From assembly GCF_900104945.1 (NCBI RefSeq), contig NZ_LT629736.1, forward strand, positions 682,001 to 746,000: a stretch of DNA of 64,000 nt, written 5' to 3'. The notes under the pieces are model-generated. The model did not search any database. It was not told where the DNA came from and saw only the letters and a list, made by a program, of their open reading frames with translations. The position numbers were made by a program, and so were the translations under genes. Each line of letters opens with the position of its first letter. The first letter of the stretch is position 1. The DNA is from Halopseudomonas xinjiangensis. Its GTDB lineage: Bacteria > Pseudomonadota > Gammaproteobacteria > Pseudomonadales > Pseudomonadaceae. Positions 1 through 64,000 of the stretch are shown here, piece after piece.

Positions 1-439
1 TTTTCATGTAAGCCACGGTTATCGCTCCGAGCAGGCGCTCGATTTCAGCAACACCCATGCAACTGGATTCATAAGGCTCAACCAGCTGGTCTATGGCGCG
101 CTGGTTTAGAAGCGATGCGCCTTCGATGCTGATCGATTCGATGTCGCGGCAAAGCGCTGACGTACGGTCCACCGTTTCCGGCGGGAGCACGTCAAGCTGG
201 GTCGGGGCGCGACCGGAGCTGATATCCCGCTGCCGCTGTTGCTCGATGCGCTCGCGTGTCTGAATCTGGAGCTGTTCAGCCTGTCGCGCTGCCGCATCGA
301 TGTCGGACGGGGTTTGCGCCTGGGCAGCACCGGCCAGCGCCAAAAGGCAGGTGGCGGACAAAATGGTAAGAATCGACGGCGGCACCGCTCTGGACCGAGC
401 CACAGCAGTAGAAGGGGTGTTTTCTCTCGGGTGCATCAT
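1..439 (-). CDS. TpsB/FhaC/ShlB-type two-partner secretion outer membrane protein, 5' part only
   Basis: The reading frame starts at a double ATG (439/436) and runs off the left edge, leaving about 146 residues. Residues 20-42 form a signal peptide ending in LAGAAQAQ. A glutamine/arginine-rich stretch follows, then a region starting CRDIESISIEGASLL and containing YESSCMG, which fits a POTRA_2 domain with its usual cysteine pair. In the family, POTRA domains receive an unfolded TpsA exoprotein in the periplasm and a C-terminal beta barrel (outside this window) exports it. The partner TpsA gene is not visible. Family assignment is from the POTRA-like region only, so a related Omp85-type protein is possible. 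Confidence 0.68.
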   Translation of the reverse strand, partial: MMHPRENTPSTAVARSRAVPPSILTILSATCLLALAGAAQAQTPSDIDAAARQAEQLQIQTRERIEQQRQRDISSGRAPTQLDVLPPETVDRTSALCRDIESISIEGASLLNQRAIDQLVEPYESSCMGVAEIERLLGAITVAYMK

Positions 440-633
440 GCGCTCACTGGAAAAACTGTTCGGACGTCTTCGGCGCAAGAGGGCGGGGCACCGGATCATG
501 CGGTATATCGGCTTGAATGGGGCGGACTGAACTTTTTCGACGCTAGATTGTCTGCGCGCCGACGAGCGGTAATCGGCCTGATTTGGGCGAGCGGATTTGG
601 GCGTTACGGGATATCGAGAGAAGCAGAAAAGAC

Positions 634-707
634 TGGAGCGGGTGAAGGGAATCGAACCCTCGTCGTAAGCTTGGGAAGCTTCTGCTCTACCATTGAGCTA
701 CACCCGC
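634..707 (-). tRNA. tRNA-Gly (anticodon CCC)
   Basis: On the minus strand a 74-nt cloverleaf can be drawn: acceptor GCGGGTG/CACCCGC, D arm GCTCAATGGTAGAGC, anticodon loop TTCCCAA giving CCC, T arm with GGTTCGATTCC, and an encoded 3' CCA. The sequence closely resembles enterobacterial glyU. It reads GGG glycine codons. Confidence 0.95.
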
Positions 708-716
708 GTGCTGCGC

Positions 717-745
717 ATTCTACGCAGGCGCGCTGGCCCGGGTAA
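717..745 (-). promoter_or_regulatory. Putative sigma-70 promoter of tRNA-Gly
   Basis: On the minus strand a TAGAAT -10 box (717-722) lies 17 nt from a weak TTACCC -35 box (740-745), about 10 nt before the tRNA 5' end. A GC-rich discriminator follows the -10, as is usual for stable RNA promoters. A second candidate further upstream (TTGAAA, 17 nt, TATTTA) is also present. Confidence 0.5.
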
Positions 746-781
746 ATACGCGGCCGGGTTATATTTTTCAAGGCACGCAGC

Positions 782-2029
782 TCAAGCGCTGCGCGCATTG
801 GAGATGATGAAGCGGCTTTCCGGGATCGCTGGCAGCCGCGACATGTCGATCGACAGGTTCTGCGCAGGGACATCGTATTGCATGCCCGAGACGAGCATAT
901 GCAATGCGCGGCGAATCAGCTCTTCCGTAATCCATTCGCCCGGACAGCGGTGGCCGCTGGCGAAATCTCCGGCGCCCTGCGGAACCGGCGCGTTGGGGTT
1001 GCCAGGCCAGTTTTCAAAGCGCTCTGGACGGAAGTCGTGCGGGTCGCCCCAAATACGCGCGTCGTGGTTGATGCCATGCATATCCAGCATGACCCAGGTG
1101 CCTTTTTCGATACGGTAGTCCTGCCATTCGAATGTTTCCAGGGCATTGCCTGCGACCAGGGGGAAGAAGGGGTAAAAACGCCGCACCTCCATGGTGAACA
1201 TCTGCCGCCAGGGTTCGCCGCCATCACGCAGCTTGTCGCGATACTGCGGATAATTGTGCAGTGCCAGCGCAGCGAAGGTAATGAAGCGAGCTACGGCTAC
1301 GGTAGGGCGAAGGATGTTCAGCAGTTCGACGCCTGCGACCTCGGTCGACAGTACTTCGCCGTTCTCGTCGCGGAAGAGGGCGATGGTTTCGAGCGGCGAG
1401 CGAACCTGTCGAGACAATGGAGCATGGCGGACATCCTCGATCAACTTGCGCGCCCAGCGTTCGGTGCGTCGGCGCAGCGTGAGGCCTTTCCAGTTGCGCG
1501 GGCCGATCGCGCCAGCACCGTCGATCATCGCCGAGAACTCCCGGGTCCGCTGCTCGGCTTCGTGGTCAGTGAGCTTGATGCCGGTCCATTCGCAAACCGC
1601 GCGGCAGAGCAGTTCCTCAACAGCGTAATGCAGCGTGACCGAATCCTTCGCCGACCATTCGGTCAGCGCGCTGCGCCAGATGCGCTCGAAGATTTCGCCG
1701 TGGCGCTGGATGCTCTCCGGGGTCATCAGGGACATGAACATCTGTTTGCGATGGCGATGGGCCGCGCCATCCAGCGACTGGACGCTGCCGATGTCCTGCA
1801 ACGACATCAAGGTGTTCGGCGGCATGGCGCGCTTACGGGTGAACCGGTCGGGGTGATAGAACATCTCCGCCGCACTCTCGCCGGTGACGCAGACGGCCGG
1901 ACGCATCAGCATGCGGGTACGGAACGCGTCCGCCCCGTTGCGCTCGCAACGCTGGGAAATGAATCTGTAACCGTTGCCCAGCAAGGCAAGGGTGCAGTCG
2001 AACGTACGGTCGCGCGGGATCTCGGTCAT
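782..2029 (-). CDS. CYP152-type cytochrome P450 (fatty acid peroxygenase family)
   Basis: This 415-residue protein has the heme-ligand loop GHRCPGEW (Cys362), an ExxR motif (EVRR, 281-284) and the RPTVA segment (Arg241-Pro242). In CYP152 enzymes that Arg-Pro pair binds the substrate carboxylate and lets H2O2 replace the usual acid-alcohol pair. The residue matching position 85 of P450-BSbeta is Gln84 (GSVQSLDG). Glutamine there is typical of alpha/beta-hydroxylating members, whereas OleT-like decarboxylases carry His, so fatty acid hydroxylation is the likelier reaction (inference). The start at 2029 has a GGAGG six to seven bases upstream; a longer open frame upstream is ignored. It lies 98 nt behind the monooxygenase gene in the same direction, probably co-transcribed. 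Confidence 0.88.
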   Translation of the reverse strand: MTEIPRDRTFDCTLALLGNGYRFISQRCERNGADAFRTRMLMRPAVCVTGESAAEMFYHPDRFTRKRAMPPNTLMSLQDIGSVQSLDGAAHRHRKQMFMSLMTPESIQRHGEIFERIWRSALTEWSAKDSVTLHYAVEELLCRAVCEWTGIKLTDHEAEQRTREFSAMIDGAGAIGPRNWKGLTLRRRTERWARKLIEDVRHAPLSRQVRSPLETIALFRDENGEVLSTEVAGVELLNILRPTVAVARFITFAALALHNYPQYRDKLRDGGEPWRQMFTMEVRRFYPFFPLVAGNALETFEWQDYRIEKGTWVMLDMHGINHDARIWGDPHDFRPERFENWPGNPNAPVPQGAGDFASGHRCPGEWITEELIRRALHMLVSGMQYDVPAQNLSIDMSRLPAIPESRFIISNARSA

Positions 2030-2127
2030 GTTTGCCCTCCGGATAGCAGACAAAACCTTGGAAAGCCGCAAGCAAGGGAAAGTTCGACCGTTGCGCTGGC
2101 CGATCTCCCCGATGACTAGCCGGGTGC

Positions 2128-3126
2128 TTACAGCTCCCGCATCGCCTGCATCAGCAGCGTGTAGCTTTGCCGGCGCAGCGGCTGATCGTAGATCGAGCTG
2201 TTGACGATCAGCTCCTGCACCTCGGTACGCTCGAGCAGATCGGATATCTGTTGCGCCACGGTTGCCGGTTCGCCGACCAGCGTGCCGGCGAGTGTCGACA
2301 GCACGCTGTGCCGCTCGTGCGGCTGCCACAGCGTTTCGATGTCGGCGACCGGCGGCGGAAGCGGGCCGGGCTGGCCTCGCATCAGGTTGAGAAACGCCTG
2401 CTGATGAGACGTGGCGAGATGATGCGCCTCGTCCCGGGAGTCCGCCACGTAGGCGTTTATACCGAGCATCGCGTGAGGCTGGTCCAGCTGCGCTGAAGGC
2501 TCGAAGTTCTCGCGATAAGTGCGCAGTGCGGCGAGCATATAGTCCGGTGAAAACTGTCCGGCGAACGCGAAGGGCAGACCCAGGCGGCCTGCGAGCTGGG
2601 CGCTGAAGGTCGATGAGCCGAGCAGCCAGATGGGGACATCAAGGCCGGCGCCGGGTACGGCACGCAGACGCTGGCCAGGTTGCGGCTGGGCGAATAGGCG
2701 GCGCAGCTCGTCAAGCATGTGCGGGAAATCCTCGCCATCGGCGCGGCCACGGCGCAGCGCCTGAGCGGTGGCCGGGTCGGTGCCTGGCGCGCGCCCCAGC
2801 CCGAGATCGATTCGCCCGGGATACAGCGATTCCAGGGTGCCGAACTGCTCGGCGATCTGCAGGGGCGCGTGGTTTGGCAGCATGATGCCGCCCGACCCTA
2901 TGCGGATGCGCTCGGTTCCGCCGGCCAGATAGCCCATTACCACCGAGGTGGCGGCGCTGGCGATGCCGGTCATGTTGTGATGTTCGGCTACCCAGAAGCG
3001 CTTGTAGCCGATCGATTCGGCGTGCTGCGCCAGGGCCAGGCTGTTGTGCAATGCCTGGGCCGGTGTCGATCCCTGCGGAACGGGACACAGATCAAGGATG
3101 GATAAGGTAACGGCGTTGGCAGCCAT
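2128..3126 (-). CDS. Luciferase-like (LLM class) flavin-dependent monooxygenase
   Basis: The 332-residue product has the bacterial luciferase-like fold: N-terminal beta strand LSILDLCPV, the WVAEHHN segment near residue 50, [13 protein letters not shown] near 85-97, and the [15 protein letters not shown] loop that follows the flavin region. It resembles the YhbW/MsnO8 branch of FMN-dependent oxidoreductases whose substrates are mostly unknown. The ATG at 3126 is chosen because a GGAGGAA sequence sits just upstream. A palindromic operator-like site lies about 30 bp before the start. The CYP152 gene follows downstream, suggesting a small inducible oxidation unit. Confidence 0.85.
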
Positions 3127-3156
3127 GGGGTTCCTCCGCAAGAGAATCGGTAGCCG

Positions 3157-3178
3157 GTATGCTAACTGCTTAGCATAC
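3157..3178. promoter_or_regulatory. Perfect 9-bp inverted repeat, likely operator
   Basis: GTATGCTAA (3157-3165) and TTAGCATAC (3170-3178) are exact inverted copies separated by CTGC. The site is 31 bp upstream of the luciferase-like monooxygenase start and lacks a T-run, so it looks like a dimeric repressor site (MarR or TetR style) rather than a terminator. No regulator gene is encoded next to it. Confidence 0.6.
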
Positions 3179-3280
3179 GAGCGCCCACCCATGGCTCATG
3201 TTCCGCGAATTTCTGCGTGCCCCCTCCGGGCTCGGTGCCCGGAATGGTCGTTGTTGCGTCGGCGCCTGTGGGGAAGGGGT

Positions 3281-5677
3281 CTAACGCTGCAACGCCAGCA
3301 CCGTAGCCACAGGTCGCTCTGCAGGCATCTCGGTCATCAGCGACGCGGCCGGCATACCGATGTGGTAACCCTGCGCATGGTCGATACCCAACGCCCGAAC
3401 CTTGTCCAGTACCGCTGCGCTGTGGACGAACTCTGCGACCGTCTGCACGCCTAGATCGCTGGCGAACTGAACGATGCCTCGGGTCACCGTCAGCGCGTTG
3501 GGATCGGTATCCAGGTGTTTGATCAGACTGCCGTCGATCTTGATGATGTCAGCGCCCAGGCGCAGCAGGTGCTCGAAGTTGGAATAGCCGGTACCGAAGT
3601 CATCGATTGCGATACGGCAGCCCAGCGCCTTGACGGTATCGATGAACTGGCGCACCGCAGCATAGTTCTCGATGCCTTCGGACTCGAGGATCTCGAAGAT
3701 GACTCGTCGAGCCAGCGAACCCTTGCCCAGACTGTTGACGATGAAGGTGCCGAGCTCGGGATCGAGCAGGTCTTCGCAGGACAGATTCAGCGAAAACTCG
3801 TACTCGTTATCGGCGAACCGGCTGAAGCATTGCTGAACCATTGCGCGGGTGATGTAGCGATACAAACGAATCTTCTTCGCTACGTCGAGAAACTCCATCG
3901 GGCTGACCGGCTGGCCACTCTCGTCGATCATACGGGCAAGACACTCGAACTTATCGATCCTGCCGCTACGGGTGTCCATGATCGGCTGGAAATGCGGCAC
4001 GATGCGGCCCTCGTCCAGCGCCCGTTTGAGCCGGTTGGCCCAGACCAGATTGTGTTCGTAGGTCTCGCGTATCTTCTTGGCCGGACGGTGGTCGTAGACC
4101 AGGCAGCTGGACTTCTGTTGGCGCGCGAGTTTCAGGGCAATGCTGGCGCAGGTGAGCAACTGCTCGTCGTTGAGCTCGCTGCCGTCGGCTTGCGCCGTGG
4201 TGGCGACGCCGAGTGTAACGTGTAGCGGAATGGTCTGGCTTTGCCAGCTGATCCGCCGCTCGGTGACATAGTCCAGCAGCTCGTCGGTGCGTGCCTCGAT
4301 GTTGCGGGTTGCCTCCTCGCCAGGAAGCCAGATGGCCATTTCGTCGCCCGGCATACGGTACAGCTGGCTGCCGCTCCATGCAGGTGACTGGGTGAGGAAC
4401 TGTTGCAGAGCCAATGAGAGCTGGCCGATGACGTGGTCGCCGCAGTGGTGCCCGTAGAAGTCGTTGATTTCCTTGAACGCGTCGATGTTCACCAGGATCA
4501 GTGCGCCGGCTTCGGCGCCCTTGAGATCGACCAGCAGCTTCTCGCGGTTGGGCAATTGCGTGAGGGTATCAGTGTAGAGAGTATGCATCCGCTTGAGGAT
4601 ACGGCCGACGCTAGTCAGGATCAGTGCCGACAGCACCAGGACGACCCCGCCAATCAGAAGCATGATCCGCCAGTTGCTCTCGCGCATCGGTAGCAATACA
4701 GCATCGATCTCCGCCTTCGGTACGCCGACGCCGAAAATCATGCCGGCCTGGGTGCGGCTGAAGAACAGTGCGTGGTCCTCATCATCGACGCGCAAGGCCA
4801 TGGTCTGCATGGGCGCGACGAGAAGCCGCCCCGAGACGATCGCCGATTGCGGATCCGGAGCGGTAACACGGCTGTGTAGACGGCTCTCGATCACTGCATC
4901 CATTTTCTCCTGCGCGCCGAGTGCCTCGCCGGCGTTGGCCAGGCTGGACAGGTTGCGGTTCTCGCTGTCGATGAGAAACGCAAAGGCACCTGGCGTGACT
5001 TTCACCCGGCTGACCAGTCCGATAATTTCATCTGCGCGCCAATCGGTCGAAGCCACGCCGATGACCTGGCCGCTCTCGTCACGCATCGGCGTGGTCAGAC
5101 TGATGACGACGTTGTCGATCAGCTCTTTGTAATAGGCTGGCGTCCAGAAGAACTCCGGGAGGGCATTTCCCGCTGCGTATTCGCCATGTTCGCCAACGAC
5201 CCGGCTATACCACTCGCGGGTGTGGTAGTCGCTGTCGTCACGTTGGACACGCAACGCGTCGCCGCGGCGATAGGCGTATACCGACAGGTTGCCGCGCACG
5301 TAGCTGTGCGGTTCGTACCACAGACCACCGGCATAGGCATCCGGCATGCGTGCCAGTGCGGCTTGCATGGCGGTCTCCAGCTCGCCGGCGTTATCCAGGT
5401 CCCGGGCCCGCTTCATGCGGTAAAGCAGCTCACCGGTACGCGCCAGGTTCGTAGTGTTCTGCTCCATCAACTGATGGTGAGCGTTGATCCGGTTGAGGTT
5501 GGCATAGAAGGTGTCGGTGATCTGGCGCTGGCGCAGCTCGGCCATGGCCTTCTGGGCAAAATCCAGATTCAGCGTGGACATCAGGATCATGCCCAGCACG
5601 AATACCGCGACAAGCAGTATCAGGCCCAGCATGATCGAGCGCTTGATGCGGAAGTTGCCCAGCGTCATTACTGCCAT
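3281..5677 (-). CDS. Membrane dCache-GGDEF-EAL protein, copy A (probable c-di-GMP phosphodiesterase)
   Basis: The 798-residue protein has TM helix 13-36, a periplasmic dCache-type sensor about 40-330, TM 337-357, GGDEF 370-528 and EAL 555-790. The GGDEF signature is changed to PGDEM (443-447), so cyclase activity is doubtful although the NIDAFKEIND helix is kept. EAL residues are retained: ECL at 578-580, NLSCED, EILE, DDFGTGYS (692-699), KIDG (713-716) and AEFV. It therefore most likely degrades c-di-GMP, perhaps with GTP-regulated input (inference). The gene overlaps the upstream lipoprotein gene; ATG 5677 is used, and ATG 5668 in a TAATG overlap is equally possible. It is a close paralogue of the gene at 7104-9464. 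Confidence 0.9.
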   Translation of the reverse strand: MAVMTLGNFRIKRSIMLGLILLVAVFVLGMILMSTLNLDFAQKAMAELRQRQITDTFYANLNRINAHHQLMEQNTTNLARTGELLYRMKRARDLDNAGELETAMQAALARMPDAYAGGLWYEPHSYVRGNLSVYAYRRGDALRVQRDDSDYHTREWYSRVVGEHGEYAAGNALPEFFWTPAYYKELIDNVVISLTTPMRDESGQVIGVASTDWRADEIIGLVSRVKVTPGAFAFLIDSENRNLSSLANAGEALGAQEKMDAVIESRLHSRVTAPDPQSAIVSGRLLVAPMQTMALRVDDEDHALFFSRTQAGMIFGVGVPKAEIDAVLLPMRESNWRIMLLIGGVVLVLSALILTSVGRILKRMHTLYTDTLTQLPNREKLLVDLKGAEAGALILVNIDAFKEINDFYGHHCGDHVIGQLSLALQQFLTQSPAWSGSQLYRMPGDEMAIWLPGEEATRNIEARTDELLDYVTERRISWQSQTIPLHVTLGVATTAQADGSELNDEQLLTCASIALKLARQQKSSCLVYDHRPAKKIRETYEHNLVWANRLKRALDEGRIVPHFQPIMDTRSGRIDKFECLARMIDESGQPVSPMEFLDVAKKIRLYRYITRAMVQQCFSRFADNEYEFSLNLSCEDLLDPELGTFIVNSLGKGSLARRVIFEILESEGIENYAAVRQFIDTVKALGCRIAIDDFGTGYSNFEHLLRLGADIIKIDGSLIKHLDTDPNALTVTRGIVQFASDLGVQTVAEFVHSAAVLDKVRALGIDHAQGYHIGMPAASLMTEMPAERPVATVLALQR

Positions 5678-6954
5678 TTGCCGTTGATTCCATCCTGGAT
5701 GCGTGTGTTCGCTGCGCTCAGCTGCTCATCCGAGAGCAACGCCTGCTGACCATCGATCGCTTGTTTCGCCTTGGCATTGCCGTTCAGCACCGCGAGGCTG
5801 TACCAGACATACGCCTCCTGATTGTCCACCGCGCCGGTGCTGCCGCTGGCATAGCTTTGCCCCAGCAGGAATTGCGCCTCGGCCGACCCCTTGCGGGCAG
5901 CCTGGCGCAGCCAGTGGCGGGCCTGCTGCGGTTCGCCTTGCGATTCGTGCAGTGTCGCCAGTGCCAGATGCGAGGCGATGTGGCCATCGACGGCGGCAAG
6001 CTTGAGATAACGTTCGGCGCGCGCCGGGTCCGGACTGGTGCCGAGTCCGTTCAGATAGGCCAGGCCGGCGCTGAAGCGCGCCTCTGCCAATCCCTGGTCG
6101 GCGGCCTGGCTTATCAGCTCCAGGCCTCTCCGCTGATCCTGCTTCACGCCCTGACCGTCCTGATACAGCCGTCCGAGCAGAAGCTGCCCGGCAGCATGGT
6201 TCTGCGCGGCGGACCGCTCGGCCCAGGCCTTCGCAGAGCGGTAATCGCGGCGGGCGAGGGACACGCTACCCATATGCTGCTGGGCCTTGGCATCGCCACG
6301 CTCTGCCGGCTGGCGGCAAGCTTCCAGTGCCTGGGTGTAATTCTTGATGGTGTACAGCAAGTAGCAATTGCTGTTGCGCTTGCGGTTCAGCGCATCGGCG
6401 AAGTCGGCGCTGGCCACTTCGAGACTGGGTGGCGGTTCGGCACTCGCCGCTGGCGCTGGCGCTGCTTGTGGTTCCGGGGCAGGTAAAGGGGAGGGCTGGG
6501 CCAGGGTTCTGCTGGCCTGCTTTTTTACGCGAACGGCGAATGCCTGGACTTCATCCGGGCAGGAATACAAATAGCCGCCTCGCATGCGCTGCAGATTGGC
6601 CGTGGTGGCGTCTCGACTGGCGTAGGTCCGACCAATTTCGCCGCAGCGGCGGTCACGTTCGGTGACTACCTGCTGCAATTGCCGAGCGCGGTTGGTATCA
6701 GCGGAATGGGTTTCAAGGTAGCGGGTCAGCGGATCGATCATCGGCTGCGCAAACAGCGTGTCGATCTCCTGCTGATAGCGCTTGTCATCCTGGCTGTTGA
6801 CCAGCCCGCCGGCGAACTCGGCCAAACGTTTGCCTTGTTCGGCAATCATTGCGCCAGAGCGTGAAAGAAAATCGCTGGAGCTCTCCATGGAGCCAGCGCA
6901 GCCGGTCACGCCGAGCGTAGCGGTAACAATCAAAATCGCGGGTAATACACGCAT
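5668..6954 (-). CDS. Sel1-repeat lipoprotein, copy A
   Basis: The 428-residue product starts at ATG 6954 behind AGGAGAG. Residues 1-19 form a lipoprotein signal ending in the lipobox VTGC (Cys19). A conserved N-terminal segment (70-145) holds Cys104 and Cys132. An Ala/Pro linker (about 145-190) follows, then Sel1/TPR-like repeats from about 195 to 400, for example GRLYQDGQGV and AGLAYLNGLG, with Cys197 and Cys213. It is predicted to be anchored in the envelope and to face the periplasm, where it could contact the dCache domain encoded by the overlapping downstream gene (inference). Gene order and cysteine spacing are repeated in copy B. The exact function is not known to me. Confidence 0.85.
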   Translation of the reverse strand: MRVLPAILIVTATLGVTGCAGSMESSSDFLSRSGAMIAEQGKRLAEFAGGLVNSQDDKRYQQEIDTLFAQPMIDPLTRYLETHSADTNRARQLQQVVTERDRRCGEIGRTYASRDATTANLQRMRGGYLYSCPDEVQAFAVRVKKQASRTLAQPSPLPAPEPQAAPAPAASAEPPPSLEVASADFADALNRKRNSNCYLLYTIKNYTQALEACRQPAERGDAKAQQHMGSVSLARRDYRSAKAWAERSAAQNHAAGQLLLGRLYQDGQGVKQDQRRGLELISQAADQGLAEARFSAGLAYLNGLGTSPDPARAERYLKLAAVDGHIASHLALATLHESQGEPQQARHWLRQAARKGSAEAQFLLGQSYASGSTGAVDNQEAYVWYSLAVLNGNAKAKQAIDGQQALLSDEQLSAANTRIQDGINGKWQ

Positions 6955-7002
6955 GGACTCTCCTGATCCAGTCACCCGAGGGGCTTGTCCTTGCACTAGG
7001 CA

Positions 7003-7020
7003 GGTTGGTTACGACCAACC
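7003..7020. other. Short hairpin between the two duplicated modules
   Basis: GGTTGGT and ACCAACC form a perfect 7-bp stem around TACG. There is no T-run on either strand, so a simple intrinsic terminator is unlikely. It lies in the leader of lipoprotein copy A and may mark a processing or regulatory point. Confidence 0.4.
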
Positions 7021-7046
7021 AGGCGAAGCGGTGCACGACCAGACAG

Positions 7047-7075
7047 AGGATAGGCAGACGGCGCCGAAGAATCAA
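7047..7075 (-). promoter_or_regulatory. Weak sigma-70-like promoter for module A
   Basis: On the minus strand TTGATT (7070-7075) and TATCCT (7047-7052) are separated by 17 nt, about 95 nt before the lipoprotein A start. Each hexamer matches four of six consensus positions. If real, the two modules can be transcribed separately. Confidence 0.3.
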
Positions 7076-7103
7076 ATCGCAAATGGCCATCACCGCCGAA
7101 CGG

Positions 7104-9464
7104 TCAAGCCAGTTCAACCTCCGTGATCAGCGCGCCGGCAGGCATACCCACATAGGCACCCTGGGCGAAATCGATGCCCAATTCACGCACCTGCTCCAGT
7201 ACTTCCGGGCTGTGTACGAACTCGGCAACGGTATGAATACCCAGTTCACTGGCGAAGCGGACGATGCCTCGGGTCAGCGTCATGGCGTCGTCGTTGGCAT
7301 CGAGGTGGCGAATCAGGCTACCGTCGATCTTGATGATGTCGACGTTCAGCCGCAGCAGGTGCTCGAAATTCGAATAACCGGTGCCGAAGTCGTCGATGGC
7401 GATACGGCAGCCCAACGCCTTGGCGCGATCAATGAACTCTCGAACCGGCTCGTAGTTTTCGATGCCTTCGGATTCCAGGATTTCGAAAATCACCCGTTGG
7501 GCGAGATCGTTGCCTTGCAGGCGGTCGAAAATGAATTCGGTGAGGTCGGTATCGAGGAGATCTTCGCAGGACAGATTGAGCGAAAACTCGTAACGGCTAT
7601 TGGCGAACCGCCGGAAGCACTGGTCGACCATGGTCCGCGTTATATAGCGGTACAGTCGGATCTTCTTGGCGATCGACAGAAACTGCTCCGGACTTACCGG
7701 CTGCCCCTTGCGGTCGAGCATGCGTGCCAGACATTCGAACTTGCTGATCCGGCCAGTGCGGATATCCATGATCGGCTGGAAGAAGGGCACGATGCGGCCC
7801 TCGTCCAGCGCGGTTTTCAATGCGTTGGCCCAGATCAGATTCTGCTCGTAGGCTTCGCGCACCCGGTTCGCCGGATCGTAGACGAAATAGCTGATCTGGT
7901 TGAGCCGGGCGAGCTTCAGCGCAATACTCGCCGACGGCAGCAGTTCCTCGCCATTTAGCCGTGAGTTGTCCGGCTGTACCGTGCTCGCCGCACCGATGCT
8001 CGCGTGGACGGGAATGTCGTGGTCCTGCCAGGTGATGCGCATCAGGCTGACGAAGTTGACCATCTCTTCCAGGCGCGCCGGCAGCGAGGCGGGGGTGTGA
8101 TGCCCAGGAATGATGACCGCCATCTCGTCCGCCGGCATGCTGTATAGCTCACAGCTGCGCCATGCGGCGCGGGTACGGATGAAGCGCTGCATATGGTCGG
8201 CCAACTGCCGGATGACGTGGTCGCCGCATTCGTGACCGTAGAAATCGTTGATCTGCTTGAACGCGTCGATATTGAGCAGCAGCAACGCGGCCGAATCGGT
8301 CTTGCGCAGCTCCACCAGCAGTTTTTCCCGGTTGGGCAAGCCGGTCAGCGAGTCCGTGTAGAGGGTGCTCAACTGGCGCAGGATGCTGGCGACCAGCAAC
8401 ATGATCAGCGCGGCGAGCACGGCGAAGACGGAGCCGATTATCAGGGCTACGCGCAGGTTGCTTTCGCGCATAGGGGTAAGCACTGCGTCGATTTCCGCCT
8501 GGGGTACGCCGATACCGAACACCAGTCCGGCGACCGTGCGCGCGAAGAACAACTGGTAGCTCGCGCCATCGACTGTCAGATTCATCGTCTGCATTGGCGA
8601 GCCGAGCTGCCGGCTGGAAACGATCTCTTCCGGCGCCTGAGGCGTGGCGCGTTGGTGCAGCTCGGAGCCAGAGATAGCCTGCATCAAGCGCTGGGCGTGC
8701 TGGACATCGTCTGATTCGGAGAGGCTGGAAAGGTTGCGGCTTTCGTTGTCGAGGAGGAATGAGAAACTGCCTGGTGTCACCTCGACACGGCTGACCAGGC
8801 GGATGATGTCTTCCGCGCGCCAGTCGGTGGAAGCGACACCGATGGTCTGTCCGTCGCGAGTGCGGATCGGCGTACTGAGACTGATAACGACCGTATCTAT
8901 CCCGGCCTTGTAGTAGGCCGGGGTCCAGTGATAGCGGCGCTGCGGGTCAGCTTCCGTTTCGGCAGGCAGTAGCCGCAGGTAATCTTCACGCTCGAGATAG
9001 CTCCCGGTCATGTCGCGTTCGAGCAGCATCTCCTCGCCAGTGCGGTAGGCATACACCGCGTACGGGCCGGCTACGAGTGTATCCGGTTCGAACCATAAGC
9101 CGCCGCCGAAGGTATCCGGAAAATCCTCCAGGGTTTCGGTCAGCGAGGAGTCAAGCTGGTCGGCATTGTTCCGCCCAGCCTGGCGTGATTGCCAGTAAAG
9201 CAGCTGGGCGAGTCTGGCTAAATCCTTGGTGTTTTGCTCCATCAAATGATGGTGGGCATCGATTCGATCGAGGTTGCCGTAAAAACTGTCGGCAATCTGC
9301 CGCTGGCGCAGATCGGAGATGGTCTCTTCTGCGAAATCCAGGTTGAGCGAGGACAACAGCCACATGCCGAGCACGAACAATGCCACCAGCAGGCCCAGCA
9401 CCAACATGATGGACCGCTTGACCGGGCTCGAGCCGAGCCATTTTCGTTGTCCCGGGATGGTCAT
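7104..9464 (-). CDS. Membrane dCache-GGDEF-EAL protein, copy B (probable c-di-GMP phosphodiesterase)
   Basis: The 786-residue protein has the same order as copy A: TM about 17-39, periplasmic dCache about 42-330, TM about 338-361, GGDEF about 371-527 and EAL about 553-785. Its GGDEF signature is PADEM (444-448), again degenerate. EAL residues are kept (ECL 577-579, NLSCED, DDFGTGYSN, KIDG). The QGY motif seen in copy A is QGA here. The start overlaps the lipoprotein B stop by four bases (ATGA), so the pair is translationally coupled. Sequence identity to copy A is visibly highest in the EAL domain and lower in the sensor, consistent with duplication and divergence of the sensed signal (inference). 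Confidence 0.9.
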   Translation of the reverse strand: MTIPGQRKWLGSSPVKRSIMLVLGLLVALFVLGMWLLSSLNLDFAEETISDLRQRQIADSFYGNLDRIDAHHHLMEQNTKDLARLAQLLYWQSRQAGRNNADQLDSSLTETLEDFPDTFGGGLWFEPDTLVAGPYAVYAYRTGEEMLLERDMTGSYLEREDYLRLLPAETEADPQRRYHWTPAYYKAGIDTVVISLSTPIRTRDGQTIGVASTDWRAEDIIRLVSRVEVTPGSFSFLLDNESRNLSSLSESDDVQHAQRLMQAISGSELHQRATPQAPEEIVSSRQLGSPMQTMNLTVDGASYQLFFARTVAGLVFGIGVPQAEIDAVLTPMRESNLRVALIIGSVFAVLAALIMLLVASILRQLSTLYTDSLTGLPNREKLLVELRKTDSAALLLLNIDAFKQINDFYGHECGDHVIRQLADHMQRFIRTRAAWRSCELYSMPADEMAVIIPGHHTPASLPARLEEMVNFVSLMRITWQDHDIPVHASIGAASTVQPDNSRLNGEELLPSASIALKLARLNQISYFVYDPANRVREAYEQNLIWANALKTALDEGRIVPFFQPIMDIRTGRISKFECLARMLDRKGQPVSPEQFLSIAKKIRLYRYITRTMVDQCFRRFANSRYEFSLNLSCEDLLDTDLTEFIFDRLQGNDLAQRVIFEILESEGIENYEPVREFIDRAKALGCRIAIDDFGTGYSNFEHLLRLNVDIIKIDGSLIRHLDANDDAMTLTRGIVRFASELGIHTVAEFVHSPEVLEQVRELGIDFAQGAYVGMPAGALITEVELA

Positions 9465-10819
9465 GGACGCCGTCCTGCCAGCCCGGACTGCACCCGTGCC
9501 TGGGCATCGCCGAGTTGCTCCTCGGTCAGCTCCGGAGCGATGCGCTCGAGATGCTCGCGCGCGCGCTCATTGCCGTTGAGCATGGCTCGGCTAAGCCATA
9601 CGTACGCTTCCCGATAGTCGACCGGCCCGCCGCGTCCCTCATAGTAATTCATGCCCAGCGCCAACTGCGCTTCTGCCGACTCCTGCTCGGCGGCACGGGT
9701 CAGCCAGCGCCGCGCTTCACTGGCGTTGGCGTGCTCCGAGGACGCGTACAGGCGGGCGAGAAGCAGCTGCGCCTCCACATCATTGCGCTCGGCTGCGAGT
9801 GTAAGGTAGCGAATGGCTTCAGCTGCGTTGACCGGGGCGCCGTCGCCTTCGAGGTAGGCCTGGCCAACCAGGTAGTTGGCTTCAGTCAGGCCGGAATCGG
9901 CGGCACGCTTGAGCAAAGCCAGCGCCTCGGCATCCTCTCCATCTTTTTGCAGGAGCCTGGCCATGAGCATTTGGCCGGCGGGATACTGCTGTTCCGCAGA
10001 AGCCTGGGCCCAGTGGCGGGCGGCCTTGTCTTCCTTGCTGATCAAGGCGATATCGGCAAGGTGATGCTGTGCTTTGGCGTCGCCGGCGCGCGCGGCCTGA
10101 AGACAGTCCCCATGGGCCTGCTGGAAGTTCTTGATGGCGTAAAGCAGATAGCAGCTGCTTGCCGCCTCTGACGGTGGCGAGCTTTGGCTTGTCGTGCGCA
10201 CTACACTTGTTTCGGAGCGTGAGGCTAGGGTCGGTTCGGCGCGTTTCGCCGGTGTCGGCTCGACGCGAGTAGCCGTCCGGGCTGGTGGTGCCGGGTTCGC
10301 CGCCCTGGGGGCAGCCACGCTCTTCGGCTCGCTTTGCGGCTCGGGTTTCGCCTCGGCGACGCTCGTCTCCGAATTGACGCGCCGTTCGAAGCTGGCGATC
10401 TGGGTTGGGCACGAGAAGCTGTAACCGCGTCGGAAGCGCTCCAGGTTCGCCGGGGTGGCGTCACGTCGGGCGTAACGGTCGCCCACCGCATCGCAGCGTC
10501 TGTTACGCTCGGCGCGAACGCGGGCGCGCTCCCGAACGTAACGCGGATCGTTGGCATAGGTGTTGAGGTACTGCGTCAGCGGATCGATGCGAGATTGACG
10601 GAGCAGATTGTTGACTTCGTTGCGCCGCGCCGTGGGCGAGTCAGCTTTCAGATCGTTTGCGACTTCAGCCAACCGGCTGCGTTGCGCTGCAAGCATGGCT
10701 TCGGCGCGGTTGACGAACTCGGCGGAATTTTTGGCAACGGTTTGCCGGTCAGGCAGCGTGGTGCAGCCACCGAGCCCAATTGTTATCCCTATTGCCAGCA
10801 TGTAAACGGTTACGCGCAT
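9461..10819 (-). CDS. Sel1-repeat lipoprotein, copy B
   Basis: The 452-residue protein begins with a lipoprotein signal ending LGGC (Cys19). The conserved N-terminal segment includes NRRC (Cys109) and FSCP (Cys137). The linker is longer than in copy A, rich in Ala, Pro, Glu and Arg (about 150-220). Sel1-like repeats follow from about residue 220 (SSCYLLYAIKN, Cys223; GDCL, Cys239). Cysteine spacings of 28 and 16 residues are identical to copy A. The gene is translationally coupled to the dCache-GGDEF-EAL gene downstream and runs divergently from flhA, with about 250 bp between the two start codons. Confidence 0.85.
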   Translation of the reverse strand: MRVTVYMLAIGITIGLGGCTTLPDRQTVAKNSAEFVNRAEAMLAAQRSRLAEVANDLKADSPTARRNEVNNLLRQSRIDPLTQYLNTYANDPRYVRERARVRAERNRRCDAVGDRYARRDATPANLERFRRGYSFSCPTQIASFERRVNSETSVAEAKPEPQSEPKSVAAPRAANPAPPARTATRVEPTPAKRAEPTLASRSETSVVRTTSQSSPPSEAASSCYLLYAIKNFQQAHGDCLQAARAGDAKAQHHLADIALISKEDKAARHWAQASAEQQYPAGQMLMARLLQKDGEDAEALALLKRAADSGLTEANYLVGQAYLEGDGAPVNAAEAIRYLTLAAERNDVEAQLLLARLYASSEHANASEARRWLTRAAEQESAEAQLALGMNYYEGRGGPVDYREAYVWLSRAMLNGNERAREHLERIAPELTEEQLGDAQARVQSGLAGRRP

Positions 10820-10993
10820 CCAGAATCCCTGTTTCGGCCTTGATCTCGTTGGTACTCCTCAACCATGTCGTACGCAGCTCTCGGCACCTGCGCTTGAACC
10901 TTGTACGTGATTTATCGGTAGACCCCACGAACGTAGCATCCATGTGACATCGTAAAGCCGAGTTGGTGCCTTCGACGGCTTGGCTGGCAAAGC

Positions 10994-11010
10994 TGGAACA
11001 CTTCTTGCGT
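10994..11010 (+). promoter_or_regulatory. RpoN (sigma-54) promoter of the flhA operon
   Basis: TGGAACACTTCTTGCGT fits the -24/-12 layout: GG at 10995-10996 and GC at 11007-11008 with exactly ten bases between. It lies about 55-70 bp upstream of the flhA start. In Pseudomonas the flhA-flhF-fleN cluster is a FleQ/RpoN-dependent class, which agrees with this site. Confidence 0.72.
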
Positions 11011-11065
11011 AGGCCAGGCACTGACACCCTTTCTCGTCAACTTTTTGATGGAGCGCTTCAACGGC

Positions 11066-13192
11066 ATGGCTGCAAACCATATGGAAACGATGCGCAACAT
11101 GCGCACCAACATCGCCGGGTTGCGCAACGGCAGTTTGGGGGTGCCAATTCTCTTGCTGGTAATGCTGGCAATGATGATGTTGCCGGTGCCGCCGTTCCTG
11201 CTGGACGTGTTCTTTACGTTCAACATCGCCCTGTCGCTGGTGGTCCTGCTGGTGTGCGCCTACGCCTTGCGACCGCTGGACTTCGCCGTGTTCCCGACCA
11301 TCCTCCTGGTGTCCACGCTACTGCGCCTGGCGCTGAACGTGGCATCGACCCGCGTCGTTCTGTTGTACGGGCATGAAGGCGGTGACGCCGCTGGTAAGGT
11401 CATCCAGGCCTTCGGCGAAGTGGTCATCGGCGGCAACTACGTCGTCGGTCTGGTGGTGTTCGCGATCCTGATGATCATCAACTTCGTCGTGGTGACCAAG
11501 GGTGCCGGGCGCATCTCCGAAGTCAGCGCGCGATTCACGCTGGACGCGATGCCCGGCAAGCAGATGGCGATCGATGCCGACCTCAACGCCGGTGTGATCA
11601 ATCAGGAGCAGGCCAAGCTGCGCCGCATGGAAGTGGCCCAGGAGGCGGACTTCTACGGCTCCATGGACGGTGCCAGCAAGTTCGTTCGCGGCGACGCGGT
11701 CGCCGGCCTTATGATCCTGTTCATCAACGTCATCGGCGGCCTGGCCATCGGTATGGCCCAGCACGGCCTGAGCTTCGCCGATGCCGGTCGCATCTACGTA
11801 TTGCTGACCATCGGCGACGGCCTGGTGGCACAGATTCCTTCGCTGCTGCTGTCGACTGCAGCGGCGATCATGGTCACCCGCGTCTCGACGTCCGAAGACA
11901 TGGGTGCCCAGGTACAGCGGCAGATGTTCGCCTCGCCCAAGGCGCTAGCCCTGGCAGCGGCCATTATGGTGATCATGGGCCTGATTCCTGGCATGCCGCA
12001 TTTCTCGTTCCTCAGTCTGGGTGCTCTGGCCGGCGCCGGCGCCTGGTTCATTTCCAAGCAGCAGAAAGAGAAAGCCGAGGCCGCGGCAGAAGTCGAACGT
12101 CAGGAAGCCCAGCTTCCGGCGGTACAGCGTCCGGAAACACGGGAGCTTGGCTGGGATGATGTGACCCCGGTGGATATGGTCGGTCTGGAAGTCGGCTACC
12201 GCTTGATTCCGCTGGTCGATCGCAATCAGGGTGGTCAGTTGCTGGCCCGTATCAAGGGCGTACGCAAGAAACTGTCTCAGGACATGGGCTTTCTCATGCC
12301 CTCGGTGCATATCCGCGACAACCTGGATCTGGCACCCAACGTGTACCGCGTGACCCTGATGGGTGTCGGCGTGGCTGAAGCCGAGGTCTACCCGGACCGG
12401 GAGCTGGCGATCAACCCGGGTCAGGTTTTTGGCGAGATCAAGGGGCTGGCCGGCAAGGACCCGGCGTTTGGTCTGGACGCGGTGTGGATCGAGCCGATGC
12501 AGAAGGATCAGGCGCAGTCCCTCGGATACACCGTGGTCGACGCCAGCACGGTGGTTGCCACGCATCTCAATCAGATACTCAACAAGCACGCCCACGAACT
12601 CATCGGTCATGAAGAGGTCCAGCAACTCATGCAGGTGCTTGCCAAGGCGTCGCCGAAGCTGGCCGAAGAGCTGGTTCCAGGCATGATCTCGCTGTCGGGT
12701 TTGCTCAAGGTCTTGCAGGGTTTGCTGCAGGAACAGGTTCCCGTTCGCGACATTCGGACCATTGCCGAGGCCATCGCCAACCAGGCTGGCAAGAGTCAAG
12801 ATCCTGGCGCCTTGATTGGGGCAGTACGCGTTTCGCTTTCCCGCTCCATCGTGCAAAGCATTGTCGGGCTTGACGCCGAGCTGCCTGTGATCACTCTCGA
12901 GCCAAGGTTGGAACAGATATTGCTACAGACTATGCAGAAGGCAGGACAGGGTGCGGATGAAGGCATCATGCTCGAACCGGGAATGGCTGAGAAACTGCAG
13001 CGTTCCCTGGCCGATGCGGTGCAGCGGCAGGAAGTCCAGGGCAAGCCAGCGATTCTGCTGGTAGCCGGACCGATCCGCGGAATGATGGCGAAGTTCGTGC
13101 GTTATGCGACTCCCGGAGCCCACGTACTGTCCTACCAGGAAATACCGGATAGCAAGCAGGTCACCATCGTCGCGACGGTTGGCCAGCAGTAA
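11066..13192 (+). CDS. flhA: Flagellar biosynthesis protein FlhA (export gate)
   Basis: FlhA forms the nonameric gate of the flagellar type III export apparatus in the inner membrane. The N-terminal half carries multiple TM helices (from LGVPILLLVMLAMMMLP) and the conserved cytoplasmic FHIPEP loop (TKGAGRISEVSARFTLDAMPGKQ). The C-terminal half is the soluble cargo-docking domain. Start choice is uncertain: TTG 11045, ATG 11048, ATG 11066 and ATG 11081 are in frame. ATG 11066 gives 708 residues, near the family length, with a GGAG about 12 bases upstream. It opens the flagellar/chemotaxis cluster behind an RpoN-type promoter; flhB is not adjacent. Confidence 0.95.
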   Translation: MAANHMETMRNMRTNIAGLRNGSLGVPILLLVMLAMMMLPVPPFLLDVFFTFNIALSLVVLLVCAYALRPLDFAVFPTILLVSTLLRLALNVASTRVVLLYGHEGGDAAGKVIQAFGEVVIGGNYVVGLVVFAILMIINFVVVTKGAGRISEVSARFTLDAMPGKQMAIDADLNAGVINQEQAKLRRMEVAQEADFYGSMDGASKFVRGDAVAGLMILFINVIGGLAIGMAQHGLSFADAGRIYVLLTIGDGLVAQIPSLLLSTAAAIMVTRVSTSEDMGAQVQRQMFASPKALALAAAIMVIMGLIPGMPHFSFLSLGALAGAGAWFISKQQKEKAEAAAEVERQEAQLPAVQRPETRELGWDDVTPVDMVGLEVGYRLIPLVDRNQGGQLLARIKGVRKKLSQDMGFLMPSVHIRDNLDLAPNVYRVTLMGVGVAEAEVYPDRELAINPGQVFGEIKGLAGKDPAFGLDAVWIEPMQKDQAQSLGYTVVDASTVVATHLNQILNKHAHELIGHEEVQQLMQVLAKASPKLAEELVPGMISLSGLLKVLQGLLQEQVPVRDIRTIAEAIANQAGKSQDPGALIGAVRVSLSRSIVQSIVGLDAELPVITLEPRLEQILLQTMQKAGQGADEGIMLEPGMAEKLQRSLADAVQRQEVQGKPAILLVAGPIRGMMAKFVRYATPGAHVLSYQEIPDSKQVTIVATVGQQ

Positions 13193-13251
13193 AGCTCAGC
13201 AACAGACGCTCGGCGCAGCCCGCCAGGCAAACAGGACAATCGAGGTCAGCC

Positions 13252-14601
13252 ATGAAAGTAAAACGTTTCTTTGCCGCCGACATGCGCCAGGCGATGAAGC
13301 TGGTTCGGGAAGAACTCGGTCCGGATGCCTCGATCATTGCCAACCGCCGGGTCGTCGGAGGCGTCGAGCTGACTGCAGCACTGGATTATGAAGCTCCGCG
13401 TCTGACTCCGCCGACGCCTGGTCTCGGCCAGGAATTGAAGAAGACTCAGGAGAAGATCCTCAGTGCCCGCGCCGAGCTGGAATCGGGCGAGCGCAACACC
13501 GGCGGCCCGCAGGTGAACCGTCAACTGTTTGGCGAGACCATGCGTCAGGCCGTGGAAAGCGGCTCGCCGGTTGCCCAGGCATTGCTGGCTCGCATGCAGA
13601 GCGAGCAGGCCAGCCAGCCGGCCGCCGCACCTGCGGCTCAGGTTGCCGCGCCGGCAGCGGAAGAGGGCGCAGGTCTCAGCGCCATGCGTGCCGAGCTCGC
13701 CGGTCTGCGCGAGATGCTCGAGACGCAGCTCGGCAGCCTGGCCTGGGGTCAGGTCAACCAGCATCAGCCTCGTCAGGCCAGCCTCTGGCGCCGATTGACT
13801 CAACTGGGTCTGCCGGCCGAGCTGTGCAAGGAATTGCTGAGCAGGGTGGCCGACATCACCGACACCCGTCAGGCCTGGCGGTTGCTGCTGGCGCATCTGG
13901 CGCAGAGCATCCCGGTCATCCGTGAAGAACTCATCGAACAGGGTGGAGTGATCGCCCTGGTCGGCCCTACCGGCGCCGGCAAGACCACCACGCTCGGCAA
14001 GCTGGCGGCACGTTATGTACTCAAGCACGGCAGCCAGCACGTGGCACTGGTAACGATGGACACCTATCGTATAGGTGCGCATGAGCAACTGCGCACGCTG
14101 GGCCGCATTCTCAATGTGCCGGTGCGTGTGGTTGACGAGCAGAACAGTCTGAGTGATGTGCTCGACGAGTTCACCGGCAAGCGACTGGTTCTGGTGGATA
14201 CCGCTGGTCTTCAGGCTCAGGATCCACAACTGCGTGGACAACTCGGCGAGCTGGCTGCGCAGGGCAAGCGGGTCAAAACCATGCTCGTTCTGGCTGCCAC
14301 CAGTCAGTACCGGGTACTCAAGGCGGCTTTTCACAATTACCGCGCCTGTGGCTTGTCCGGCTGTATCCTGACCAAGGTCGACGAAGCCGCCACTTTGGGC
14401 GAATCCCTAGGGCTGGCTATGGAACAGGGTTTGCCGGTAGCCTATCTGGCAGATGGCCAGCGTATTCCAGACGACATCAGCAAGGCTGTGGGTCACCAGT
14501 TGGTTAGCCGGGCAGTCAGCCTGGCAGGCAACGAAGCCCCGGCAGATCAGGCCATGGCCGACGTGTTTGCGGGTATATTGCATACCCAGCGGGCAAGCTA
14601 A
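13252..14601 (+). CDS. flhF: Flagellar SRP-family GTPase FlhF
   Basis: FlhF marks the cell pole for flagellar assembly. The 449-residue protein has a basic N-terminal B domain (MKVKRFFAADMRQAMKLVRE), a variable Ala/Gln-rich linker (about 110-140), and an SRP-like NG GTPase region with P-loop GPTGAGKTTT (238-247), DTYRIGAHEQL and DTAGL. It is followed by its antagonist fleN 29 bp downstream, the usual polar-flagellum arrangement. Confidence 0.96.
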   Translation: MKVKRFFAADMRQAMKLVREELGPDASIIANRRVVGGVELTAALDYEAPRLTPPTPGLGQELKKTQEKILSARAELESGERNTGGPQVNRQLFGETMRQAVESGSPVAQALLARMQSEQASQPAAAPAAQVAAPAAEEGAGLSAMRAELAGLREMLETQLGSLAWGQVNQHQPRQASLWRRLTQLGLPAELCKELLSRVADITDTRQAWRLLLAHLAQSIPVIREELIEQGGVIALVGPTGAGKTTTLGKLAARYVLKHGSQHVALVTMDTYRIGAHEQLRTLGRILNVPVRVVDEQNSLSDVLDEFTGKRLVLVDTAGLQAQDPQLRGQLGELAAQGKRVKTMLVLAATSQYRVLKAAFHNYRACGLSGCILTKVDEAATLGESLGLAMEQGLPVAYLADGQRIPDDISKAVGHQLVSRAVSLAGNEAPADQAMADVFAGILHTQRAS

Positions 14602-14630
14602 TGAATTTCAAGACAAGGTAATCGACACAG

Positions 14631-15458
14631 ATGGCCATCAAACATCCGGTTCAGGTTATCGCGGTCACCGGCGGTAAGGGCGGGATCGGCAAAACCAACG
14701 TTTCGGTCAACCTCAGCCTGGCACTGGCTGACCTGGGCCGTCGCGTTGTACTGCTTGATGCCGACCTTGGCCTGGCCAACGTCGACGTCCTGCTCGGTAT
14801 CAAACCCAAGGCAACGCTCGCCGACGTGCTGGAAGGCACCTGCGATCTGCGCGACGTGCTGATCACCGGCCCGGGCGGAATCCGCATCGTTCCGGCCGCC
14901 TCGGGCGCCGCGAAAATGGTCAACCTCAACCCGCAGCAGCATGCGGGATTGATCCAGGCATTCAGCGACATCGGCGACAATCTTGACGTGCTCATCGTCG
15001 ACACCGCCGCGGGGATCGGTGATTCGGTCGTCAGCTTCGTGCGCGCGGCTCAGGAAGTACTGGTCGTTGTCTGCGACGAGCCGACCTCGATCACCGATGC
15101 TTACGCGCTGATCAAATTGCTCAACCGCGATTACGGCATGACTCGTTTCCGCGTGCTCGCCAACATGGTGAATACGCCGCAGGAAGGCCGTACGGTGTTT
15201 GCTAAACTGACCAAAGTGACAGACCGCTTCCTGGATGTCGCGCTGCAGTACGTCGGCGCGGTGCCCTTCGACGAAGCGGTGCGCAAGGCAGTCCAGAAGC
15301 AGCGTGCGGTGTATGACGCATTCCCGCGCAGCAAGGCTTCCATCGCCATCCGTGGCATTGCGCAAAAAGTGGATTCCTGGCCCCTGCCTGCCAACCCACG
15401 TGGGCACCTGGAGTTCTTTGTCGAACGTCTGGTGCAGCAGACAGGGTCGGGGCTATGA
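14631..15458 (+). CDS. fleN: MinD-like ATPase FleN/FlhG (flagellar number regulator)
   Basis: This 275-residue ParA/MinD-family ATPase has the deviant Walker A GGKGGIGKT (14-22), DADLGLANVD and DTAAGIG motifs. In Pseudomonas FleN restrains the activator FleQ and keeps the flagellar number at one; the amphipathic C-terminus is expected to touch the membrane. The stop codon overlaps the fliA start by four bases (ATGA), so translation of the two is coupled. Confidence 0.95.
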   Translation: MAIKHPVQVIAVTGGKGGIGKTNVSVNLSLALADLGRRVVLLDADLGLANVDVLLGIKPKATLADVLEGTCDLRDVLITGPGGIRIVPAASGAAKMVNLNPQQHAGLIQAFSDIGDNLDVLIVDTAAGIGDSVVSFVRAAQEVLVVVCDEPTSITDAYALIKLLNRDYGMTRFRVLANMVNTPQEGRTVFAKLTKVTDRFLDVALQYVGAVPFDEAVRKAVQKQRAVYDAFPRSKASIAIRGIAQKVDSWPLPANPRGHLEFFVERLVQQTGSGL

Positions 15459-16192
15459 ACGCATCGGCCAGTGGAGTACGCATGTATACCCGCGCCCAAA
15501 GTTCTGCCGAATATCAGGATCGTCTTGTCGAGCAATTCGCTCCCCTGGTCAAACGTATCGCCTATCACCTGCTGGGCAGGTTGCCGTCGAGCGTTCAGGT
15601 CGAGGATCTGATGCAGGCCGGCATGATCGGTCTGCTCGAAGCGTCAAAAAAATTCGATCACGGTAAAGGTGCAAGCTTCGAGACCTACGCTGGCATCCGC
15701 ATCCGCGGAGCCATGCTCGACGAGGTGCGCAAGGGTGACTGGGCTCCGCGCTCAGTCCACCGCAACACACGTATGGTCAGCGACGCAGTACGTGCCGTTG
15801 AAGGTCGTTTGGGCCGTGACGCTAAAGATCACGAGATCGCTGCCGAACTCAATATGAGTCTCGACGATTATTACTCGATTCTCAACGATACCAGCGGCAG
15901 CAAACTGTTCAGTTTCGAGGATCTGCTCGAATCGGGCGGGGAGGCCGACGCGCACGCCGATCACGAGCCCTACGGCGGGCTTCAGGACGAGCGATTCCGG
16001 TCGGCGCTGGTCCAGGCTATCGATGGCCTGCCCGAGCGGGAGCGGTTGCTGTTATCGCTGTATTACGACGAAGAACTGAATCTCAAGGAAATCGGTGCCG
16101 TCCTCGGCGTCAGCGAGTCCCGTGTGAGCCAGTTGCACAGTCAGTGCGCGGCACGCCTGCGGGCGCGTCTGGCAGACTGGCGCAACGATTGA
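15455..16192 (+). CDS. fliA: Flagellar sigma-28 factor FliA
   Basis: The 245-residue sigma factor has regions 2 (LVKRIAYHLLGRLPSSV through GLLEASKKFD and FETYAGIRIRGAMLDEVRK), 3 and 4 (LKEIGAVLGVSESRVSQLHS), matching FliA. It directs RNA polymerase to late flagellar and chemotaxis genes and is held by anti-sigma FlgM, not in this window. The start overlaps fleN; an internal ATG 27 bp downstream (MYTRAQ) is an alternative start. Confidence 0.96.
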   Translation: MNASASGVRMYTRAQSSAEYQDRLVEQFAPLVKRIAYHLLGRLPSSVQVEDLMQAGMIGLLEASKKFDHGKGASFETYAGIRIRGAMLDEVRKGDWAPRSVHRNTRMVSDAVRAVEGRLGRDAKDHEIAAELNMSLDDYYSILNDTSGSKLFSFEDLLESGGEADAHADHEPYGGLQDERFRSALVQAIDGLPERERLLLSLYYDEELNLKEIGAVLGVSESRVSQLHSQCAARLRARLADWRND

Positions 16193-16321
16193 TTTTATCG
16201 CCAGCATCCGGACAATGCCCGGGTAGCCAGCACACCGCAACAACGACAAGGCTGGCAAGGCCATTAGCATCTGATTAGCGAGTGCGAACCTGCACTTTCC
16301 CTGGTTTGTACGGAGGTCGAC

Positions 16322-16711
16322 TTGGACAAGAACATGAAGATCCTCATCGTTGATGATTTTTCGACGATGAGACGTATTATCAAGAACCTGCTGCGCGACC
16401 TGGGGTTCACCAACACGGCCGAGGCCGATGATGGCAATACCGCCTTGCCGATGCTGCAGAGCGGTGGTTTCGACTTTCTGGTTACCGACTGGAACATGCC
16501 GGGCATGAGCGGCATCGACCTGCTTCGGGCCGTGCGCGCCGACGACCGTCTCAAGCATCTTCCGGTGCTGATGGTTACCGCCGAAGCCAAGCGCGACCAG
16601 ATCATCGAGGCCGCACAAGCCGGCGTGAACGGCTATGTGGTCAAACCGTTCACCGCGCAGGCGCTGAAGGAAAAGATCGAAAAGATTTTCGAGCGAGTCC
16701 AGGCAAAGTAA
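16322..16711 (+). CDS. cheY: Chemotaxis response regulator CheY
   Basis: This single receiver domain has the acidic pair DD (11-12), phosphoacceptor Asp56 in VTDWNMPG, Thr in VTAEAK and Lys in VKPF. Phosphorylated CheY binds FliM to switch motor rotation. A GGAGG lies five bases before TTG 16322 but 17 before ATG 16334, so the TTG start (129 residues, [10 protein letters not shown]) is preferred. It opens the cheY-cheZ-cheA-cheB block after a 129-bp gap in which no clear promoter was recognised. Confidence 0.96.
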
Positions 16712-16726
16712 TCCGGGGTACAGGTT

Positions 16727-17521
16727 ATGGCTTTAAGCAAGGATCCCGGCCAGGCGACTGCTCAGGAATTTGAACACTCTCTCAAGGATAACGCGCGGCA
16801 ACTGGTCGAGTTTCTCGAAAAAGGCCAGTTCGGCGAAGCCATCCTCGTCATCCACGCCATCAATCAGGCGCGCGATCGTGGGCTTTACCACGAAGTCGGG
16901 CAACTGACTCGTGCGCTGCACAACTCCATCGTGAATTTCCAGATCGACACATCTCACGCGCTGGGTGACAGCGGCGAAGTGTCAAAGATATCCGATGCGT
17001 CCGATCGGCTCGACTATGTCGTCAAGCTGACCGACAAGGCGGCCAACCGCACCATGGATCTGGTGGAAAGTAGCGCACCTATCGTCTCGGATCTTGGTCA
17101 GGAAGCGTCCGCGCTCAAGGCTGACTGGGATCGTCTGCAGCGCCGCGAAATGGCCGCCACCGAATTCCGCGACCTGTACAGGCGGATTGGCGAGTTTCTC
17201 GAAAAGACCGAGAAATCCAGTGCACAGGTGTCCTCGCATCTTAACGACATCCTCATCGCGCAGGATTATCAGGATCTCACCGGACAGGTGATCAAGCGTG
17301 TCACCGCGCTGGTTCATGATGTCGAGGAAAGCCTGGTCAATCTGGTGCGTATGGCTGGTCAGGTCGACCGCCTCGCGGGTATCGATCATGCCGAGCCCAA
17401 GCGTGAGGAGAAAAAAACCTCGGACAGGGGTGAAGGTCCGCAGATTCATGCCGATATAAGAGAAGACGTGGTTTCTGGACAAGACGAAGTTGATGATCTT
17501 CTGTCCAGCCTTGGCTTCTAG
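16727..17521 (+). CDS. cheZ: CheY phosphatase CheZ
   Basis: CheZ dephosphorylates CheY-P. The 264-residue protein has a long helical-hairpin region, the catalytic QDYQDLTGQ segment (179-187, Gln inserted in the CheY active site) and the C-terminal CheY-tethering peptide DEVDDLLSSLGF (253-264) after a charged flexible linker. That tail resembles four repeats found in the CheA linker encoded next. It lies 15 bp from cheY and 12 bp from cheA. Confidence 0.95.
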   Translation: MALSKDPGQATAQEFEHSLKDNARQLVEFLEKGQFGEAILVIHAINQARDRGLYHEVGQLTRALHNSIVNFQIDTSHALGDSGEVSKISDASDRLDYVVKLTDKAANRTMDLVESSAPIVSDLGQEASALKADWDRLQRREMAATEFRDLYRRIGEFLEKTEKSSAQVSSHLNDILIAQDYQDLTGQVIKRVTALVHDVEESLVNLVRMAGQVDRLAGIDHAEPKREEKKTSDRGEGPQIHADIREDVVSGQDEVDDLLSSLGF

Positions 17522-17533
17522 GGGAGTGGGTGC

Positions 17534-19798
17534 ATGAGTTTCGACGCGGATGAAGAGATCCTCCAGGACTTCCTGGTGGAAGCCGGAGAGATCCTCGAAT
17601 TATTGTCCGAGCAGTTGGTGGAGCTGGAAAACCGTCCCGAGGATACGGACCTGCTCAACGCCATCTTTCGCGGTTTCCATACCGTCAAGGGCGGGGCCGG
17701 ATTCCTCCAGCTCGATGCTCTGGTCGCCTGCTGCCATATCGCCGAGAACGTCTTCGACATCCTTCGCAAGGGTGAGCGTCAGGTCACCTCGGAACTGATG
17801 GACGTGGTGTTGCAGGCGCTGGATGCGGTCAACGGGATGTTTGCCGAAGTGCGTGAAGGCGAAGACCCGACGCCGGCTGATCCGGAGCTGCTCGCGGCCT
17901 TGTCTGTCCTCGCACAGCCCGCCGGTGAAGAGATTATCGCATCGCCTGTGGTCGCGGCGGTTCCGGCCATGGAGCTGGAAGCTGTTGCAGCTGAAGGCGA
18001 CGATGCCGACGGCGACATCACCGATGACGAATTCGAACAGTTGCTCGATGCCCTGCATGGTGGTGAGCCTGCTGCTCCCACCCCAGCCAGTCCCGTCTCT
18101 GCAGCGACCGGCGAACCCGCCGTTGCTGCTTCCGGGGACGAGATCACCGACGATGAATTCGAGGCGCTGCTCGATCAGTTGCATGGTACGGGCAAGCCGC
18201 CGGTCGTGACCGACGCACCCAAAGCGCCCACCCCGGCCGCTCCCGCATCGGCGGGTTCGGACGAAAACATTTCCGACGATGAATTCGAGGCTCTGCTTGA
18301 TCAACTGCATGGCAACGGTCAGGCCCCTGGCGTCATTGCTGCGAACGCCGCGGCTACGGCTGGCGCTGCACCGGCGAGTGAGCGAAGCGGCGTAGACGAC
18401 CATATCACCGACGACGAATTCGAAGCGTTGCTCGATCAGTTGCACGGCTCTGGCGCCGCACCGGGCGAAGCAGAGGTTGCGCCGTCGAAGCCCGATGCGC
18501 CGGTAGCCAAACAACCGGCCAAGGCCGTGGCGAAACCTGCGCCCAAGCCGGAGCCGCAAAAGGCTGAAGCGTCTGCCGTTTCCGCAGGCAAGTCGGCTGC
18601 GCCTGCGCCTGCTGCCGACGCCAACGCAGCCGAGACCACGGTCCGTGTCGACACCGCTCGGCTCGACGAGATCATGAACATGGTCGGCGAGCTGGTGTTG
18701 GTGCGTAACCGTCTGGTTCGCCTGGGTGTGGCCAGTGGCGATGAAGAACTCAACAAGGCGGTGAGCAACCTCGACGTGGTCACCGCCGATCTGCAGAGCT
18801 CGGTCATGAAGACCCGCATGCAGCCGATCAAGAAGGTATTCGGTCGGTTCCCGCGCGTGGTCCGGGATCTGGCTCGCAGCTTGAAGAAAGAGATCAATCT
18901 CGAGCTGATCGGCGAAGAAACCGATCTGGACAAGAACCTCGTCGAAGCGCTGGCCGATCCGCTGGTGCACTTGGTGCGCAACTCGGTCGACCATGGCATC
19001 GAGCCGCCTGACGAGCGCGAGATGGCTGGCAAGCCGCGTACCGGCAAGGTCGTGCTGGCTGCCGAGCAGGAAGGCGATCACATTCTGCTCACCATCACTG
19101 ACGATGGCCGTGGCATGGATCCTGAGGTCCTGCGCGCCAAGGCGGTCGAGAAGGGCATGATGGAAAAGGAAGCCGCCGAACGTCTCAGTGACACCGAGTG
19201 CTTCAACCTGATCCTGGCGCCGGGCTTCTCGACCAAGACCGAGATTTCCGACGTGTCCGGCCGCGGTGTAGGCATGGACGTGGTCAAGACCAAGATCTCC
19301 CAGCTCAACGGCACGATCAATATCGAGTCGACCAAGGGCCAGGGCTCGCGCATCGCGATCAAGGTGCCGCTGACCCTGGCGATCATGCCGACCCTGATGG
19401 TGATGCTGGCCAACCAGGCCTTTGCGCTGCCGCTGGTCAGCGTAAACGAGATTTACAGCCTGGATCTGTCGCGTACCAACGTCGTCGATGGCCAGGAAGT
19501 GATCATTGTCCGCGACAAGGCATTGCCGCTGTTTTATCTCAAGCGCTGGCTCATGGCCGGCGCAGAGGACACCACCGACCGCTCGGCAGCGAGCGTGGTG
19601 ATCGTATCGGTGGGTACCCAGCGAGTCGGCTTCGTCGTCGATCAGCTGGTTGGTCAGGAAGAAGTGGTGATCAAACCGCTAGGTCGCATGCTGCAAGGCA
19701 CGGCAGGGATGTCCGGCGCCACCATTACCGGTGATGGACGCATCGCGCTCATCCTCGATATACCCAGCCTGCTCAAGCGCTACGCGCGTCGCGGCTGA
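17534..19798 (+). CDS. cheA: Chemotaxis histidine kinase CheA
   Basis: The 754-residue protein has an N-terminal HPt (P1) domain with phospho-His49 in FHTVKGGA, then a 250-residue Ala/Pro-rich linker, P3 dimerisation helices from about 367 (TARLDEIMNMVGELVLVRN), the P4 HATPase (HLVRNSVDHGIEPP, DDGRGMD, GRGVGMDVV) and a P5 CheW-like domain. A folded P2 CheY-binding domain is not evident. Instead the linker carries four copies of an ITDDEFEALLDQLHG-type peptide (161-176, 203-218, 245-260, 290-305). CheA phosphorylates CheY and CheB in response to chemoreceptors. Confidence 0.96.
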   Translation: MSFDADEEILQDFLVEAGEILELLSEQLVELENRPEDTDLLNAIFRGFHTVKGGAGFLQLDALVACCHIAENVFDILRKGERQVTSELMDVVLQALDAVNGMFAEVREGEDPTPADPELLAALSVLAQPAGEEIIASPVVAAVPAMELEAVAAEGDDADGDITDDEFEQLLDALHGGEPAAPTPASPVSAATGEPAVAASGDEITDDEFEALLDQLHGTGKPPVVTDAPKAPTPAAPASAGSDENISDDEFEALLDQLHGNGQAPGVIAANAAATAGAAPASERSGVDDHITDDEFEALLDQLHGSGAAPGEAEVAPSKPDAPVAKQPAKAVAKPAPKPEPQKAEASAVSAGKSAAPAPAADANAAETTVRVDTARLDEIMNMVGELVLVRNRLVRLGVASGDEELNKAVSNLDVVTADLQSSVMKTRMQPIKKVFGRFPRVVRDLARSLKKEINLELIGEETDLDKNLVEALADPLVHLVRNSVDHGIEPPDEREMAGKPRTGKVVLAAEQEGDHILLTITDDGRGMDPEVLRAKAVEKGMMEKEAAERLSDTECFNLILAPGFSTKTEISDVSGRGVGMDVVKTKISQLNGTINIESTKGQGSRIAIKVPLTLAIMPTLMVMLANQAFALPLVSVNEIYSLDLSRTNVVDGQEVIIVRDKALPLFYLKRWLMAGAEDTTDRSAASVVIVSVGTQRVGFVVDQLVGQEEVVIKPLGRMLQGTAGMSGATITGDGRIALILDIPSLLKRYARRG
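18014..18448 (+). repeat. Four in-frame peptide repeats in the CheA linker
   Basis: Copies lie at 18014-18061, 18140-18187, 18266-18313 and 18401-18448, at 42, 42 and 45 codon intervals. Consensus is [DENH]I[TS]DDEFE[AQ]LLD[QA]LHG. Intervening sequence is Ala/Pro-rich. The motif resembles the CheZ C-terminal CheY-binding tail and the FliM N-terminal CheY-binding peptide. Confidence 0.93.
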
Positions 19799-19828
19799 CG
19801 CCAGCCGAAAGGCTTTCAGGAGATAGTG

Positions 19829-20947
19829 ATGGCGGTCAAGGTTCTGGTGGTGGACGACTCGGGCTTCTTTCGCCGCCGGGTCGCGGAAATCCTTGGCGGG
19901 GACAAGCAGATCCAGGTCGTCGGCACCGCGTCCAATGGACAGGAGGCGGTCGACCAGACCCTGGCACTGCGACCGGACGTGGTCACCATGGACTATGAGA
20001 TGCCGGTGATGGATGGCATCACCGCAGTGCGCCAGATCATGCAGCGCTGCCCGACGCCGGTGTTGATGTTTTCCTCTCTGACATACGAAGGCGCACGGGT
20101 CAGTCTCGATGCACTGGACGCCGGCGCGGCCGACTATCTGCCGAAAAACTTCGAAGACATTTCGCGCAACCCGGACAAGGTCCGTCAGCTGCTATGCGAG
20201 CGAGTGCATGCGCTGGCACGTTCAAACCGCACGTCGCTCGGTCTGAGCGCACCCAGCCACTCGGTCCCCACCGCGCCGTCATCGCCCGTCAATAGCCGGG
20301 CAGGCGGCGCGACCAGTCTGTTCGACCGTCAGGCAACCCCTGCACCCACCGCGCCGAGGGCGGGCAATAGTCCGCCGCCGCGTAAGCGTCAGTACAAGCT
20401 GGTGGCGATCGGCACCTCGACGGGCGGTCCGGTTGCGCTGCAGAAGGTGCTCACCCAGCTTCCGGCGAACTTTCCCGCTCCGTTGTTGCTTGTGCAGCAC
20501 ATGCCGGCCGCGTTCACCAAAGCCTTTGCCGAGCGTCTCGACAAGCTCTGCCGCATCAGCGTCAAGGAAGCCGAGGACGGCGACACGCTGCGCCCTGGCG
20601 TGGCGCTGTTGGCGCCGGGCGGCAAGCAGATGATGGTCGATGGCCGCGGGGTAGTGCGGATTCTGCCGGGCGACGAGCGACTCAACTACAAGCCCTGTGT
20701 GGACGTGACGTTCGGCTCCGCTGCCAAAACCTTCCAGGACAAGGTGTTGGCCGTCGTGCTGACCGGTATGGGAGCGGACGGCCGCGAGGGCGCGCGTATG
20801 CTCAAGCAAGCCGGTAGCTGCGTCTGGGCTCAGGACGAAGCCAGCTGCGTTATCTACGGCATGCCGATGGCGGTAGCCAAGGCCAATCTGGCCGATGGTG
20901 TCTATAGCCTGGATGACATCGGCCGCTTTCTGTCAGAGCTCAGCTGA
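19829..20947 (+). CDS. cheB: Chemotaxis methylesterase CheB
   Basis: The 372-residue protein joins a receiver domain (phospho-Asp55 in VTMDYEMPV) to a CheB methylesterase/glutamine deamidase domain with the catalytic Ser in GTSTGGP, His in QHMPAAF and Asp in [10 protein letters not shown]. It resets chemoreceptor methylation. The ATG at 19829 is favoured over GTG 19826 because AGGAG ends six bases before the ATG. The stop codon shares a base with the motC start (TGATG). Confidence 0.95.
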
Positions 20948-21687
20948 TGGACATCCTCAGCATCATCGGCGTCATCCTCGCCTTTGTTGCAATCCTCGGT
21001 GGCAACTATCTCGAAGGCGGTCACGCCGGCGCGCTGCTCAATGGGCCGGCTGCCGTAATCGTCATCGGCGGAACGCTCGGAGCTGCGTTCATTCAGACGC
21101 CCTTGCCGGTGTTCAAACGTTCCCTGGTGATTCTTCGCTGGATCATCCTGCCTCCGCCCAATCGCCTGCGCGAAGGCATTGCCCAGGTGATCAACTGGAG
21201 CACCGTAGCGCGCAAGGAAGGATTGCTGGGGCTGGAAAGCATAGCCGATACCGAAGCGGATCCGTTCGCTCGCAAAGGGCTGCAGTTGCTTGTCGATGGC
21301 AGCGAGCCTGAGGCTCTGCGCAGTATTCTCGAAGTGGATATGGTCACCCGCGAAAACCATGATCTGGCTGCCGCGAAGGTATTCGAGAGCATGGGCGGCT
21401 ACTCGCCTACCATCGGCATCATTGGCGCGGTAATGGGGTTGATCCATGTCATGGGCAACCTGGCAGATCCCTCCTTGCTCGGTCGTGGCATCGCAGTCGC
21501 TTTCGTTGCGACCATCTATGGCGTGGCACTGGCAAACCTGTTCCTGTTGCCCGTCGCCAACAAGCTCAAGGCGGTGGTCATGCAGCAATCCTGCTATCGC
21601 GAGATGCTGCTCGAAGGGTTGATGTCGATTGCAGAGGGCGAAAACCCTCGTTCCATCGAGATGAAGCTCGAAGGCTTCCTGGACTAG
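20947..21687 (+). CDS. motC: Flagellar stator protein MotC (MotA family)
   Basis: This 246-residue MotA/ExbB-like protein has four predicted TM helices (first from [64 protein letters not shown]) and a cytoplasmic loop between helices 2 and 3. With MotD it forms the second proton-driven stator set of pseudomonads, placed directly after cheB. Confidence 0.94.
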   Translation: MDILSIIGVILAFVAILGGNYLEGGHAGALLNGPAAVIVIGGTLGAAFIQTPLPVFKRSLVILRWIILPPPNRLREGIAQVINWSTVARKEGLLGLESIADTEADPFARKGLQLLVDGSEPEALRSILEVDMVTRENHDLAAAKVFESMGGYSPTIGIIGAVMGLIHVMGNLADPSLLGRGIAVAFVATIYGVALANLFLLPVANKLKAVVMQQSCYREMLLEGLMSIAEGENPRSIEMKLEGFLD

Positions 21688-21742
21688 AGGTGCAATGCAT
21701 GTCGTTGTCCTTGCCCAATGCAGCGAAGCGGGAGGTGCGCTA

Positions 21743-22561
21743 ATGCGCCGTCGTCAGCATCAGGAACACGAGAATCACGAGCGCTGGCTGGTGTCCTACG
21801 CCGATTTCATCACGTTGTTGTTCGCCTTTTTCGTGGTGATGTATTCGATCTCCTCGGTCAACGAGGGTAAGTACAAGGTGCTGTCCGATACCTTGGTCGG
21901 CGTGTTCAACGAGCCGCAGAGAGCCACTTCTCCCATTCCGATCGGCGATCAGCTGCCCAGTGGTAGCGGTCAGCTGGACGGCGCCGAGGGCGCAAGCACC
22001 GCCAGTGCAGGCGAGGCGAACGACCCGTTGCAGGACATCACCGCGGCCATGCAGGCGGCCTTCGGCGAGCTGATCCAGGCCGGGGATCTGGAGATCCGCG
22101 GTAACGAGCTGTGGATTGAAATCGAGCTCAACTCCGGCTTGCTTTTCCCCAGTGGGGATGCGCTGCCAAGCGATACGGCTTTTGGTCTGCTGGACCGTAT
22201 CGCCGGCATCCTCTCGCCTTACCAGAACCCGATCCACGTCGAAGGGTTCACGGACAACATTCCCATCAAGTCACGTGCGTATCCAACCAACTGGGAGCTG
22301 TCCGCTGCCCGGGCAGCGACCGTGGTGCGAATGCTGGCCAACGGTGGTGTCGATCCGAGTCGATTGGCAGCGGTCGGCTATGGAGAATTTCGCCCGGTGG
22401 CCGATAACACCACTGTGGCAGGCCGCCGGGCGAACCGGCGGGTGGTATTGCTGGTGTCGCGGTTTCTCGACCACCGTCACCAGCCGTTCACCGCTAGCGC
22501 GCAGAATGTGGACGATATGCGCCGCGCACGCGATGCGACCGGCACGGCCGAGGCGAATTAG
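21743..22561 (+). CDS. motD: Flagellar stator protein MotD (MotB family)
   Basis: The 272-residue protein has a basic N-terminus, one TM helix (WLVSYADFITLLFAFFVVMYS) containing the conserved proton-carrying Asp, and a C-terminal OmpA-like peptidoglycan-binding domain (VEGFTDNIPI, NWELSAARAATVVRML, GYGEFRPVADN). ATG 21743 is chosen because GGAGG lies seven bases upstream; the 16-codon extension upstream has no family likeness. An RpoN-like site follows the stop directly. Confidence 0.94.
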   Translation: MRRRQHQEHENHERWLVSYADFITLLFAFFVVMYSISSVNEGKYKVLSDTLVGVFNEPQRATSPIPIGDQLPSGSGQLDGAEGASTASAGEANDPLQDITAAMQAAFGELIQAGDLEIRGNELWIEIELNSGLLFPSGDALPSDTAFGLLDRIAGILSPYQNPIHVEGFTDNIPIKSRAYPTNWELSAARAATVVRMLANGGVDPSRLAAVGYGEFRPVADNTTVAGRRANRRVVLLVSRFLDHRHQPFTASAQNVDDMRRARDATGTAEAN

Positions 22562-22562
22562 G

Positions 22563-22578
22563 TGGCACGGATTCTGCA
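22563..22578 (+). promoter_or_regulatory. Putative RpoN promoter for parC-parP-cheW
   Basis: TGGCACGGATTCTGCA matches the sigma-54 consensus TGGCACG-N4-TTGC with one mismatch; GG (22564-22565) and GC (22576-22577) are ten bases apart. It begins two bases after the motD stop and about 165 bp before parC. No activator site was identified. Confidence 0.5.
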
Positions 22579-22707
22579 CTGGTTGCGTAATTGAGCCTCC
22601 TTGCCGAAGGAACGCTGGACGCATGGCGCTGCATCAGCCTTGCCGCGGCAATGTGTGGTTTTTTCATGGCGCTCCCCTGAAGCGAGTGTCAACAAGTCGT
22701 CGTAGTT

Positions 22708-22730
22708 GAAGCGCGCGGAGAGCGCGCTTC
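22708..22730 (+). other. Perfect 9-bp hairpin abutting the parC ribosome binding site
   Basis: GAAGCGCGC (22708-22716) and GCGCGCTTC (22722-22730) enclose GGAGA. The stem ends one base before the GGAGG at 22732-22736 that serves parC. There is no T-run. In the transcript it would sit directly beside the Shine-Dalgarno sequence, and the loop itself contains a GGAG decoy. Confidence 0.6.
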
Positions 22731-22741
22731 TGGAGGATGGA

Positions 22742-23536
22742 ATGAGAGTCTGGGCCGTATCCAATCAGAAGGGTGGCGTGGGTAAAACCACGAGCGCAGT
22801 GGCGCTGGCTGGCCTGTTGGCGGACCAGGGGCAACGTGTGCTGGTGGTCGATCTCGATCCCCACGGCTCCATGACCAGTTACTTCGGCCACGACCCGGAC
22901 ACCCTCACCAAAAGCGTTTTCAATCTGTTCCAGCATCAGGGGCAGGTCCCCGAGGGGCTTGCCGCAGCTTTGTTGCTGGACACATCGCATGAAAACATCC
23001 AGCTGATGCCATCGAGCACCTCGCTGGCCACGCTGGAGCGTCAATCGGCCGCCCAGGGCGGTTTCGGCCTGGTGATTTCACGCGCCCTGGCGCAGCTGTG
23101 GAACGATTTCGAGTTCGTGATCATCGACAGTCCGCCTTTGCTTGGCGTGTCGATGATCAACGCGCTGGCCGCCTGCGAGCAGCTGATCATTCCGGTGCAG
23201 ACCGAGTTTCTCGCGCTCAAGGGACTCGAGCGCATGGTTCATACGCTGAACATGGTCAATCGATCACGGAAACAGGCGTTGCCGTACACCATCGTGCCGA
23301 CCCTGTTCGATCGTCGCACCCAGGCGTCGCTAAGCACCCTGCGTGTATTGCGTCGCGATTACGCGGATCATCTCTGGCAGGCCTACATACCGATCGACAC
23401 CAAGCTGCGTGACGCCAGTCTCGCCGGGCTGGTACCGTCGCGTCATGAAGCCAACGCACGCGGAGTGCTCGCGTATCGTGCGTTGGTGCGATACCTGCTG
23501 GCGCAAGCGCTGCCGGGCAAGGAACAGGTCGCCTAA
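22742..23536 (+). CDS. parC: ParA-like ATPase ParC (polar positioning of chemosensory arrays)
   Basis: The 264-residue ParA-family ATPase has Walker A NQKGGVGKTTS near the N-terminus, DLDPHGS and the DSPPLLG motif. No parB or parS is present, and its place between motD and a CheW-domain protein matches the ParC/ParP system that positions chemotaxis arrays at the cell pole. The start is set by GGAGG six bases before ATG 22742. A hairpin abuts that ribosome binding site. Confidence 0.88.
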   Translation: MRVWAVSNQKGGVGKTTSAVALAGLLADQGQRVLVVDLDPHGSMTSYFGHDPDTLTKSVFNLFQHQGQVPEGLAAALLLDTSHENIQLMPSSTSLATLERQSAAQGGFGLVISRALAQLWNDFEFVIIDSPPLLGVSMINALAACEQLIIPVQTEFLALKGLERMVHTLNMVNRSRKQALPYTIVPTLFDRRTQASLSTLRVLRRDYADHLWQAYIPIDTKLRDASLAGLVPSRHEANARGVLAYRALVRYLLAQALPGKEQVA

Positions 23537-23621
23537 TGCTTCGGCAGCATCAGCCGATAACAGGATTACGTCCCTGCGCCCACCTCGCGCACTCCAACTC
23601 AATACGAAGTGGCAATACCCC

Positions 23622-24428
23622 ATGAACAAGCCGGTTTCACTGCAGCAGTACATTCCCGAGCAGACCATCCAGTCCTATCTGGATGCGTTGTTGCAGGACG
23701 CCGCCCTGGAGCTGGCGTTCGCCGAGCCCGAGGCCGTAGCAGTCGAGGCGAAAGCGGTGGCTAGCGTTGTCGCCGAGCCGGTTGCCCAGGCGGTAACGAC
23801 GCAAGCGCGGATAGTCCCCCCGGCACCGGTGCGTGAAAAGGTCGTCGCGCCTGTAGCTCCGCGCATCATTGAGCCGCTAGCAGTCGAGCCGCCACCAGCG
23901 CCTCCTGCGGTTGTGGCTACCCCGGCGTGGCGCGAGCAGCCGTTCGAAGCATTGCTGTTCGACGTCGGTGGCCTGACGTTGGCGGTACCACTGGTGTCGC
24001 TCGGGACCATCCATACGCTGGAGAGCGAGATCACGCCGCTGTTCGGCCAGCCGGATTGGTTCCTGGGTATTCTGCCGACCCAGACAGGCAACCTGAAGGT
24101 GCTGGATACCGCGCGCTGGGTGATGCCGGAGCGCTACCAGAGCGAGCTCAAGGATGGATTGAAGTTCGTCATCTCCGTGGAAGGTTATGACTGGGGGATG
24201 GCGGTGCATGGAGTAAGCAAGTCGATCCGGCTTGCGCCGGAGCAGATCAAGTGGCGCTCGCAGCAGGGCAAGCGGCCCTGGCTGGCCGGTACCGTGATCG
24301 AACATATGTGCGCGCTGCTCGACGTTTCCGCGTTGGCGACGCTGATTGTCAGCGGTGCTGCGAACGAACTGCAGGCACCACGGCCCGCTGCCGGTAAACC
24401 GGTGGCAAAGGCACCGCGCCGGCATTAG
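23622..24428 (+). CDS. parP: CheW-domain array protein ParP
   Basis: The 268-residue protein has a short conserved N-terminus (MNKPVSLQQYIPEQTIQSYL), an Ala/Val/Pro-rich linker (about 30-100) and a CheW-like C-terminal domain (about 105-250; LLFDVGGLTLAVPLVSLGTI). In ParP this domain (AIF) links ParC to CheA and chemoreceptor arrays. The ATG has no strong ribosome binding site; upstream in-frame sequence has no similarity to the family. It is flanked by parC and cheW. Confidence 0.85.
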   Translation: MNKPVSLQQYIPEQTIQSYLDALLQDAALELAFAEPEAVAVEAKAVASVVAEPVAQAVTTQARIVPPAPVREKVVAPVAPRIIEPLAVEPPPAPPAVVATPAWREQPFEALLFDVGGLTLAVPLVSLGTIHTLESEITPLFGQPDWFLGILPTQTGNLKVLDTARWVMPERYQSELKDGLKFVISVEGYDWGMAVHGVSKSIRLAPEQIKWRSQQGKRPWLAGTVIEHMCALLDVSALATLIVSGAANELQAPRPAAGKPVAKAPRRH

Positions 24429-24494
24429 GATGAACACAATTGAGCCCGGTGCAGCAGGCGGCCGGGTCGCTTAACTAAGATCGGGAACCATAGT

Positions 24495-24974
24495 ATGAAA
24501 GACAATACCGCACAGAGCGCTGAAGATCCGATCCTGCAATGGGTGACCTTCCGCCTGGATAACGAAACCTACGGCATCAACGTGATGCAGGTTCAGGAAG
24601 TGCTGCGCCATAGCGAGATCGCCCCGGTCCCCGGTGCGCCGGCTTACGTGCTCGGCATCATTAACCTGCGTGGCAATGTCGTCACCGTCATCGATACCCG
24701 TCAGCGCTTCGGTCTGAGCCCGGCACCGATTACCGATAACACGCGGATCGTGATCATCGAGGCCGACAAGCAGGTCATCGGTATCCTGGTCGACAGCGTC
24801 GCCGAGGTGGTGTATCTCCGCCAGTCGGAAATCGAGACTGCGCCGAACGTGGGCACCGACGAGTCTGCCAAATTCATCCAGGGCGTATGCAACAAGAACA
24901 ATGAACTACTTATCCTCGTCGATCTTGAAAAGATGATGAACGAGGATGAGTGGGCCGAACTGCAGGGCTTCTGA
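24495..24974 (+). CDS. cheW: Chemotaxis coupling protein CheW
   Basis: This 159-residue single CheW domain (WVTFRLDNETYGINVMQVQEVLR; GIINLRGNVVTVIDTRQRFGL; ILVDSVAEVV) couples receptors to CheA. It lies five bases upstream of the DUF2802 gene. Confidence 0.95.
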   Translation: MKDNTAQSAEDPILQWVTFRLDNETYGINVMQVQEVLRHSEIAPVPGAPAYVLGIINLRGNVVTVIDTRQRFGLSPAPITDNTRIVIIEADKQVIGILVDSVAEVVYLRQSEIETAPNVGTDESAKFIQGVCNKNNELLILVDLEKMMNEDEWAELQGF

Positions 24975-24978
24975 TCGG

Positions 24979-25380
24979 ATGGATCAGCCCTGGCTGGTTC
25001 TGGTGCTAGGCCTCGGACTGGGCTTGCTGATAGCAGGCCTGGTGGGGCTTGCGCTGGCCTGTCGTAGGCTGGGTAGCCGTCTGACGGAAATGGACGCGGC
25101 GCATCGCGAGCGGATCGACACCCTCACGCGGGATATCGCCGGCTACCAGCAGGGGACCATCCGCATGGGTGAGGAGCTCGTTGCGCTGCGCGAACAGCTC
25201 CGGCGAATGGAAGACAAGCAGCAACGCATCGAACAACACGACCCGCAGTCGATGCCCTACAATCAGGCCGCGCGCCTGGTTGGCATGGGTGCCAGTCTCG
25301 AAGATCTGACCCAGTCCTGCGGCCTCTCGAAGGCCGAAGCAGAGCTGGTGATGAAGATGTACGCCGCGCGCAAACCTTGA
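24979..25380 (+). CDS. DUF2802 membrane protein of the chemotaxis cluster
   Basis: The 133-residue product has one N-terminal TM helix (LVLVLGLGLGLLIAGLVGLAL), a charged coiled-coil region (about 38-88) and a small C-terminal helical domain (ARLVGMGASLEDLTQSCGLSKAEAELV) like a helix-turn-helix. It matches the DUF2802 proteins that follow cheW in Pseudomonas. Function is unknown; co-location suggests a membrane accessory of the arrays or of flagellar assembly (inference). Confidence 0.75.
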   Translation: MDQPWLVLVLGLGLGLLIAGLVGLALACRRLGSRLTEMDAAHRERIDTLTRDIAGYQQGTIRMGEELVALREQLRRMEDKQQRIEQHDPQSMPYNQAARLVGMGASLEDLTQSCGLSKAEAELVMKMYAARKP

Positions 25381-25384
25381 TCCG

Positions 25385-25455
25385 CACCCTTCCAGCTGGG
25401 GCTCCTACAGCGCGGAGCGAAGGGCTTCGTAGATTCTTCTTCGCGGTCGTCCTGG
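25385..25455. repeat. Degenerate REP-like / GC-rich hairpin region between convergent genes
   Basis: The 114-bp gap between the convergent DUF2802 and fhlB-like genes contains ctcctaca, the end of the local REP element, followed by gaagggcttcg and tcttcgcgg pieces. GC-rich self-complementary runs (gcggccccgcc and ggggcgaggcgg) lie further along, to about 25485. It may terminate transcription from both sides. Confidence 0.35.
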
Positions 25456-25494
25456 GCGGCCCCGCCCGCTCTGGGGCGAGGCGGCGACTCGGCA

Positions 25495-25791
25495 TTAATC
25501 ATCGATTGCATCGTCATCGGGCGGTATGAACCCCACCGGTGCCTTACCTTTCAAATACCAGGCGAAGGCGATGATCTCGGCAATCGTGCGGTAGAGCTCT
25601 TCGGGAATCTGGTCGCCAAGCTCCATTCTTGCCAGCATCTTTGCCAGGTCGGCGTTCTGGTAGATCGGCACTTCATATTCCATTGCCAGCTGGATGATCT
25701 GCTCAGCGAGGTCGCCTTCGCCCTTGGCGGTGACGGTTGGTGCCTGCTCGCCGTCGTAGAGCAGCGCGATGGCCTCACGTTTTTCGCTCAT
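25495..25791 (-). CDS. FlhB C-terminal-like export switch protein (FhlB-type)
   Basis: This 98-residue protein matches only the cytoplasmic C-terminal part of FlhB after its cleavage site: AIALLYDG, VTAKGEGDLAEQIIQLA, VPIYQNADLAKML and IPEELYRTIAEIIAFAWYLKG. The NPTH cleavage motif and the membrane part are missing. Such free-standing FlhB-C proteins can partly replace the FlhB C-terminal domain in export specificity switching. It overlaps the FliK-like gene (TGATG at 25789-25793), so the two are co-expressed. Confidence 0.85.
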   Translation of the reverse strand: MSEKREAIALLYDGEQAPTVTAKGEGDLAEQIIQLAMEYEVPIYQNADLAKMLARMELGDQIPEELYRTIAEIIAFAWYLKGKAPVGFIPPDDDAIDD

Positions 25792-27446
25792 CAGGTGACC
25801 TCGTCGACCCAGCGTCGCTGTACCGCTTGCCGCGGCTCGGGGGGCGTGCCTTGGTGACAACTGATCTCACCTACTTCCAATCCCTTGGCCAGCAACCTGT
25901 CGCGCAGTTCGCCTACTTCGCGGTCGAGCAGGCTCAGCGTGTCGGAACGGTCGGTCCAGAATTCGCTGCTAACCCGTCCCTTATACAGTCGCGCAATGCT
26001 CTGCAATGCCCCCAGCGGGCCGAGATTGAAAGCCAGGCGCACCTCCCATTTGGGTGTCGGTTCGGGCTGCTTGCGCGTCGGAGCGGGGTCGTCCCGCTGA
26101 ATACGAGCCTGCACATGTGAAAACTGCTGTCCGTCTCGTAGCGGTAAATCCATCTGCCACACCGTCTGGCTGCTGCCATCGGCGAAGGTCTGACTCTGCC
26201 CCAGACTCTGAAACTGTTGATGCTGGATGCGCGACAACAGGGCAGCGGTCAGACGCAGCAAGCTGCCCAGGTCGCTCGCTTCGCCTAGTGCCTGCAAGGC
26301 ACGGCTGGGAAGGGGAAACAAGCCGGGTTTGGCGGTTGCCTGCTGCTGCCAGGGCCCGGTGGGTAAACCGAGTGCCTTGAGGCTGTCTGGCGGCAGCTGC
26401 TGTTGCAGCACCATCAACAGGGTAATGAGGGTCGCTTTCATGTCCGCGCCAGGTAGGGGCTCGACGCCAGGCGGTGTGGCCAGCGTCGCTAGCAAGGGCA
26501 GGATCTTGTTGAGCGGTAGGGCGGCGGAACCCGTCTGCGTCGCGTCGCCCATGGAGCCGGGCGAACTGCCAGCCGGTCGCGCCTTCAATGCCTCCGTCAA
26601 CATGGCGAGGTTGTTCTCCAGGAACAGCCCGCTCTGTTTGACCGCCTGCTGCACGCCGGCTTCGCTGCTCAGCTGGGCAACGCTGGCAACGTGCATCAAT
26701 ACTTGCCGGATGATTGGCTGAAGCGATTGCGGCGCCTGGCCCGGTCCGGGTGAGGCCAGCCGATCGAGCAGCGCCATGAGCGCCTCCGGTGATGCCTGCC
26801 GCTGGAAGCTGTCGCGCAGGCCCAGGGTCACGGCTAGTTGACGCTGCTGCTCGACGACCGCCGGCACTCGCAATTCGCCGCGCTCGGTCACCTGAGCGGT
26901 GAGGACGCTGCCCGGCTCGAGGGGGCGCACACTCTGGAGGCTGAGCAATGCGCCGGTTGATGGGCCCTCAATGATTCGGGCCACTACCGCGTATTGGGTG
27001 ACCCCCTGTTGCAGCAGCGGCTGCTGGGTGAGGATGCGAGCTTGCAACTGCGCATCCGGCGGAAAGCGTGACGGATCCAGCCGGGTAAGTAGCGAAGCCT
27101 CTGCCGAGGCAACCGTGGCGCCGGCAGCGAGCACGGCCAGCAGGCGCGTCTGATTGACCGCCTGAACGACAAGTTGAGTCCCTTCCGCGACTGGCTGTCG
27201 ACTGGTCACCGCGACGTCTGCCGGCGGTAGCCCGTTGCCGCGGGCGATTCTCAGCAGGAGCTCGAACTGGCCGGCCTGGGCGGTGGAGCGGACCACCTCG
27301 GCCGGTGCCGATTGCCCGGGCGCAAGCACCGCTGCGTCAATCGGACGCAGCAACTGCAAGGCGAGCGCAGCGGCGTCCGCAGGGCGCGCGGAGGACGCGG
27401 AGCCAGGCGTGCTGGCGGCTGGAGGCAAGCGAAAATCGGAGGTCAT
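25791..27446 (-). CDS. FliK-like flagellar hook-length control protein
   Basis: The 551-residue protein is rich in Ala, Leu, Gln and Pro. A long variable region with secreted-ruler character precedes a C-terminal FliK-like domain (about 420-535: VWQMDLPLRDGQQFSHVQAR, VRLAFNLGPLGALQSIA, LREL-type helix and LEVGEISCHQG). In FliK this domain contacts FlhB-C to end hook growth. Pseudomonads have a separate fliK in another flagellar cluster, so this may be a second FliK-like protein (from general knowledge; the rest of the genome is not seen). No good ribosome binding site precedes ATG 27446. It is divergent from ccmA. Confidence 0.75.
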   Translation of the reverse strand: MTSDFRLPPAASTPGSASSARPADAAALALQLLRPIDAAVLAPGQSAPAEVVRSTAQAGQFELLLRIARGNGLPPADVAVTSRQPVAEGTQLVVQAVNQTRLLAVLAAGATVASAEASLLTRLDPSRFPPDAQLQARILTQQPLLQQGVTQYAVVARIIEGPSTGALLSLQSVRPLEPGSVLTAQVTERGELRVPAVVEQQRQLAVTLGLRDSFQRQASPEALMALLDRLASPGPGQAPQSLQPIIRQVLMHVASVAQLSSEAGVQQAVKQSGLFLENNLAMLTEALKARPAGSSPGSMGDATQTGSAALPLNKILPLLATLATPPGVEPLPGADMKATLITLLMVLQQQLPPDSLKALGLPTGPWQQQATAKPGLFPLPSRALQALGEASDLGSLLRLTAALLSRIQHQQFQSLGQSQTFADGSSQTVWQMDLPLRDGQQFSHVQARIQRDDPAPTRKQPEPTPKWEVRLAFNLGPLGALQSIARLYKGRVSSEFWTDRSDTLSLLDREVGELRDRLLAKGLEVGEISCHQGTPPEPRQAVQRRWVDEVT

Positions 27447-27495
27447 ATCGCCACATGTTGATATAAATCAGCAGCCTTGCCACGGGGCCCGTATG

Positions 27496-27501
27496 TATAA
27501 T
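27496..27501 (+). promoter_or_regulatory. Candidate -10 box for the ccm operon
   Basis: A perfect TATAAT at 27496-27501 lies about 100 bp before ccmA in the divergent fliK-ccmA gap. A TG pair directly precedes it. The only good TTGCCA (27477-27482) is 13 bp away, too short for a standard spacer, so the -35 is unresolved. Confidence 0.35.
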
Positions 27502-27598
27502 GGCAACCCGTCGAAAGCCGGACCCTGAGAGTATAGCGGCTCGCCACTGCGAATCGTCTATCGCGTCCTGCCGGGGTGGTCCGCCACATTGTGGAGCA

Positions 27599-28237
27599 AT
27601 GGTGAAAGCACTGCCGATCGAAGTCGAGAACCTGGCCTGCGAGCGCGACCAGCGGGAGCTGTTTGGCTCCGTCTCCTTCGAGCTTGGCGCCGGTGAGGTG
27701 TTGCAGGTGGCTGGCCCGAATGGATCCGGAAAGACCAGTCTGTTGCGTATCCTCGCCGGCCTGTTGGCCCCGGCTGACGGCGAGCTGCGTTACGGCGGGG
27801 CTTCGGTACTGGCCGGAGAAGGCCGCGACAACTGGCGGCGCGATCGCTTGTTCATCGGTCACGCTCCGGCAGTCAAGGCGAATCTCACCGCCGAGGAAAA
27901 TCTTGCCTGGCTCTGTGCATTGAGCCAGCCGTGTTCGAGCGAGGCGATCTGGCGCGCGCTTGCACAGGTAGGCCTGCGCGGATTCGAGGACGTTCCCTGT
28001 CACAATCTTTCTGCCGGCCAGCAGCGCCGCGTTGCGCTGGCAAGGCTGTACCTGCAGGCGCACCCGGTCTGGATTCTCGACGAACCCTTCACTGCGATCG
28101 ACAAGACCGGTGTCGCCGAGCTCGAGGCACATGTTCTGGCTCACGCCGAACGCGGCGGCGTGGTGATTCTGACCACCCACCATAGCCTCGATCATCTGTC
28201 CGGTGTGCGGCGACTGGATCTGGAGCGGCTGGCCTGA
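27599..28237 (+). CDS. ccmA: Heme exporter ATP-binding protein CcmA
   Basis: The 212-residue ABC ATPase has Walker [10 protein letters not shown], signature LSAGQQRR and Walker B VWILDEPF with the switch His in TTHHS. With CcmB, CcmC and CcmD it drives release of heme-loaded CcmE in cytochrome c maturation. ATG 27599 is used; GTG 27602 is better spaced from GGAG and may be the true start. The stop overlaps ccmB (TGATG). Confidence 0.95.
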
Positions 28238-28908
28238 TGCAGCGGATCGTCTGGTTGTTATTTTGCCGTGAATGGCGCCTCGCCTGGCGGCGCCCCGGTG
28301 ATCTGCTCAATCCGCTGGTGTTCTTCGCCATCGTCATCAGTCTGTTTCCGCTGGCGGTCGGGCCGGAGCCGGCGATGTTGCGCAGCATGGCGCCGGGGGT
28401 TATCTGGGTGGCGGCGCTGCTCGCCACGCTGCTGTCGCTGGACGGGCTGTTCCGCAGTGACTACGAAGACGGTTCGCTGGAGCAATGGGTGCTGTCCGAG
28501 CATCCGCTCTCGCTGATGGTGCTGGTGAAAGTACTTCACCACTGGTTGGTATCGGGCGTAGCCATGGTCATCCTGGCGCCGTTGCTGGGGTTGATGCTCG
28601 CCTTGCCGGCGTCCATTCTGCCGGTGCTCTGTCTGACCCTGCTGCTGGGCACGCCAGTGCTGAGCCTGCTGGGTGCGGTCGGGGCTGCGCTCACTGTCGG
28701 GCTTAAGGGCGGCGGATTGTTGCTGGCACTGCTGATCCTGCCGCTGTACATTCCGGTGCTGATTCTGGGTACCGGCGCCATCGAGGCGGCATTGCAAGGC
28801 ATGCCGGTTACCGGATACGCCCTCTGGCTGGGATGCCTGGCTGTGCTGTCGTTGAGTCTGGCTCCGGTCGCCATCGCTGCCGGCCTGCGCATCGGAGTGA
28901 GTGAATGA
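28237..28908 (+). CDS. ccmB: Heme exporter membrane protein CcmB
   Basis: This 223-residue inner-membrane protein with six predicted TM helices starts [19 protein letters not shown]. It forms the permease of the CcmAB transporter. The gene is 19 bp from ccmC. Confidence 0.95.
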   Translation: MQRIVWLLFCREWRLAWRRPGDLLNPLVFFAIVISLFPLAVGPEPAMLRSMAPGVIWVAALLATLLSLDGLFRSDYEDGSLEQWVLSEHPLSLMVLVKVLHHWLVSGVAMVILAPLLGLMLALPASILPVLCLTLLLGTPVLSLLGAVGAALTVGLKGGGLLLALLILPLYIPVLILGTGAIEAALQGMPVTGYALWLGCLAVLSLSLAPVAIAAGLRIGVSE

Positions 28909-28927
28909 ACGCTGGAGTGAGTAAGCG

Positions 28928-29671
28928 ATGAACTGGAGCTTCTTCCACAAGCTGGGATCGCCCAAGTGGTTCTATGACATCAGCGGGCGCTGGTTGCCGT
29001 GGGTCGCCATTGCCGCTGCCGCGCTACTGGCCGTGGGCACCGTATGGGGGTTGTTCTTCGCCCCCATGGATTACCAGCAGGGAAACAGCTTTCGCATCAT
29101 CTACATTCACGTCCCGGCTGCCTTCGTTGCTCAGTCATGCTACGTCATGCTCGCTGTGGCCGGCGTCGTAGGACTGGTCTGGCGCATGAAACTGGCTGAT
29201 GTCGCGCTCAAGTGCGCGGCCCCGATCGGCGCCTGGATGACCTTCGTCGCCCTGATCACCGGCTCGATCTGGGGCAAGCCGACCTGGGGAACCTACTGGG
29301 AGTGGGACGCGCGCCTGACTTCGATGCTGATCCTGCTGTTCCTGTATTTCGGCATCATTGCACTGGGCCAGGCGATCAGTAGCCGTGACACCTCGGCGAA
29401 GGCCACCGCGGTGCTGGCGATCGTCGGGGTCGTGAATATTCCGATCATCAAGTATTCGGTGGAGTGGTGGAATACGCTGCACCAGCCAGCGACCTTCAAG
29501 GTCACCGAAAAGCCGGCCATGCCGATCGAGATGTGGTTTCCATTGTTGCTGATGGTGCTCGGCTTCTATGCGCTGTTCACCGTCAGCCTGCTGATGCGCA
29601 TGCGTGTCGAGACCCTGCGTCGCGAAGGCAAGACCCGCTGGGCACGCGAAGCGCTGGAGAAACTGGCATGA
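28928..29671 (+). CDS. ccmC: Heme-handling protein CcmC
   Basis: The 247-residue, six-TM member of the heme-handling family has the tryptophan-rich loop [19 protein letters not shown] and two periplasmic histidines (IYIHVPAA and TLHQPA). It loads heme onto CcmE. Its stop overlaps the ccmD start by four bases (ATGA). Confidence 0.96.
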
Positions 29672-29835
29672 GCAGTCTGGAAGAGATGTTCGCGATGGGT
29701 AGCCACGGCCCCTATGTCTGGTCGGCCTACGCCATCACTGCTGCAGTACTTGCGCTGAATGTGGTCCAGCCGTGGCTGGCCAACCGGCGTCTGGTTAACG
29801 AAGAGGCGCGTCGTCGTCGCCGGGAGAATCCGTGA
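29668..29835 (+). CDS. ccmD: Small heme exporter protein CcmD
   Basis: The 55-residue protein starts [20 protein letters not shown], with one TM helix ([17 protein letters not shown]) and an Arg-rich tail (RRRRREN). It is required for release of holo-CcmE from the CcmABC complex. It overlaps ccmC and shares its last base with the ATG of ccmE. Confidence 0.93.
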
Positions 29836-30296
29836 TGCATCCGCAACGCAAGAAACGTCTGGCTCTCATCCTGCTGTTGCTGGCAGGCGTAGGTATCGCG
29901 GTGGCGCTGGCACTGAGCGCTCTGCAGCAGAACATCAACCTGTTTTACACACCCAGCGAGATCGCAGCAGGTCATGCGCCGGAGCAGGCGCGAATCCGCG
30001 CCGGTGGTATGGTCGTGGCGGGCAGTGTCGAACGGTCCAGGGAAACCCTGGATGTACGCTTCGCAGTCACCGATGGCAACGAGCAGGTGATCATCGCCTA
30101 CAGCGGCATCCTGCCTGATCTGTTTCGCGAAGGTCAGGGCATCGTCGCCCTGGGTCGGCTGAACGAAGAACGTGTGCTGGTGGCTGATGAAGTGCTCGCC
30201 AAGCACGACGAGGAATACATGCCACCGGAGGTGGCGCAGGCCCTGGAAAAGGTCAAGCACGTCAAGGTCGAAAACGCCCCCGCGGCACCGAACTGA
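29835..30296 (+). CDS. ccmE: Periplasmic heme chaperone CcmE
   Basis: This 153-residue membrane-anchored OB-fold protein has an N-terminal TM ([19 protein letters not shown]) and the heme-attachment motif [12 protein letters not shown] with covalent ligand His124. ATG 29835 overlaps the ccmD stop; a GTG one codon earlier is less likely. Confidence 0.96.
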
Positions 30297-30306
30297 GAGA
30301 GAGCGC

Positions 30307-32277
30307 ATGATTCCCGAGCTTGGACAGATTGCCCTGATCATCGCGTTGGTGCTGGCGGTATTGCAGGCCACCGTTCCGCTGTACGGCGCCTGGCGTGGCG
30401 ATACACTGGCGATGAGCTTCGCCCAGCCTGCGGCGCGTGCGCAGTGCCTGTTCGTGCTGTTCGCCTTCATCTGCCTGACCCAGGCGTTCCTGGTCAACGA
30501 TTTCAGCGTCACCTACGTGGCACTCAACTCGAACTCGGCGCTGCCCTGGTATTACCGCCTCAGCGCGGTATGGGGCGGACATGAGGGCTCCCTGCTGCTC
30601 TGGGGCTTGATCCTCTCTGTCTGGACCTTCGCCGTCACCGTATTCTCACGTGACCTGCCGGAAGAAATGCTCAGCCGTGTATTGGCGGTGATGGGCATGA
30701 TCAGCGTCGGCTTCCTGCTGTTCATGCTGATGACCTCCAACCCGTTCGACCGTCAGTTGCCGTACTACCCTGCCAATGGAAACGATCTCAACCCATTGCT
30801 GCAGGACTTCGGTCTGATCGTCCACCCACCGATGCTGTACATGGGGTACGTCGGCTTCTCCGTCGCCTTCGCCTTTGCCATCGCTGCCTTGCTTGGTGGC
30901 CGGCTGGACGCGGCATGGGCGCGCTGGTCGCGGCCTTGGACCATCGTCGCCTGGGCGTTCCTGACCATCGGTATTGTGCTCGGCTCCTGGTGGGCCTATT
31001 ACGAGCTTGGCTGGGGCGGCTGGTGGTTCTGGGATCCGGTGGAAAACGCCTCGTTCATGCCCTGGCTGGTAGGTACCGCGCTGATTCACTCGCTCGCCGT
31101 CACCGAGAAGCGCGGCGTGTTCAAGAGCTGGACGGTGCTGCTGGCGATTGCTGCGTTCTCGCTGAGCCTGCTGGGCACCTTCCTGGTGCGCTCGGGCGTG
31201 CTGACCTCCGTGCATGCGTTCGCCACCGATCCGGAGCGGGGTGTGTTCATTCTCGGCTTCCTGTTGCTGGTTGTCGGCGGCTCGCTGCTGCTTTATGCGC
31301 TGCGCGCTCCGGTGGTGAAAAGCCAGATCGGTTTCGCCCTGTATTCCCGCGAGACGCTGCTGCTGGTGAACAACATCATCCTGGTGATCGCTGCGCTGAT
31401 GGTGCTGCTGGGTACCCTTTATCCTCTGATCATGTCGTCTTTCGGCACGCTGGTGTCGGTGGGTCCGCCTTACTTCAATTCACTGTTCTTGCCGCTGATG
31501 TCGGTGCTCATGCTGGCGCTGGGCGTGGGTATCGTCAGTCGCTGGAAGGACACCCCGGTGAAGTGGCTGTTCAACCAGGTGAAATGGGTAGCGATCCTGT
31601 CGATCATCGGCGCGATCGGCCTGGCCATCTGGATTGGCGACCACTACTTCGCCGTCGGCAGCATGTTGCTGCTGGTGTTCTGGGTCGTCGGCATGAGTGT
31701 GCGCGATATCCTCGACAAGACCCGCAACAAGGGCCTGGCCCGCGGCCTGCGAGCATTGCCGCGCAGTTACTGGGGCATGACGCTGGCCCACATTGGCCTG
31801 GCCGCCTGTGCTGTCGGCATCGTTGGGGCCAGCTTGTTCGACAACCAGCGCGATTTGCGCATGGCGCCGGGACAGTCGCTCGAACTGGGTGGCTATCGAT
31901 TCGAGTACGATCACCCATCGCACCGCGAAGGGTCGAACTGGGTCTCGGACAAGGCGATCGTGAACGTTTACCGAGGCGACACACTGATCACTATCATGGA
32001 GCCGGAAAAGCGCTTGTACACGGTCCAGAATCAGCTGATGACCGAAGCGGCGATTCACCCTGGGTTCACACGCGATTTGTTCGTCGCCCTGGGTGAACGC
32101 CTGGATGGTGATGCCTGGGCCATGCGCGTCCATATCAAGCCATTCGTGCGCTGGGTGTGGGGCGGCGGCCTGCTGATGATGTTTGGCGGTCTGCTCAGCG
32201 CAAGCGATAAGCGCTATCGGTTGCGCGCCCGCCAGCGCCAGTCGGCCGAAATGGCGGTAGCGGGGGAGGTGGTCTGA
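30307..32277 (+). CDS. ccmF: Cytochrome c heme lyase subunit CcmF
   Basis: The 656-residue polytopic membrane protein carries the WWD-type heme-binding loop GWGGWWFWDPVENASFMPW and conserved histidines in VWGGHEGS and LIVHPPM. It ligates heme from CcmE to apocytochromes together with CcmH and CcmI. A longer upstream frame exists, but ATG 30307 follows GAGAGAG and lies ten bases after ccmE. Confidence 0.96.
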   Translation: MIPELGQIALIIALVLAVLQATVPLYGAWRGDTLAMSFAQPAARAQCLFVLFAFICLTQAFLVNDFSVTYVALNSNSALPWYYRLSAVWGGHEGSLLLWGLILSVWTFAVTVFSRDLPEEMLSRVLAVMGMISVGFLLFMLMTSNPFDRQLPYYPANGNDLNPLLQDFGLIVHPPMLYMGYVGFSVAFAFAIAALLGGRLDAAWARWSRPWTIVAWAFLTIGIVLGSWWAYYELGWGGWWFWDPVENASFMPWLVGTALIHSLAVTEKRGVFKSWTVLLAIAAFSLSLLGTFLVRSGVLTSVHAFATDPERGVFILGFLLLVVGGSLLLYALRAPVVKSQIGFALYSRETLLLVNNIILVIAALMVLLGTLYPLIMSSFGTLVSVGPPYFNSLFLPLMSVLMLALGVGIVSRWKDTPVKWLFNQVKWVAILSIIGAIGLAIWIGDHYFAVGSMLLLVFWVVGMSVRDILDKTRNKGLARGLRALPRSYWGMTLAHIGLAACAVGIVGASLFDNQRDLRMAPGQSLELGGYRFEYDHPSHREGSNWVSDKAIVNVYRGDTLITIMEPEKRLYTVQNQLMTEAAIHPGFTRDLFVALGERLDGDAWAMRVHIKPFVRWVWGGGLLMMFGGLLSASDKRYRLRARQRQSAEMAVAGEVV

Positions 32278-32843
32278 TGCGCAAGGTTCTGCTGTTGATA
32301 CCGTTGGCCATCTTTCTGGTGCTGGCGGGGTTCTTTCTGCACACGCTCTGGAGCAAGAGCCAGCAGGAGGGGCCGGCCAGCTCGTCCATCGAATTGCCCT
32401 CGCCGCTGATTGGCAAGCCGTTCCCCGAGTTCAGCCTGCCGAGCGTGGAAGAGGACGGACCCACCATCACCGAAGAAGACCTCAAGGGCCAGCCAGCGCT
32501 GGTCAATGTCTGGGCAACCTGGTGCGTGGCCTGCCGTGCTGAACATCCCGTGCTCAACAGGCTGGCGGAGCAGGGTGTGGTAATCCACGGAGTGAACTAC
32601 AAGGACGACAGCGCAGCCGCTCGCAGCTGGCTGAAGGACTTCCATGATCCCTACCAGCTCGACGTCGCCGATACCGAAGGTCGGCTGGGTATCGACCTGG
32701 GCGTGTATGGCGCCCCGGAAACCTATCTGATCGATGCCGAGGGGATCATCCGTTACAAGTTCATCGGCGTGATCGATGATCGCGTGTGGAAAAACAAGCT
32801 GGGCCCGCGCTACCAGGCGCTGCTCGATGGTGAACAGCCATGA
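32277..32843 (+). CDS. ccmG: Thiol:disulfide interchange protein CcmG/DsbE
   Basis: This 188-residue thioredoxin-fold protein has an N-terminal membrane anchor and the redox motif WCVAC (Cys83, Cys86), followed by the family GVYGAPETYLID segment. It reduces apocytochrome or CcmH cysteines in the periplasm. It overlaps ccmF (TGATG) and ccmH. Confidence 0.95.
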   Translation: MRKVLLLIPLAIFLVLAGFFLHTLWSKSQQEGPASSSIELPSPLIGKPFPEFSLPSVEEDGPTITEEDLKGQPALVNVWATWCVACRAEHPVLNRLAEQGVVIHGVNYKDDSAAARSWLKDFHDPYQLDVADTEGRLGIDLGVYGAPETYLIDAEGIIRYKFIGVIDDRVWKNKLGPRYQALLDGEQP

Positions 32844-33313
32844 TGCGCTGCCTGTTGGGCATTGCACTGCTCGTCGTGTCTGCGCTCGCGATCGCGGCGA
32901 TCGATACGTACGAATTCGAATCCGAGGCGCAGCGCCAGCGTTTCTACGAACTCAGCGGCGAGCTGCGCTGCCCCAAATGCCAGAACCAGAATATTGCCGA
33001 CTCCAACGCACCGATTGCTACCGACATGCGGCGCGAGGTGCATCGTCTGCTTCAGGAAGGCCAGAGCGACGAGGCCATCATCGACTTCATGGTCTCGCGC
33101 TACGGCGATTTCGTCCGTTATCGCCCGGGTCTTACCGGTCAGACCATGGTGCTGTGGTTCGCGCCGGTGCTGTTTCTGGTCGTTGGGATAGCGGTTCTGC
33201 TGGTTCTGGTACGCCGGCGTCGGCGTGTCCCCGGTGCGCCGACTCGCCATCTGAGCGAAGACGAGCAGCAGCAGCTGCGTGATTTGCTGGACAAGAAGGG
33301 TTCGAATGACTGA
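32840..33313 (+). CDS. ccmH: Cytochrome c maturation protein CcmH (CcmL-type)
   Basis: The 157-residue protein has a signal peptide, the LRCPKCQNQ redox motif (Cys44, Cys47) and a C-terminal TM helix (MVLWFAPVLFLVVGIAVLLVLV). The gene covers the short CcmH N-terminal domain; the TPR part is separate as CcmI. ATG 32843 is an equal alternative start. Confidence 0.95.
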   Translation: MMRCLLGIALLVVSALAIAAIDTYEFESEAQRQRFYELSGELRCPKCQNQNIADSNAPIATDMRREVHRLLQEGQSDEAIIDFMVSRYGDFVRYRPGLTGQTMVLWFAPVLFLVVGIAVLLVLVRRRRRVPGAPTRHLSEDEQQQLRDLLDKKGSND

Positions 33314-34541
33314 TTTTTGGCTGTTTGCTGCGCTGTTGGTGGTATCAGGTGTCGTTGCGGTTCTGTGGCCTATCTGGCGACACCACCGGCAGGAGCGTGT
33401 CGATCGCACGGCCTTGAATGTCGCGTTATACGAAGAGCGCGTTGCCGAGCTGGACGCTCAACGACAGTCTGGTGTGCTGAGTGCCGAGCAACACGAACTG
33501 GCCCTGGAAGAAGCCAGCCGTCTCCTGCTCGAGGATACTGCACGGGCGGACAGCCAGCAGCGGGCGACCCGCCGCGGAAACCCATTATGGCTGATCGTTT
33601 CCGCGGGACTGCTGCCGGTTGTCGTCGTCGGCTTGTATCTGGTGTGGGGAAACTTCGCCGGCATGGCCTTGCACCGTGACCTGCAGGAAAGTCCGCCGCC
33701 GGAAAACGTCGAGGCGTTGATCGAGCGGATGCAGCGCGTGACCAGCGTACAGCCGGAAAGTGGCGAAGCCTGGTTCATGCTGGGCCGCGCCTACATGGCG
33801 GCCCAGCAGCCGGGCGACGCTGCGCGTGCCTTCGGCAACAGTCTCGAGCGCCTTGGCGAGCGGCCCGAAGTGTTGGCCCAGTTGGCTCAGGCGCGGTTTT
33901 TTGCGGCTGGCAACACACTGGACAACGAAGCGGTCGCGGCCCTGGACAAAGCGCTGGAGCTCGACCCCAGGGAGCCAACAGCCCTCGGCTTGCTGGGCAT
34001 CGCTGCATTCGAGGCAGGCGATTATTCCGGCGCCATTGGTTATTGGCAGACGCTGCTCGGCGGAATGCAACCGGGTAGTCCGGGCGCGCAGGCGATCCAG
34101 GGCGGGATAGATCGAGCTCGCCAACGCATGGGCGAGGTTGCCGGCGAACCAGGTGTAGAGCTGTCAGCTTCGGGAGAACCTTCGACCTTGGAGTCCGGCG
34201 AAGAACCAGGTATAGCGGTACGTGTCGAGCTCAGTTCTGAAATTGCCGAAGAATTGAATGATCAGGCCGTGGTGTTCGTCTTTGCGCGGGACCCGTCCGG
34301 TCCGCCCATGCCCCTGGTCGCGCGCCGCTTCACCCTGGATCAGCTTCCTGCCGACGTCACCTTGACCTCAAGCGACGCGATGTTGCCGGAGGTCAAACTG
34401 CGGGCAGGCCAGCAGGTACAACTGATCGCTCGGGTATCGCCGACTGGCGACCCCATGCAGGGCTCGCATCAAGGCCAGACCGAAGCCGAAGTAGGTGCCG
34501 AAGGCAGGGTAACGGTCACCATCGACCAGCCGGTTCGCTGA
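33306..34541 (+). CDS. ccmI: Cytochrome c maturation protein CcmI (apocytochrome chaperone)
   Basis: The 411-residue protein has an N-terminal TM (FWLFAALLVVSGVVAVLWPIW), a cytoplasmic loop, a second TM near residue 95-115 (LWLIVSAGLLPVVVVGLYLVW), TPR repeats (about 145-275, for example AWFMLGRAYMAAQQPGDAARAF) and a C-terminal beta domain. It binds apocytochrome c C-termini and presents them to CcmF/H. It overlaps ccmH by eight bases and is the last gene of the ccm operon. Confidence 0.94.
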   Translation: MTDFWLFAALLVVSGVVAVLWPIWRHHRQERVDRTALNVALYEERVAELDAQRQSGVLSAEQHELALEEASRLLLEDTARADSQQRATRRGNPLWLIVSAGLLPVVVVGLYLVWGNFAGMALHRDLQESPPPENVEALIERMQRVTSVQPESGEAWFMLGRAYMAAQQPGDAARAFGNSLERLGERPEVLAQLAQARFFAAGNTLDNEAVAALDKALELDPREPTALGLLGIAAFEAGDYSGAIGYWQTLLGGMQPGSPGAQAIQGGIDRARQRMGEVAGEPGVELSASGEPSTLESGEEPGIAVRVELSSEIAEELNDQAVVFVFARDPSGPPMPLVARRFTLDQLPADVTLTSSDAMLPEVKLRAGQQVQLIARVSPTGDPMQGSHQGQTEAEVGAEGRVTVTIDQPVR

Positions 34542-34716
34542 GGCGACGCCGGCTTCCAGTCTCTTTCCCACATATAAGGCATCTGGTCACGTCGGTTTCT
34601 GCTGAGGGAACCGACTGTCGGCCCTCGGCTGGACGCGGTTGAAAACACCACCTACATGTATAACCATGTCTCGCTCCGGTGAGCCATGAATATGCCAGAC
34701 GTAGCAGGAGCGACTC

Positions 34717-35088
34717 ATGAACGACGGGCAAACACCTCCGACAGCAAGGGATAGCGACTCGGGAATACGCAACCGGCTGGTGTTCTGCGTGCTCCTCGGC
34801 CTGCAGGCAGGCCTTTATGGTTGGGCGGCCTTTTTTTTCGCCGCCGAAGATGCCTACATGGCTTTGGGTCTCGGCGCCGTAGCCGTGCTCTTTGCCGTTG
34901 GCTCCGTCTACATGCTTGCCCGCGCGGTGATGATGTTGATCGCGGGCTCAACCTTTGAAGGTGCAAAGGCGTCCGCCGAATCCATTCCAGCGACGGTCAC
35001 GGAAAACGTGACTGACGCCGTGTCAGCGGCAGTTGCCGCCGCTGGGACTGCTTCGGAGCCCACCTCGGACTCCCGCGCGCGATCCTGA
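34717..35088 (+). CDS. Small two-TM membrane protein of unknown function
   Basis: The 123-residue product has a polar N-terminus (1-20), two predicted TM helices (about 21-43 and 47-76) and an Ala/Thr/Ser-rich C-terminal tail with ESIPATVTENVTDAVSAAV. A CAGGAG lies six bases before the ATG. I do not recognise a family. It lies 175 bp after ccmI, possibly as a separate unit. Confidence 0.6.
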   Translation: MNDGQTPPTARDSDSGIRNRLVFCVLLGLQAGLYGWAAFFFAAEDAYMALGLGAVAVLFAVGSVYMLARAVMMLIAGSTFEGAKASAESIPATVTENVTDAVSAAVAAAGTASEPTSDSRARS

Positions 35089-35132
35089 CGCTAGCCTGCG
35101 TCTGGTTTCAGGACCGCGCGCCGGCGCTGTCT

Positions 35133-36587
35133 TCACAGTGTGAAAACCCATCCCATCAGCGCATAACCCACCAGCGTCACCACGATTATTCCGCCGATAT
35201 TCAGCGCGAACCCCGCCCGAATCATGTCGCCGATGTGCATATGCCCGCTGCCGAAGACGATGGCGTTTGGTGGGGTAGCGACGGGCATCATGAAGGCGCA
35301 GCTCGCGGCGATAGCCGCAGGGACGGTGAACAGGATCGGCGACACATCCTGTGAAACGGCCAGCGCACCAAGCAAGGGGAGGAAGGCCGCGGCCGTCGCG
35401 GTATTGCTGGTCACCTCGGTGAGGAAGATGATCACCGTGACGACCAGTCCGACCATCAGCAGGGCCGGCAACATTCCCATCACCGACAGGCTTTCGGCAA
35501 TCCATTCAGCCAGTCCGGAGCTACTGATGATTCCGGCCAGTGCCAAGCCGCCACCGAACAACAGCAGCACGCCCCAGGGCATGGTCCGTGCAGTGTCCCA
35601 GTCCATGATGAACTCGCGTTTGCGCACATCCACCGGTATCAGGAACATGACGATCGCTGCGGCAATGGCGATGATCGTATCGTTCAACCATGGAATCAGC
35701 TCGGCTGACAGGAGCGGTTGGAAAATCCATGCTGCCGCGGTCAGGACGAACACGATCGCAACCAGCTTCTCGCCTTTACCCATCGCACCGAGTTCGTTCA
35801 GATGCTGGCGCAGCGCTACACCGCTATCGGTATCGCCGAGATTGATGTCGCCTCGCGTCAACCACCACCAGGTCAATCCCAGCATGAGCAGCGACACCGG
35901 CACGCCGAGCAGCATCCACTGTGCGAAGCCGATCTGAATGTCCTGATTTTCGGCCAGGTACGCTGCAAGCAATGCGTTGGGCGGAGTGCCGATGAGCGTT
36001 GCTATACCGCCGATGCTGGCCGCGTACGCCACCGCAAGCAGCAAGGATGTAGCGAACCGGCGCACTGCCTCGGGATTGCTCTGATCGAGCATGGCGACCA
36101 CTGACAAGCCGATAGGCATCATCATGATGGTGGTGGCGGTGTTGCTGACCCACATGCTCAGGAAAGCAGTTGCCAGCATGAATCCGCCGATCTGGCGCTT
36201 CGGCTGACTGCCTACTGCCAACAGCGTCATCAAGGCAATGCGGCGATGCAGGTTCCAGCGTTGCATCGCCAGCCCCAGCACGAAACCGCCCATGAACAGG
36301 AATATGATCGGATTCGCGTAAGGGGCAGTGGCAGCGCTGATATTTCCCAATCCCAGAGCCGGTATCAGCACGATAGGTAGCAAGGCCGTGGCCGGTATCG
36401 GAATCGCCTCGGTCGACCACCAGGTGGCCATCAGCAGCAGGAGCCCCAGGGCCAGCCAGGCTGGTTCTGCCATGTCGCCGGGAGCGGGCAGGAGGATGGT
36501 CGCCAGCAGAAACAGCGGACCGAGGAACAACCCGATCAAACGGCCCACAGGTAGCCCGCTTTCATCGGCTTGTATTGGTTGGGTCAT
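35133..36587 (-). CDS. DASS/SLC13-family sodium:anion symporter
   Basis: The 484-residue membrane protein has about 12 predicted TM segments and two SNT sodium-site motifs, SNTATTIMMMP and SNTATAAAFLPLL, that define divalent anion:Na+ symporters. The substrate may be a dicarboxylate or sulfate; context does not decide. The stop is 44 bp from the convergent small membrane protein gene. Confidence 0.88.
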   Translation of the reverse strand: MTQPIQADESGLPVGRLIGLFLGPLFLLATILLPAPGDMAEPAWLALGLLLLMATWWSTEAIPIPATALLPIVLIPALGLGNISAATAPYANPIIFLFMGGFVLGLAMQRWNLHRRIALMTLLAVGSQPKRQIGGFMLATAFLSMWVSNTATTIMMMPIGLSVVAMLDQSNPEAVRRFATSLLLAVAYAASIGGIATLIGTPPNALLAAYLAENQDIQIGFAQWMLLGVPVSLLMLGLTWWWLTRGDINLGDTDSGVALRQHLNELGAMGKGEKLVAIVFVLTAAAWIFQPLLSAELIPWLNDTIIAIAAAIVMFLIPVDVRKREFIMDWDTARTMPWGVLLLFGGGLALAGIISSSGLAEWIAESLSVMGMLPALLMVGLVVTVIIFLTEVTSNTATAAAFLPLLGALAVSQDVSPILFTVPAAIAASCAFMMPVATPPNAIVFGSGHMHIGDMIRAGFALNIGGIIVVTLVGYALMGWVFTL

Positions 36588-36614
36588 TGTGCAGCCCCTT
36601 GTCTATCGGTGCAT

Positions 36615-37922
36615 TTAGAGTTCCGGCAGGCGCACCGCGAAAATCGCACCGGCCAGCCCTATTAGGGACAACAGCAAAAGCATTCCCGCTGCGCCGATCA
36701 TCGACCCGAGCAGGCCGAAAAGGCCGGTGGCGAGCAGAACCAGGCCGATCACGCTGTTGCTGATGGCGACATAATCGGTTCGCCGTTCTCCGCCGCCGAG
36801 ATCCAGAACATAGGTCTTGCGACCGATACGCACGCCAGCGTGGGCGACGCCCAGCACGAAGAACGCCACCGGGAACAGCCAGGGCTGCACGTACTCAGGC
36901 AAGACCTTGAATTGGTCGATAGCCAGCACGAGCGGGCCCAGCAGGCTGCCAAGCAGGGCTGCGCCAATCATCGCGCGGCGGCTGGATCGATCGGCGAGGC
37001 GGCCCCAGACCATGGAACTCAGGCTGCCGGCCAGGCCGTTTGCGACCAGAAACGCGCCCAGCATCCCCGCGCCGCTGTGCAGGGCTTGCGCCAGCAGGAC
37101 GTAAAAGGGCGCCGACAGCGCAGTACACAGCAGTAACGCCCGGGCGATGACGAAGCGTCGAAACGGCAGGTCGTCGCGTAGCAATTTCAGACGTCTTAGC
37201 GCGGCAGCAATACCGTTACGCCCGCCCTGGGTCGCGCCCGGCACTTCGTCGATACCGCGAAATACCAGGGCCGCGACCAGCCACAAAAGCGCGGAGACGG
37301 CGAGCAATGCGGTATAAAAGATGGTGTCGTCATCACCGGGCGGCCAGACCATGCAGGCGATTCCGAAGGCTAGCACCAGTCCACCGGAAAGACTTCCCGC
37401 TAGGCCATTGAGACGTCCGCGCCGTCGCTTGGGCACGGTTTTGCCGATCACATCCTTCCCCGCGACAGAACAAAGCCCTCTCGCCAGGCTGAAGGCAACC
37501 AGGCAAGCGAGGATCAATCCGCCAGCCAGCGCGCCTTCGGCCAGCCAGGCGATCAAGCCCATCGCTATCAGCGCAGCGGCCTGGGCCAGACTCCCAAAGA
37601 TCCATACACCCTTGCGCAGCGGTAGATGGCGGATCTGTGCAGCTATGAATAGCTGCGGCAACAGCGAGCCGGACTCGCGGACCGGAACCAGCCAGGCGAT
37701 GAGTCCGACCGGGGCGCCCACCATGCCCATCAGCCAGGCGAGCGTCGTCTTCGGGTTGGTCAGCGCATCGCCCAGCCCGGTCAGCGTGGTGGCGGCCACC
37801 TGACGAAAGAAGTTGGCCGGCACATTGGTGCAGGCTGAGCCCGGTATGTCCGCACAGGAGCGTGCGTCTTCCTCGTCCATCAAGGCGTCGTAAAGGGTGT
37901 CCAGATCGGGTCGGGTGGCCAT
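36615..37922 (-). CDS. Major facilitator superfamily transporter
   Basis: This 435-residue MFS-like protein has 12 hydrophobic segments, an unusual 65-residue N-terminal extension rich in Asp and Glu (TLYDALMDEEDARSC) and a basic inter-half loop (KDVIGKTVPKRRRGRLNGL). The gene lies 27 bp upstream of the DASS transporter in the same direction, so the two may be co-transcribed. The substrate is not evident. It is divergent from smc with a 213-bp gap that holds both promoters and one 5-bp GCACG/CGTGC hairpin (38068-38081). Confidence 0.8.
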   Translation of the reverse strand: MATRPDLDTLYDALMDEEDARSCADIPGSACTNVPANFFRQVAATTLTGLGDALTNPKTTLAWLMGMVGAPVGLIAWLVPVRESGSLLPQLFIAAQIRHLPLRKGVWIFGSLAQAAALIAMGLIAWLAEGALAGGLILACLVAFSLARGLCSVAGKDVIGKTVPKRRRGRLNGLAGSLSGGLVLAFGIACMVWPPGDDDTIFYTALLAVSALLWLVAALVFRGIDEVPGATQGGRNGIAAALRRLKLLRDDLPFRRFVIARALLLCTALSAPFYVLLAQALHSGAGMLGAFLVANGLAGSLSSMVWGRLADRSSRRAMIGAALLGSLLGPLVLAIDQFKVLPEYVQPWLFPVAFFVLGVAHAGVRIGRKTYVLDLGGGERRTDYVAISNSVIGLVLLATGLFGLLGSMIGAAGMLLLLSLIGLAGAIFAVRLPEL

Positions 37923-38135
37923 GTAGAGCGTCGCTGTCTTCGTTCAGAAAAAGCAAAGCGATAATTGTGCCGCACTGATCGGATCAGGACCATGCGCACT
38001 TATTTGCGTCGGGCACAGGGCACGGTGGGCTGGGGGCTTCTATTCGAGCCGCATAGCGAGTAAAAATGCACGTTTTCGTGCGACGGCGCGTTCTTCGCGC
38101 TGGTCGTCATCCGTGGCGCAGGGACAGGCTCTTCA

Positions 38136-41100
38136 ATGCGACTCAAATGCATCAAGCTGGCGGGGTTCAAATCCTTCGTGGATCCGACCACCGTCTACTT
38201 TCCCACCAACATGGGCGCGGTGGTCGGCCCCAACGGGTGCGGCAAGTCGAACATCATTGATGCGGTGCGCTGGGTGATGGGCGAGAGTTCGGCCAAGAAC
38301 CTGCGTGGCGAGTCCATGACCGATGTCATCTTCAACGGGTCCAACAGCCGCAAACCGGTGGGTCAGGCGTCGATCGAACTGGTCTTCGACAATAGCGAAG
38401 GCAAGCTCAAGGGCGAGTACGCCGGTTACAACGAAATATCCATTCGCCGCAAGGTCACCCGCGAAGCGCAGAACCAGTATTTTCTCAACGGCACCAAGTG
38501 CCGCCGCAGGGATATTACAGACATTTTCCTTGGGACCGGTCTGGGCCCGCGCAGCTATTCGATCATCGAACAGGGCATGATTTCCAAGTTGATCGAGGCC
38601 AAGCCCGATGAGCTGCGTCTGTTTATCGAAGAAGCTGCCGGCATCTCCAAGTACAAGGAACGGCGCCGGGAAACCGAGAACCGCATTCGCCGCACCCACG
38701 ACAACCTGGCGCGCCTGACCGATCTGCGCGAAGAGCTCGAGCGGCAGCTGTCGCACCTGCATCGTCAGGCCCAGGCCGCGGAAAAGTACAAGGAATACAA
38801 AGCCGAGGAGCGCCAGCTCAAGGCTCAGTTGCAGGCGCTGCGCTGGCAGACGCTGGATGGTCAGGTCGGCGAGCGGGAGCATCGCGTTCGTGATCTGGAG
38901 ATCGCCCTGGAAGCGCTGATTGCCGAGCAGCGCAACGCGGACAGCGAGATCGAAAAGCAGCGCGACCAGCACGCCGACCTTACCGAAACCTTCAACCGCG
39001 TACAGGCTCGGTTCTACAGCGTCGGCGCCGACATCAGCCGGATCGAGCAAGCGCTGCAGTTCAATCGCGACCGGCAGCGCCAACTCCACGAAGATATCGA
39101 GCAGACCGAACACGCCTGGCAGGAAGCACAGAGCCACCTGACCCAGGATCAGGCGTTGCTCGCCGACCTGCAGGCGGAACTGGCAATGCTCGAGCCGGAA
39201 ATGGACAAGGCCGGTGCCGCCGATGAAGATACTGCCGAACGCTTGCAGATTGCCGAAGACGCCATGCAGGAGTGGCAGACAGCCTGGGATCAGTTCAACC
39301 AGCAGGCATCGGCGCCGAGGCAGCAGGCGGAGGTAGAGCAGTCACGTATCAGGCATCTGGAACAGGCGGTGGAGCGCTTTGGTGAGCGCATGCAGCGGCT
39401 CGAGGACGAGCGCAGCACGCTCACCGCCGGGCCGCTTGACGATGAACTTGCCGAACTCGGCGAGCGGCTGGCCGAACTTGATCTGCGCTCGGAGAGCGAA
39501 CAGCAGCAGCTGGGCGATGTCACCGAGTCCTTGCAGCTGCAGCGCGAAAACCTCACTGCTCTCAGTCAGGAGCAGGACATTCGCCGCGGCGAAATTCAGC
39601 GCCAGAGCGGCCGCCTGGCATCGCTCGAAGCGCTTCAGCAGGCGGCGCTGGATCGCGGCGCCGACGTAAGCGACTGGTTGCGTGAAGAGGGTTTCCACGA
39701 CCTGCCGCAGTTGGCCGAGCAGCTTTCAGTCGATGCTGGCTGGGAAGCCGCGGTGGAAACCGTGCTCGGTGGGGACCTGCAGGCGATAAGCCTGGACAGG
39801 CTCTCGTCCCTGACCGAGCGTCTCGCCACCTTCAGCCAGGGCAACCTCAGAGCGGTAGAGCGGGGCGAGCCCCTGGCGGCCAACGCGACCCTTGACTCGT
39901 TGCTTGGCAAGGTGCGCTGCGCCACGGACCTGAGCCCCTGGCTGGCATCGGTGCGTACCGCTGAGACGCTGGAGCGGGCCATGTCGATGCGGGGGCATCT
40001 CGCCGCGCACGAGTCCGTGGTCACCCCCGAGGGACATTGGATCGGCCGCAACTGGTTGCGTTACAGGCGCGGCGAAGCCAGCGAGTCCGGCGTGCTTGCC
40101 CGTCAGCAGGAAATCGAGACCTTACAGTCGAACCTCGACCAGCAACAGGCTCAGCTCGACGAAGCACAGGAACGCATCGCCGAGCTGCGCGAAGCCATTC
40201 GCGCGCTGGACCTGCAGCGCGACGGCCTGCAGCAAAGCATCGCCCGAATGGGCCGTGAGCAGGGCGACCTGAAGGCTCAGGTCTCGGCTCGTCAGGTTCG
40301 CCTGGAACAGGTCAACGCGCGGCGACAGCGCATCAATGAAGATTTCGAAGATATCCGCGCGCAGCGCGCCGAGGAGCTCGAACAGATCGGCGAAGCACGG
40401 CTGATCCTGCAAGAAGCGCTGGATCGCATGACTGATGATGCCGGGCAGCGCGAAGCCCTGCTGCGTCAGCGTGACGAGGTGCGCGACGCGCTCGATCAGG
40501 CGCGGCAGCATGCTCGCCAGCACAAGGACAAGGCCCATCAACTGGAGCTGCGTGTGCAGTCGTTGCGCGCGCAACAGGACTCCACGGCGCAGGGACTCGA
40601 GCGATTGCTGCAGCAGGTCGAGCGGCTCGGAGAGCGCCGCCAGCAGCTACGCATGACGCTCGAAGAAAGCCAGGCACCGGAAGATGATCAGCGGATCGAA
40701 CTGGAAAGCCTGCTGGAACAGCGCATCGAAACCGAGCAGGAGCTTGGCGCGGCGCGCCAGGCTCTGGAAGGTGTTGATCAGCAGATGCGCGAGCAGGACC
40801 GCCGGCGTAGCCAGGCCGAGCAGCAATCACACGTCTTGCGCGCGCAGTTGGATGAGCAGCGATTGGTGGCCCGCGATCTGCAAACGCGCCGCCAGGGCCT
40901 GCAGGAGCAGCTGCTGGAGGCCGGGTATGACCTGCGCGCGGTCATCGAAACCCTGTCTGAAGGCGCCAGCGAAGCGGACTGGGACAACCAGCTCGTTCAA
41001 CTAGACGCGCGCATCCAGCGTCTGGGCGCGATCAACCTAGCCGCTATCGACGAATACCAGCAGCAGTCCGAGCGCAAGCGCTACCTGGATGCACAGAATG

Positions 41101-41636
41101 CCGACCTGGAAGAAGCGCTCAACACGCTCGAACAGGTCATCCGCAAGATCGATCGGGAAACGCGCAGCCGCTTCAAGGAAACCTTCGACAAGGTCAATCA
41201 CGGCCTGCAGTCTTTGTTTCCAAAAGTGTTCGGCGGCGGCCATGCCTATCTCGAGCTGACCGGTGATGACCTGCTCGACACCGGCGTGACCATCATGGCG
41301 CGCCCCCCGGGAAAGAAGAACAGCACCATTCACCTTCTCTCCGGAGGCGAAAAAGCGCTGACTGCCATCGCTCTGGTTTTCTCGATCTTTCAGCTCAACC
41401 CGGCGCCGTTCTGCATGCTCGACGAAGTCGATGCGCCTCTCGATGATGCCAACGTCGGCCGCTACGCGCGGATGGTCAAGGAGATGTCCTCGCGCGTCCA
41501 GTTCATCTACATCACGCACAACAAGATCGCGATGGAGATGGCTGACCAATTGCTCGGGGTAACCATGCATGAACCTGGTTGTTCACGTCTGGTCACAGTC
41601 AACGTCGAGGAGGCCGCTGCCCTGGCGGCAGTGTAA
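38136..41636 (+). CDS. smc: Chromosome segregation protein SMC
   Basis: The 1166-residue SMC ATPase has Walker A GPNGCGKSN (31-39), two long coiled coils around a hinge region (about 500-620), the ABC signature LSGGEK (1068-1073) and Walker B FCMLDEVDAPLDDAN near 1092. With ScpA/ScpB it compacts and segregates newly replicated DNA. It leads the conserved Pseudomonas smc-zipA-ligA cluster. Confidence 0.97.
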   Translation: MRLKCIKLAGFKSFVDPTTVYFPTNMGAVVGPNGCGKSNIIDAVRWVMGESSAKNLRGESMTDVIFNGSNSRKPVGQASIELVFDNSEGKLKGEYAGYNEISIRRKVTREAQNQYFLNGTKCRRRDITDIFLGTGLGPRSYSIIEQGMISKLIEAKPDELRLFIEEAAGISKYKERRRETENRIRRTHDNLARLTDLREELERQLSHLHRQAQAAEKYKEYKAEERQLKAQLQALRWQTLDGQVGEREHRVRDLEIALEALIAEQRNADSEIEKQRDQHADLTETFNRVQARFYSVGADISRIEQALQFNRDRQRQLHEDIEQTEHAWQEAQSHLTQDQALLADLQAELAMLEPEMDKAGAADEDTAERLQIAEDAMQEWQTAWDQFNQQASAPRQQAEVEQSRIRHLEQAVERFGERMQRLEDERSTLTAGPLDDELAELGERLAELDLRSESEQQQLGDVTESLQLQRENLTALSQEQDIRRGEIQRQSGRLASLEALQQAALDRGADVSDWLREEGFHDLPQLAEQLSVDAGWEAAVETVLGGDLQAISLDRLSSLTERLATFSQGNLRAVERGEPLAANATLDSLLGKVRCATDLSPWLASVRTAETLERAMSMRGHLAAHESVVTPEGHWIGRNWLRYRRGEASESGVLARQQEIETLQSNLDQQQAQLDEAQERIAELREAIRALDLQRDGLQQSIARMGREQGDLKAQVSARQVRLEQVNARRQRINEDFEDIRAQRAEELEQIGEARLILQEALDRMTDDAGQREALLRQRDEVRDALDQARQHARQHKDKAHQLELRVQSLRAQQDSTAQGLERLLQQVERLGERRQQLRMTLEESQAPEDDQRIELESLLEQRIETEQELGAARQALEGVDQQMREQDRRRSQAEQQSHVLRAQLDEQRLVARDLQTRRQGLQEQLLEAGYDLRAVIETLSEGASEADWDNQLVQLDARIQRLGAINLAAIDEYQQQSERKRYLDAQNADLEEALNTLEQVIRKIDRETRSRFKETFDKVNHGLQSLFPKVFGGGHAYLELTGDDLLDTGVTIMARPPGKKNSTIHLLSGGEKALTAIALVFSIFQLNPAPFCMLDEVDAPLDDANVGRYARMVKEMSSRVQFIYITHNKIAMEMADQLLGVTMHEPGCSRLVTVNVEEAAALAAV

Positions 41637-41735
41637 AGTTTTGCGCGGGCGTGCTAGTGTCCTCGCATAAATCCCTGATCCCGGCGCACTGCGCGGGGAC
41701 AACACATAAAACAGTTGATCAGGAACAACATATTC

Positions 41736-42593
41736 ATGGATTTCGGTTTGCGTGAGTGGCTAATCATCATCGGCCTTCTGGTGATCGCTGGCATTCTGTT
41801 CGATGGCTGGCGTCGCATGGGCGGCCGGTCGCGGATCCGTTTCAAACTCGAACGCAATCTGGGTGATCTGCCCCCGGCCGATACGCGCGATGAGCTGCTC
41901 GGCCCGCCGCGGGTCGTAGGGCGCGGTGAGCGGGAGGAACCGTCGCTGGGCGACGAGACGGGCGCTTCGGCTGACGCTTCGGAAGCCAGCCGGCGTGAGC
42001 CGGAACAGGTCGGCCTCGACCTGGACGCGCCGTTGACCGCTAGGCACGTAGAGCCGAAGCCGGCCAAGCCGGCAAACAAGCGAAAGACCGATCGAATCAC
42101 CCGGGCTGAACCCGCAGAGCCCGTGTTGGAGGAGCCCGCGGCGCCACGTGACGCGGCGCCGGTTGAGGAAGTATTCATCATCAATGTCATCGCCCGCGAC
42201 GAGCTCGGGTTCCAGGGTTCGGCGCTGCTGCAGAACATCATGGAAAGCGGCCTGCGCTTCGGCGAAATGAACATTTTCCATCGCCACGAAAGCATGAGCG
42301 GCAATGGCGATATCCTCTTTTCCATGGCCAATGCGCTCAAGCCCGGCGTGTTCGATCTGGAAGAGATGGATTCGACCTACGTTCGGGCCGTCAGCTTCTT
42401 CATGGGGTTACCCGGCCCGCGCCACCCCAAGCAGGCACTGGATCTGATGATTGCCGCAGCACGCAAGCTCGCCCATGAGCTCGGCGGAGATCTGAAGGAC
42501 GAGCAGCGCAGCGTGCTCACCGCGCAGACCATCGAGCATTACCGCGCGCGCATCGCCGAGTACGAACGCAAGCATTACGGACTGCGCCGCTGA
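41736..42593 (+). CDS. zipA: Cell division protein ZipA
   Basis: The 285-residue protein has an N-terminal TM ([21 protein letters not shown]), a charged Pro/Glu/Ala-rich linker (about 45-140) and a C-terminal FtsZ-binding domain ([20 protein letters not shown] through [13 protein letters not shown]). It tethers FtsZ to the membrane. ATG 41736 is chosen; a TTG seven codons upstream would add non-family residues. Confidence 0.95.
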
Positions 42594-42634
42594 TTCGGGC
42601 TCGGGTTTTTCTCTTCGGGTAAACCGGAACCTGC

Positions 42635-42700
42635 TTCGCGCCCAGGTGCGCTCCTACATCGGAGCCGGGGTGCGTAGGGCCGGCATGACCGCGAAGGGGT
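42635..42700. repeat. REP element between zipA and ligA
   Basis: ttcgcgcccaggtgcgctcc (42635-42654) plus taca is the reverse-oriented form of the tgtaggagcgcacctgggcg repeat seen elsewhere in the window. A degenerate partner (accgcgaagg) follows. The rest of the 221-bp gap holds no gene. Confidence 0.7.
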
Positions 42701-42808
42701 TGCGGAATCTGCTTCGCCGGCATCCTCCCAACGAAGCCCGGTAATCTCTCGAACACCGCCCAAGCGACCTCGATGCGTTACAATTTGCCCATGTTTCCGG
42801 CCGACTGA

Positions 42809-46137
<3,329 letters not shown>

Positions 46138-46148
46138 TTGCCGGCTTC

Positions 46149-46211
46149 TGTAGGAGCGCACCTGGGCGCGAACGCGAGGCCCTCATCTTCGCGGCCGTGC
46201 CCGCTCCTACA
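46149..46211. repeat. REP pair after dusC
   Basis: tgtaggagcgcacctgggcg (46149-46168) and, inverted, tcttcgcggccgtgcccgct (46187-46206) followed by cctaca form an inverted pair (REPIN-like) in the convergent gap between dusC and the chemoreceptor gene. Confidence 0.8.
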
Positions 46212-46264
46212 AGCTACGGTCTCGCGTTACGCGTCGACCACAAGTCATGGACGGCGCCGGCGGC

Positions 46265-47332
46265 TCAGGAATGGTTTTGGCTGTCTCTTCTCTGCAGTTC
46301 GGACTCGGTAAGCAATCCGCTAACTTCTTCCAAGCGTGTCGCCAGACCGTTGACGTCGTTGCCAAGGTGACGCGTCTGCTCTTCGCTGGTGATGAGGTCG
46401 TTGCGCACGTGCTCCATCGCGGTTGCCAGGCAGGTCAAATGGCCGTAGTTCGCAGCGCTGCTATGGGTGATCTGTGTCGTCTGCTGCCGGACCCTGTCGG
46501 TATGGTCGTCGATTTCGACCAGGCACTGGCTGGCCTGCTCGACCAATCGGGCGCCCGCTTGAACTTGTACTGTCAATTGATCGATCCCCTCGGCGACGCG
46601 CTGCGCCTCGGCGTTGATTTCCTCGACGATGCCCGAAACCTCGGAGGTGGAATTCGCGGTACGTTTGGCCAGGTTGCGGACCTCGTCAGCGACCACGGCG
46701 AAGCCGCGGCCCATTTCACCGGCGCGGGCCGCTTCGATGGCAGCATTCAGCGCCAGCAGGTTGGTCTGGGCTGCGATGCTGTCGATCACCTGGGTGACCT
46801 GCACGATCTTTGCACTCTTCGTATTGAGCTGGTCCAGTAGCGCGATACTGTCGTCCATGCCCTTCGCCAATGTCTGCATCAGCACCGTCGACTGCTCAAT
46901 CAGCTGTTTTCCGGCGCCGCTACTGTCGCGAGCAGCCTGGGCCGCCTGGTCGGCGTGTTTGGCCGATTCAGTAGTGCTGCCTATCTGCTGCGCGATTTGT
47001 TGCGTGTCCCCCGCGAGCTGGGATATGGCGCACAGGTGCGAGGCAGCGTAGTCGGCCAAGCGTTGGACCGACAACGACACCTCCGTTGCGGTGCGAGCAT
47101 TGTGGCTGGATGAGAGCGACAGCTGATCAGCGAGTTCGTGGGTCTCAGCAGGCGAAGCCTGCTCCACATCCACCCATGGTGGCTGATTGGGGAGGGCCAG
47201 CAGCATCCATGGCAATGCACAGGCGAGCAGGGCGGGGAATATGACGGACTCGCCATAGGTATTAGCCAGCCAAGCCAGGCAGCCAAGCTGGACAGCGACG
47301 AGTGCGAGCCGAACGACAACTTCCCTATTCAT
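46265..47332 (-). CDS. Methyl-accepting chemotaxis protein without a sensor domain
   Basis: The 355-residue protein has two adjacent N-terminal TM helices (about 7-24 and 29-48) separated by only a few residues. The rest is a cytoplasmic signalling coiled coil with the hairpin tip [20 protein letters not shown] and [16 protein letters not shown]. No periplasmic ligand domain, PAS or HAMP is seen, so it may sense membrane or energy state, or act with a partner (inference). ATG 47332 follows GGAG at a good distance. It lies downstream of the NDH-2-like flavoprotein gene on the same strand. Confidence 0.88.
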
Positions 47333-47451
47333 TGTGTCTCCAGAGGGTACAGCCTCGGTATCCGGCCATTTAGCCACCGAAGGGACCCGATCGGCAATCG
47401 GTCAATGGCGTCAGCGTTCGTCGCGAATTCCACCGGTGCAGCAAAATACCC

Positions 47452-48531
47452 TCAGCCTTCGATAAAGCGGGTATCAAGATGATCCTTCCAGCGGCCGAGC
47501 AGCCGGTTGTGTGCGGTCAGCGGGCCGTAACTGAGCAGAGCGCGGCCGTCGCCGGTCGCAAGCAGTGCCAGTGCCCTGGGCTGGGGATGGTAGAGCTTCA
47601 TCGAACCTCTCAGCAGCGCTGCCCTGAGATTGTCGGCAAGGATCTCGCCCTGTCGCACTGCGTATACGCCTGCATGCGGCGTGGCCGGCAGAGCGGCGCA
47701 ATCCCCGCTGGCAAAAAGGTTCCTGTGGCTGATGCTGCGCAGCGTTGCGTCTATGCTGATGAACCCTTCCTCACAAGCCAGTCCGGATTTGCACGGCCAG
47801 GCATATGCCCCGGCCCCGGTCGCCACGACCGAAGCATCGGTCACGCCGAGCGATGTATCGTCTTCGTACAACGCCTTGCCCTGTACGCGGGTCACGTGCC
47901 GGTTTTCGGTAAGATCGATACGGTATTCTCGCAGTAAGCCTCTTGCTTTGCGCTGCACTCTGGGGTGATGGCCGTGCAACAGTTCAGAGCCGCTGATGAG
48001 TCGCACGCTGGTGCCCGGCAGACTGGCTTGCAGCGCCATAGCCAGCTCGAATGCCGCGGCGCCCCCGCCCAGCACCGCAACGCTTGGAGGGGCGCCCTCG
48101 GCCCGCCAGCGCCGCCAGGCCTCGACCAGTATCGGGAACGGCTTGGCAGGCAGCACTTCGATTGACGCTGCATTGATATCGGGCGAAGGCGGCGCTGAAC
48201 CTACATTGAGGGACAGCCACCGGCCCTGTTCGTGGCGCCCGCTTTCAAGCGTGATTTGCTGGTTGTCCGCGTCCAGTCCGCGGACGCGGTCCTGGATCAG
48301 GTCGATACCGCAGCGTTCGCAGAGTTCGATCATGTCGATACGGCATTGATCGAGACGGTAACGCCCGGCTATCAGCCCGGGCATCATTCCGGAGTACCAG
48401 CCATATCGGTCGGGGGTAATCAGCATGGATCCTTCCGGCGGCCGAAAACCCGTGCGCAACCAGCTCCGCAGCACGACGACATGTGCGTGCCCTGCGCCGA
48501 TCAGCACCAGCGGTCGCACCCCGGATTTCAT
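47452..48531 (-). CDS. NDH-2/SelD-associated-type FAD-dependent oxidoreductase
   Basis: This 359-residue two-dinucleotide-binding flavoprotein has the FAD motif VLIGAGHAHVVVLR at residues 9-22, a second Rossmann motif VAVLGGGAAAFELA and the C-terminal LFASGDCAALP. The GAGHAH signature is typical of the NDH-2-like proteins that are fused to, or encoded beside, selenophosphate synthetase in some organisms; no selD is present here. No redox CxxC was seen. ATG 48531 follows AGGGGGT; the reading frame continues far upstream but is antisense to the neighbouring MFS gene. Confidence 0.82.
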   Translation of the reverse strand: MKSGVRPLVLIGAGHAHVVVLRSWLRTGFRPPEGSMLITPDRYGWYSGMMPGLIAGRYRLDQCRIDMIELCERCGIDLIQDRVRGLDADNQQITLESGRHEQGRWLSLNVGSAPPSPDINAASIEVLPAKPFPILVEAWRRWRAEGAPPSVAVLGGGAAAFELAMALQASLPGTSVRLISGSELLHGHHPRVQRKARGLLREYRIDLTENRHVTRVQGKALYEDDTSLGVTDASVVATGAGAYAWPCKSGLACEEGFISIDATLRSISHRNLFASGDCAALPATPHAGVYAVRQGEILADNLRAALLRGSMKLYHPQPRALALLATGDGRALLSYGPLTAHNRLLGRWKDHLDTRFIEG

Positions 48532-48666
48532 CGATTTACCCCCTATTGCCGAGAGTGATGGACCCGCATTGTGCTCGCTAATGCGTTTGTTTTCGGAATC
48601 GACTTCCGCTGTGCGAACCGCTACTCTGGCCGCTGGTCGTTGTCCCAATGCACTGCGGAGAGTAAC

Positions 48667-50007
48667 GTGCCCCACAATAACAATCTGTATCCGTCCAGCA
48701 AGCGCGCCTGGTTTACCGTCTCCATCCTGCTGATGGCGTACGTACTTTCCTTTATTGATCGTCAGATTCTCAATCTGCTGGTCGAGCCAATTCGTCGTGA
48801 CCTGGAAATCTCCGATACACAGATGAGCCTGTTGATGGGCTTGTCGTTCGCCGTGTTCTACACCATAGCCGGTATCCCCCTCGGACGTATCGCCGACAGC
48901 AAGAGCCGCCGTGGCCTGATTGGCGCCGGTGTATTCGTTTGGAGCCTGATGACTGCTGCCTGCGGCCTGGCCCAGCAGTATTGGCATTTCATTCTTTGCC
49001 GTATCGGTGTTGGCGCCGGTGAGGCGGCCTTGTCGCCGTCGGCCTATTCCCTGATCGCAGACAGCTTTCCTGCCGACAAGCGGGCGACGGCCATCAGTGT
49101 CTATGCGATGGGCATTTACCTCGGCGCCGGCCTGGCTTTCCTGCTCGGCGGCATGGTCGTCACCTTTGCATCGGCACAAGGCGCGATCGTGGTCCCGGTG
49201 CTCGGCCTGGTACGCCCCTGGCAGATGATCTTTCTGATCCTCGGTGCGGTTGGTGTCGCATTCTGCCTGTTCCTGTTTCTGATCAAGGAGCCGACACGCA
49301 AGGGCATCGGTGCTGGCGTCGCAGTGCCGCTGAAGGACGTGGGTGCCTATCTGCTGAGCATCCGCAAGACGGTGATTTGCCACAACTTTGGTTTTGCCTG
49401 CCTGTCGTTTGCCTCGTATGGCGCCTCCGCCTGGATCCCGACCTTCTTCATCCGCAACCACGGTCTTACCGCCGGTGAAGTGGGCGTGTATTACGGGACC
49501 ATCGTGATGATCGCTGGCTCCATGGGTATCGTGTTCGGCGGCCGTCTGGCTGACTTCCTGGCACGCCGTGGTTATACCGATTCGAACATGCGGGTGGGCC
49601 TGCTATCGGCAATCCTCACCATTCCATGCAACGTGGTATTCCTGCTCAGCGACCTGAATCTGGTCTGGGCACTGATGTTCTTCAACGTCTTCACGGTGGC
49701 GATGCCGTTCGGCGTGGCGCCGGCGGCCATTCAGGAAGTCATGCCCAATTCGATGCGCGGTCAGGCTTCTGCCATCTACCTGTTTACGATTACACTGATC
49801 GGCCTCGGCATCGGGCCGACCGCAGTAGCCATGGTCACCGATTACGTATTCATGGATGACAACGCGGTTCGCTATTCGATTTTCTGGGTCGCCACCGTCA
49901 TCACACTCGGCGCTGTAGTGCTCTTGTGGATGGGTCTGAAGCCCTACCGCGAGGCGCGCCAGACATTGGCACGCTGGGGCGAGAAACAGGAAGGCCAGCC
50001 AGCTTAA
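48667..50007 (+). CDS. Spinster-type MFS transporter
   Basis: The 446-residue, 12-TM MFS protein has the family motif RIADSKSRRGLIGAG between TM2 and TM3 and FIDRQILNLLVEPI in TM1, a pattern seen in bacterial spinster-like transporters. The GTG start at 48667 is supported by GGAGAG six to eight bases upstream; upstream codons show no likeness. It is followed after 59 bp by the thiolase gene, suggesting a role in uptake or export of a lipid or acid substrate (inference). Confidence 0.88.
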   Translation: MPHNNNLYPSSKRAWFTVSILLMAYVLSFIDRQILNLLVEPIRRDLEISDTQMSLLMGLSFAVFYTIAGIPLGRIADSKSRRGLIGAGVFVWSLMTAACGLAQQYWHFILCRIGVGAGEAALSPSAYSLIADSFPADKRATAISVYAMGIYLGAGLAFLLGGMVVTFASAQGAIVVPVLGLVRPWQMIFLILGAVGVAFCLFLFLIKEPTRKGIGAGVAVPLKDVGAYLLSIRKTVICHNFGFACLSFASYGASAWIPTFFIRNHGLTAGEVGVYYGTIVMIAGSMGIVFGGRLADFLARRGYTDSNMRVGLLSAILTIPCNVVFLLSDLNLVWALMFFNVFTVAMPFGVAPAAIQEVMPNSMRGQASAIYLFTITLIGLGIGPTAVAMVTDYVFMDDNAVRYSIFWVATVITLGAVVLLWMGLKPYREARQTLARWGEKQEGQPA

Positions 50008-50066
50008 GCCATCAATGAAGTCGCGCCGGCTTTGATCGGCGCAGATTAATCAACAGGAGCAACATC

Positions 50067-51251
50067 ATGAGTGACGCAGTTATCGTATCCACGGCCCGTA
50101 CCGGCCTGGGCAAGTCCTACCGTGGCGCGCTGAATAACACCCACAGTGTCGACATGGCCGGTTTCGTTATCGAGCAGGCGGTCAAGCGGGCCAATATCGA
50201 CCCGTCGCTGGTGGAAGACTGCATCCTCGGCGCGACTTTCCATGAAGGCGCCCAGGGCAAGAACATGGCTCGTCTGGCGGCTATCCGCGGCGGCCTGCCG
50301 GTCACCACTGCTGGCCTGTCGATCAACCGTTTCTGCAGCTCGGGTCTGCAGTCGATCGCCATCGCAGCACAGCGCGTCATCTCCGAGAAGGTCCCGGCTA
50401 TCGTTGCCGGCGGCGTGGAGTCGATCAGCCTGTGTCAGAACGACAAGGTCAACATGTACAAGGGCACCAACGAGTGGATCAAGCAGAACAAGCCTGAGCT
50501 CTACATGTCCATGATCGAGACCGCTGATATCGTCGCTGCCCGCTACAACGTCAGCCGCGAGTCGCAGGACGAGTACTCGCTGATCAGCCAGCAGCGCGTT
50601 GCCGCCGGCCAGGAAAGCGGCAAGTTCGACGACGAAATCGTGCCTTACACCACCAAGATGCTGGTCAAGGACAAGGAAACCGGCGAAGTCAGCGAGCAGG
50701 AAGTCACCCTGACCCGCGACGAGTGCAACCGCCCGAGCACCACTATCGAAGGTCTGCAGAGCCTGCAGCCGGTCCGTGGCCCGGACCAGTTCGTCACCGC
50801 CGGTAACGCCAGCCAGCTGTCTGACGGCGCTTCGGTCTGCATGGTCATGAACAGCACCGTCGCCGAGCAGCAGAACATCGAGCCGATGGGTATCTTCCGC
50901 GGCTTCAGCGTCGCTGGTTGCGAGCCCGACGAAATGGGCATCGGCCCGGTCTATGCCATTCCGCAGCTGCTCAAGCGCAATGGTCTGACCATGGACGACA
51001 TCGACCTGTGGGAACTGAACGAAGCTTTCGCATCGCAGGTCGTCTACTGCCGCGACAAGCTGGGCATTCCGATGGAGAAGCTGAACGTCAACGGCGGTTC
51101 GATCGCCATCGGTCACCCGTATGGCGTAACTGGCGCTCGCCTGACCGGCCATGCGCTGATCGAAGGCAAGCGTCGCGGCGCCAAGTTCGTGGTCGTCACC
51201 ATGTGTATCGGTGGTGGTCAGGGCGCAGCGGGCCTGTTCGAAGTTCTGTAA
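50067..51251 (+). CDS. Acetyl-CoA C-acyltransferase (thiolase)
   Basis: The 394-residue thiolase has nucleophile Cys90 in NRFCSSG, NEAFASQ, His in [16 protein letters not shown] and the second catalytic Cys in MCIGGGQG. It cleaves 3-ketoacyl-CoA, or condenses acetyl-CoA, in the cytoplasm. Its pairing with the large acyl-CoA dehydrogenase downstream suggests beta-oxidation. A terminator within a long inverted repeat follows. Confidence 0.94.
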
Positions 51252-51254
51252 GCG

Positions 51255-51357
51255 CAGCGGCAAGTTCCAAGCGGCAAGCTGTAAGCGAAACCCGGGCCGA
51301 TGCTCGGGTTTCGTTTTTTCAGTTGGCTTGCAGCCTGGCGCTTATAGCTTGAAGCTG
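51255..51357. repeat. Imperfect 32-bp inverted repeat bracketing a terminator
   Basis: Left arm 51255-51286 and right arm 51326-51357 match in 24 of 32 positions when one is inverted. Both contain gcttg/caagc-type units (ggcaagc, gcttgaagc). The terminator hairpin sits at the apex. Confidence 0.65.
51286..51319 (+). terminator. Intrinsic terminator after the thiolase gene
   Basis: CGAAACCCG (51286-51294) pairs perfectly with CGGGTTTCG (51305-51313), followed directly by TTTTTT. It separates the thiolase from the downstream dehydrogenase. Confidence 0.88.
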
Positions 51358-51377
51358 AAATTCCGGAGGAATTTTCC

Positions 51378-53177
51378 TTGTCCCAGAAGATCATCAACAC
51401 TGACGATTTGGCGTTTCTGCTGTATGAAATGCTCGATATCGAACGCTTTACCCAGTTTCCCCGTTACGAAGATCATAGCCGTGACACCTTCGATGCCGCC
51501 ATCGAGTTGGCGCTGAAGGTCGGCGCGGAAACCTTCGCTCCCCACAACCATCTTTGCGATGCTGACGAGCCGCGCTTCGAAAACGGCAAGGTGGTTATTC
51601 GCAAGGAGGTCAGCGAAGCCCTGGCGGTTCTGCGTGACACCGGCCTGATGGCCGCCTCCCAGGATTACGAGCGCGGTGGCATGCAACTGCCATCCGTGGT
51701 TGCGCAAACGTGTATTGGCCTGATCAAGGGCGCCAACGTCAGCACCCAAGCCTATGCCGGTCTGACGATCGCCGCCTGCAACCTGATTATGGCCCACGGT
51801 ACCGACGAATATAAGCGTCGCTTCGCAGAGCCCATGGCTGCCGGTCGCTTCTTCGGCACCATGTGTCTCACTGAGCCGCACGCCGGTTCGTCGCTGGGCG
51901 ATATCAAGACGCGTGCCGTTCCGCAGGATGACGGCACCTATCGCATCAGCGGCAACAAGATCTTCATCTCGGCTGGCGATCACGAACTGAGCGAAAACAT
52001 CGTTCACCTGGTACTGGCCAAGCTGCCCGATGCACCGGCTGGCGTGAAGGGTATTTCGCTGTTCATCGTGCCCAAGTTCCTGGTCAACGAAGACGGTAGT
52101 CTTGGCGAGCGCAACGATGTGACCTTGGCTGGCCTGATCCACAAGATGGGCTATCGCGGCACGACCTCGACCATGCTCAACTTTGGCGAGAAAGACGGCG
52201 CGGTGGGCTATCTGGTCGGAGAGGCCAACATGGGCCTGGCGCAGATGTTCCACATGATGAACGAGGCGCGTATCGGTGTCGGCCTGGGTTCGGTGATGCT
52301 GGGTTACACCGGTTACCTGCACGCGCTGGACTACGCCCGGGATCGCCGTCAGGGTCGCCCGCTGAAAGAGCGTAACCCGGAAACGCCGATGATCCGGCTG
52401 GTAGAACACGCCGACGTGCGTCGCATGTTGCTGGCGCAGAAAGCCTTCGTCGAAGGCGGCCTGTCGCTGTGTCTGTACGCCGCCACGCTGATCGACGAGA
52501 AGAAGCATTCCGACGATCCGCTGGTGCGCGAAGAGGCTGCAGGCTTGCTCGATCTGCTGACGCCTATCGTCAAATCCTGGCCGTCGCAGTTCTGTCTGGA
52601 AGCAAACAGCCTGGCGATTCAGGTTCATGGTGGCTACGGTTACACCCGCGAGTACCCGGTTGAACAGTTCTATCGTGACAATCGCCTCAACCCGATTCAC
52701 GAGGGTACTCATGGCATCCAGGGTCAGGACCTGCTCGGCCGCAAGGTCAGCATGGGTGGAGGGCGTTTCTATCAGTCACTGCTCAAGCAGATCCGCCAGA
52801 CGATCTCCGAATGCAATCGCAGCTCCGAGCTGAGTGCATCGAGCGAGCTGCTGGAGGAGGCACTGGGTACGCTTGAAGGCGTCACCGAGGCGCTGCAGGC
52901 GGTAAAGAAGGATGATCCGGATCGTGCGCTGGCCAACGCCTATCTGTACATGGAGTGTTTTGGCCATGTAGTAGTGGGCTGGCTCTGGCTGCGTCAGGCG
53001 CAGACCGCGCTGCGCGGTCTGCAGAATGGCGGCGAGCGCCCCAAGGCTTTCTACGAGGGCAAGATCAAGGCGTGCGAATACTTCGTACGCTACGAACTGC
53101 CCAAGCCGCTGGCGCTGGCGAACGTGTTGCGTGACGCTGACCGGACCACGCTGGACATGTCGGACGAGTGCTTCTGA
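51378..53177 (+). CDS. Large acyl-CoA dehydrogenase (FadE-like, about 600 residues)
   Basis: The 599-residue enzyme has the acyl-CoA dehydrogenase core (MCLTEPHAGSSLGD; ISGNKIFISAGDHE; MNEARIGVGLGS), the catalytic Glu in NPIHEGTHGIQGQDLLGRK and an extra C-terminal helical domain found in the 600-residue class. It oxidises acyl-CoA to 2-enoyl-CoA with FAD. TTG 51378 is the start: GGAGG lies eight bases upstream and no ATG is suitably placed. A strong bidirectional terminator follows. Confidence 0.93.
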   Translation: MSQKIINTDDLAFLLYEMLDIERFTQFPRYEDHSRDTFDAAIELALKVGAETFAPHNHLCDADEPRFENGKVVIRKEVSEALAVLRDTGLMAASQDYERGGMQLPSVVAQTCIGLIKGANVSTQAYAGLTIAACNLIMAHGTDEYKRRFAEPMAAGRFFGTMCLTEPHAGSSLGDIKTRAVPQDDGTYRISGNKIFISAGDHELSENIVHLVLAKLPDAPAGVKGISLFIVPKFLVNEDGSLGERNDVTLAGLIHKMGYRGTTSTMLNFGEKDGAVGYLVGEANMGLAQMFHMMNEARIGVGLGSVMLGYTGYLHALDYARDRRQGRPLKERNPETPMIRLVEHADVRRMLLAQKAFVEGGLSLCLYAATLIDEKKHSDDPLVREEAAGLLDLLTPIVKSWPSQFCLEANSLAIQVHGGYGYTREYPVEQFYRDNRLNPIHEGTHGIQGQDLLGRKVSMGGGRFYQSLLKQIRQTISECNRSSELSASSELLEEALGTLEGVTEALQAVKKDDPDRALANAYLYMECFGHVVVGWLWLRQAQTALRGLQNGGERPKAFYEGKIKACEYFVRYELPKPLALANVLRDADRTTLDMSDECF

Positions 53178-53195
53178 CAGCCAGTCCCTTCGTCG

Positions 53196-53224
53196 AATAA
53201 AGCCGGGCTAGTCCCGGCTTTATT
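53196..53224. terminator. Bidirectional intrinsic terminator
   Basis: AATAAAGCCGGG and CCCGGCTTTATT form a perfect 12-bp stem around CTAGT. A/T-rich ends on both sides let it work for the dehydrogenase gene (+) and possibly the convergent alkB (-). Confidence 0.88.
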
Positions 53225-53248
53225 TATTGCAGGGACGGAACGGGTTTC

Positions 53249-53312
53249 TGTAGGAGCGGACCTGGCCGCGAAGAAGAATGCACCGACCCCTTCGCGCCCA
53301 GGTGCGCCCCCA
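53249..53312. repeat. REP pair between the dehydrogenase gene and alkB
   Basis: tgtaggagcggacctggccg (53249-53268) and the inverted ttcgcgcccaggtgcgcccc (53291-53310) form an inverted pair in the convergent gap. Confidence 0.8.
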
Positions 53313-53350
53313 TAGAGCAGCCTCGCACTTCTAAGACGTCCCGTCTGACA

Positions 53351-54004
53351 TCACCTGACCCTCCGAAACGTCAGGTTATACCTCACCGCTCCGGTCGCAG
53401 GATGCGCCGCGCGTTTGCCCAGCGGTGCCACACCATGAAAGAACATCCGGCTCGCACCACCCCATACGACGACGTCACCATGCTCCAGGCGAAAGCGGGC
53501 GGTGGGGTCGGTACGGTTTGGCCCGCCGAAGAGGAAGGTAATCGGCGCGCCCAGCGACACAGAGACGATGGGCGCTTCCAACCGGTCCTCGTCCTTGTCC
53601 TGATGCAGGGACATGCGCGCACCGGTCTCGTAGCGGTTGATCAGGCACCCCTGAGGGACGAAGTGCGGGTAGCCTGCCGCGTCCGCGGCCTGTCTTGCCA
53701 GCTGGTCGAATATGCCAGGCATGTCCGGCCAGGGTCGGCCGGTAAGCGGATCGGTGGGGGAGTAGCGATAGCCGGTGCGATCGGTGACCCAGCCGAGTTG
53801 CCCGCAACTGGTCATGGAGGCGGACATCCTGTAGCCACCTGGCGTCACTTGGTGCCTGAACGGGGCCTGCAAGGCGATCTGTGAAATGCTCTGCAGCATC
53901 TCGCTGGCGTTCGCCAGGGCGAAACCGGGCAGCAGCCAGGCGCCATCGGCAATGGGTTCCGGTGGTCGATCGACCCTGCCGTCGAAAAGATCGAACGTAC
54001 TCAA
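53351..54004 (-). CDS. alkB: DNA oxidative demethylase AlkB
   Basis: This 217-residue Fe(II)/2-oxoglutarate dioxygenase has the iron ligands His134 and Asp136 (SLHQDKDE) and His190 (FFHGVAPL), plus the RYNLTFR 2-oxoglutarate motif. It repairs 1-methyladenine and 3-methylcytosine. The N-terminus matches AlkB (STFDLFDG), which points to a TTG start at 54004 overlapping the ogt stop (TTGA). The longer frame upstream is antisense-like within ogt. Confidence 0.93.
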   Translation of the reverse strand: MSTFDLFDGRVDRPPEPIADGAWLLPGFALANASEMLQSISQIALQAPFRHQVTPGGYRMSASMTSCGQLGWVTDRTGYRYSPTDPLTGRPWPDMPGIFDQLARQAADAAGYPHFVPQGCLINRYETGARMSLHQDKDEDRLEAPIVSVSLGAPITFLFGGPNRTDPTARFRLEHGDVVVWGGASRMFFHGVAPLGKRAAHPATGAVRYNLTFRRVR

Positions 54005-54537
54005 GCGATAACGGCGGCGAGCTCCCGCTCGCGAGCAAGCAGTTGACGCTTGCGCTCGACACCCCAGCGATAGCCGGATACCTCGCCATCGCTGCGCAGC
54101 ACACGATGACAGGGCACCACGATCGCCAACGGGTTGGCTGCGCAGGCGGCGGCAACGGCTCGGACCGCACGGGGTCGCCCGATACGCCGGGCAAGCTCTG
54201 CGTAACTGATGGTCGACCCGGCCGGTACCTCGCTCAGTGCATGCCAAACCTCGCACTGCAGCGCCGTTCCGCGCAGGCGGAGGGGCTTGCTTACGGGGAA
54301 CCGGCCCTGAGGCTGGTCGACATAGCCGATCGCGGCCTGCAGCGTCTGATCGAGTGAGGAATCGCCTTCCTGTAATAGCGCAGCGGGAAATCTTGCCTGC
54401 AGATCTGCAAGCAGGCTTTGCTCGTCATCGCCGAGCAGGATCGCATGGAGATGTTCGTCGGCCTCGGCGAGCAACAGGCCTCCCATCGAACATTGCCCGT
54501 AGCGGTAAAACAGAGGGTAGGGCGCGTTATTCATCAC
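54001..54537 (-). CDS. ogt: Methylated-DNA-[protein]-cysteine S-methyltransferase
   Basis: The 178-residue Ogt/Ada-C protein has the alkyl-acceptor motif VPCHRV (Cys143), the helix-turn-helix RAVRAVAAACAANP and the GYRWGVERK segment. It removes O6-alkyl groups from guanine in a suicide reaction. It is coupled to alkB in a compact alkylation-repair pair; no ada regulator gene is adjacent. Confidence 0.93.
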   Translation of the reverse strand: MMNNAPYPLFYRYGQCSMGGLLLAEADEHLHAILLGDDEQSLLADLQARFPAALLQEGDSSLDQTLQAAIGYVDQPQGRFPVSKPLRLRGTALQCEVWHALSEVPAGSTISYAELARRIGRPRAVRAVAAACAANPLAIVVPCHRVLRSDGEVSGYRWGVERKRQLLARERELAAVIA

Positions 54538-54596
54538 TGTCTCCGATCGGAGTGTCGATAGGGATCATGCGCCCCGTTGGTTCAAACAGGCAACCC

Positions 54597-54872
54597 CTAG
54601 TCCAGCCCTGCCAGGATCCGCTCGTCGCCAACGACCGCGCTTAGCCCGCGGCGGGCTGGCGGTGAGCACGCCCGCGCACCGAGCGATGTTGCCCAGGCTG
54701 GGAGGCCGGGGGAGAAGTACAAAACGGCCTGACAGTGAAGGTCGCCTGTCGATTCGTGTCGCAAGCCGAGCACTTCATCTGCCGGTAGGGCACCTATTGC
54801 CTGCTCAACCAGTTCGTCCAACCGGGAATCGACCAACATGGGATCTCCCAAAACAAGCCTGAACCAGGGCAT
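54597..54872 (-). CDS. Conserved-type hypothetical protein, 91 residues
   Basis: The product starts MPWFRLVLGDPMLVDSRLDE and contains RHESTGDLHCQAVLYFSPG. A GGAGG lies eight bases before ATG 54872, which supports a real gene. No TM, signal peptide or catalytic motif is seen. It stands between the SDR and ogt genes; function unknown. Confidence 0.62.
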   Translation of the reverse strand: MPWFRLVLGDPMLVDSRLDELVEQAIGALPADEVLGLRHESTGDLHCQAVLYFSPGLPAWATSLGARACSPPARRGLSAVVGDERILAGLD

Positions 54873-54927
54873 TCGGGGCCTCCTGTTTCGACCTGCTCCG
54901 GTCAAATCGAGCAGGGTGGTCGGCGAA

Positions 54928-55716
54928 TCAGACCTTCATCCCTGGCAGGTTGAGTGATGCGGTGTTGCCGCCGTCCACCGCCAGCGCCTGACCGGTAACG
55001 TAGCTCGCATCGTCACTGCCAAGAAAGGCAATGGCGGAAGCGATCTCATCCGGACGGCCGTAGCGACGCAACTCGCACCGTGCGCCGAGCTTGGCTTCCT
55101 TGTTGTTGGCGCGGGCGTAATCGAACACCGGCTGAGTCATGCCGGTCTCGACGAGGCCAGGGCAAACCGCATTGACGCGAATGTTCCACTGCCCAAGATC
55201 ACAGGCCGAGGTCATGGTGAAGTTGATGACACCGGCCTTGGACGCACTATAGGCGTTGCCGCCGGCGCCGGAGCGAATGCCGGCTACCGAAGCAGTATTG
55301 ACTATGGCCCCTGCGTTCTGCTCCTGCATGTGCCGGCTGACGTACTTGGTGAAGAGCATTACGCCGTAGAGGTTGACCGCAATGATTTTCTGCCAGGTCT
55401 CCAGGCTTTGTTCCGGCGCGATGCTGTAGTCACCGCCGGCGATGCCCGCGTTGTTGCACAGCACATCGATACGGCCATAGTTCGCCAGCGTGTCGGCCAC
55501 GCACTGCTCCACCTCCGCCTCGACCGACACGTCCATCGCGCGTGTCATGACCTGGGCGCCCTCCGGCAGCTCGCTGACAGTCTGTTGCAGCCCGTCCTCG
55601 TTGCGATCGACCAGCATCAGGCTGGCGCCTTCACTCGCCAGTCGCTTGGCGGTGGCGCGGCCGATCCCGCTGCCGGCGCCGGTGATCAGGGCAATCTTGT
55701 TGCTGTAGCGTTGCAT
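54928..55716 (-). CDS. Short-chain dehydrogenase/reductase (SDR), first copy
   Basis: This 262-residue classical SDR has TGAGSGIG cofactor binding, NNAG, the catalytic Ser in NTASVAG, YSASKAG and the C-terminal GQALAVDGG. Asp at the end of beta-2 (LMLVDRN) suggests NAD+ use. AGGAG precedes ATG 55716. It is 13 bp downstream of the SurE paralogue and part of the ACAD11-like cluster, where it could oxidise a hydroxyacyl intermediate (inference). Confidence 0.9.
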   Translation of the reverse strand: MQRYSNKIALITGAGSGIGRATAKRLASEGASLMLVDRNEDGLQQTVSELPEGAQVMTRAMDVSVEAEVEQCVADTLANYGRIDVLCNNAGIAGGDYSIAPEQSLETWQKIIAVNLYGVMLFTKYVSRHMQEQNAGAIVNTASVAGIRSGAGGNAYSASKAGVINFTMTSACDLGQWNIRVNAVCPGLVETGMTQPVFDYARANNKEAKLGARCELRRYGRPDEIASAIAFLGSDDASYVTGQALAVDGGNTASLNLPGMKV

Positions 55717-55729
55717 AAAAACACTCCTG

Positions 55730-56560
55730 TCAGTGGTCGATACTCGGATCCAAACCGGTGGCATGGTCGCCCTGGGCGTCGATGCCCAAGCTTTTGGCTA
55801 CGGCGTCGTTGTCTATCTGCCAGCTTGCTATGTCGCGTTCAAAGCGCAGCGGGGAAATACTGATGCGCCCGGCGCGTAGCGCTCCGACATCGGTATCCAG
55901 CCCCGTGATGCGCTCGGTCTGGCGCTGAAATCCGAGCCAGAAGTAGGGGACATCACGGGTGTCGTGCCTACATTCGATATTGATTCCGCCGATGCTGCCG
56001 GCACGCGCGCGGCAGGTAGCGACACCGGTAACCTGGTCCGGCGCGAAGGCGGGGAAGTTGACGTTCATGGCGCAATCGGTCGGCCAGCCCTTCTCCAGCA
56101 GCGCGCGAACCACGCCGGGTCCGAACCGCCGCGCTGTGTCCCAGGGAATGTCGCTGCCCTTGTGGTAGGCCTGGGACAGGGCGATGGAGGGAATGCCCAT
56201 CAGCGTGGCCGTCAAGGCGCCGCCAATGGTGCCGGAATAGGCCACCGAATCGCTGATGTTGGCGCCGGCGTTGACGCCAGACAGCACCAGGTCCGGCAGG
56301 TCCGGCATCAACTCGCCGACGGCCAGCAACACGCAATCGCTGGGCGTGCCACTGATGCTCAAGCGATTTTCGCCCATGTGGTGCACGCGCAGCGGCGAAT
56401 GAAGGGTGATCGACATGGACACCCCGCTCTGATCCAGATCAGGCGCGATGATCCACACTTCCTCGGCGATCTGATTGGCGATTTCTTCCATGATGGCCAT
56501 GCCGGGTCCGCGCCAACCGTCATCGTTGGTCAGCAGGACACGTTTGATTGGTTTACTCAT
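55730..56560 (-). CDS. SurE-family phosphatase/nucleotidase paralogue
   Basis: The 276-residue protein has the metal-binding TNDDG (11-15), SGTPSDC, SGVNAGANIS and YSGTIGGA motifs of SurE. SurE enzymes dephosphorylate nucleoside monophosphates and other phosphate esters. It is not in the usual surE-pcm-nlpD-rpoS setting but in an acyl-CoA gene cluster between a kinase and an SDR, so a dedicated phosphatase role in that pathway is possible (inference). Confidence 0.9.
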   Translation of the reverse strand: MSKPIKRVLLTNDDGWRGPGMAIMEEIANQIAEEVWIIAPDLDQSGVSMSITLHSPLRVHHMGENRLSISGTPSDCVLLAVGELMPDLPDLVLSGVNAGANISDSVAYSGTIGGALTATLMGIPSIALSQAYHKGSDIPWDTARRFGPGVVRALLEKGWPTDCAMNVNFPAFAPDQVTGVATCRARAGSIGGINIECRHDTRDVPYFWLGFQRQTERITGLDTDVGALRAGRISISPLRFERDIASWQIDNDAVAKSLGIDAQGDHATGLDPSIDH

Positions 56561-56598
56561 GCTGTCCTCGTCGTCAGTCTGTTTGCACCGGGAGCAGG

Positions 56599-57648
56599 TT
56601 ACTTGCGCTGGGCGATGGACCAGCCGATGTCAGCCAGCAGGCTGGCCCGCTTGCCAACTTCCAGCGCGTCGGCATTGCTCGCGTTACCCTGCAGTGCCCG
56701 GTGGTAGACCCCCTGAAGGATCGCGGCCAGGCGGAATAGCGAGAAAGCCAGGAAGAAGTTCCAGTCCGGCACTTCGCTGCGGCCAGTGAACTCGCAATAC
56801 CAGTCCAGCACCTGCTGTTCTTCGGGAATGTTGCGCGCCTTCAGGTCCAGGCCCTGCATGCCGCGCATGCCTTCGGCACTGGCCGGCTGGTGATAGGGGA
56901 GGCAGCAGTAGGCCAGGTCGGACAGGGGATGGCCAAGGGTCGCCAGTTCCCAATCGAGAATCGCCACGACCTTCGGCTCGTCCGGATGGAGGATCAAGTT
57001 GCCAATGCGGAAGTCGCCGTGGGCGATGGTGGTCTGATCATCGTTGGGGGCGTTTTCAGGCAGCCAGGCCATCAGCGCATCCATGGAGGGCATGTCGCCG
57101 GTGCGGCTGGCTTCGAACTGGCCACTCCAGCGCTTGATCTGGCGTGGCACATAACCTTCGGCCTTGCCGTAGGTTTCCAGGCCGACTGCTTTCCAGTCGA
57201 CATTATGCAACTGGGCCATGGTCTGGATCATCGACCTGTGGATCGGCATGCGCTGCTCGATGGCGACATCGGGCAGCAGCGGCTGCGAGTAAACCCGACC
57301 TTCGACATGATCCATGATGTAGAACGCGGTGCCGATAACGTCGGGGTCTTCGCATAGCAGGCGGGCGGTGGGGACCGGTACATCAGTCTGGCCCAGCGCG
57401 TTGATTACCTGAAACTCGCGCTCGACCATATGCGCCGAGGGGAGCAGTTTTCCCGGTGGCTTCTTGCGCAGTACATAGCGCTTGCCGCCGATTTCGACCA
57501 GATAGGTCGGGTTGGATTGACCGCCCTGGAACTGCTGCACTGTCATGCCGTTCTCGGCGCCGGGGATACGTCCCTTGAGGTAGGCCGCCAGCTTCGCTTC
57601 GTCGAAGCGGTGCGCGGGCAACACATCAATCAGGGTGGCTTCGCTCAT
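56599..57648 (-). CDS. APH/ACAD11-N-type phosphotransferase (LvaA-like kinase)
   Basis: The 349-residue aminoglycoside-phosphotransferase-fold kinase has the nucleotide-binding start QFQGGQSNPTYLV, YVLRKKPPG, catalytic loop HGDFRIGNLI (Asp212) and metal-binding ILDWELATLGHPLSDLAY (Asp232). The pattern is that of ACAD10/ACAD11 N-terminal domains and bacterial LvaA, which phosphorylate 4-hydroxyacyl-CoA. It lies in one direction with an ACAD11-like dehydrogenase, SDRs and SurE. It is unlikely to be an antibiotic resistance enzyme. Confidence 0.88.
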   Translation of the reverse strand: MSEATLIDVLPAHRFDEAKLAAYLKGRIPGAENGMTVQQFQGGQSNPTYLVEIGGKRYVLRKKPPGKLLPSAHMVEREFQVINALGQTDVPVPTARLLCEDPDVIGTAFYIMDHVEGRVYSQPLLPDVAIEQRMPIHRSMIQTMAQLHNVDWKAVGLETYGKAEGYVPRQIKRWSGQFEASRTGDMPSMDALMAWLPENAPNDDQTTIAHGDFRIGNLILHPDEPKVVAILDWELATLGHPLSDLAYCCLPYHQPASAEGMRGMQGLDLKARNIPEEQQVLDWYCEFTGRSEVPDWNFFLAFSLFRLAAILQGVYHRALQGNASNADALEVGKRASLLADIGWSIAQRK

Positions 57649-57698
57649 TTGAAGGTCCTGTAATCGTTATTGGAATAAAGATGTGACCCACAAACTAC

Positions 57699-57722
57699 CA
57701 CGCCAGGACTGAGCCTGGCGTG
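57699..57722 (-). other. Perfect 9-bp stem-loop between the SDR and kinase genes
   Basis: CACGCCAGG and CCTGGCGTG surround ACTGAG. On the minus strand it is followed by GTAGTTTGTG, a poor U-tract, so it may attenuate rather than stop transcription, or protect an mRNA end. Confidence 0.5.
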
Positions 57723-57748
57723 ATAGAAAGCGGGTGAATCAAACTGCA

Positions 57749-58513
57749 TCAGGTGATGGTATCGCCGCCGTCGGCGACGATGGTCTGGCCGGTGACATAT
57801 GCCCCGGCAGCCGAACCGAGGAACAGCGCCACGCCTGCGATATCCACCGGCTCGCCAACCCGGCGCAGCGGCAGCTTTTCTTCCACGCGCTTGAGGCGGT
57901 CCGGATCATCCAGAAGTGCCTGGGCGAAATCGGTCCGAATCAGGCCGGGGGCGATGGAGTTGACGCGAATGTTCTTCGGGCCCCACTCCAGCGACAGATT
58001 GCGTGCCAGACCAGCCTCGGCCGCCTTGGACATGCCGTACACGCCGATGTTGGCGCTGGCGCGGATGCCGGCGATACTCGACAGCAGCACGATGGAGCCA
58101 CCGCCCTGCTTGACCATGTGCGGGATGGTCATGTTGCACAGCCAGAAGGTGCCTTTGACGTTGGTGCCCATGATCTTGTCGAAGGCTTCGTCGCTGACAT
58201 CATGCGTCGGGCCGTAGACCGGGTTGGTCGCGGCGTTGCAAACGAGGATGTCGATGCGACCCCACTTCTCCAGCGTCTTGTCGACCAGGTTCTGCAATTG
58301 AGCCTTGTCACCGACGTGGCAGGAGACGGGAAGGGCATCGAAACCCTGTTCTTTCAGTTCGTTGGCTACCTGCTCGCAGGCATCGGCCTTGCGGCTGGAG
58401 ATGACCACCTTGGCGCCGGCCTTGGCATATTCTTCGGCAATCGATTTGCCGATGCCCTTGGTCGAGCCAGTGATGATCGCGACCTTGCCGGTCAGGTCAA
58501 ATAGTTTGCTCAT
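57749..58513 (-). CDS. Short-chain dehydrogenase/reductase (SDR), second copy
   Basis: The 254-residue classical SDR has TGSTKGIG, CNAA, the catalytic Ser in LLSSIAG, YGMSKAA and GQTIVADGG. An Arg in VVISSRKAD after beta-2 suggests NADP(H) preference, in contrast to the first copy. It lies between the ACAD11-like dehydrogenase and the kinase; substrate unknown. Confidence 0.9.
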   Translation of the reverse strand: MSKLFDLTGKVAIITGSTKGIGKSIAEEYAKAGAKVVISSRKADACEQVANELKEQGFDALPVSCHVGDKAQLQNLVDKTLEKWGRIDILVCNAATNPVYGPTHDVSDEAFDKIMGTNVKGTFWLCNMTIPHMVKQGGGSIVLLSSIAGIRASANIGVYGMSKAAEAGLARNLSLEWGPKNIRVNSIAPGLIRTDFAQALLDDPDRLKRVEEKLPLRRVGEPVDIAGVALFLGSAAGAYVTGQTIVADGGDTIT

Positions 58514-58530
58514 GAGTGTTCTCCCTGTGC

Positions 58531-58614
58531 TGTAGGAGCGGACCTGGCCGCGAAGGGTGCCTTCAGGCGACCTCGCTTTCGCGCCCAGGCCTAGGCGGCC
58601 CCGTGGCTCCTACA
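58531..58614. repeat. REP pair between the SDR and ACAD11-like genes
   Basis: tgtaggagcggacctggccg (58531-58550) and the inverted copy ending gtggctcctaca flank about 50 bp with internal tttcgcgcccaggc. Here the element lies between co-directional genes, where it could limit read-through. Confidence 0.8.
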
Positions 58615-58631
58615 AGTAGATCCGCTTGCCT

Positions 58632-59828
58632 TTAGAGATAACGCCCCATTTCCAGCTTGGCGATGGTGTTCAGGTGCACTTCGTCCGGACCGTCAGCCAG
58701 GCGCAGGGTGCGGGCCTTGGCGTAGGCGGAGGCGAGGAACGAGTCCTGGCAGACACCCTTGGCACCGTGAATCTGGATGGCACGATCGATCACGTTGCAC
58801 AGCATGGTCGGCGCAACCGCCTTGATCATGGCGATCTGCTGACGAGCGACCTTGTTGCCATGCTGGTCCATGCTGCGCGCAGCATGCAGAGTCAGCAGGC
58901 GAGCCTGGTCGATTTCACAGCGCGACTTGGCGATGGCTTCCGGCACGCTACCCAGACGGTACAGCGGCTTGCCGAAGGCAACACGCTCGGCAGCGCGGCG
59001 GCACATGGCTTCCAGCGCACGCTCGGCCTGGCCGATGGCGCGCATGCAATGGTGGATGCGGCCTGGCCCGAGGCGACCCTGGGCAATTTCGAAGCCGCGG
59101 CCTTCACCCAGCAGGATGTTGGAAGCCGGGACTCGGACGTTCTCGTAGCGGATTTCGGCATGGCCGTGCGGTGCATGGTCGTAACCGAACACGTGCAGGT
59201 CGCGAACGATGGTGACACCAGGCGCATCCAGCGGAACCAGGATCATGCTCTGCTGCAGGTGCTTGGGTGCGTTCGGATCGGTCTTGCCCATGACGATGGC
59301 GATCTTGCAGTGCTCGTTCATGGCTCCGGACGACCACCACTTGGTGCCGTTGATCACGTACTCGTCGCCTTCGCGGCGGATTTCGCACTCGATGTTGGTG
59401 GCGTCGGAGGAGGCGACGTCAGGCTCGGTCATCGAAAAGCAGGAGCGGATTTCGCCAGCCAGCAGCGGCTTGAGCCACTTCTCTTTCTGCTCTTCGTTAC
59501 CGTAGCGCTCGATGGTTTCCATGTTGCCGGTGTCTGGCGCGTTGCAGTTGAAGACTTCACCTGCAAAGGAAACGCGACCGAGGATCTCGCAGATGTGTGC
59601 GTATTCCTCGTTCGACAAACCAGCGCCGCGCTCTGAATGGGGCAGGAACATGTTCCACAGGCCCTGGCTCTTGGCCTTCTTCTTCAGTTCTTCCAGGATC
59701 GGCGGGTGTCCCCATTTGTTCTGTTTGACCTGCTCGTAGAAGGTGCCTTCGTTAGGATAAATGTGTTCATCCATGAAGGCTTCGACTTGCTGCTTGAGTT
59801 CCTGGATGCGGGGGCTGAGTTCGAACAT
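58632..59828 (-). CDS. ACAD10/ACAD11-like acyl-CoA dehydrogenase
   Basis: The 398-residue dehydrogenase has [53 protein letters not shown] and [15 protein letters not shown]. The pattern is close to the dehydrogenase half of ACAD10/ACAD11, which in animals is fused to a kinase like the one encoded at 56599-57648. Such enzymes act on 4-phosphoacyl-CoA in hydroxy-acid catabolism. ATG 59828 gives the normal N-terminus ([11 protein letters not shown]); a longer frame upstream is not supported. Confidence 0.9.
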
Positions 59829-60006
59829 GTGAGGGATCCTTTGGGCCGTTGGGGTCGTTCGCGCCGGGGGCAGCGCATTGCACTCGACCATATAGTCACC
59901 GAGACACAAGGTGAAGTATGTCCCACTGTTGGAATGGAGCTGCATAAGCAGGTTTGATAAGCCGGCGGGGTTACTATTGTTCAGGCTGTTTGAACTGTGA
60001 AAGAGA

Positions 60007-60609
60007 TCACGGCTGATCGCAGCGGAGCGCGCGATACCGTTCCAGATCCTCTGGCTCGTCGATATCCCACAGAGTCGGGCCGACCCAGAGAGAAAGGCCC
60101 GCATCGCCGATCCGTTGCCGGGTATCGTTCATCACCTCGGCGTGGCTCCAGGTCATCGCGCTGAACGGCGCCGAATGTGGTCTGCTCTGGCCAATAAGCA
60201 CATACCCGCCATCTTCACTCGGAAGCACAGCGACGTCATGATCGGCGAGAGCCTCGGCGGCCTGCTGAAGATGGTCCAGCCCCAGGTCAGGGCAGTCGGT
60301 GCCAATCAGCAAGGCACCGGCGGGATGGCCCTCCATCGCGCCCAGCATTCGTGCACCGAGATCACCATCGCGCTGAGTGCGACGATGCAGCCTATGCCGC
60401 TGCGCCGCGTCGATAAAGAAAGGATGTAAATCATCCGGCGCGCAGTACAGGTAGCGCTCGCCCGGCCAGCCGGCGGTCTGTCGCAGGGTAAGTTCGAATA
60501 GCTCGATATAGAGGTCTCGCGCGCCGTCCGGGCCCAAAGCGGGCATCAGTCGGGTCTTCACCGTGCCAGCCACCGGGGCCTTGGCGAAAATGAGCAACGG
60601 GCGAGTCAT
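60007..60609 (-). CDS. DUF2064/TIGR04282-type glycosyltransferase
   Basis: The 200-residue GT-A-like protein starts [17 protein letters not shown], with [25 protein letters not shown] and [12 protein letters not shown]. The family was named from arsenosugar biosynthesis clusters but is widespread without arsenic genes. Overlaps the next gene by four bases (ATGA), so the two transferases are coupled. No arsM or arsS is visible here. Confidence 0.88.
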
Positions 60610-61310
60610 GCCTGTTCCGAATGCCCTGGATAGTAGATGCGCACCAGCCGTTCCGGCGACACGCCGAGCCAGTACAGCAACCGCAGCCACCACATCAGCA
60701 CGATGGTGCGCAATACACCTTCTTCCATCCACCGGCGACTTGAGGTGACGACTTTCGCGTCCAGGCAAGCTGGAGGCGTCAGATAACGCAGGCGGCGGCT
60801 GAACTCGATATCTTCCATCAAGGGAATGTTGCGAAATCCACCGAAATCGCGGAAGACCTGGGTGCGGACGAAAATGCCCTGGTCTCCGGTACACACATGC
60901 GTCAGGCGCGACCGGCGGTTGACCATCCACGCCACCAGACCCAGCCGCCGATTGCTGGGTTCGAATGACAGGTCGAAGCGGCCCCATAGATGCGTCTCGT
61001 CAGCCAGGGCCTGACGAATCAGCGGAAGAAAACCCGGTGGCAGGAAAGTATCGGCATGCAGGAAGAGCAGCGCGTCGCCGCTGGCGAGTTCGGCTCCCAG
61101 GTTCATCTGGCGGGCCCGGCCCAGTGGCGCCCGATGCACGTGATCTACAAGGGGCTCGGCAATGTCTCGGGTGCGGTCCGTGCTGCCACCATCCACCACG
61201 ATCAGTTCAAGTTCGTCACGCCAGCGCTGAAGCGCCGTCAGCGTGCGTTCCAGCGTGGCCTGCTCATTCAGTGTTGGAATGATGACCGAGAGCTTCAATC
61301 CAGTCTCCAT
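60606..61310 (-). CDS. TIGR04283-type family 2 glycosyltransferase
   Basis: The 234-residue GT2 protein has SVIIPTLNE, VVDGGSTDRT, LFLHADTFLPPGF and GDQGIFVR with a C-terminal hydrophobic segment (LRTIVLMWWLRLLYWLGV). The catalytic DxD-like HAD and the downstream ED motif are retained. It forms a pair with the DUF2064 protein and overlaps the VTT/flavoprotein fusion gene upstream by 16 bases. Confidence 0.9.
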   Translation of the reverse strand: METGLKLSVIIPTLNEQATLERTLTALQRWRDELELIVVDGGSTDRTRDIAEPLVDHVHRAPLGRARQMNLGAELASGDALLFLHADTFLPPGFLPLIRQALADETHLWGRFDLSFEPSNRRLGLVAWMVNRRSRLTHVCTGDQGIFVRTQVFRDFGGFRNIPLMEDIEFSRRLRYLTPPACLDAKVVTSSRRWMEEGVLRTIVLMWWLRLLYWLGVSPERLVRIYYPGHSEQA

Positions 61311-63436
61311 TTGTGAAAGCGGCCAACCCAGCGCAGGAGTTTTTGCGGCGCGTGGGCTTTTTTCCAGTTGCCTGCAGCGTACTTGTTCGCTTCAGCCATG
61401 GTCGGATAACTGTGCACGGTTCCGAGTATCTTGTTCAACCCCAGGTTGTGCTTCATCGCCAGCACGTATTCGGCGATCAGTTCGCCGGCATGCTCGCCGA
61501 CAATGGTCACGCCAAGAATGCGGTCCTTGCCCGGTGCCGTGAGAACCTTTACGAAGCCGGTCCTGGCGTCTTCAGCTATGGCCCTATCCAGTTCGGCGAG
61601 TTCATAGCGAGTCACTTCGAAGGGAACCTTCTGATCCCGTGCTTCGGTTTCGGACAACCCCACTCGCGCCACTTCCGGGTCGGTGAACACGCAATGCGGC
61701 ATCACCCGATAGTCCACGCGAAAACGCCTGAAGGGACCAAACAACGCATTGACCGCGGCATACCAGGCTTGATGGCTTGCGGCGTGGGTAAGTTGGTAGG
61801 GGCCGGTCACATCGCCAACCGCATAGATGTTCGGGAAACGCGTGGCCAGGTAATCGTCTGTCTCCAGCGTTCCATCTTCGCGCAGGGCGAGTTCGAGCGT
61901 CTGTGCACCAAAACCGTCAGTGTTTGCGGCGCGCCCGGTGGCGACCAGCACGGCGTCGAAGTGGCGCGTATGGCACTGGTCGGTTTCCAGATTGCGCAGC
62001 GTTACCTGCTGAACTCCACCAGTACGAGCGAAGCTTTCGGGGTTGTGCCGAAGGAGCAGTTCGACGCCATCTTCCAGCAGCGATTGCATGACCAACTCGC
62101 TTACCTCGGGGTCCTCGCTGGGTAGTATTCGTTCGCCACGCTGGATCTGTATCACCTGGCAGCCCAGGCGCTGAAAAGCTTGCGCCAGCTCGCAGCCGAT
62201 CAGCCCGCCGCCGATTACCAGGAGGCGTTCAGGACGCTCGCGCAGATTCCAGACGGTTTCAGAGGTATAGAGGTCCATCTGCTCCAGGCCGGGAATCGGT
62301 GGCACTTTGGGCCTGCCGCCGGTCGCGATGATGATGTTGCGTGTGGTCAGGGTGCGGTCCCCGACCTCGACCGTCCAGGGCGAGGTGATGCACGCCGCCT
62401 CCTGGAATACCTCAACGCCTAGATCGTTGTAACGCTCGACCGAATCGTGGGGCGCGATCTCGGCGATAGCGCCGTGCACGCGTTCCATCACCTTGGCGAA
62501 GTCCACTTCCGCGCTGGCCTGGCTGTAGCCGAGGCGGTGGGCGCGCTTGATGTCCGCCGCCAGCCGAGCTGAGCGAATCAGGGTCTTCGAAGGCACGCAG
62601 CCGGTATTCAGGCAGTCACCACCCATCTCGTTCTTTTCCACGAGACTGACCTGTGCCTTCACCGCGGCGGCAATATAAGCACTCACCAATCCGCCACTGC
62701 CGGCGCCAATCACCACCAGGTTTCGATCGAATCGTTCGGGTTTGCGCCAGCCGCGGTAGACCCTTCGGGCCTTGACCCAGTCGAGGATCTTGCGCGCCAC
62801 CAGCGGAAACAGGCCGAGCAGGACGAAGGCGCCGATCAGCCCCGGGGAGAGGATGCCGCCGAGCGATTCCACCTGCGCCAGCTCGCGACCGGCATTCACG
62901 TAGACCAGCGTGCCCGGGAGCATGCCCAGCTGACTGACCCACCAGAAGGTCCGCACGCGGATGCCGGTCAGCCCCATCGCCAGGTTGATGATGAAGAACG
63001 GGAACGCCGGGACCAGGCGCAGCGCGAAAAGGTAAAAAGCACCGTCGCGCTCGATGCCACGGTCGATCGGCTCCAGTTGCCGGCCGAACCGTTGGGATAC
63101 CCAGCCCCGCAGAAAGAAGCGACTGATGAGCATGGCCAGCGTGGCGCCGACGGTGGAGGCGAAGGACACCAGCAGCAAACCCCAGCCAAGACCGAACAGG
63201 GCGCCGCCGACCAGCGTCATCACAGCGGCGCCGGGCAGCGACAACGCCGTGACGAGAACGTAGATGGCCATGAACACCCCGGCGGATGTCCAAGGACGTT
63301 CGGCCACCCAGCTTTCCAGCTCGGCCTGGTGGGCTTTCAACGCTTCGAGACGCAGATACTCATGCACATCGAAGGCAATGAACAGAACGATCAAGACGGC
63401 GATAACCGACAGCAGTATCCAACGGGTGGCTTTCAA
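61295..63436 (-). CDS. Fusion of a VTT (SNARE-associated/TVP38) membrane domain and a MerA-like flavoprotein
   Basis: About 713 residues. Residues 1-230 form a TVP38/VTT membrane domain (ALSLPGAAVMTLVGGALFG, LFALRLVPAFPFFIINLAMG). The rest is a pyridine nucleotide-disulfide oxidoreductase with FAD motif IGAGSGGLVS, redox pair GGDCLNTGCVPSK (about Cys275/Cys280), NAD motif VIGGGLIGCELA and dimerisation domain (HCVFTDPEVARVGL, HSYPTMAE). It lacks the MerA N-terminal metal-binding domain and the C-terminal Cys pair, so mercury reduction is not implied. TTG 63436 (TTGA overlap, GGAGG upstream) is preferred over GTG 63460. Confidence 0.88.
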   Translation of the reverse strand: MKATRWILLSVIAVLIVLFIAFDVHEYLRLEALKAHQAELESWVAERPWTSAGVFMAIYVLVTALSLPGAAVMTLVGGALFGLGWGLLLVSFASTVGATLAMLISRFFLRGWVSQRFGRQLEPIDRGIERDGAFYLFALRLVPAFPFFIINLAMGLTGIRVRTFWWVSQLGMLPGTLVYVNAGRELAQVESLGGILSPGLIGAFVLLGLFPLVARKILDWVKARRVYRGWRKPERFDRNLVVIGAGSGGLVSAYIAAAVKAQVSLVEKNEMGGDCLNTGCVPSKTLIRSARLAADIKRAHRLGYSQASAEVDFAKVMERVHGAIAEIAPHDSVERYNDLGVEVFQEAACITSPWTVEVGDRTLTTRNIIIATGGRPKVPPIPGLEQMDLYTSETVWNLRERPERLLVIGGGLIGCELAQAFQRLGCQVIQIQRGERILPSEDPEVSELVMQSLLEDGVELLLRHNPESFARTGGVQQVTLRNLETDQCHTRHFDAVLVATGRAANTDGFGAQTLELALREDGTLETDDYLATRFPNIYAVGDVTGPYQLTHAASHQAWYAAVNALFGPFRRFRVDYRVMPHCVFTDPEVARVGLSETEARDQKVPFEVTRYELAELDRAIAEDARTGFVKVLTAPGKDRILGVTIVGEHAGELIAEYVLAMKHNLGLNKILGTVHSYPTMAEANKYAAGNWKKAHAPQKLLRWVGRFHKWRLD

Positions 63437-64000
63437 GAGTGCAAATCCTCCATGGCGCACAAGGTACTGGCGAGCCGAAAGCCCCCCAGCAAGGCGGCTT
63501 CGGGTGGCGATGTGGTGCCGTGGTCAATGCGATCCCGGTAAGATGATTGCGCAGGAGAGTCGGCAGGCCACTGTCGATCAAAGTCTGCCTGAAACGCCTG
63601 GTGATCGTAGTTGATCGGTACCGCCTCGATGAACAGCCCAGCCAGCCTGCTTCGGTACAACGCGCTGGCGTGCGGTCTGGTGGCAATACGCGTGACCAGC
63701 CCATACCGGCCGTTATTGAAGTTGGGCATACCTGCGGCGCCATTGTTGATCACCACGCCATTCGGCAGCTGCAGCGCTGCTGGCGCGCAGGTGTGGCTGG
63801 TGGCGAGCACGCGCAAACTGTTGCTGTGCAGCCAAGTATCGAGCGCGGCCTGTCGCTCGGCTCGCTGCAAGGCGGCCCTGTCGCAGCCCCAGCCGGCAAG
63901 CGATCGTTCGTCGCCATGGGTAATGGCCACGTGCTGTCCGGCTACGCTTACCAGCGCCGTGGCGGGTCGGCGGGCCAGTGCGTCGCGCATTCCTGGCAAG
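63433..64000 (-). CDS. Calcineurin-like metallophosphoesterase, 3' part
   Basis: The frame enters from the right edge, so the N-terminal metal-binding motifs are missing. About 189 residues are visible, with VAITHGDERSLAGWG, LATSHTCAPAAL and VVINNGAAGMPNF typical of the C-terminal half of metallophosphoesterases (GDxH/GHxH-type ends partly altered: THGD, SHTC). It is coupled to the downstream VTT/flavoprotein gene by a TTGA overlap, making a four-gene operon with the two glycosyltransferases. Substrate unknown. Confidence 0.75.
   Translation of the reverse strand, partial: LPGMRDALARRPATALVSVAGQHVAITHGDERSLAGWGCDRAALQRAERQAALDTWLHSNSLRVLATSHTCAPAALQLPNGVVINNGAAGMPNFNNGRYGLVTRIATRPHASALYRSRLAGLFIEAVPINYDHQAFQADFDRQWPADSPAQSSYRDRIDHGTTSPPEAALLGGFRLASTLCAMEDLHS

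Follow-up and report, generated by a model that had tools for sequence, protein, structure and literature searches.

The locus described here lies in a window of 64,000 nucleotides from Halopseudomonas xinjiangensis, which is the whole stretch of DNA analysed, and raises the question of whether a lipoprotein and a membrane enzyme of cyclic di-GMP turnover, encoded side by side and twice in succession next to the flagellar gene flhA, work together. As proposed in the initial annotation, positions 3281-10819 of the minus strand hold four genes arranged as two consecutive pairs of a lipoprotein and a dCache-GGDEF-EAL enzyme, equal in order and domain layout, and in both pairs the lipoprotein gene overlaps its enzyme gene at the stop and start (Table 1). 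The start of LipA was set at the Met codon at 6954, where the alignment with LipB begins; the listed open reading frame starts at a GTG codon at 6996.

Table 1. Features of the two gene pairs and of the stretch between LipB and flhA (window coordinates).
Feature	Position	Strand	Description
EnzA	3281..5677	-	798 aa; TM1, dCache (PDC1+PDC2), TM2, degenerate GGDEF (MPGDEM), EAL; predicted c-di-GMP phosphodiesterase
EnzA EAL domain	3347..4036	-	aa 548-777; Pfam and alignment
EnzA GGDEF domain	4103..4579	-	aa 367-525; signature degenerate
EnzA periplasmic dCache region	4694..5557	-	aa 41-328; Pfam PF22673 and predicted structure
LipA stop / EnzA start overlap	5668..5677	-	10 nt
LipA	5668..6954	-	428 aa; lipoprotein: conserved N-domain, variable Pro/Ala linker, Sel1 solenoid
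LipA CYLL motif (C197, C213) and Sel1 array	5686..6372	-	aa 195-423
LipA N-domain	6520..6777	-	aa 60-145; varies least within the family; carries C104 and C132; unnamed
EnzB	7104..9464	-	786 aa; EnzA paralogue; GGDEF signature MPADEM; EAL looks intact
LipB stop / EnzB start overlap	9461..9464	-	4 nt
LipB	9461..10819	-	452 aa; LipA paralogue; adjoins flhA
Sigma-54-like site TGGAAC-N5-TTGC	10994..11008	+	faces flhA, not LipB; 31/31 stretches examined
TCAA-N4-TTGA inverted repeat, FleQ-box-like	11037..11048	.	24/31 stretches examined

Architecture and divergence of the two pairs

In EnzA and EnzB, the Pfam families MCP-like_PDC_1 (50.1 and 42.6 bits, cut-off 27), GGDEF, and EAL (210.1 and 215.9 bits, cut-off 31.3) all score above their cut-offs. 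The dCache_1 family reaches 40.5 and 17.9 bits against a cut-off of 45, and the predicted structure of EnzA contains two PDC-like modules (about residues 97-223 and 232-326). The GG(D/E)EF signature of active diguanylate cyclases is absent from both proteins, and E446 is the sole invariant residue of this motif among 25 aligned enzymes, D445 being nearly so. Moreover, eight EAL residues (E578, N631, E662, D692, D693, K713, E749, and Q769) are all invariant in 25 aligned enzymes and presumably play the catalytic roles of their counterparts in known EAL enzymes. Since the GGDEF domain is degenerate and the EAL domain looks intact, EnzA and EnzB are, as judged from sequence, likely phosphodiesterases. 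The closest solved cytoplasmic parts by sequence are those of RbdA (PA0861), MorA, and MucR, which have the GGDEF-EAL body in common with EnzA and EnzB and whose sensor parts were not matched. The NCBIfam LapD equivalog scores 139.2 and 154.4 bits against a cut-off of 1020, and no OmpA, PAS, or HAMP match is listed by Pfam among the four window proteins.

Sel1 repeats score above the Pfam cut-off in both LipA and LipB, and had been taken as the defining part of the lipoprotein. This view has to be revised, since Sel1 is sub-threshold in two Halomonas partners and the part that comes close to being constant is an unnamed cysteine-bearing N-domain, for which a sequence search gives no solved relative. 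LipA and LipB carry the marks of the partner family, namely a lipobox cysteine, an N-domain with two cysteines, and a CYLL..C motif. All 28 aligned lipoproteins have the lipobox cysteine, C19, and the 27 sequences chosen for alignment A3 share C19, C104, C132, C197, and C213 without exception; the four conserved cysteines other than that of the lipobox may form two disulfides. The lipobox lacks Asp at +2, so that, by the rule for lipoprotein sorting, the outer membrane would be the expected destination. Both the lipoprotein and the dCache domain are predicted to face the periplasm. A fold search with the lipoprotein model points to Sel1/TPR solenoids such as LpnE, LceB, AlgK, and HcpC, and the NCBIfam ExoR equivalog reaches 27.1 and 21.2 bits against a cut-off of 450. 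At one Halopseudomonas locus (G199), in a fragmented assembly, the lipoprotein has 240 residues and most of the N-domain is missing.

Over 780 aligned columns, EnzA and EnzB share 60% identity; LipA and LipB share 39%. Among 22 enzyme matches in their own genome, the two enzymes score 1795 and 1026 bits and the third best match 133 bits, which places their likeness far beyond chance. The tandem duplication is real but not recent: it is present in 8 of the 34 enzyme-bearing Halopseudomonas genomes, and the A copies of these eight form one clade (support 100/100), separate from the B copies. LipB has been lost in four of the eight. The initial annotation was right that the dCache domain has diverged more than the EAL domain (157/291 identical residues, 54%, against 172/230, 75%), but this does not single out the sensor, as the GGDEF domain is equally diverged (86/159, 54%). 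In genome G208, the lipoprotein is A-like (support 87, long branch) and the enzyme B-like; a recombinant enzyme was considered for this combination, and sliding identity gave no clear breakpoint.

Pairing and loss across genomes

Many marine bacteria have this gene pair. When a scan was seeded with the lipoprotein alone, the enzyme lay directly downstream at 62 of 69 loci, two further loci ending at a contig edge, and the paired loci include Marinobacter, Halomonas, Methylophaga, and Nitrincola. The enzyme was found in 34 of the 37 Halopseudomonas genomes examined, with the lipoprotein upstream of 38 of its 42 copies, and the same arrangement holds at 28 of 30 inspected Marinobacter enzyme loci and, among 322 genomes drawn from across the order, at 10 of 14 enzyme loci. 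These counts describe a conserved two-gene unit rather than homologues that mostly occur alone. The remaining three Halopseudomonas genomes, which lack the enzyme, gave no lipoprotein match either, and the 1.5 kb on each side of their flhA contain neither gene. Moreover, lipoprotein distances follow dCache distances beyond what flhA accounts for (partial Mantel, r 0.78, p 0.0005, 33 pairs), a correlation that is hardly stronger than that for EAL (r 0.76) and is confounded by linkage. Among the matches listed in open PMC, no paper deals with this lipoprotein-enzyme pair; papers on Alcanivorax, Shewanella, and vpvABC have, in their available text, a different subject.

However, the partnership is not obligatory. 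In genus g55, the lipoprotein was found at 1 of 10 enzyme loci, and the enzyme also occurs without it in two Marinobacter genomes and in G182. Whereas paired enzymes have on average 1.40 of 42 conserved dCache columns changed (103 rows, including near-duplicates of one species), these columns are eroded in two lineages among the 15 scored enzymes without an adjacent lipoprotein: 20-25 are changed in the eight scored g55 rows and 7 in G182, with no N-domain match in G182 or in seven of the eight scored g55 genomes. As many dCache changes as in G182 occur in 4 of the 103 paired rows, and an excess over the cytoplasmic part as large in 1 of the 103. The erosion signal comes from these two lineages. 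In Marinobacter G644 and G713, the dCache domain is almost intact (2 and 1 of 42 columns changed) with no N-domain match anywhere in the genome, which reflects either a recent loss of the lipoprotein or its dispensability. Halopseudomonas EnzB proteins that lack their own lipoprotein gene, with LipA still in the genome, have 0, 0, 1, and 3 columns changed, and LipA may serve both enzymes in the four genomes without LipB. In G488, a lipoprotein stands beside one enzyme copy and the second copy is eroded nevertheless (23 of 42), an argument against the sharing of a single lipoprotein by two enzymes in this genome. In a tree built without the dCache domain, the eight lipoprotein-less enzymes tested are nested among paired ones and well supported branches force three changes of pairing state; thus, loss is the simpler reading.

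A putative two-protein envelope sensor and its alternatives

Our preferred reading, held tentatively and at close to an even chance, is that the two proteins of each pair form an envelope sensor for cyclic di-GMP, in which the lipoprotein is a co-receptor gating the dCache phosphodiesterase. It draws on how the genes are built and paired across genera, on conserved residues and co-inheritance, on the pattern of loss, and on predicted folds. The enzyme would reside in the inner membrane, with its dCache sensor in the periplasm and its degenerate-GGDEF/EAL body hydrolysing c-di-GMP in the cytoplasm, while the lipoprotein would be anchored in the outer membrane, a variable Pro/Ala linker separating its helical parts. 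From there, outside the inner membrane, it probably tunes the enzyme: it may contact the dCache domain, and this contact would shift phosphodiesterase activity, probably holding the enzyme back. A broader version, which we consider doubtful, would make the N-domain the hallmark of a new co-receptor family, whose members would be outer-membrane lipoproteins of marine Gammaproteobacteria that extend across the periplasm and gate dCache phosphodiesterases, with Sel1 as no more than an adjustable spacer or second input and one lipoprotein for two enzymes in some Halopseudomonas.

Alternatively, the lipoprotein could be an envelope-maintenance or peptidoglycan/outer-membrane factor, co-transcribed without contact with an enzyme that answers the same stress. 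This explanation, which we judge unlikely, agrees with the intact dCache domains kept without a lipoprotein in two Marinobacter genomes and with N-domain lipoproteins of distant Gammaproteobacteria that have no adjacent dCache enzyme, one following rsmI (L129) and one preceding SIS and BON genes (L123); a further one, of which the upstream side is in view, follows a lytic transglycosylase gene (L121). However, each N-domain lipoprotein found in Halopseudomonas, at the Marinobacter, Halomonas, and Methylophaga loci, and, among the matches listed, in the order-wide draw adjoins the enzyme, and loss of the lipoprotein accompanies dCache erosion in two lineages.

The position beside flhA raises another alternative. 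As initially described, the pair adjoins flhA, which lies on the plus strand and is divergent from LipB, and a divergent flhA stands beside the enzyme in 33 of the 34 enzyme-bearing Halopseudomonas genomes. This neighbourhood was found in Halopseudomonas alone: no flhA match occurs in flanks of up to 7 kb at Marinobacter, Halomonas, Methylophaga, Nitrincola, Terasakiispira, and Marinobacterium loci, nor around three g14 loci. The shared stretch contains a site that we take to follow the sigma-54 consensus and an inverted repeat that we assume to be FleQ-box-like (Table 1). A flagellar promoter for the pair was considered and rejected, as just one sigma-54-like match in the 31 stretches faces the lipoprotein (L066) and sigma-28-like matches are absent; two stretches scanned for sigma-70-like sites gave none. 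The recurrent promoter-like elements point at flhA, and the flagellar link is positional only. Sel1/TPR solenoids are scaffolds, and the lipoprotein might localise the enzyme, e.g., at the flagellated pole, rather than gate its catalysis, in line with the flhA neighbourhood and with RcbA of Vibrio vulnificus, which, in the text available, anchors RcbB at the flagellar pole when landmarks are missing (PMC12282931). This is distinctly unlikely, given the lack of flhA in the flanks examined outside Halopseudomonas and the absence of the word 'lipoprotein' from the available RcbAB text (PMC12282931). Finally, that the genes are passive neighbours whose overlap reflects operon compaction only is very unlikely: adjacent genes are inherited together by linkage, the Mantel result fails to single out dCache, and several genomes have kept the enzyme but not the lipoprotein; however, adjacency is kept across several families despite differing flanking genes and both genes are jointly missing in three Halopseudomonas genomes.

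Relation to known systems

The proposed co-receptor arrangement resembles several described systems, in each case according to the available portions of the sources, and ExoR-ExoS, YfiB-YfiR-YfiN, and HmsC-HmsD serve as precedents for it. In Sinorhizobium, the periplasmic Sel1-repeat protein ExoR acts on the periplasmic domain of the inner-membrane sensor ExoS (PMC4550343). However, ExoR is described as secreted to the periplasm and not as a lipoprotein, and the sensor domain of ExoS, PF13756, belongs to a histidine kinase (PMC4550343), whereas the pair described here has an EAL enzyme as output and an unnamed N-domain as its most constant part. YfiB-YfiR-YfiN (TpbB) of Pseudomonas aeruginosa likewise combines an outer-membrane lipoprotein with an inner-membrane c-di-GMP enzyme and has disulfides in the periplasmic partner (PMC4655355), as presumed for the lipoprotein here. 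It comprises three proteins, namely YfiR, a lipoprotein of the OmpA-like type, and a diguanylate cyclase that contains PAS and HAMP domains (PMC4655355), unlike the present pair of two proteins with no OmpA, PAS, or HAMP match and a predicted phosphodiesterase. In Yersinia pestis, HmsC, compared by description only, is a periplasmic protein with cysteine pairs that controls the membrane c-di-GMP enzyme HmsD (review PMC8846402), which is a cyclase, unlike the predicted phosphodiesterase here. RcbAB also combines a repeat protein with a c-di-GMP enzyme in an operon of two genes, but with TPR domains on both partners, localisation at the flagellar pole, and a GGDEF cyclase (PMC12282931).

Few dCache c-di-GMP enzymes appear to have a known signal, an impression drawn from the available part of a review (PMC8846402). 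A conserved lipoprotein partner, if confirmed, would provide a handle on what the dCache domain reads, be it the state of the envelope, a ligand, or how far apart the membranes lie. Some lineages have the partner, others lack it, and some may share a single one between two enzymes, which would amount to a natural experiment.

Conservation of the lipoprotein/enzyme pair

The pairing of a lipoprotein gene with that of a predicted dCache-GGDEF-EAL phosphodiesterase is real and conserved. In the window, which belongs to a single-contig genome of 3.54 Mb, the order on the minus strand is LipB-EnzB-LipA-EnzA, bounded by divergent flhA and a luciferase-like oxidoreductase gene. Both lipoprotein genes overlap the enzyme gene that follows, with a gap of 149 bp between EnzB and LipA; the two consecutive overlapping pairs reported in the initial annotation are, indeed, present.

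The co-occurrence and order implied by that description are borne out in other genomes. The enzyme is encoded in 34 of the 37 Halopseudomonas genomes examined (42 copies, two in each of eight genomes) and is directly preceded by the lipoprotein gene in 38 copies, the remaining four being the EnzB copies of G058, G165, G066, and G202, which start about 240 bp past flhA. In G004 and G144 the oxidoreductase gene lies close to flhA without the pair, and neither gene was found within the 1.5-kb flanks of flhA in G074. The family draw contained the enzyme in 37 of 298 genomes, namely those 34 and three of genus g14, with the lipoprotein present in G042 and G155 and missing in G182. Within the order draw, 12 of 322 genomes encode the enzyme (14 loci, 10 with the lipoprotein upstream). 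It is also encoded by 34 of 120 genomes of the Marinobacter-type genus of G316 (34 loci, lipoprotein at 28 of the 30 inspected) and 8/8 of genus g55 (lipoprotein at one of 10 loci). A lipoprotein-seeded scan of named genomes, its reach limited by the two peptide patterns used, returned 69 loci: the enzyme lies immediately downstream in 62, two are at contig ends, and five (L123, L129, L132, L133, and L135) lack it. The pair is apparently new to the literature, with no description among the matches listed for open PMC articles.

Around the five lipoprotein loci without an adjoining dCache enzyme lie, among others, rsmI, SIS, and BON genes, a caspase-like gene, and a frame resembling a protein kinase. 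The GGDEF-EAL protein at L123 scores 462 bits against paired enzymes, above other unpaired GGDEF-EAL frames in these loci.

Features in the window and in other loci
Feature	Position	Remark
Luciferase-like oxidoreductase gene	window 2128-3192	flanks the pairs; name assigned by eye
Recurrent sigma-54-like site and inverted repeat	window 10994-11048	upstream of flhA, across genus
Short G199 lipoprotein frame	L059:3368-4090	without most of N-domain
Lipoprotein-profile matches without adjoining dCache enzyme	L129:6872-7846, L123:6785-7933, L135:6506-7231, L132:6878-7588, L133:6677-7237	records named Thiotrichales, Venteria, Thiomargarita, unclassified gammaproteobacterium
GGDEF-EAL protein without Pfam dCache match	L123:9273-11276	1.3 kb past lipoprotein
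Additional opposite-strand GGDEF-EAL gene beside pair	e.g., L031:5352-6560, L045:5955-7184, L050:12523-13758	many Halopseudomonas loci; 24-28% identical; missing at corresponding place in window
Solute-binding-protein-like gene after pair	L100:10376-11125	Marinobacter salarius; PF00497 slightly below cut-off

Predicted structures and conserved positions

The LipA model (mean pLDDT 87.6, pTM 0.77, 64 aligned sequences) comprises a helical N-terminal part joined by a linker (about 153-179) to a repeat solenoid. That of EnzA (85.1, 0.49, and 60 sequences, respectively) is predicted to run from a long first helix through two PDC-like modules to a long second helix (329-368) leading directly into GGDEF, followed by EAL. 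Across the 25 enzymes compared, the EAL residues do not vary, unlike the GGDEF signature. In a hand-picked alignment of 27 lipoproteins, the lipid cysteine C19 and N-domain positions including C104 and C132 are invariant, as are C197 and C213. The Sel1 part is variable, with three and four stretches above cut-off in the window's two lipoproteins, one in Marinobacter (L100), and only sub-threshold matches in two Halomonas lipoproteins (E 0.097 and 0.013). The 18 proteins (246-279 aa) most closely related to one Halomonas lipoprotein carry no precomputed Pfam domain, and the N-domain found no sequence match among solved structures, the best stretches starting at profile position 206 at least. 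The pair is likely a periplasmic co-receptor system, in which the lipoprotein would contact the enzyme and either lower or raise its activity.

The G199 lipoprotein frame is exceptional in the genus: its 240 aa pass from the N-domain start into Sel1, the remainder missing, which may reflect a real deletion or a fault of the assembly (about 510 contigs).

The flhA neighbourhood and the duplication

The proximity to flhA, from which a role in motility had been suggested, holds within Halopseudomonas (33 of 34 genomes; the G177 contig ends before it); in the flanks of pair loci outside the genus, no flhA match was found. Genes resembling dnaN, dnaA, and mnmE (read by eye) precede the pair in Marinobacter L100. 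Motility control by the pair is plausible, as for any phosphodiesterase. Upstream of flhA, a sigma-54-like site is directed at this gene in 31/31 intergenic stretches examined, accompanied in 24 by a TCAA-N4-TTGA repeat; one stretch (L066) has a sigma-54-like match directed at the lipoprotein.

In the enzyme tree, the eight A copies form one clade (100/100), while the enzymes of G169, G173, and G181 cluster with B copies, so that the A copy was probably lost in these genomes. The lipoprotein tree has matching A and B groups, G208 being discordant on a long branch, and the pair was accordingly probably duplicated as one unit before these Halopseudomonas species diverged. The single pair of G208 (L049) has its enzyme with the B copies and its lipoprotein, weakly, with the A copies.

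Enzymes without an adjacent lipoprotein

Erosion was scored by counting altered columns, out of 42 in dCache and 121 in GGDEF+EAL that at least 90% of the paired enzymes share (103 rows, some of them nearly identical). Paired enzymes have on average 1.40 dCache columns changed, with a maximum of 9. Eight g55 rows without adjacent lipoprotein have 20-25 dCache and 8-12 cytoplasmic columns changed, and the G182 enzyme, also lacking one, 7 and 1. No N-domain match was found at E <= 1e-5 in G182, G333, G526, G564, G606-G609, G644, and G713. This picture is consistent with a constraint on dCache that is linked to the lipoprotein. The EnzB copies of G058, G165, G066, and G202 have 0, 0, 1, and 3 dCache columns changed; LipA perhaps covers both enzymes where LipB is lost. 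Two sets of cases do not fit such a constraint simply: Marinobacter enzymes without adjacent lipoprotein, with 1 (L172) and 2 (L174) columns changed, and G488, where an N-domain match lies beside one enzyme copy and the second is changed at 23/42. In addition, dCache erosion is confined to two lineages. On a cytoplasmic-part tree that leaves out the Marinobacter cases, eight lipoprotein-less enzymes need four state changes, three of them forced by well supported branches.
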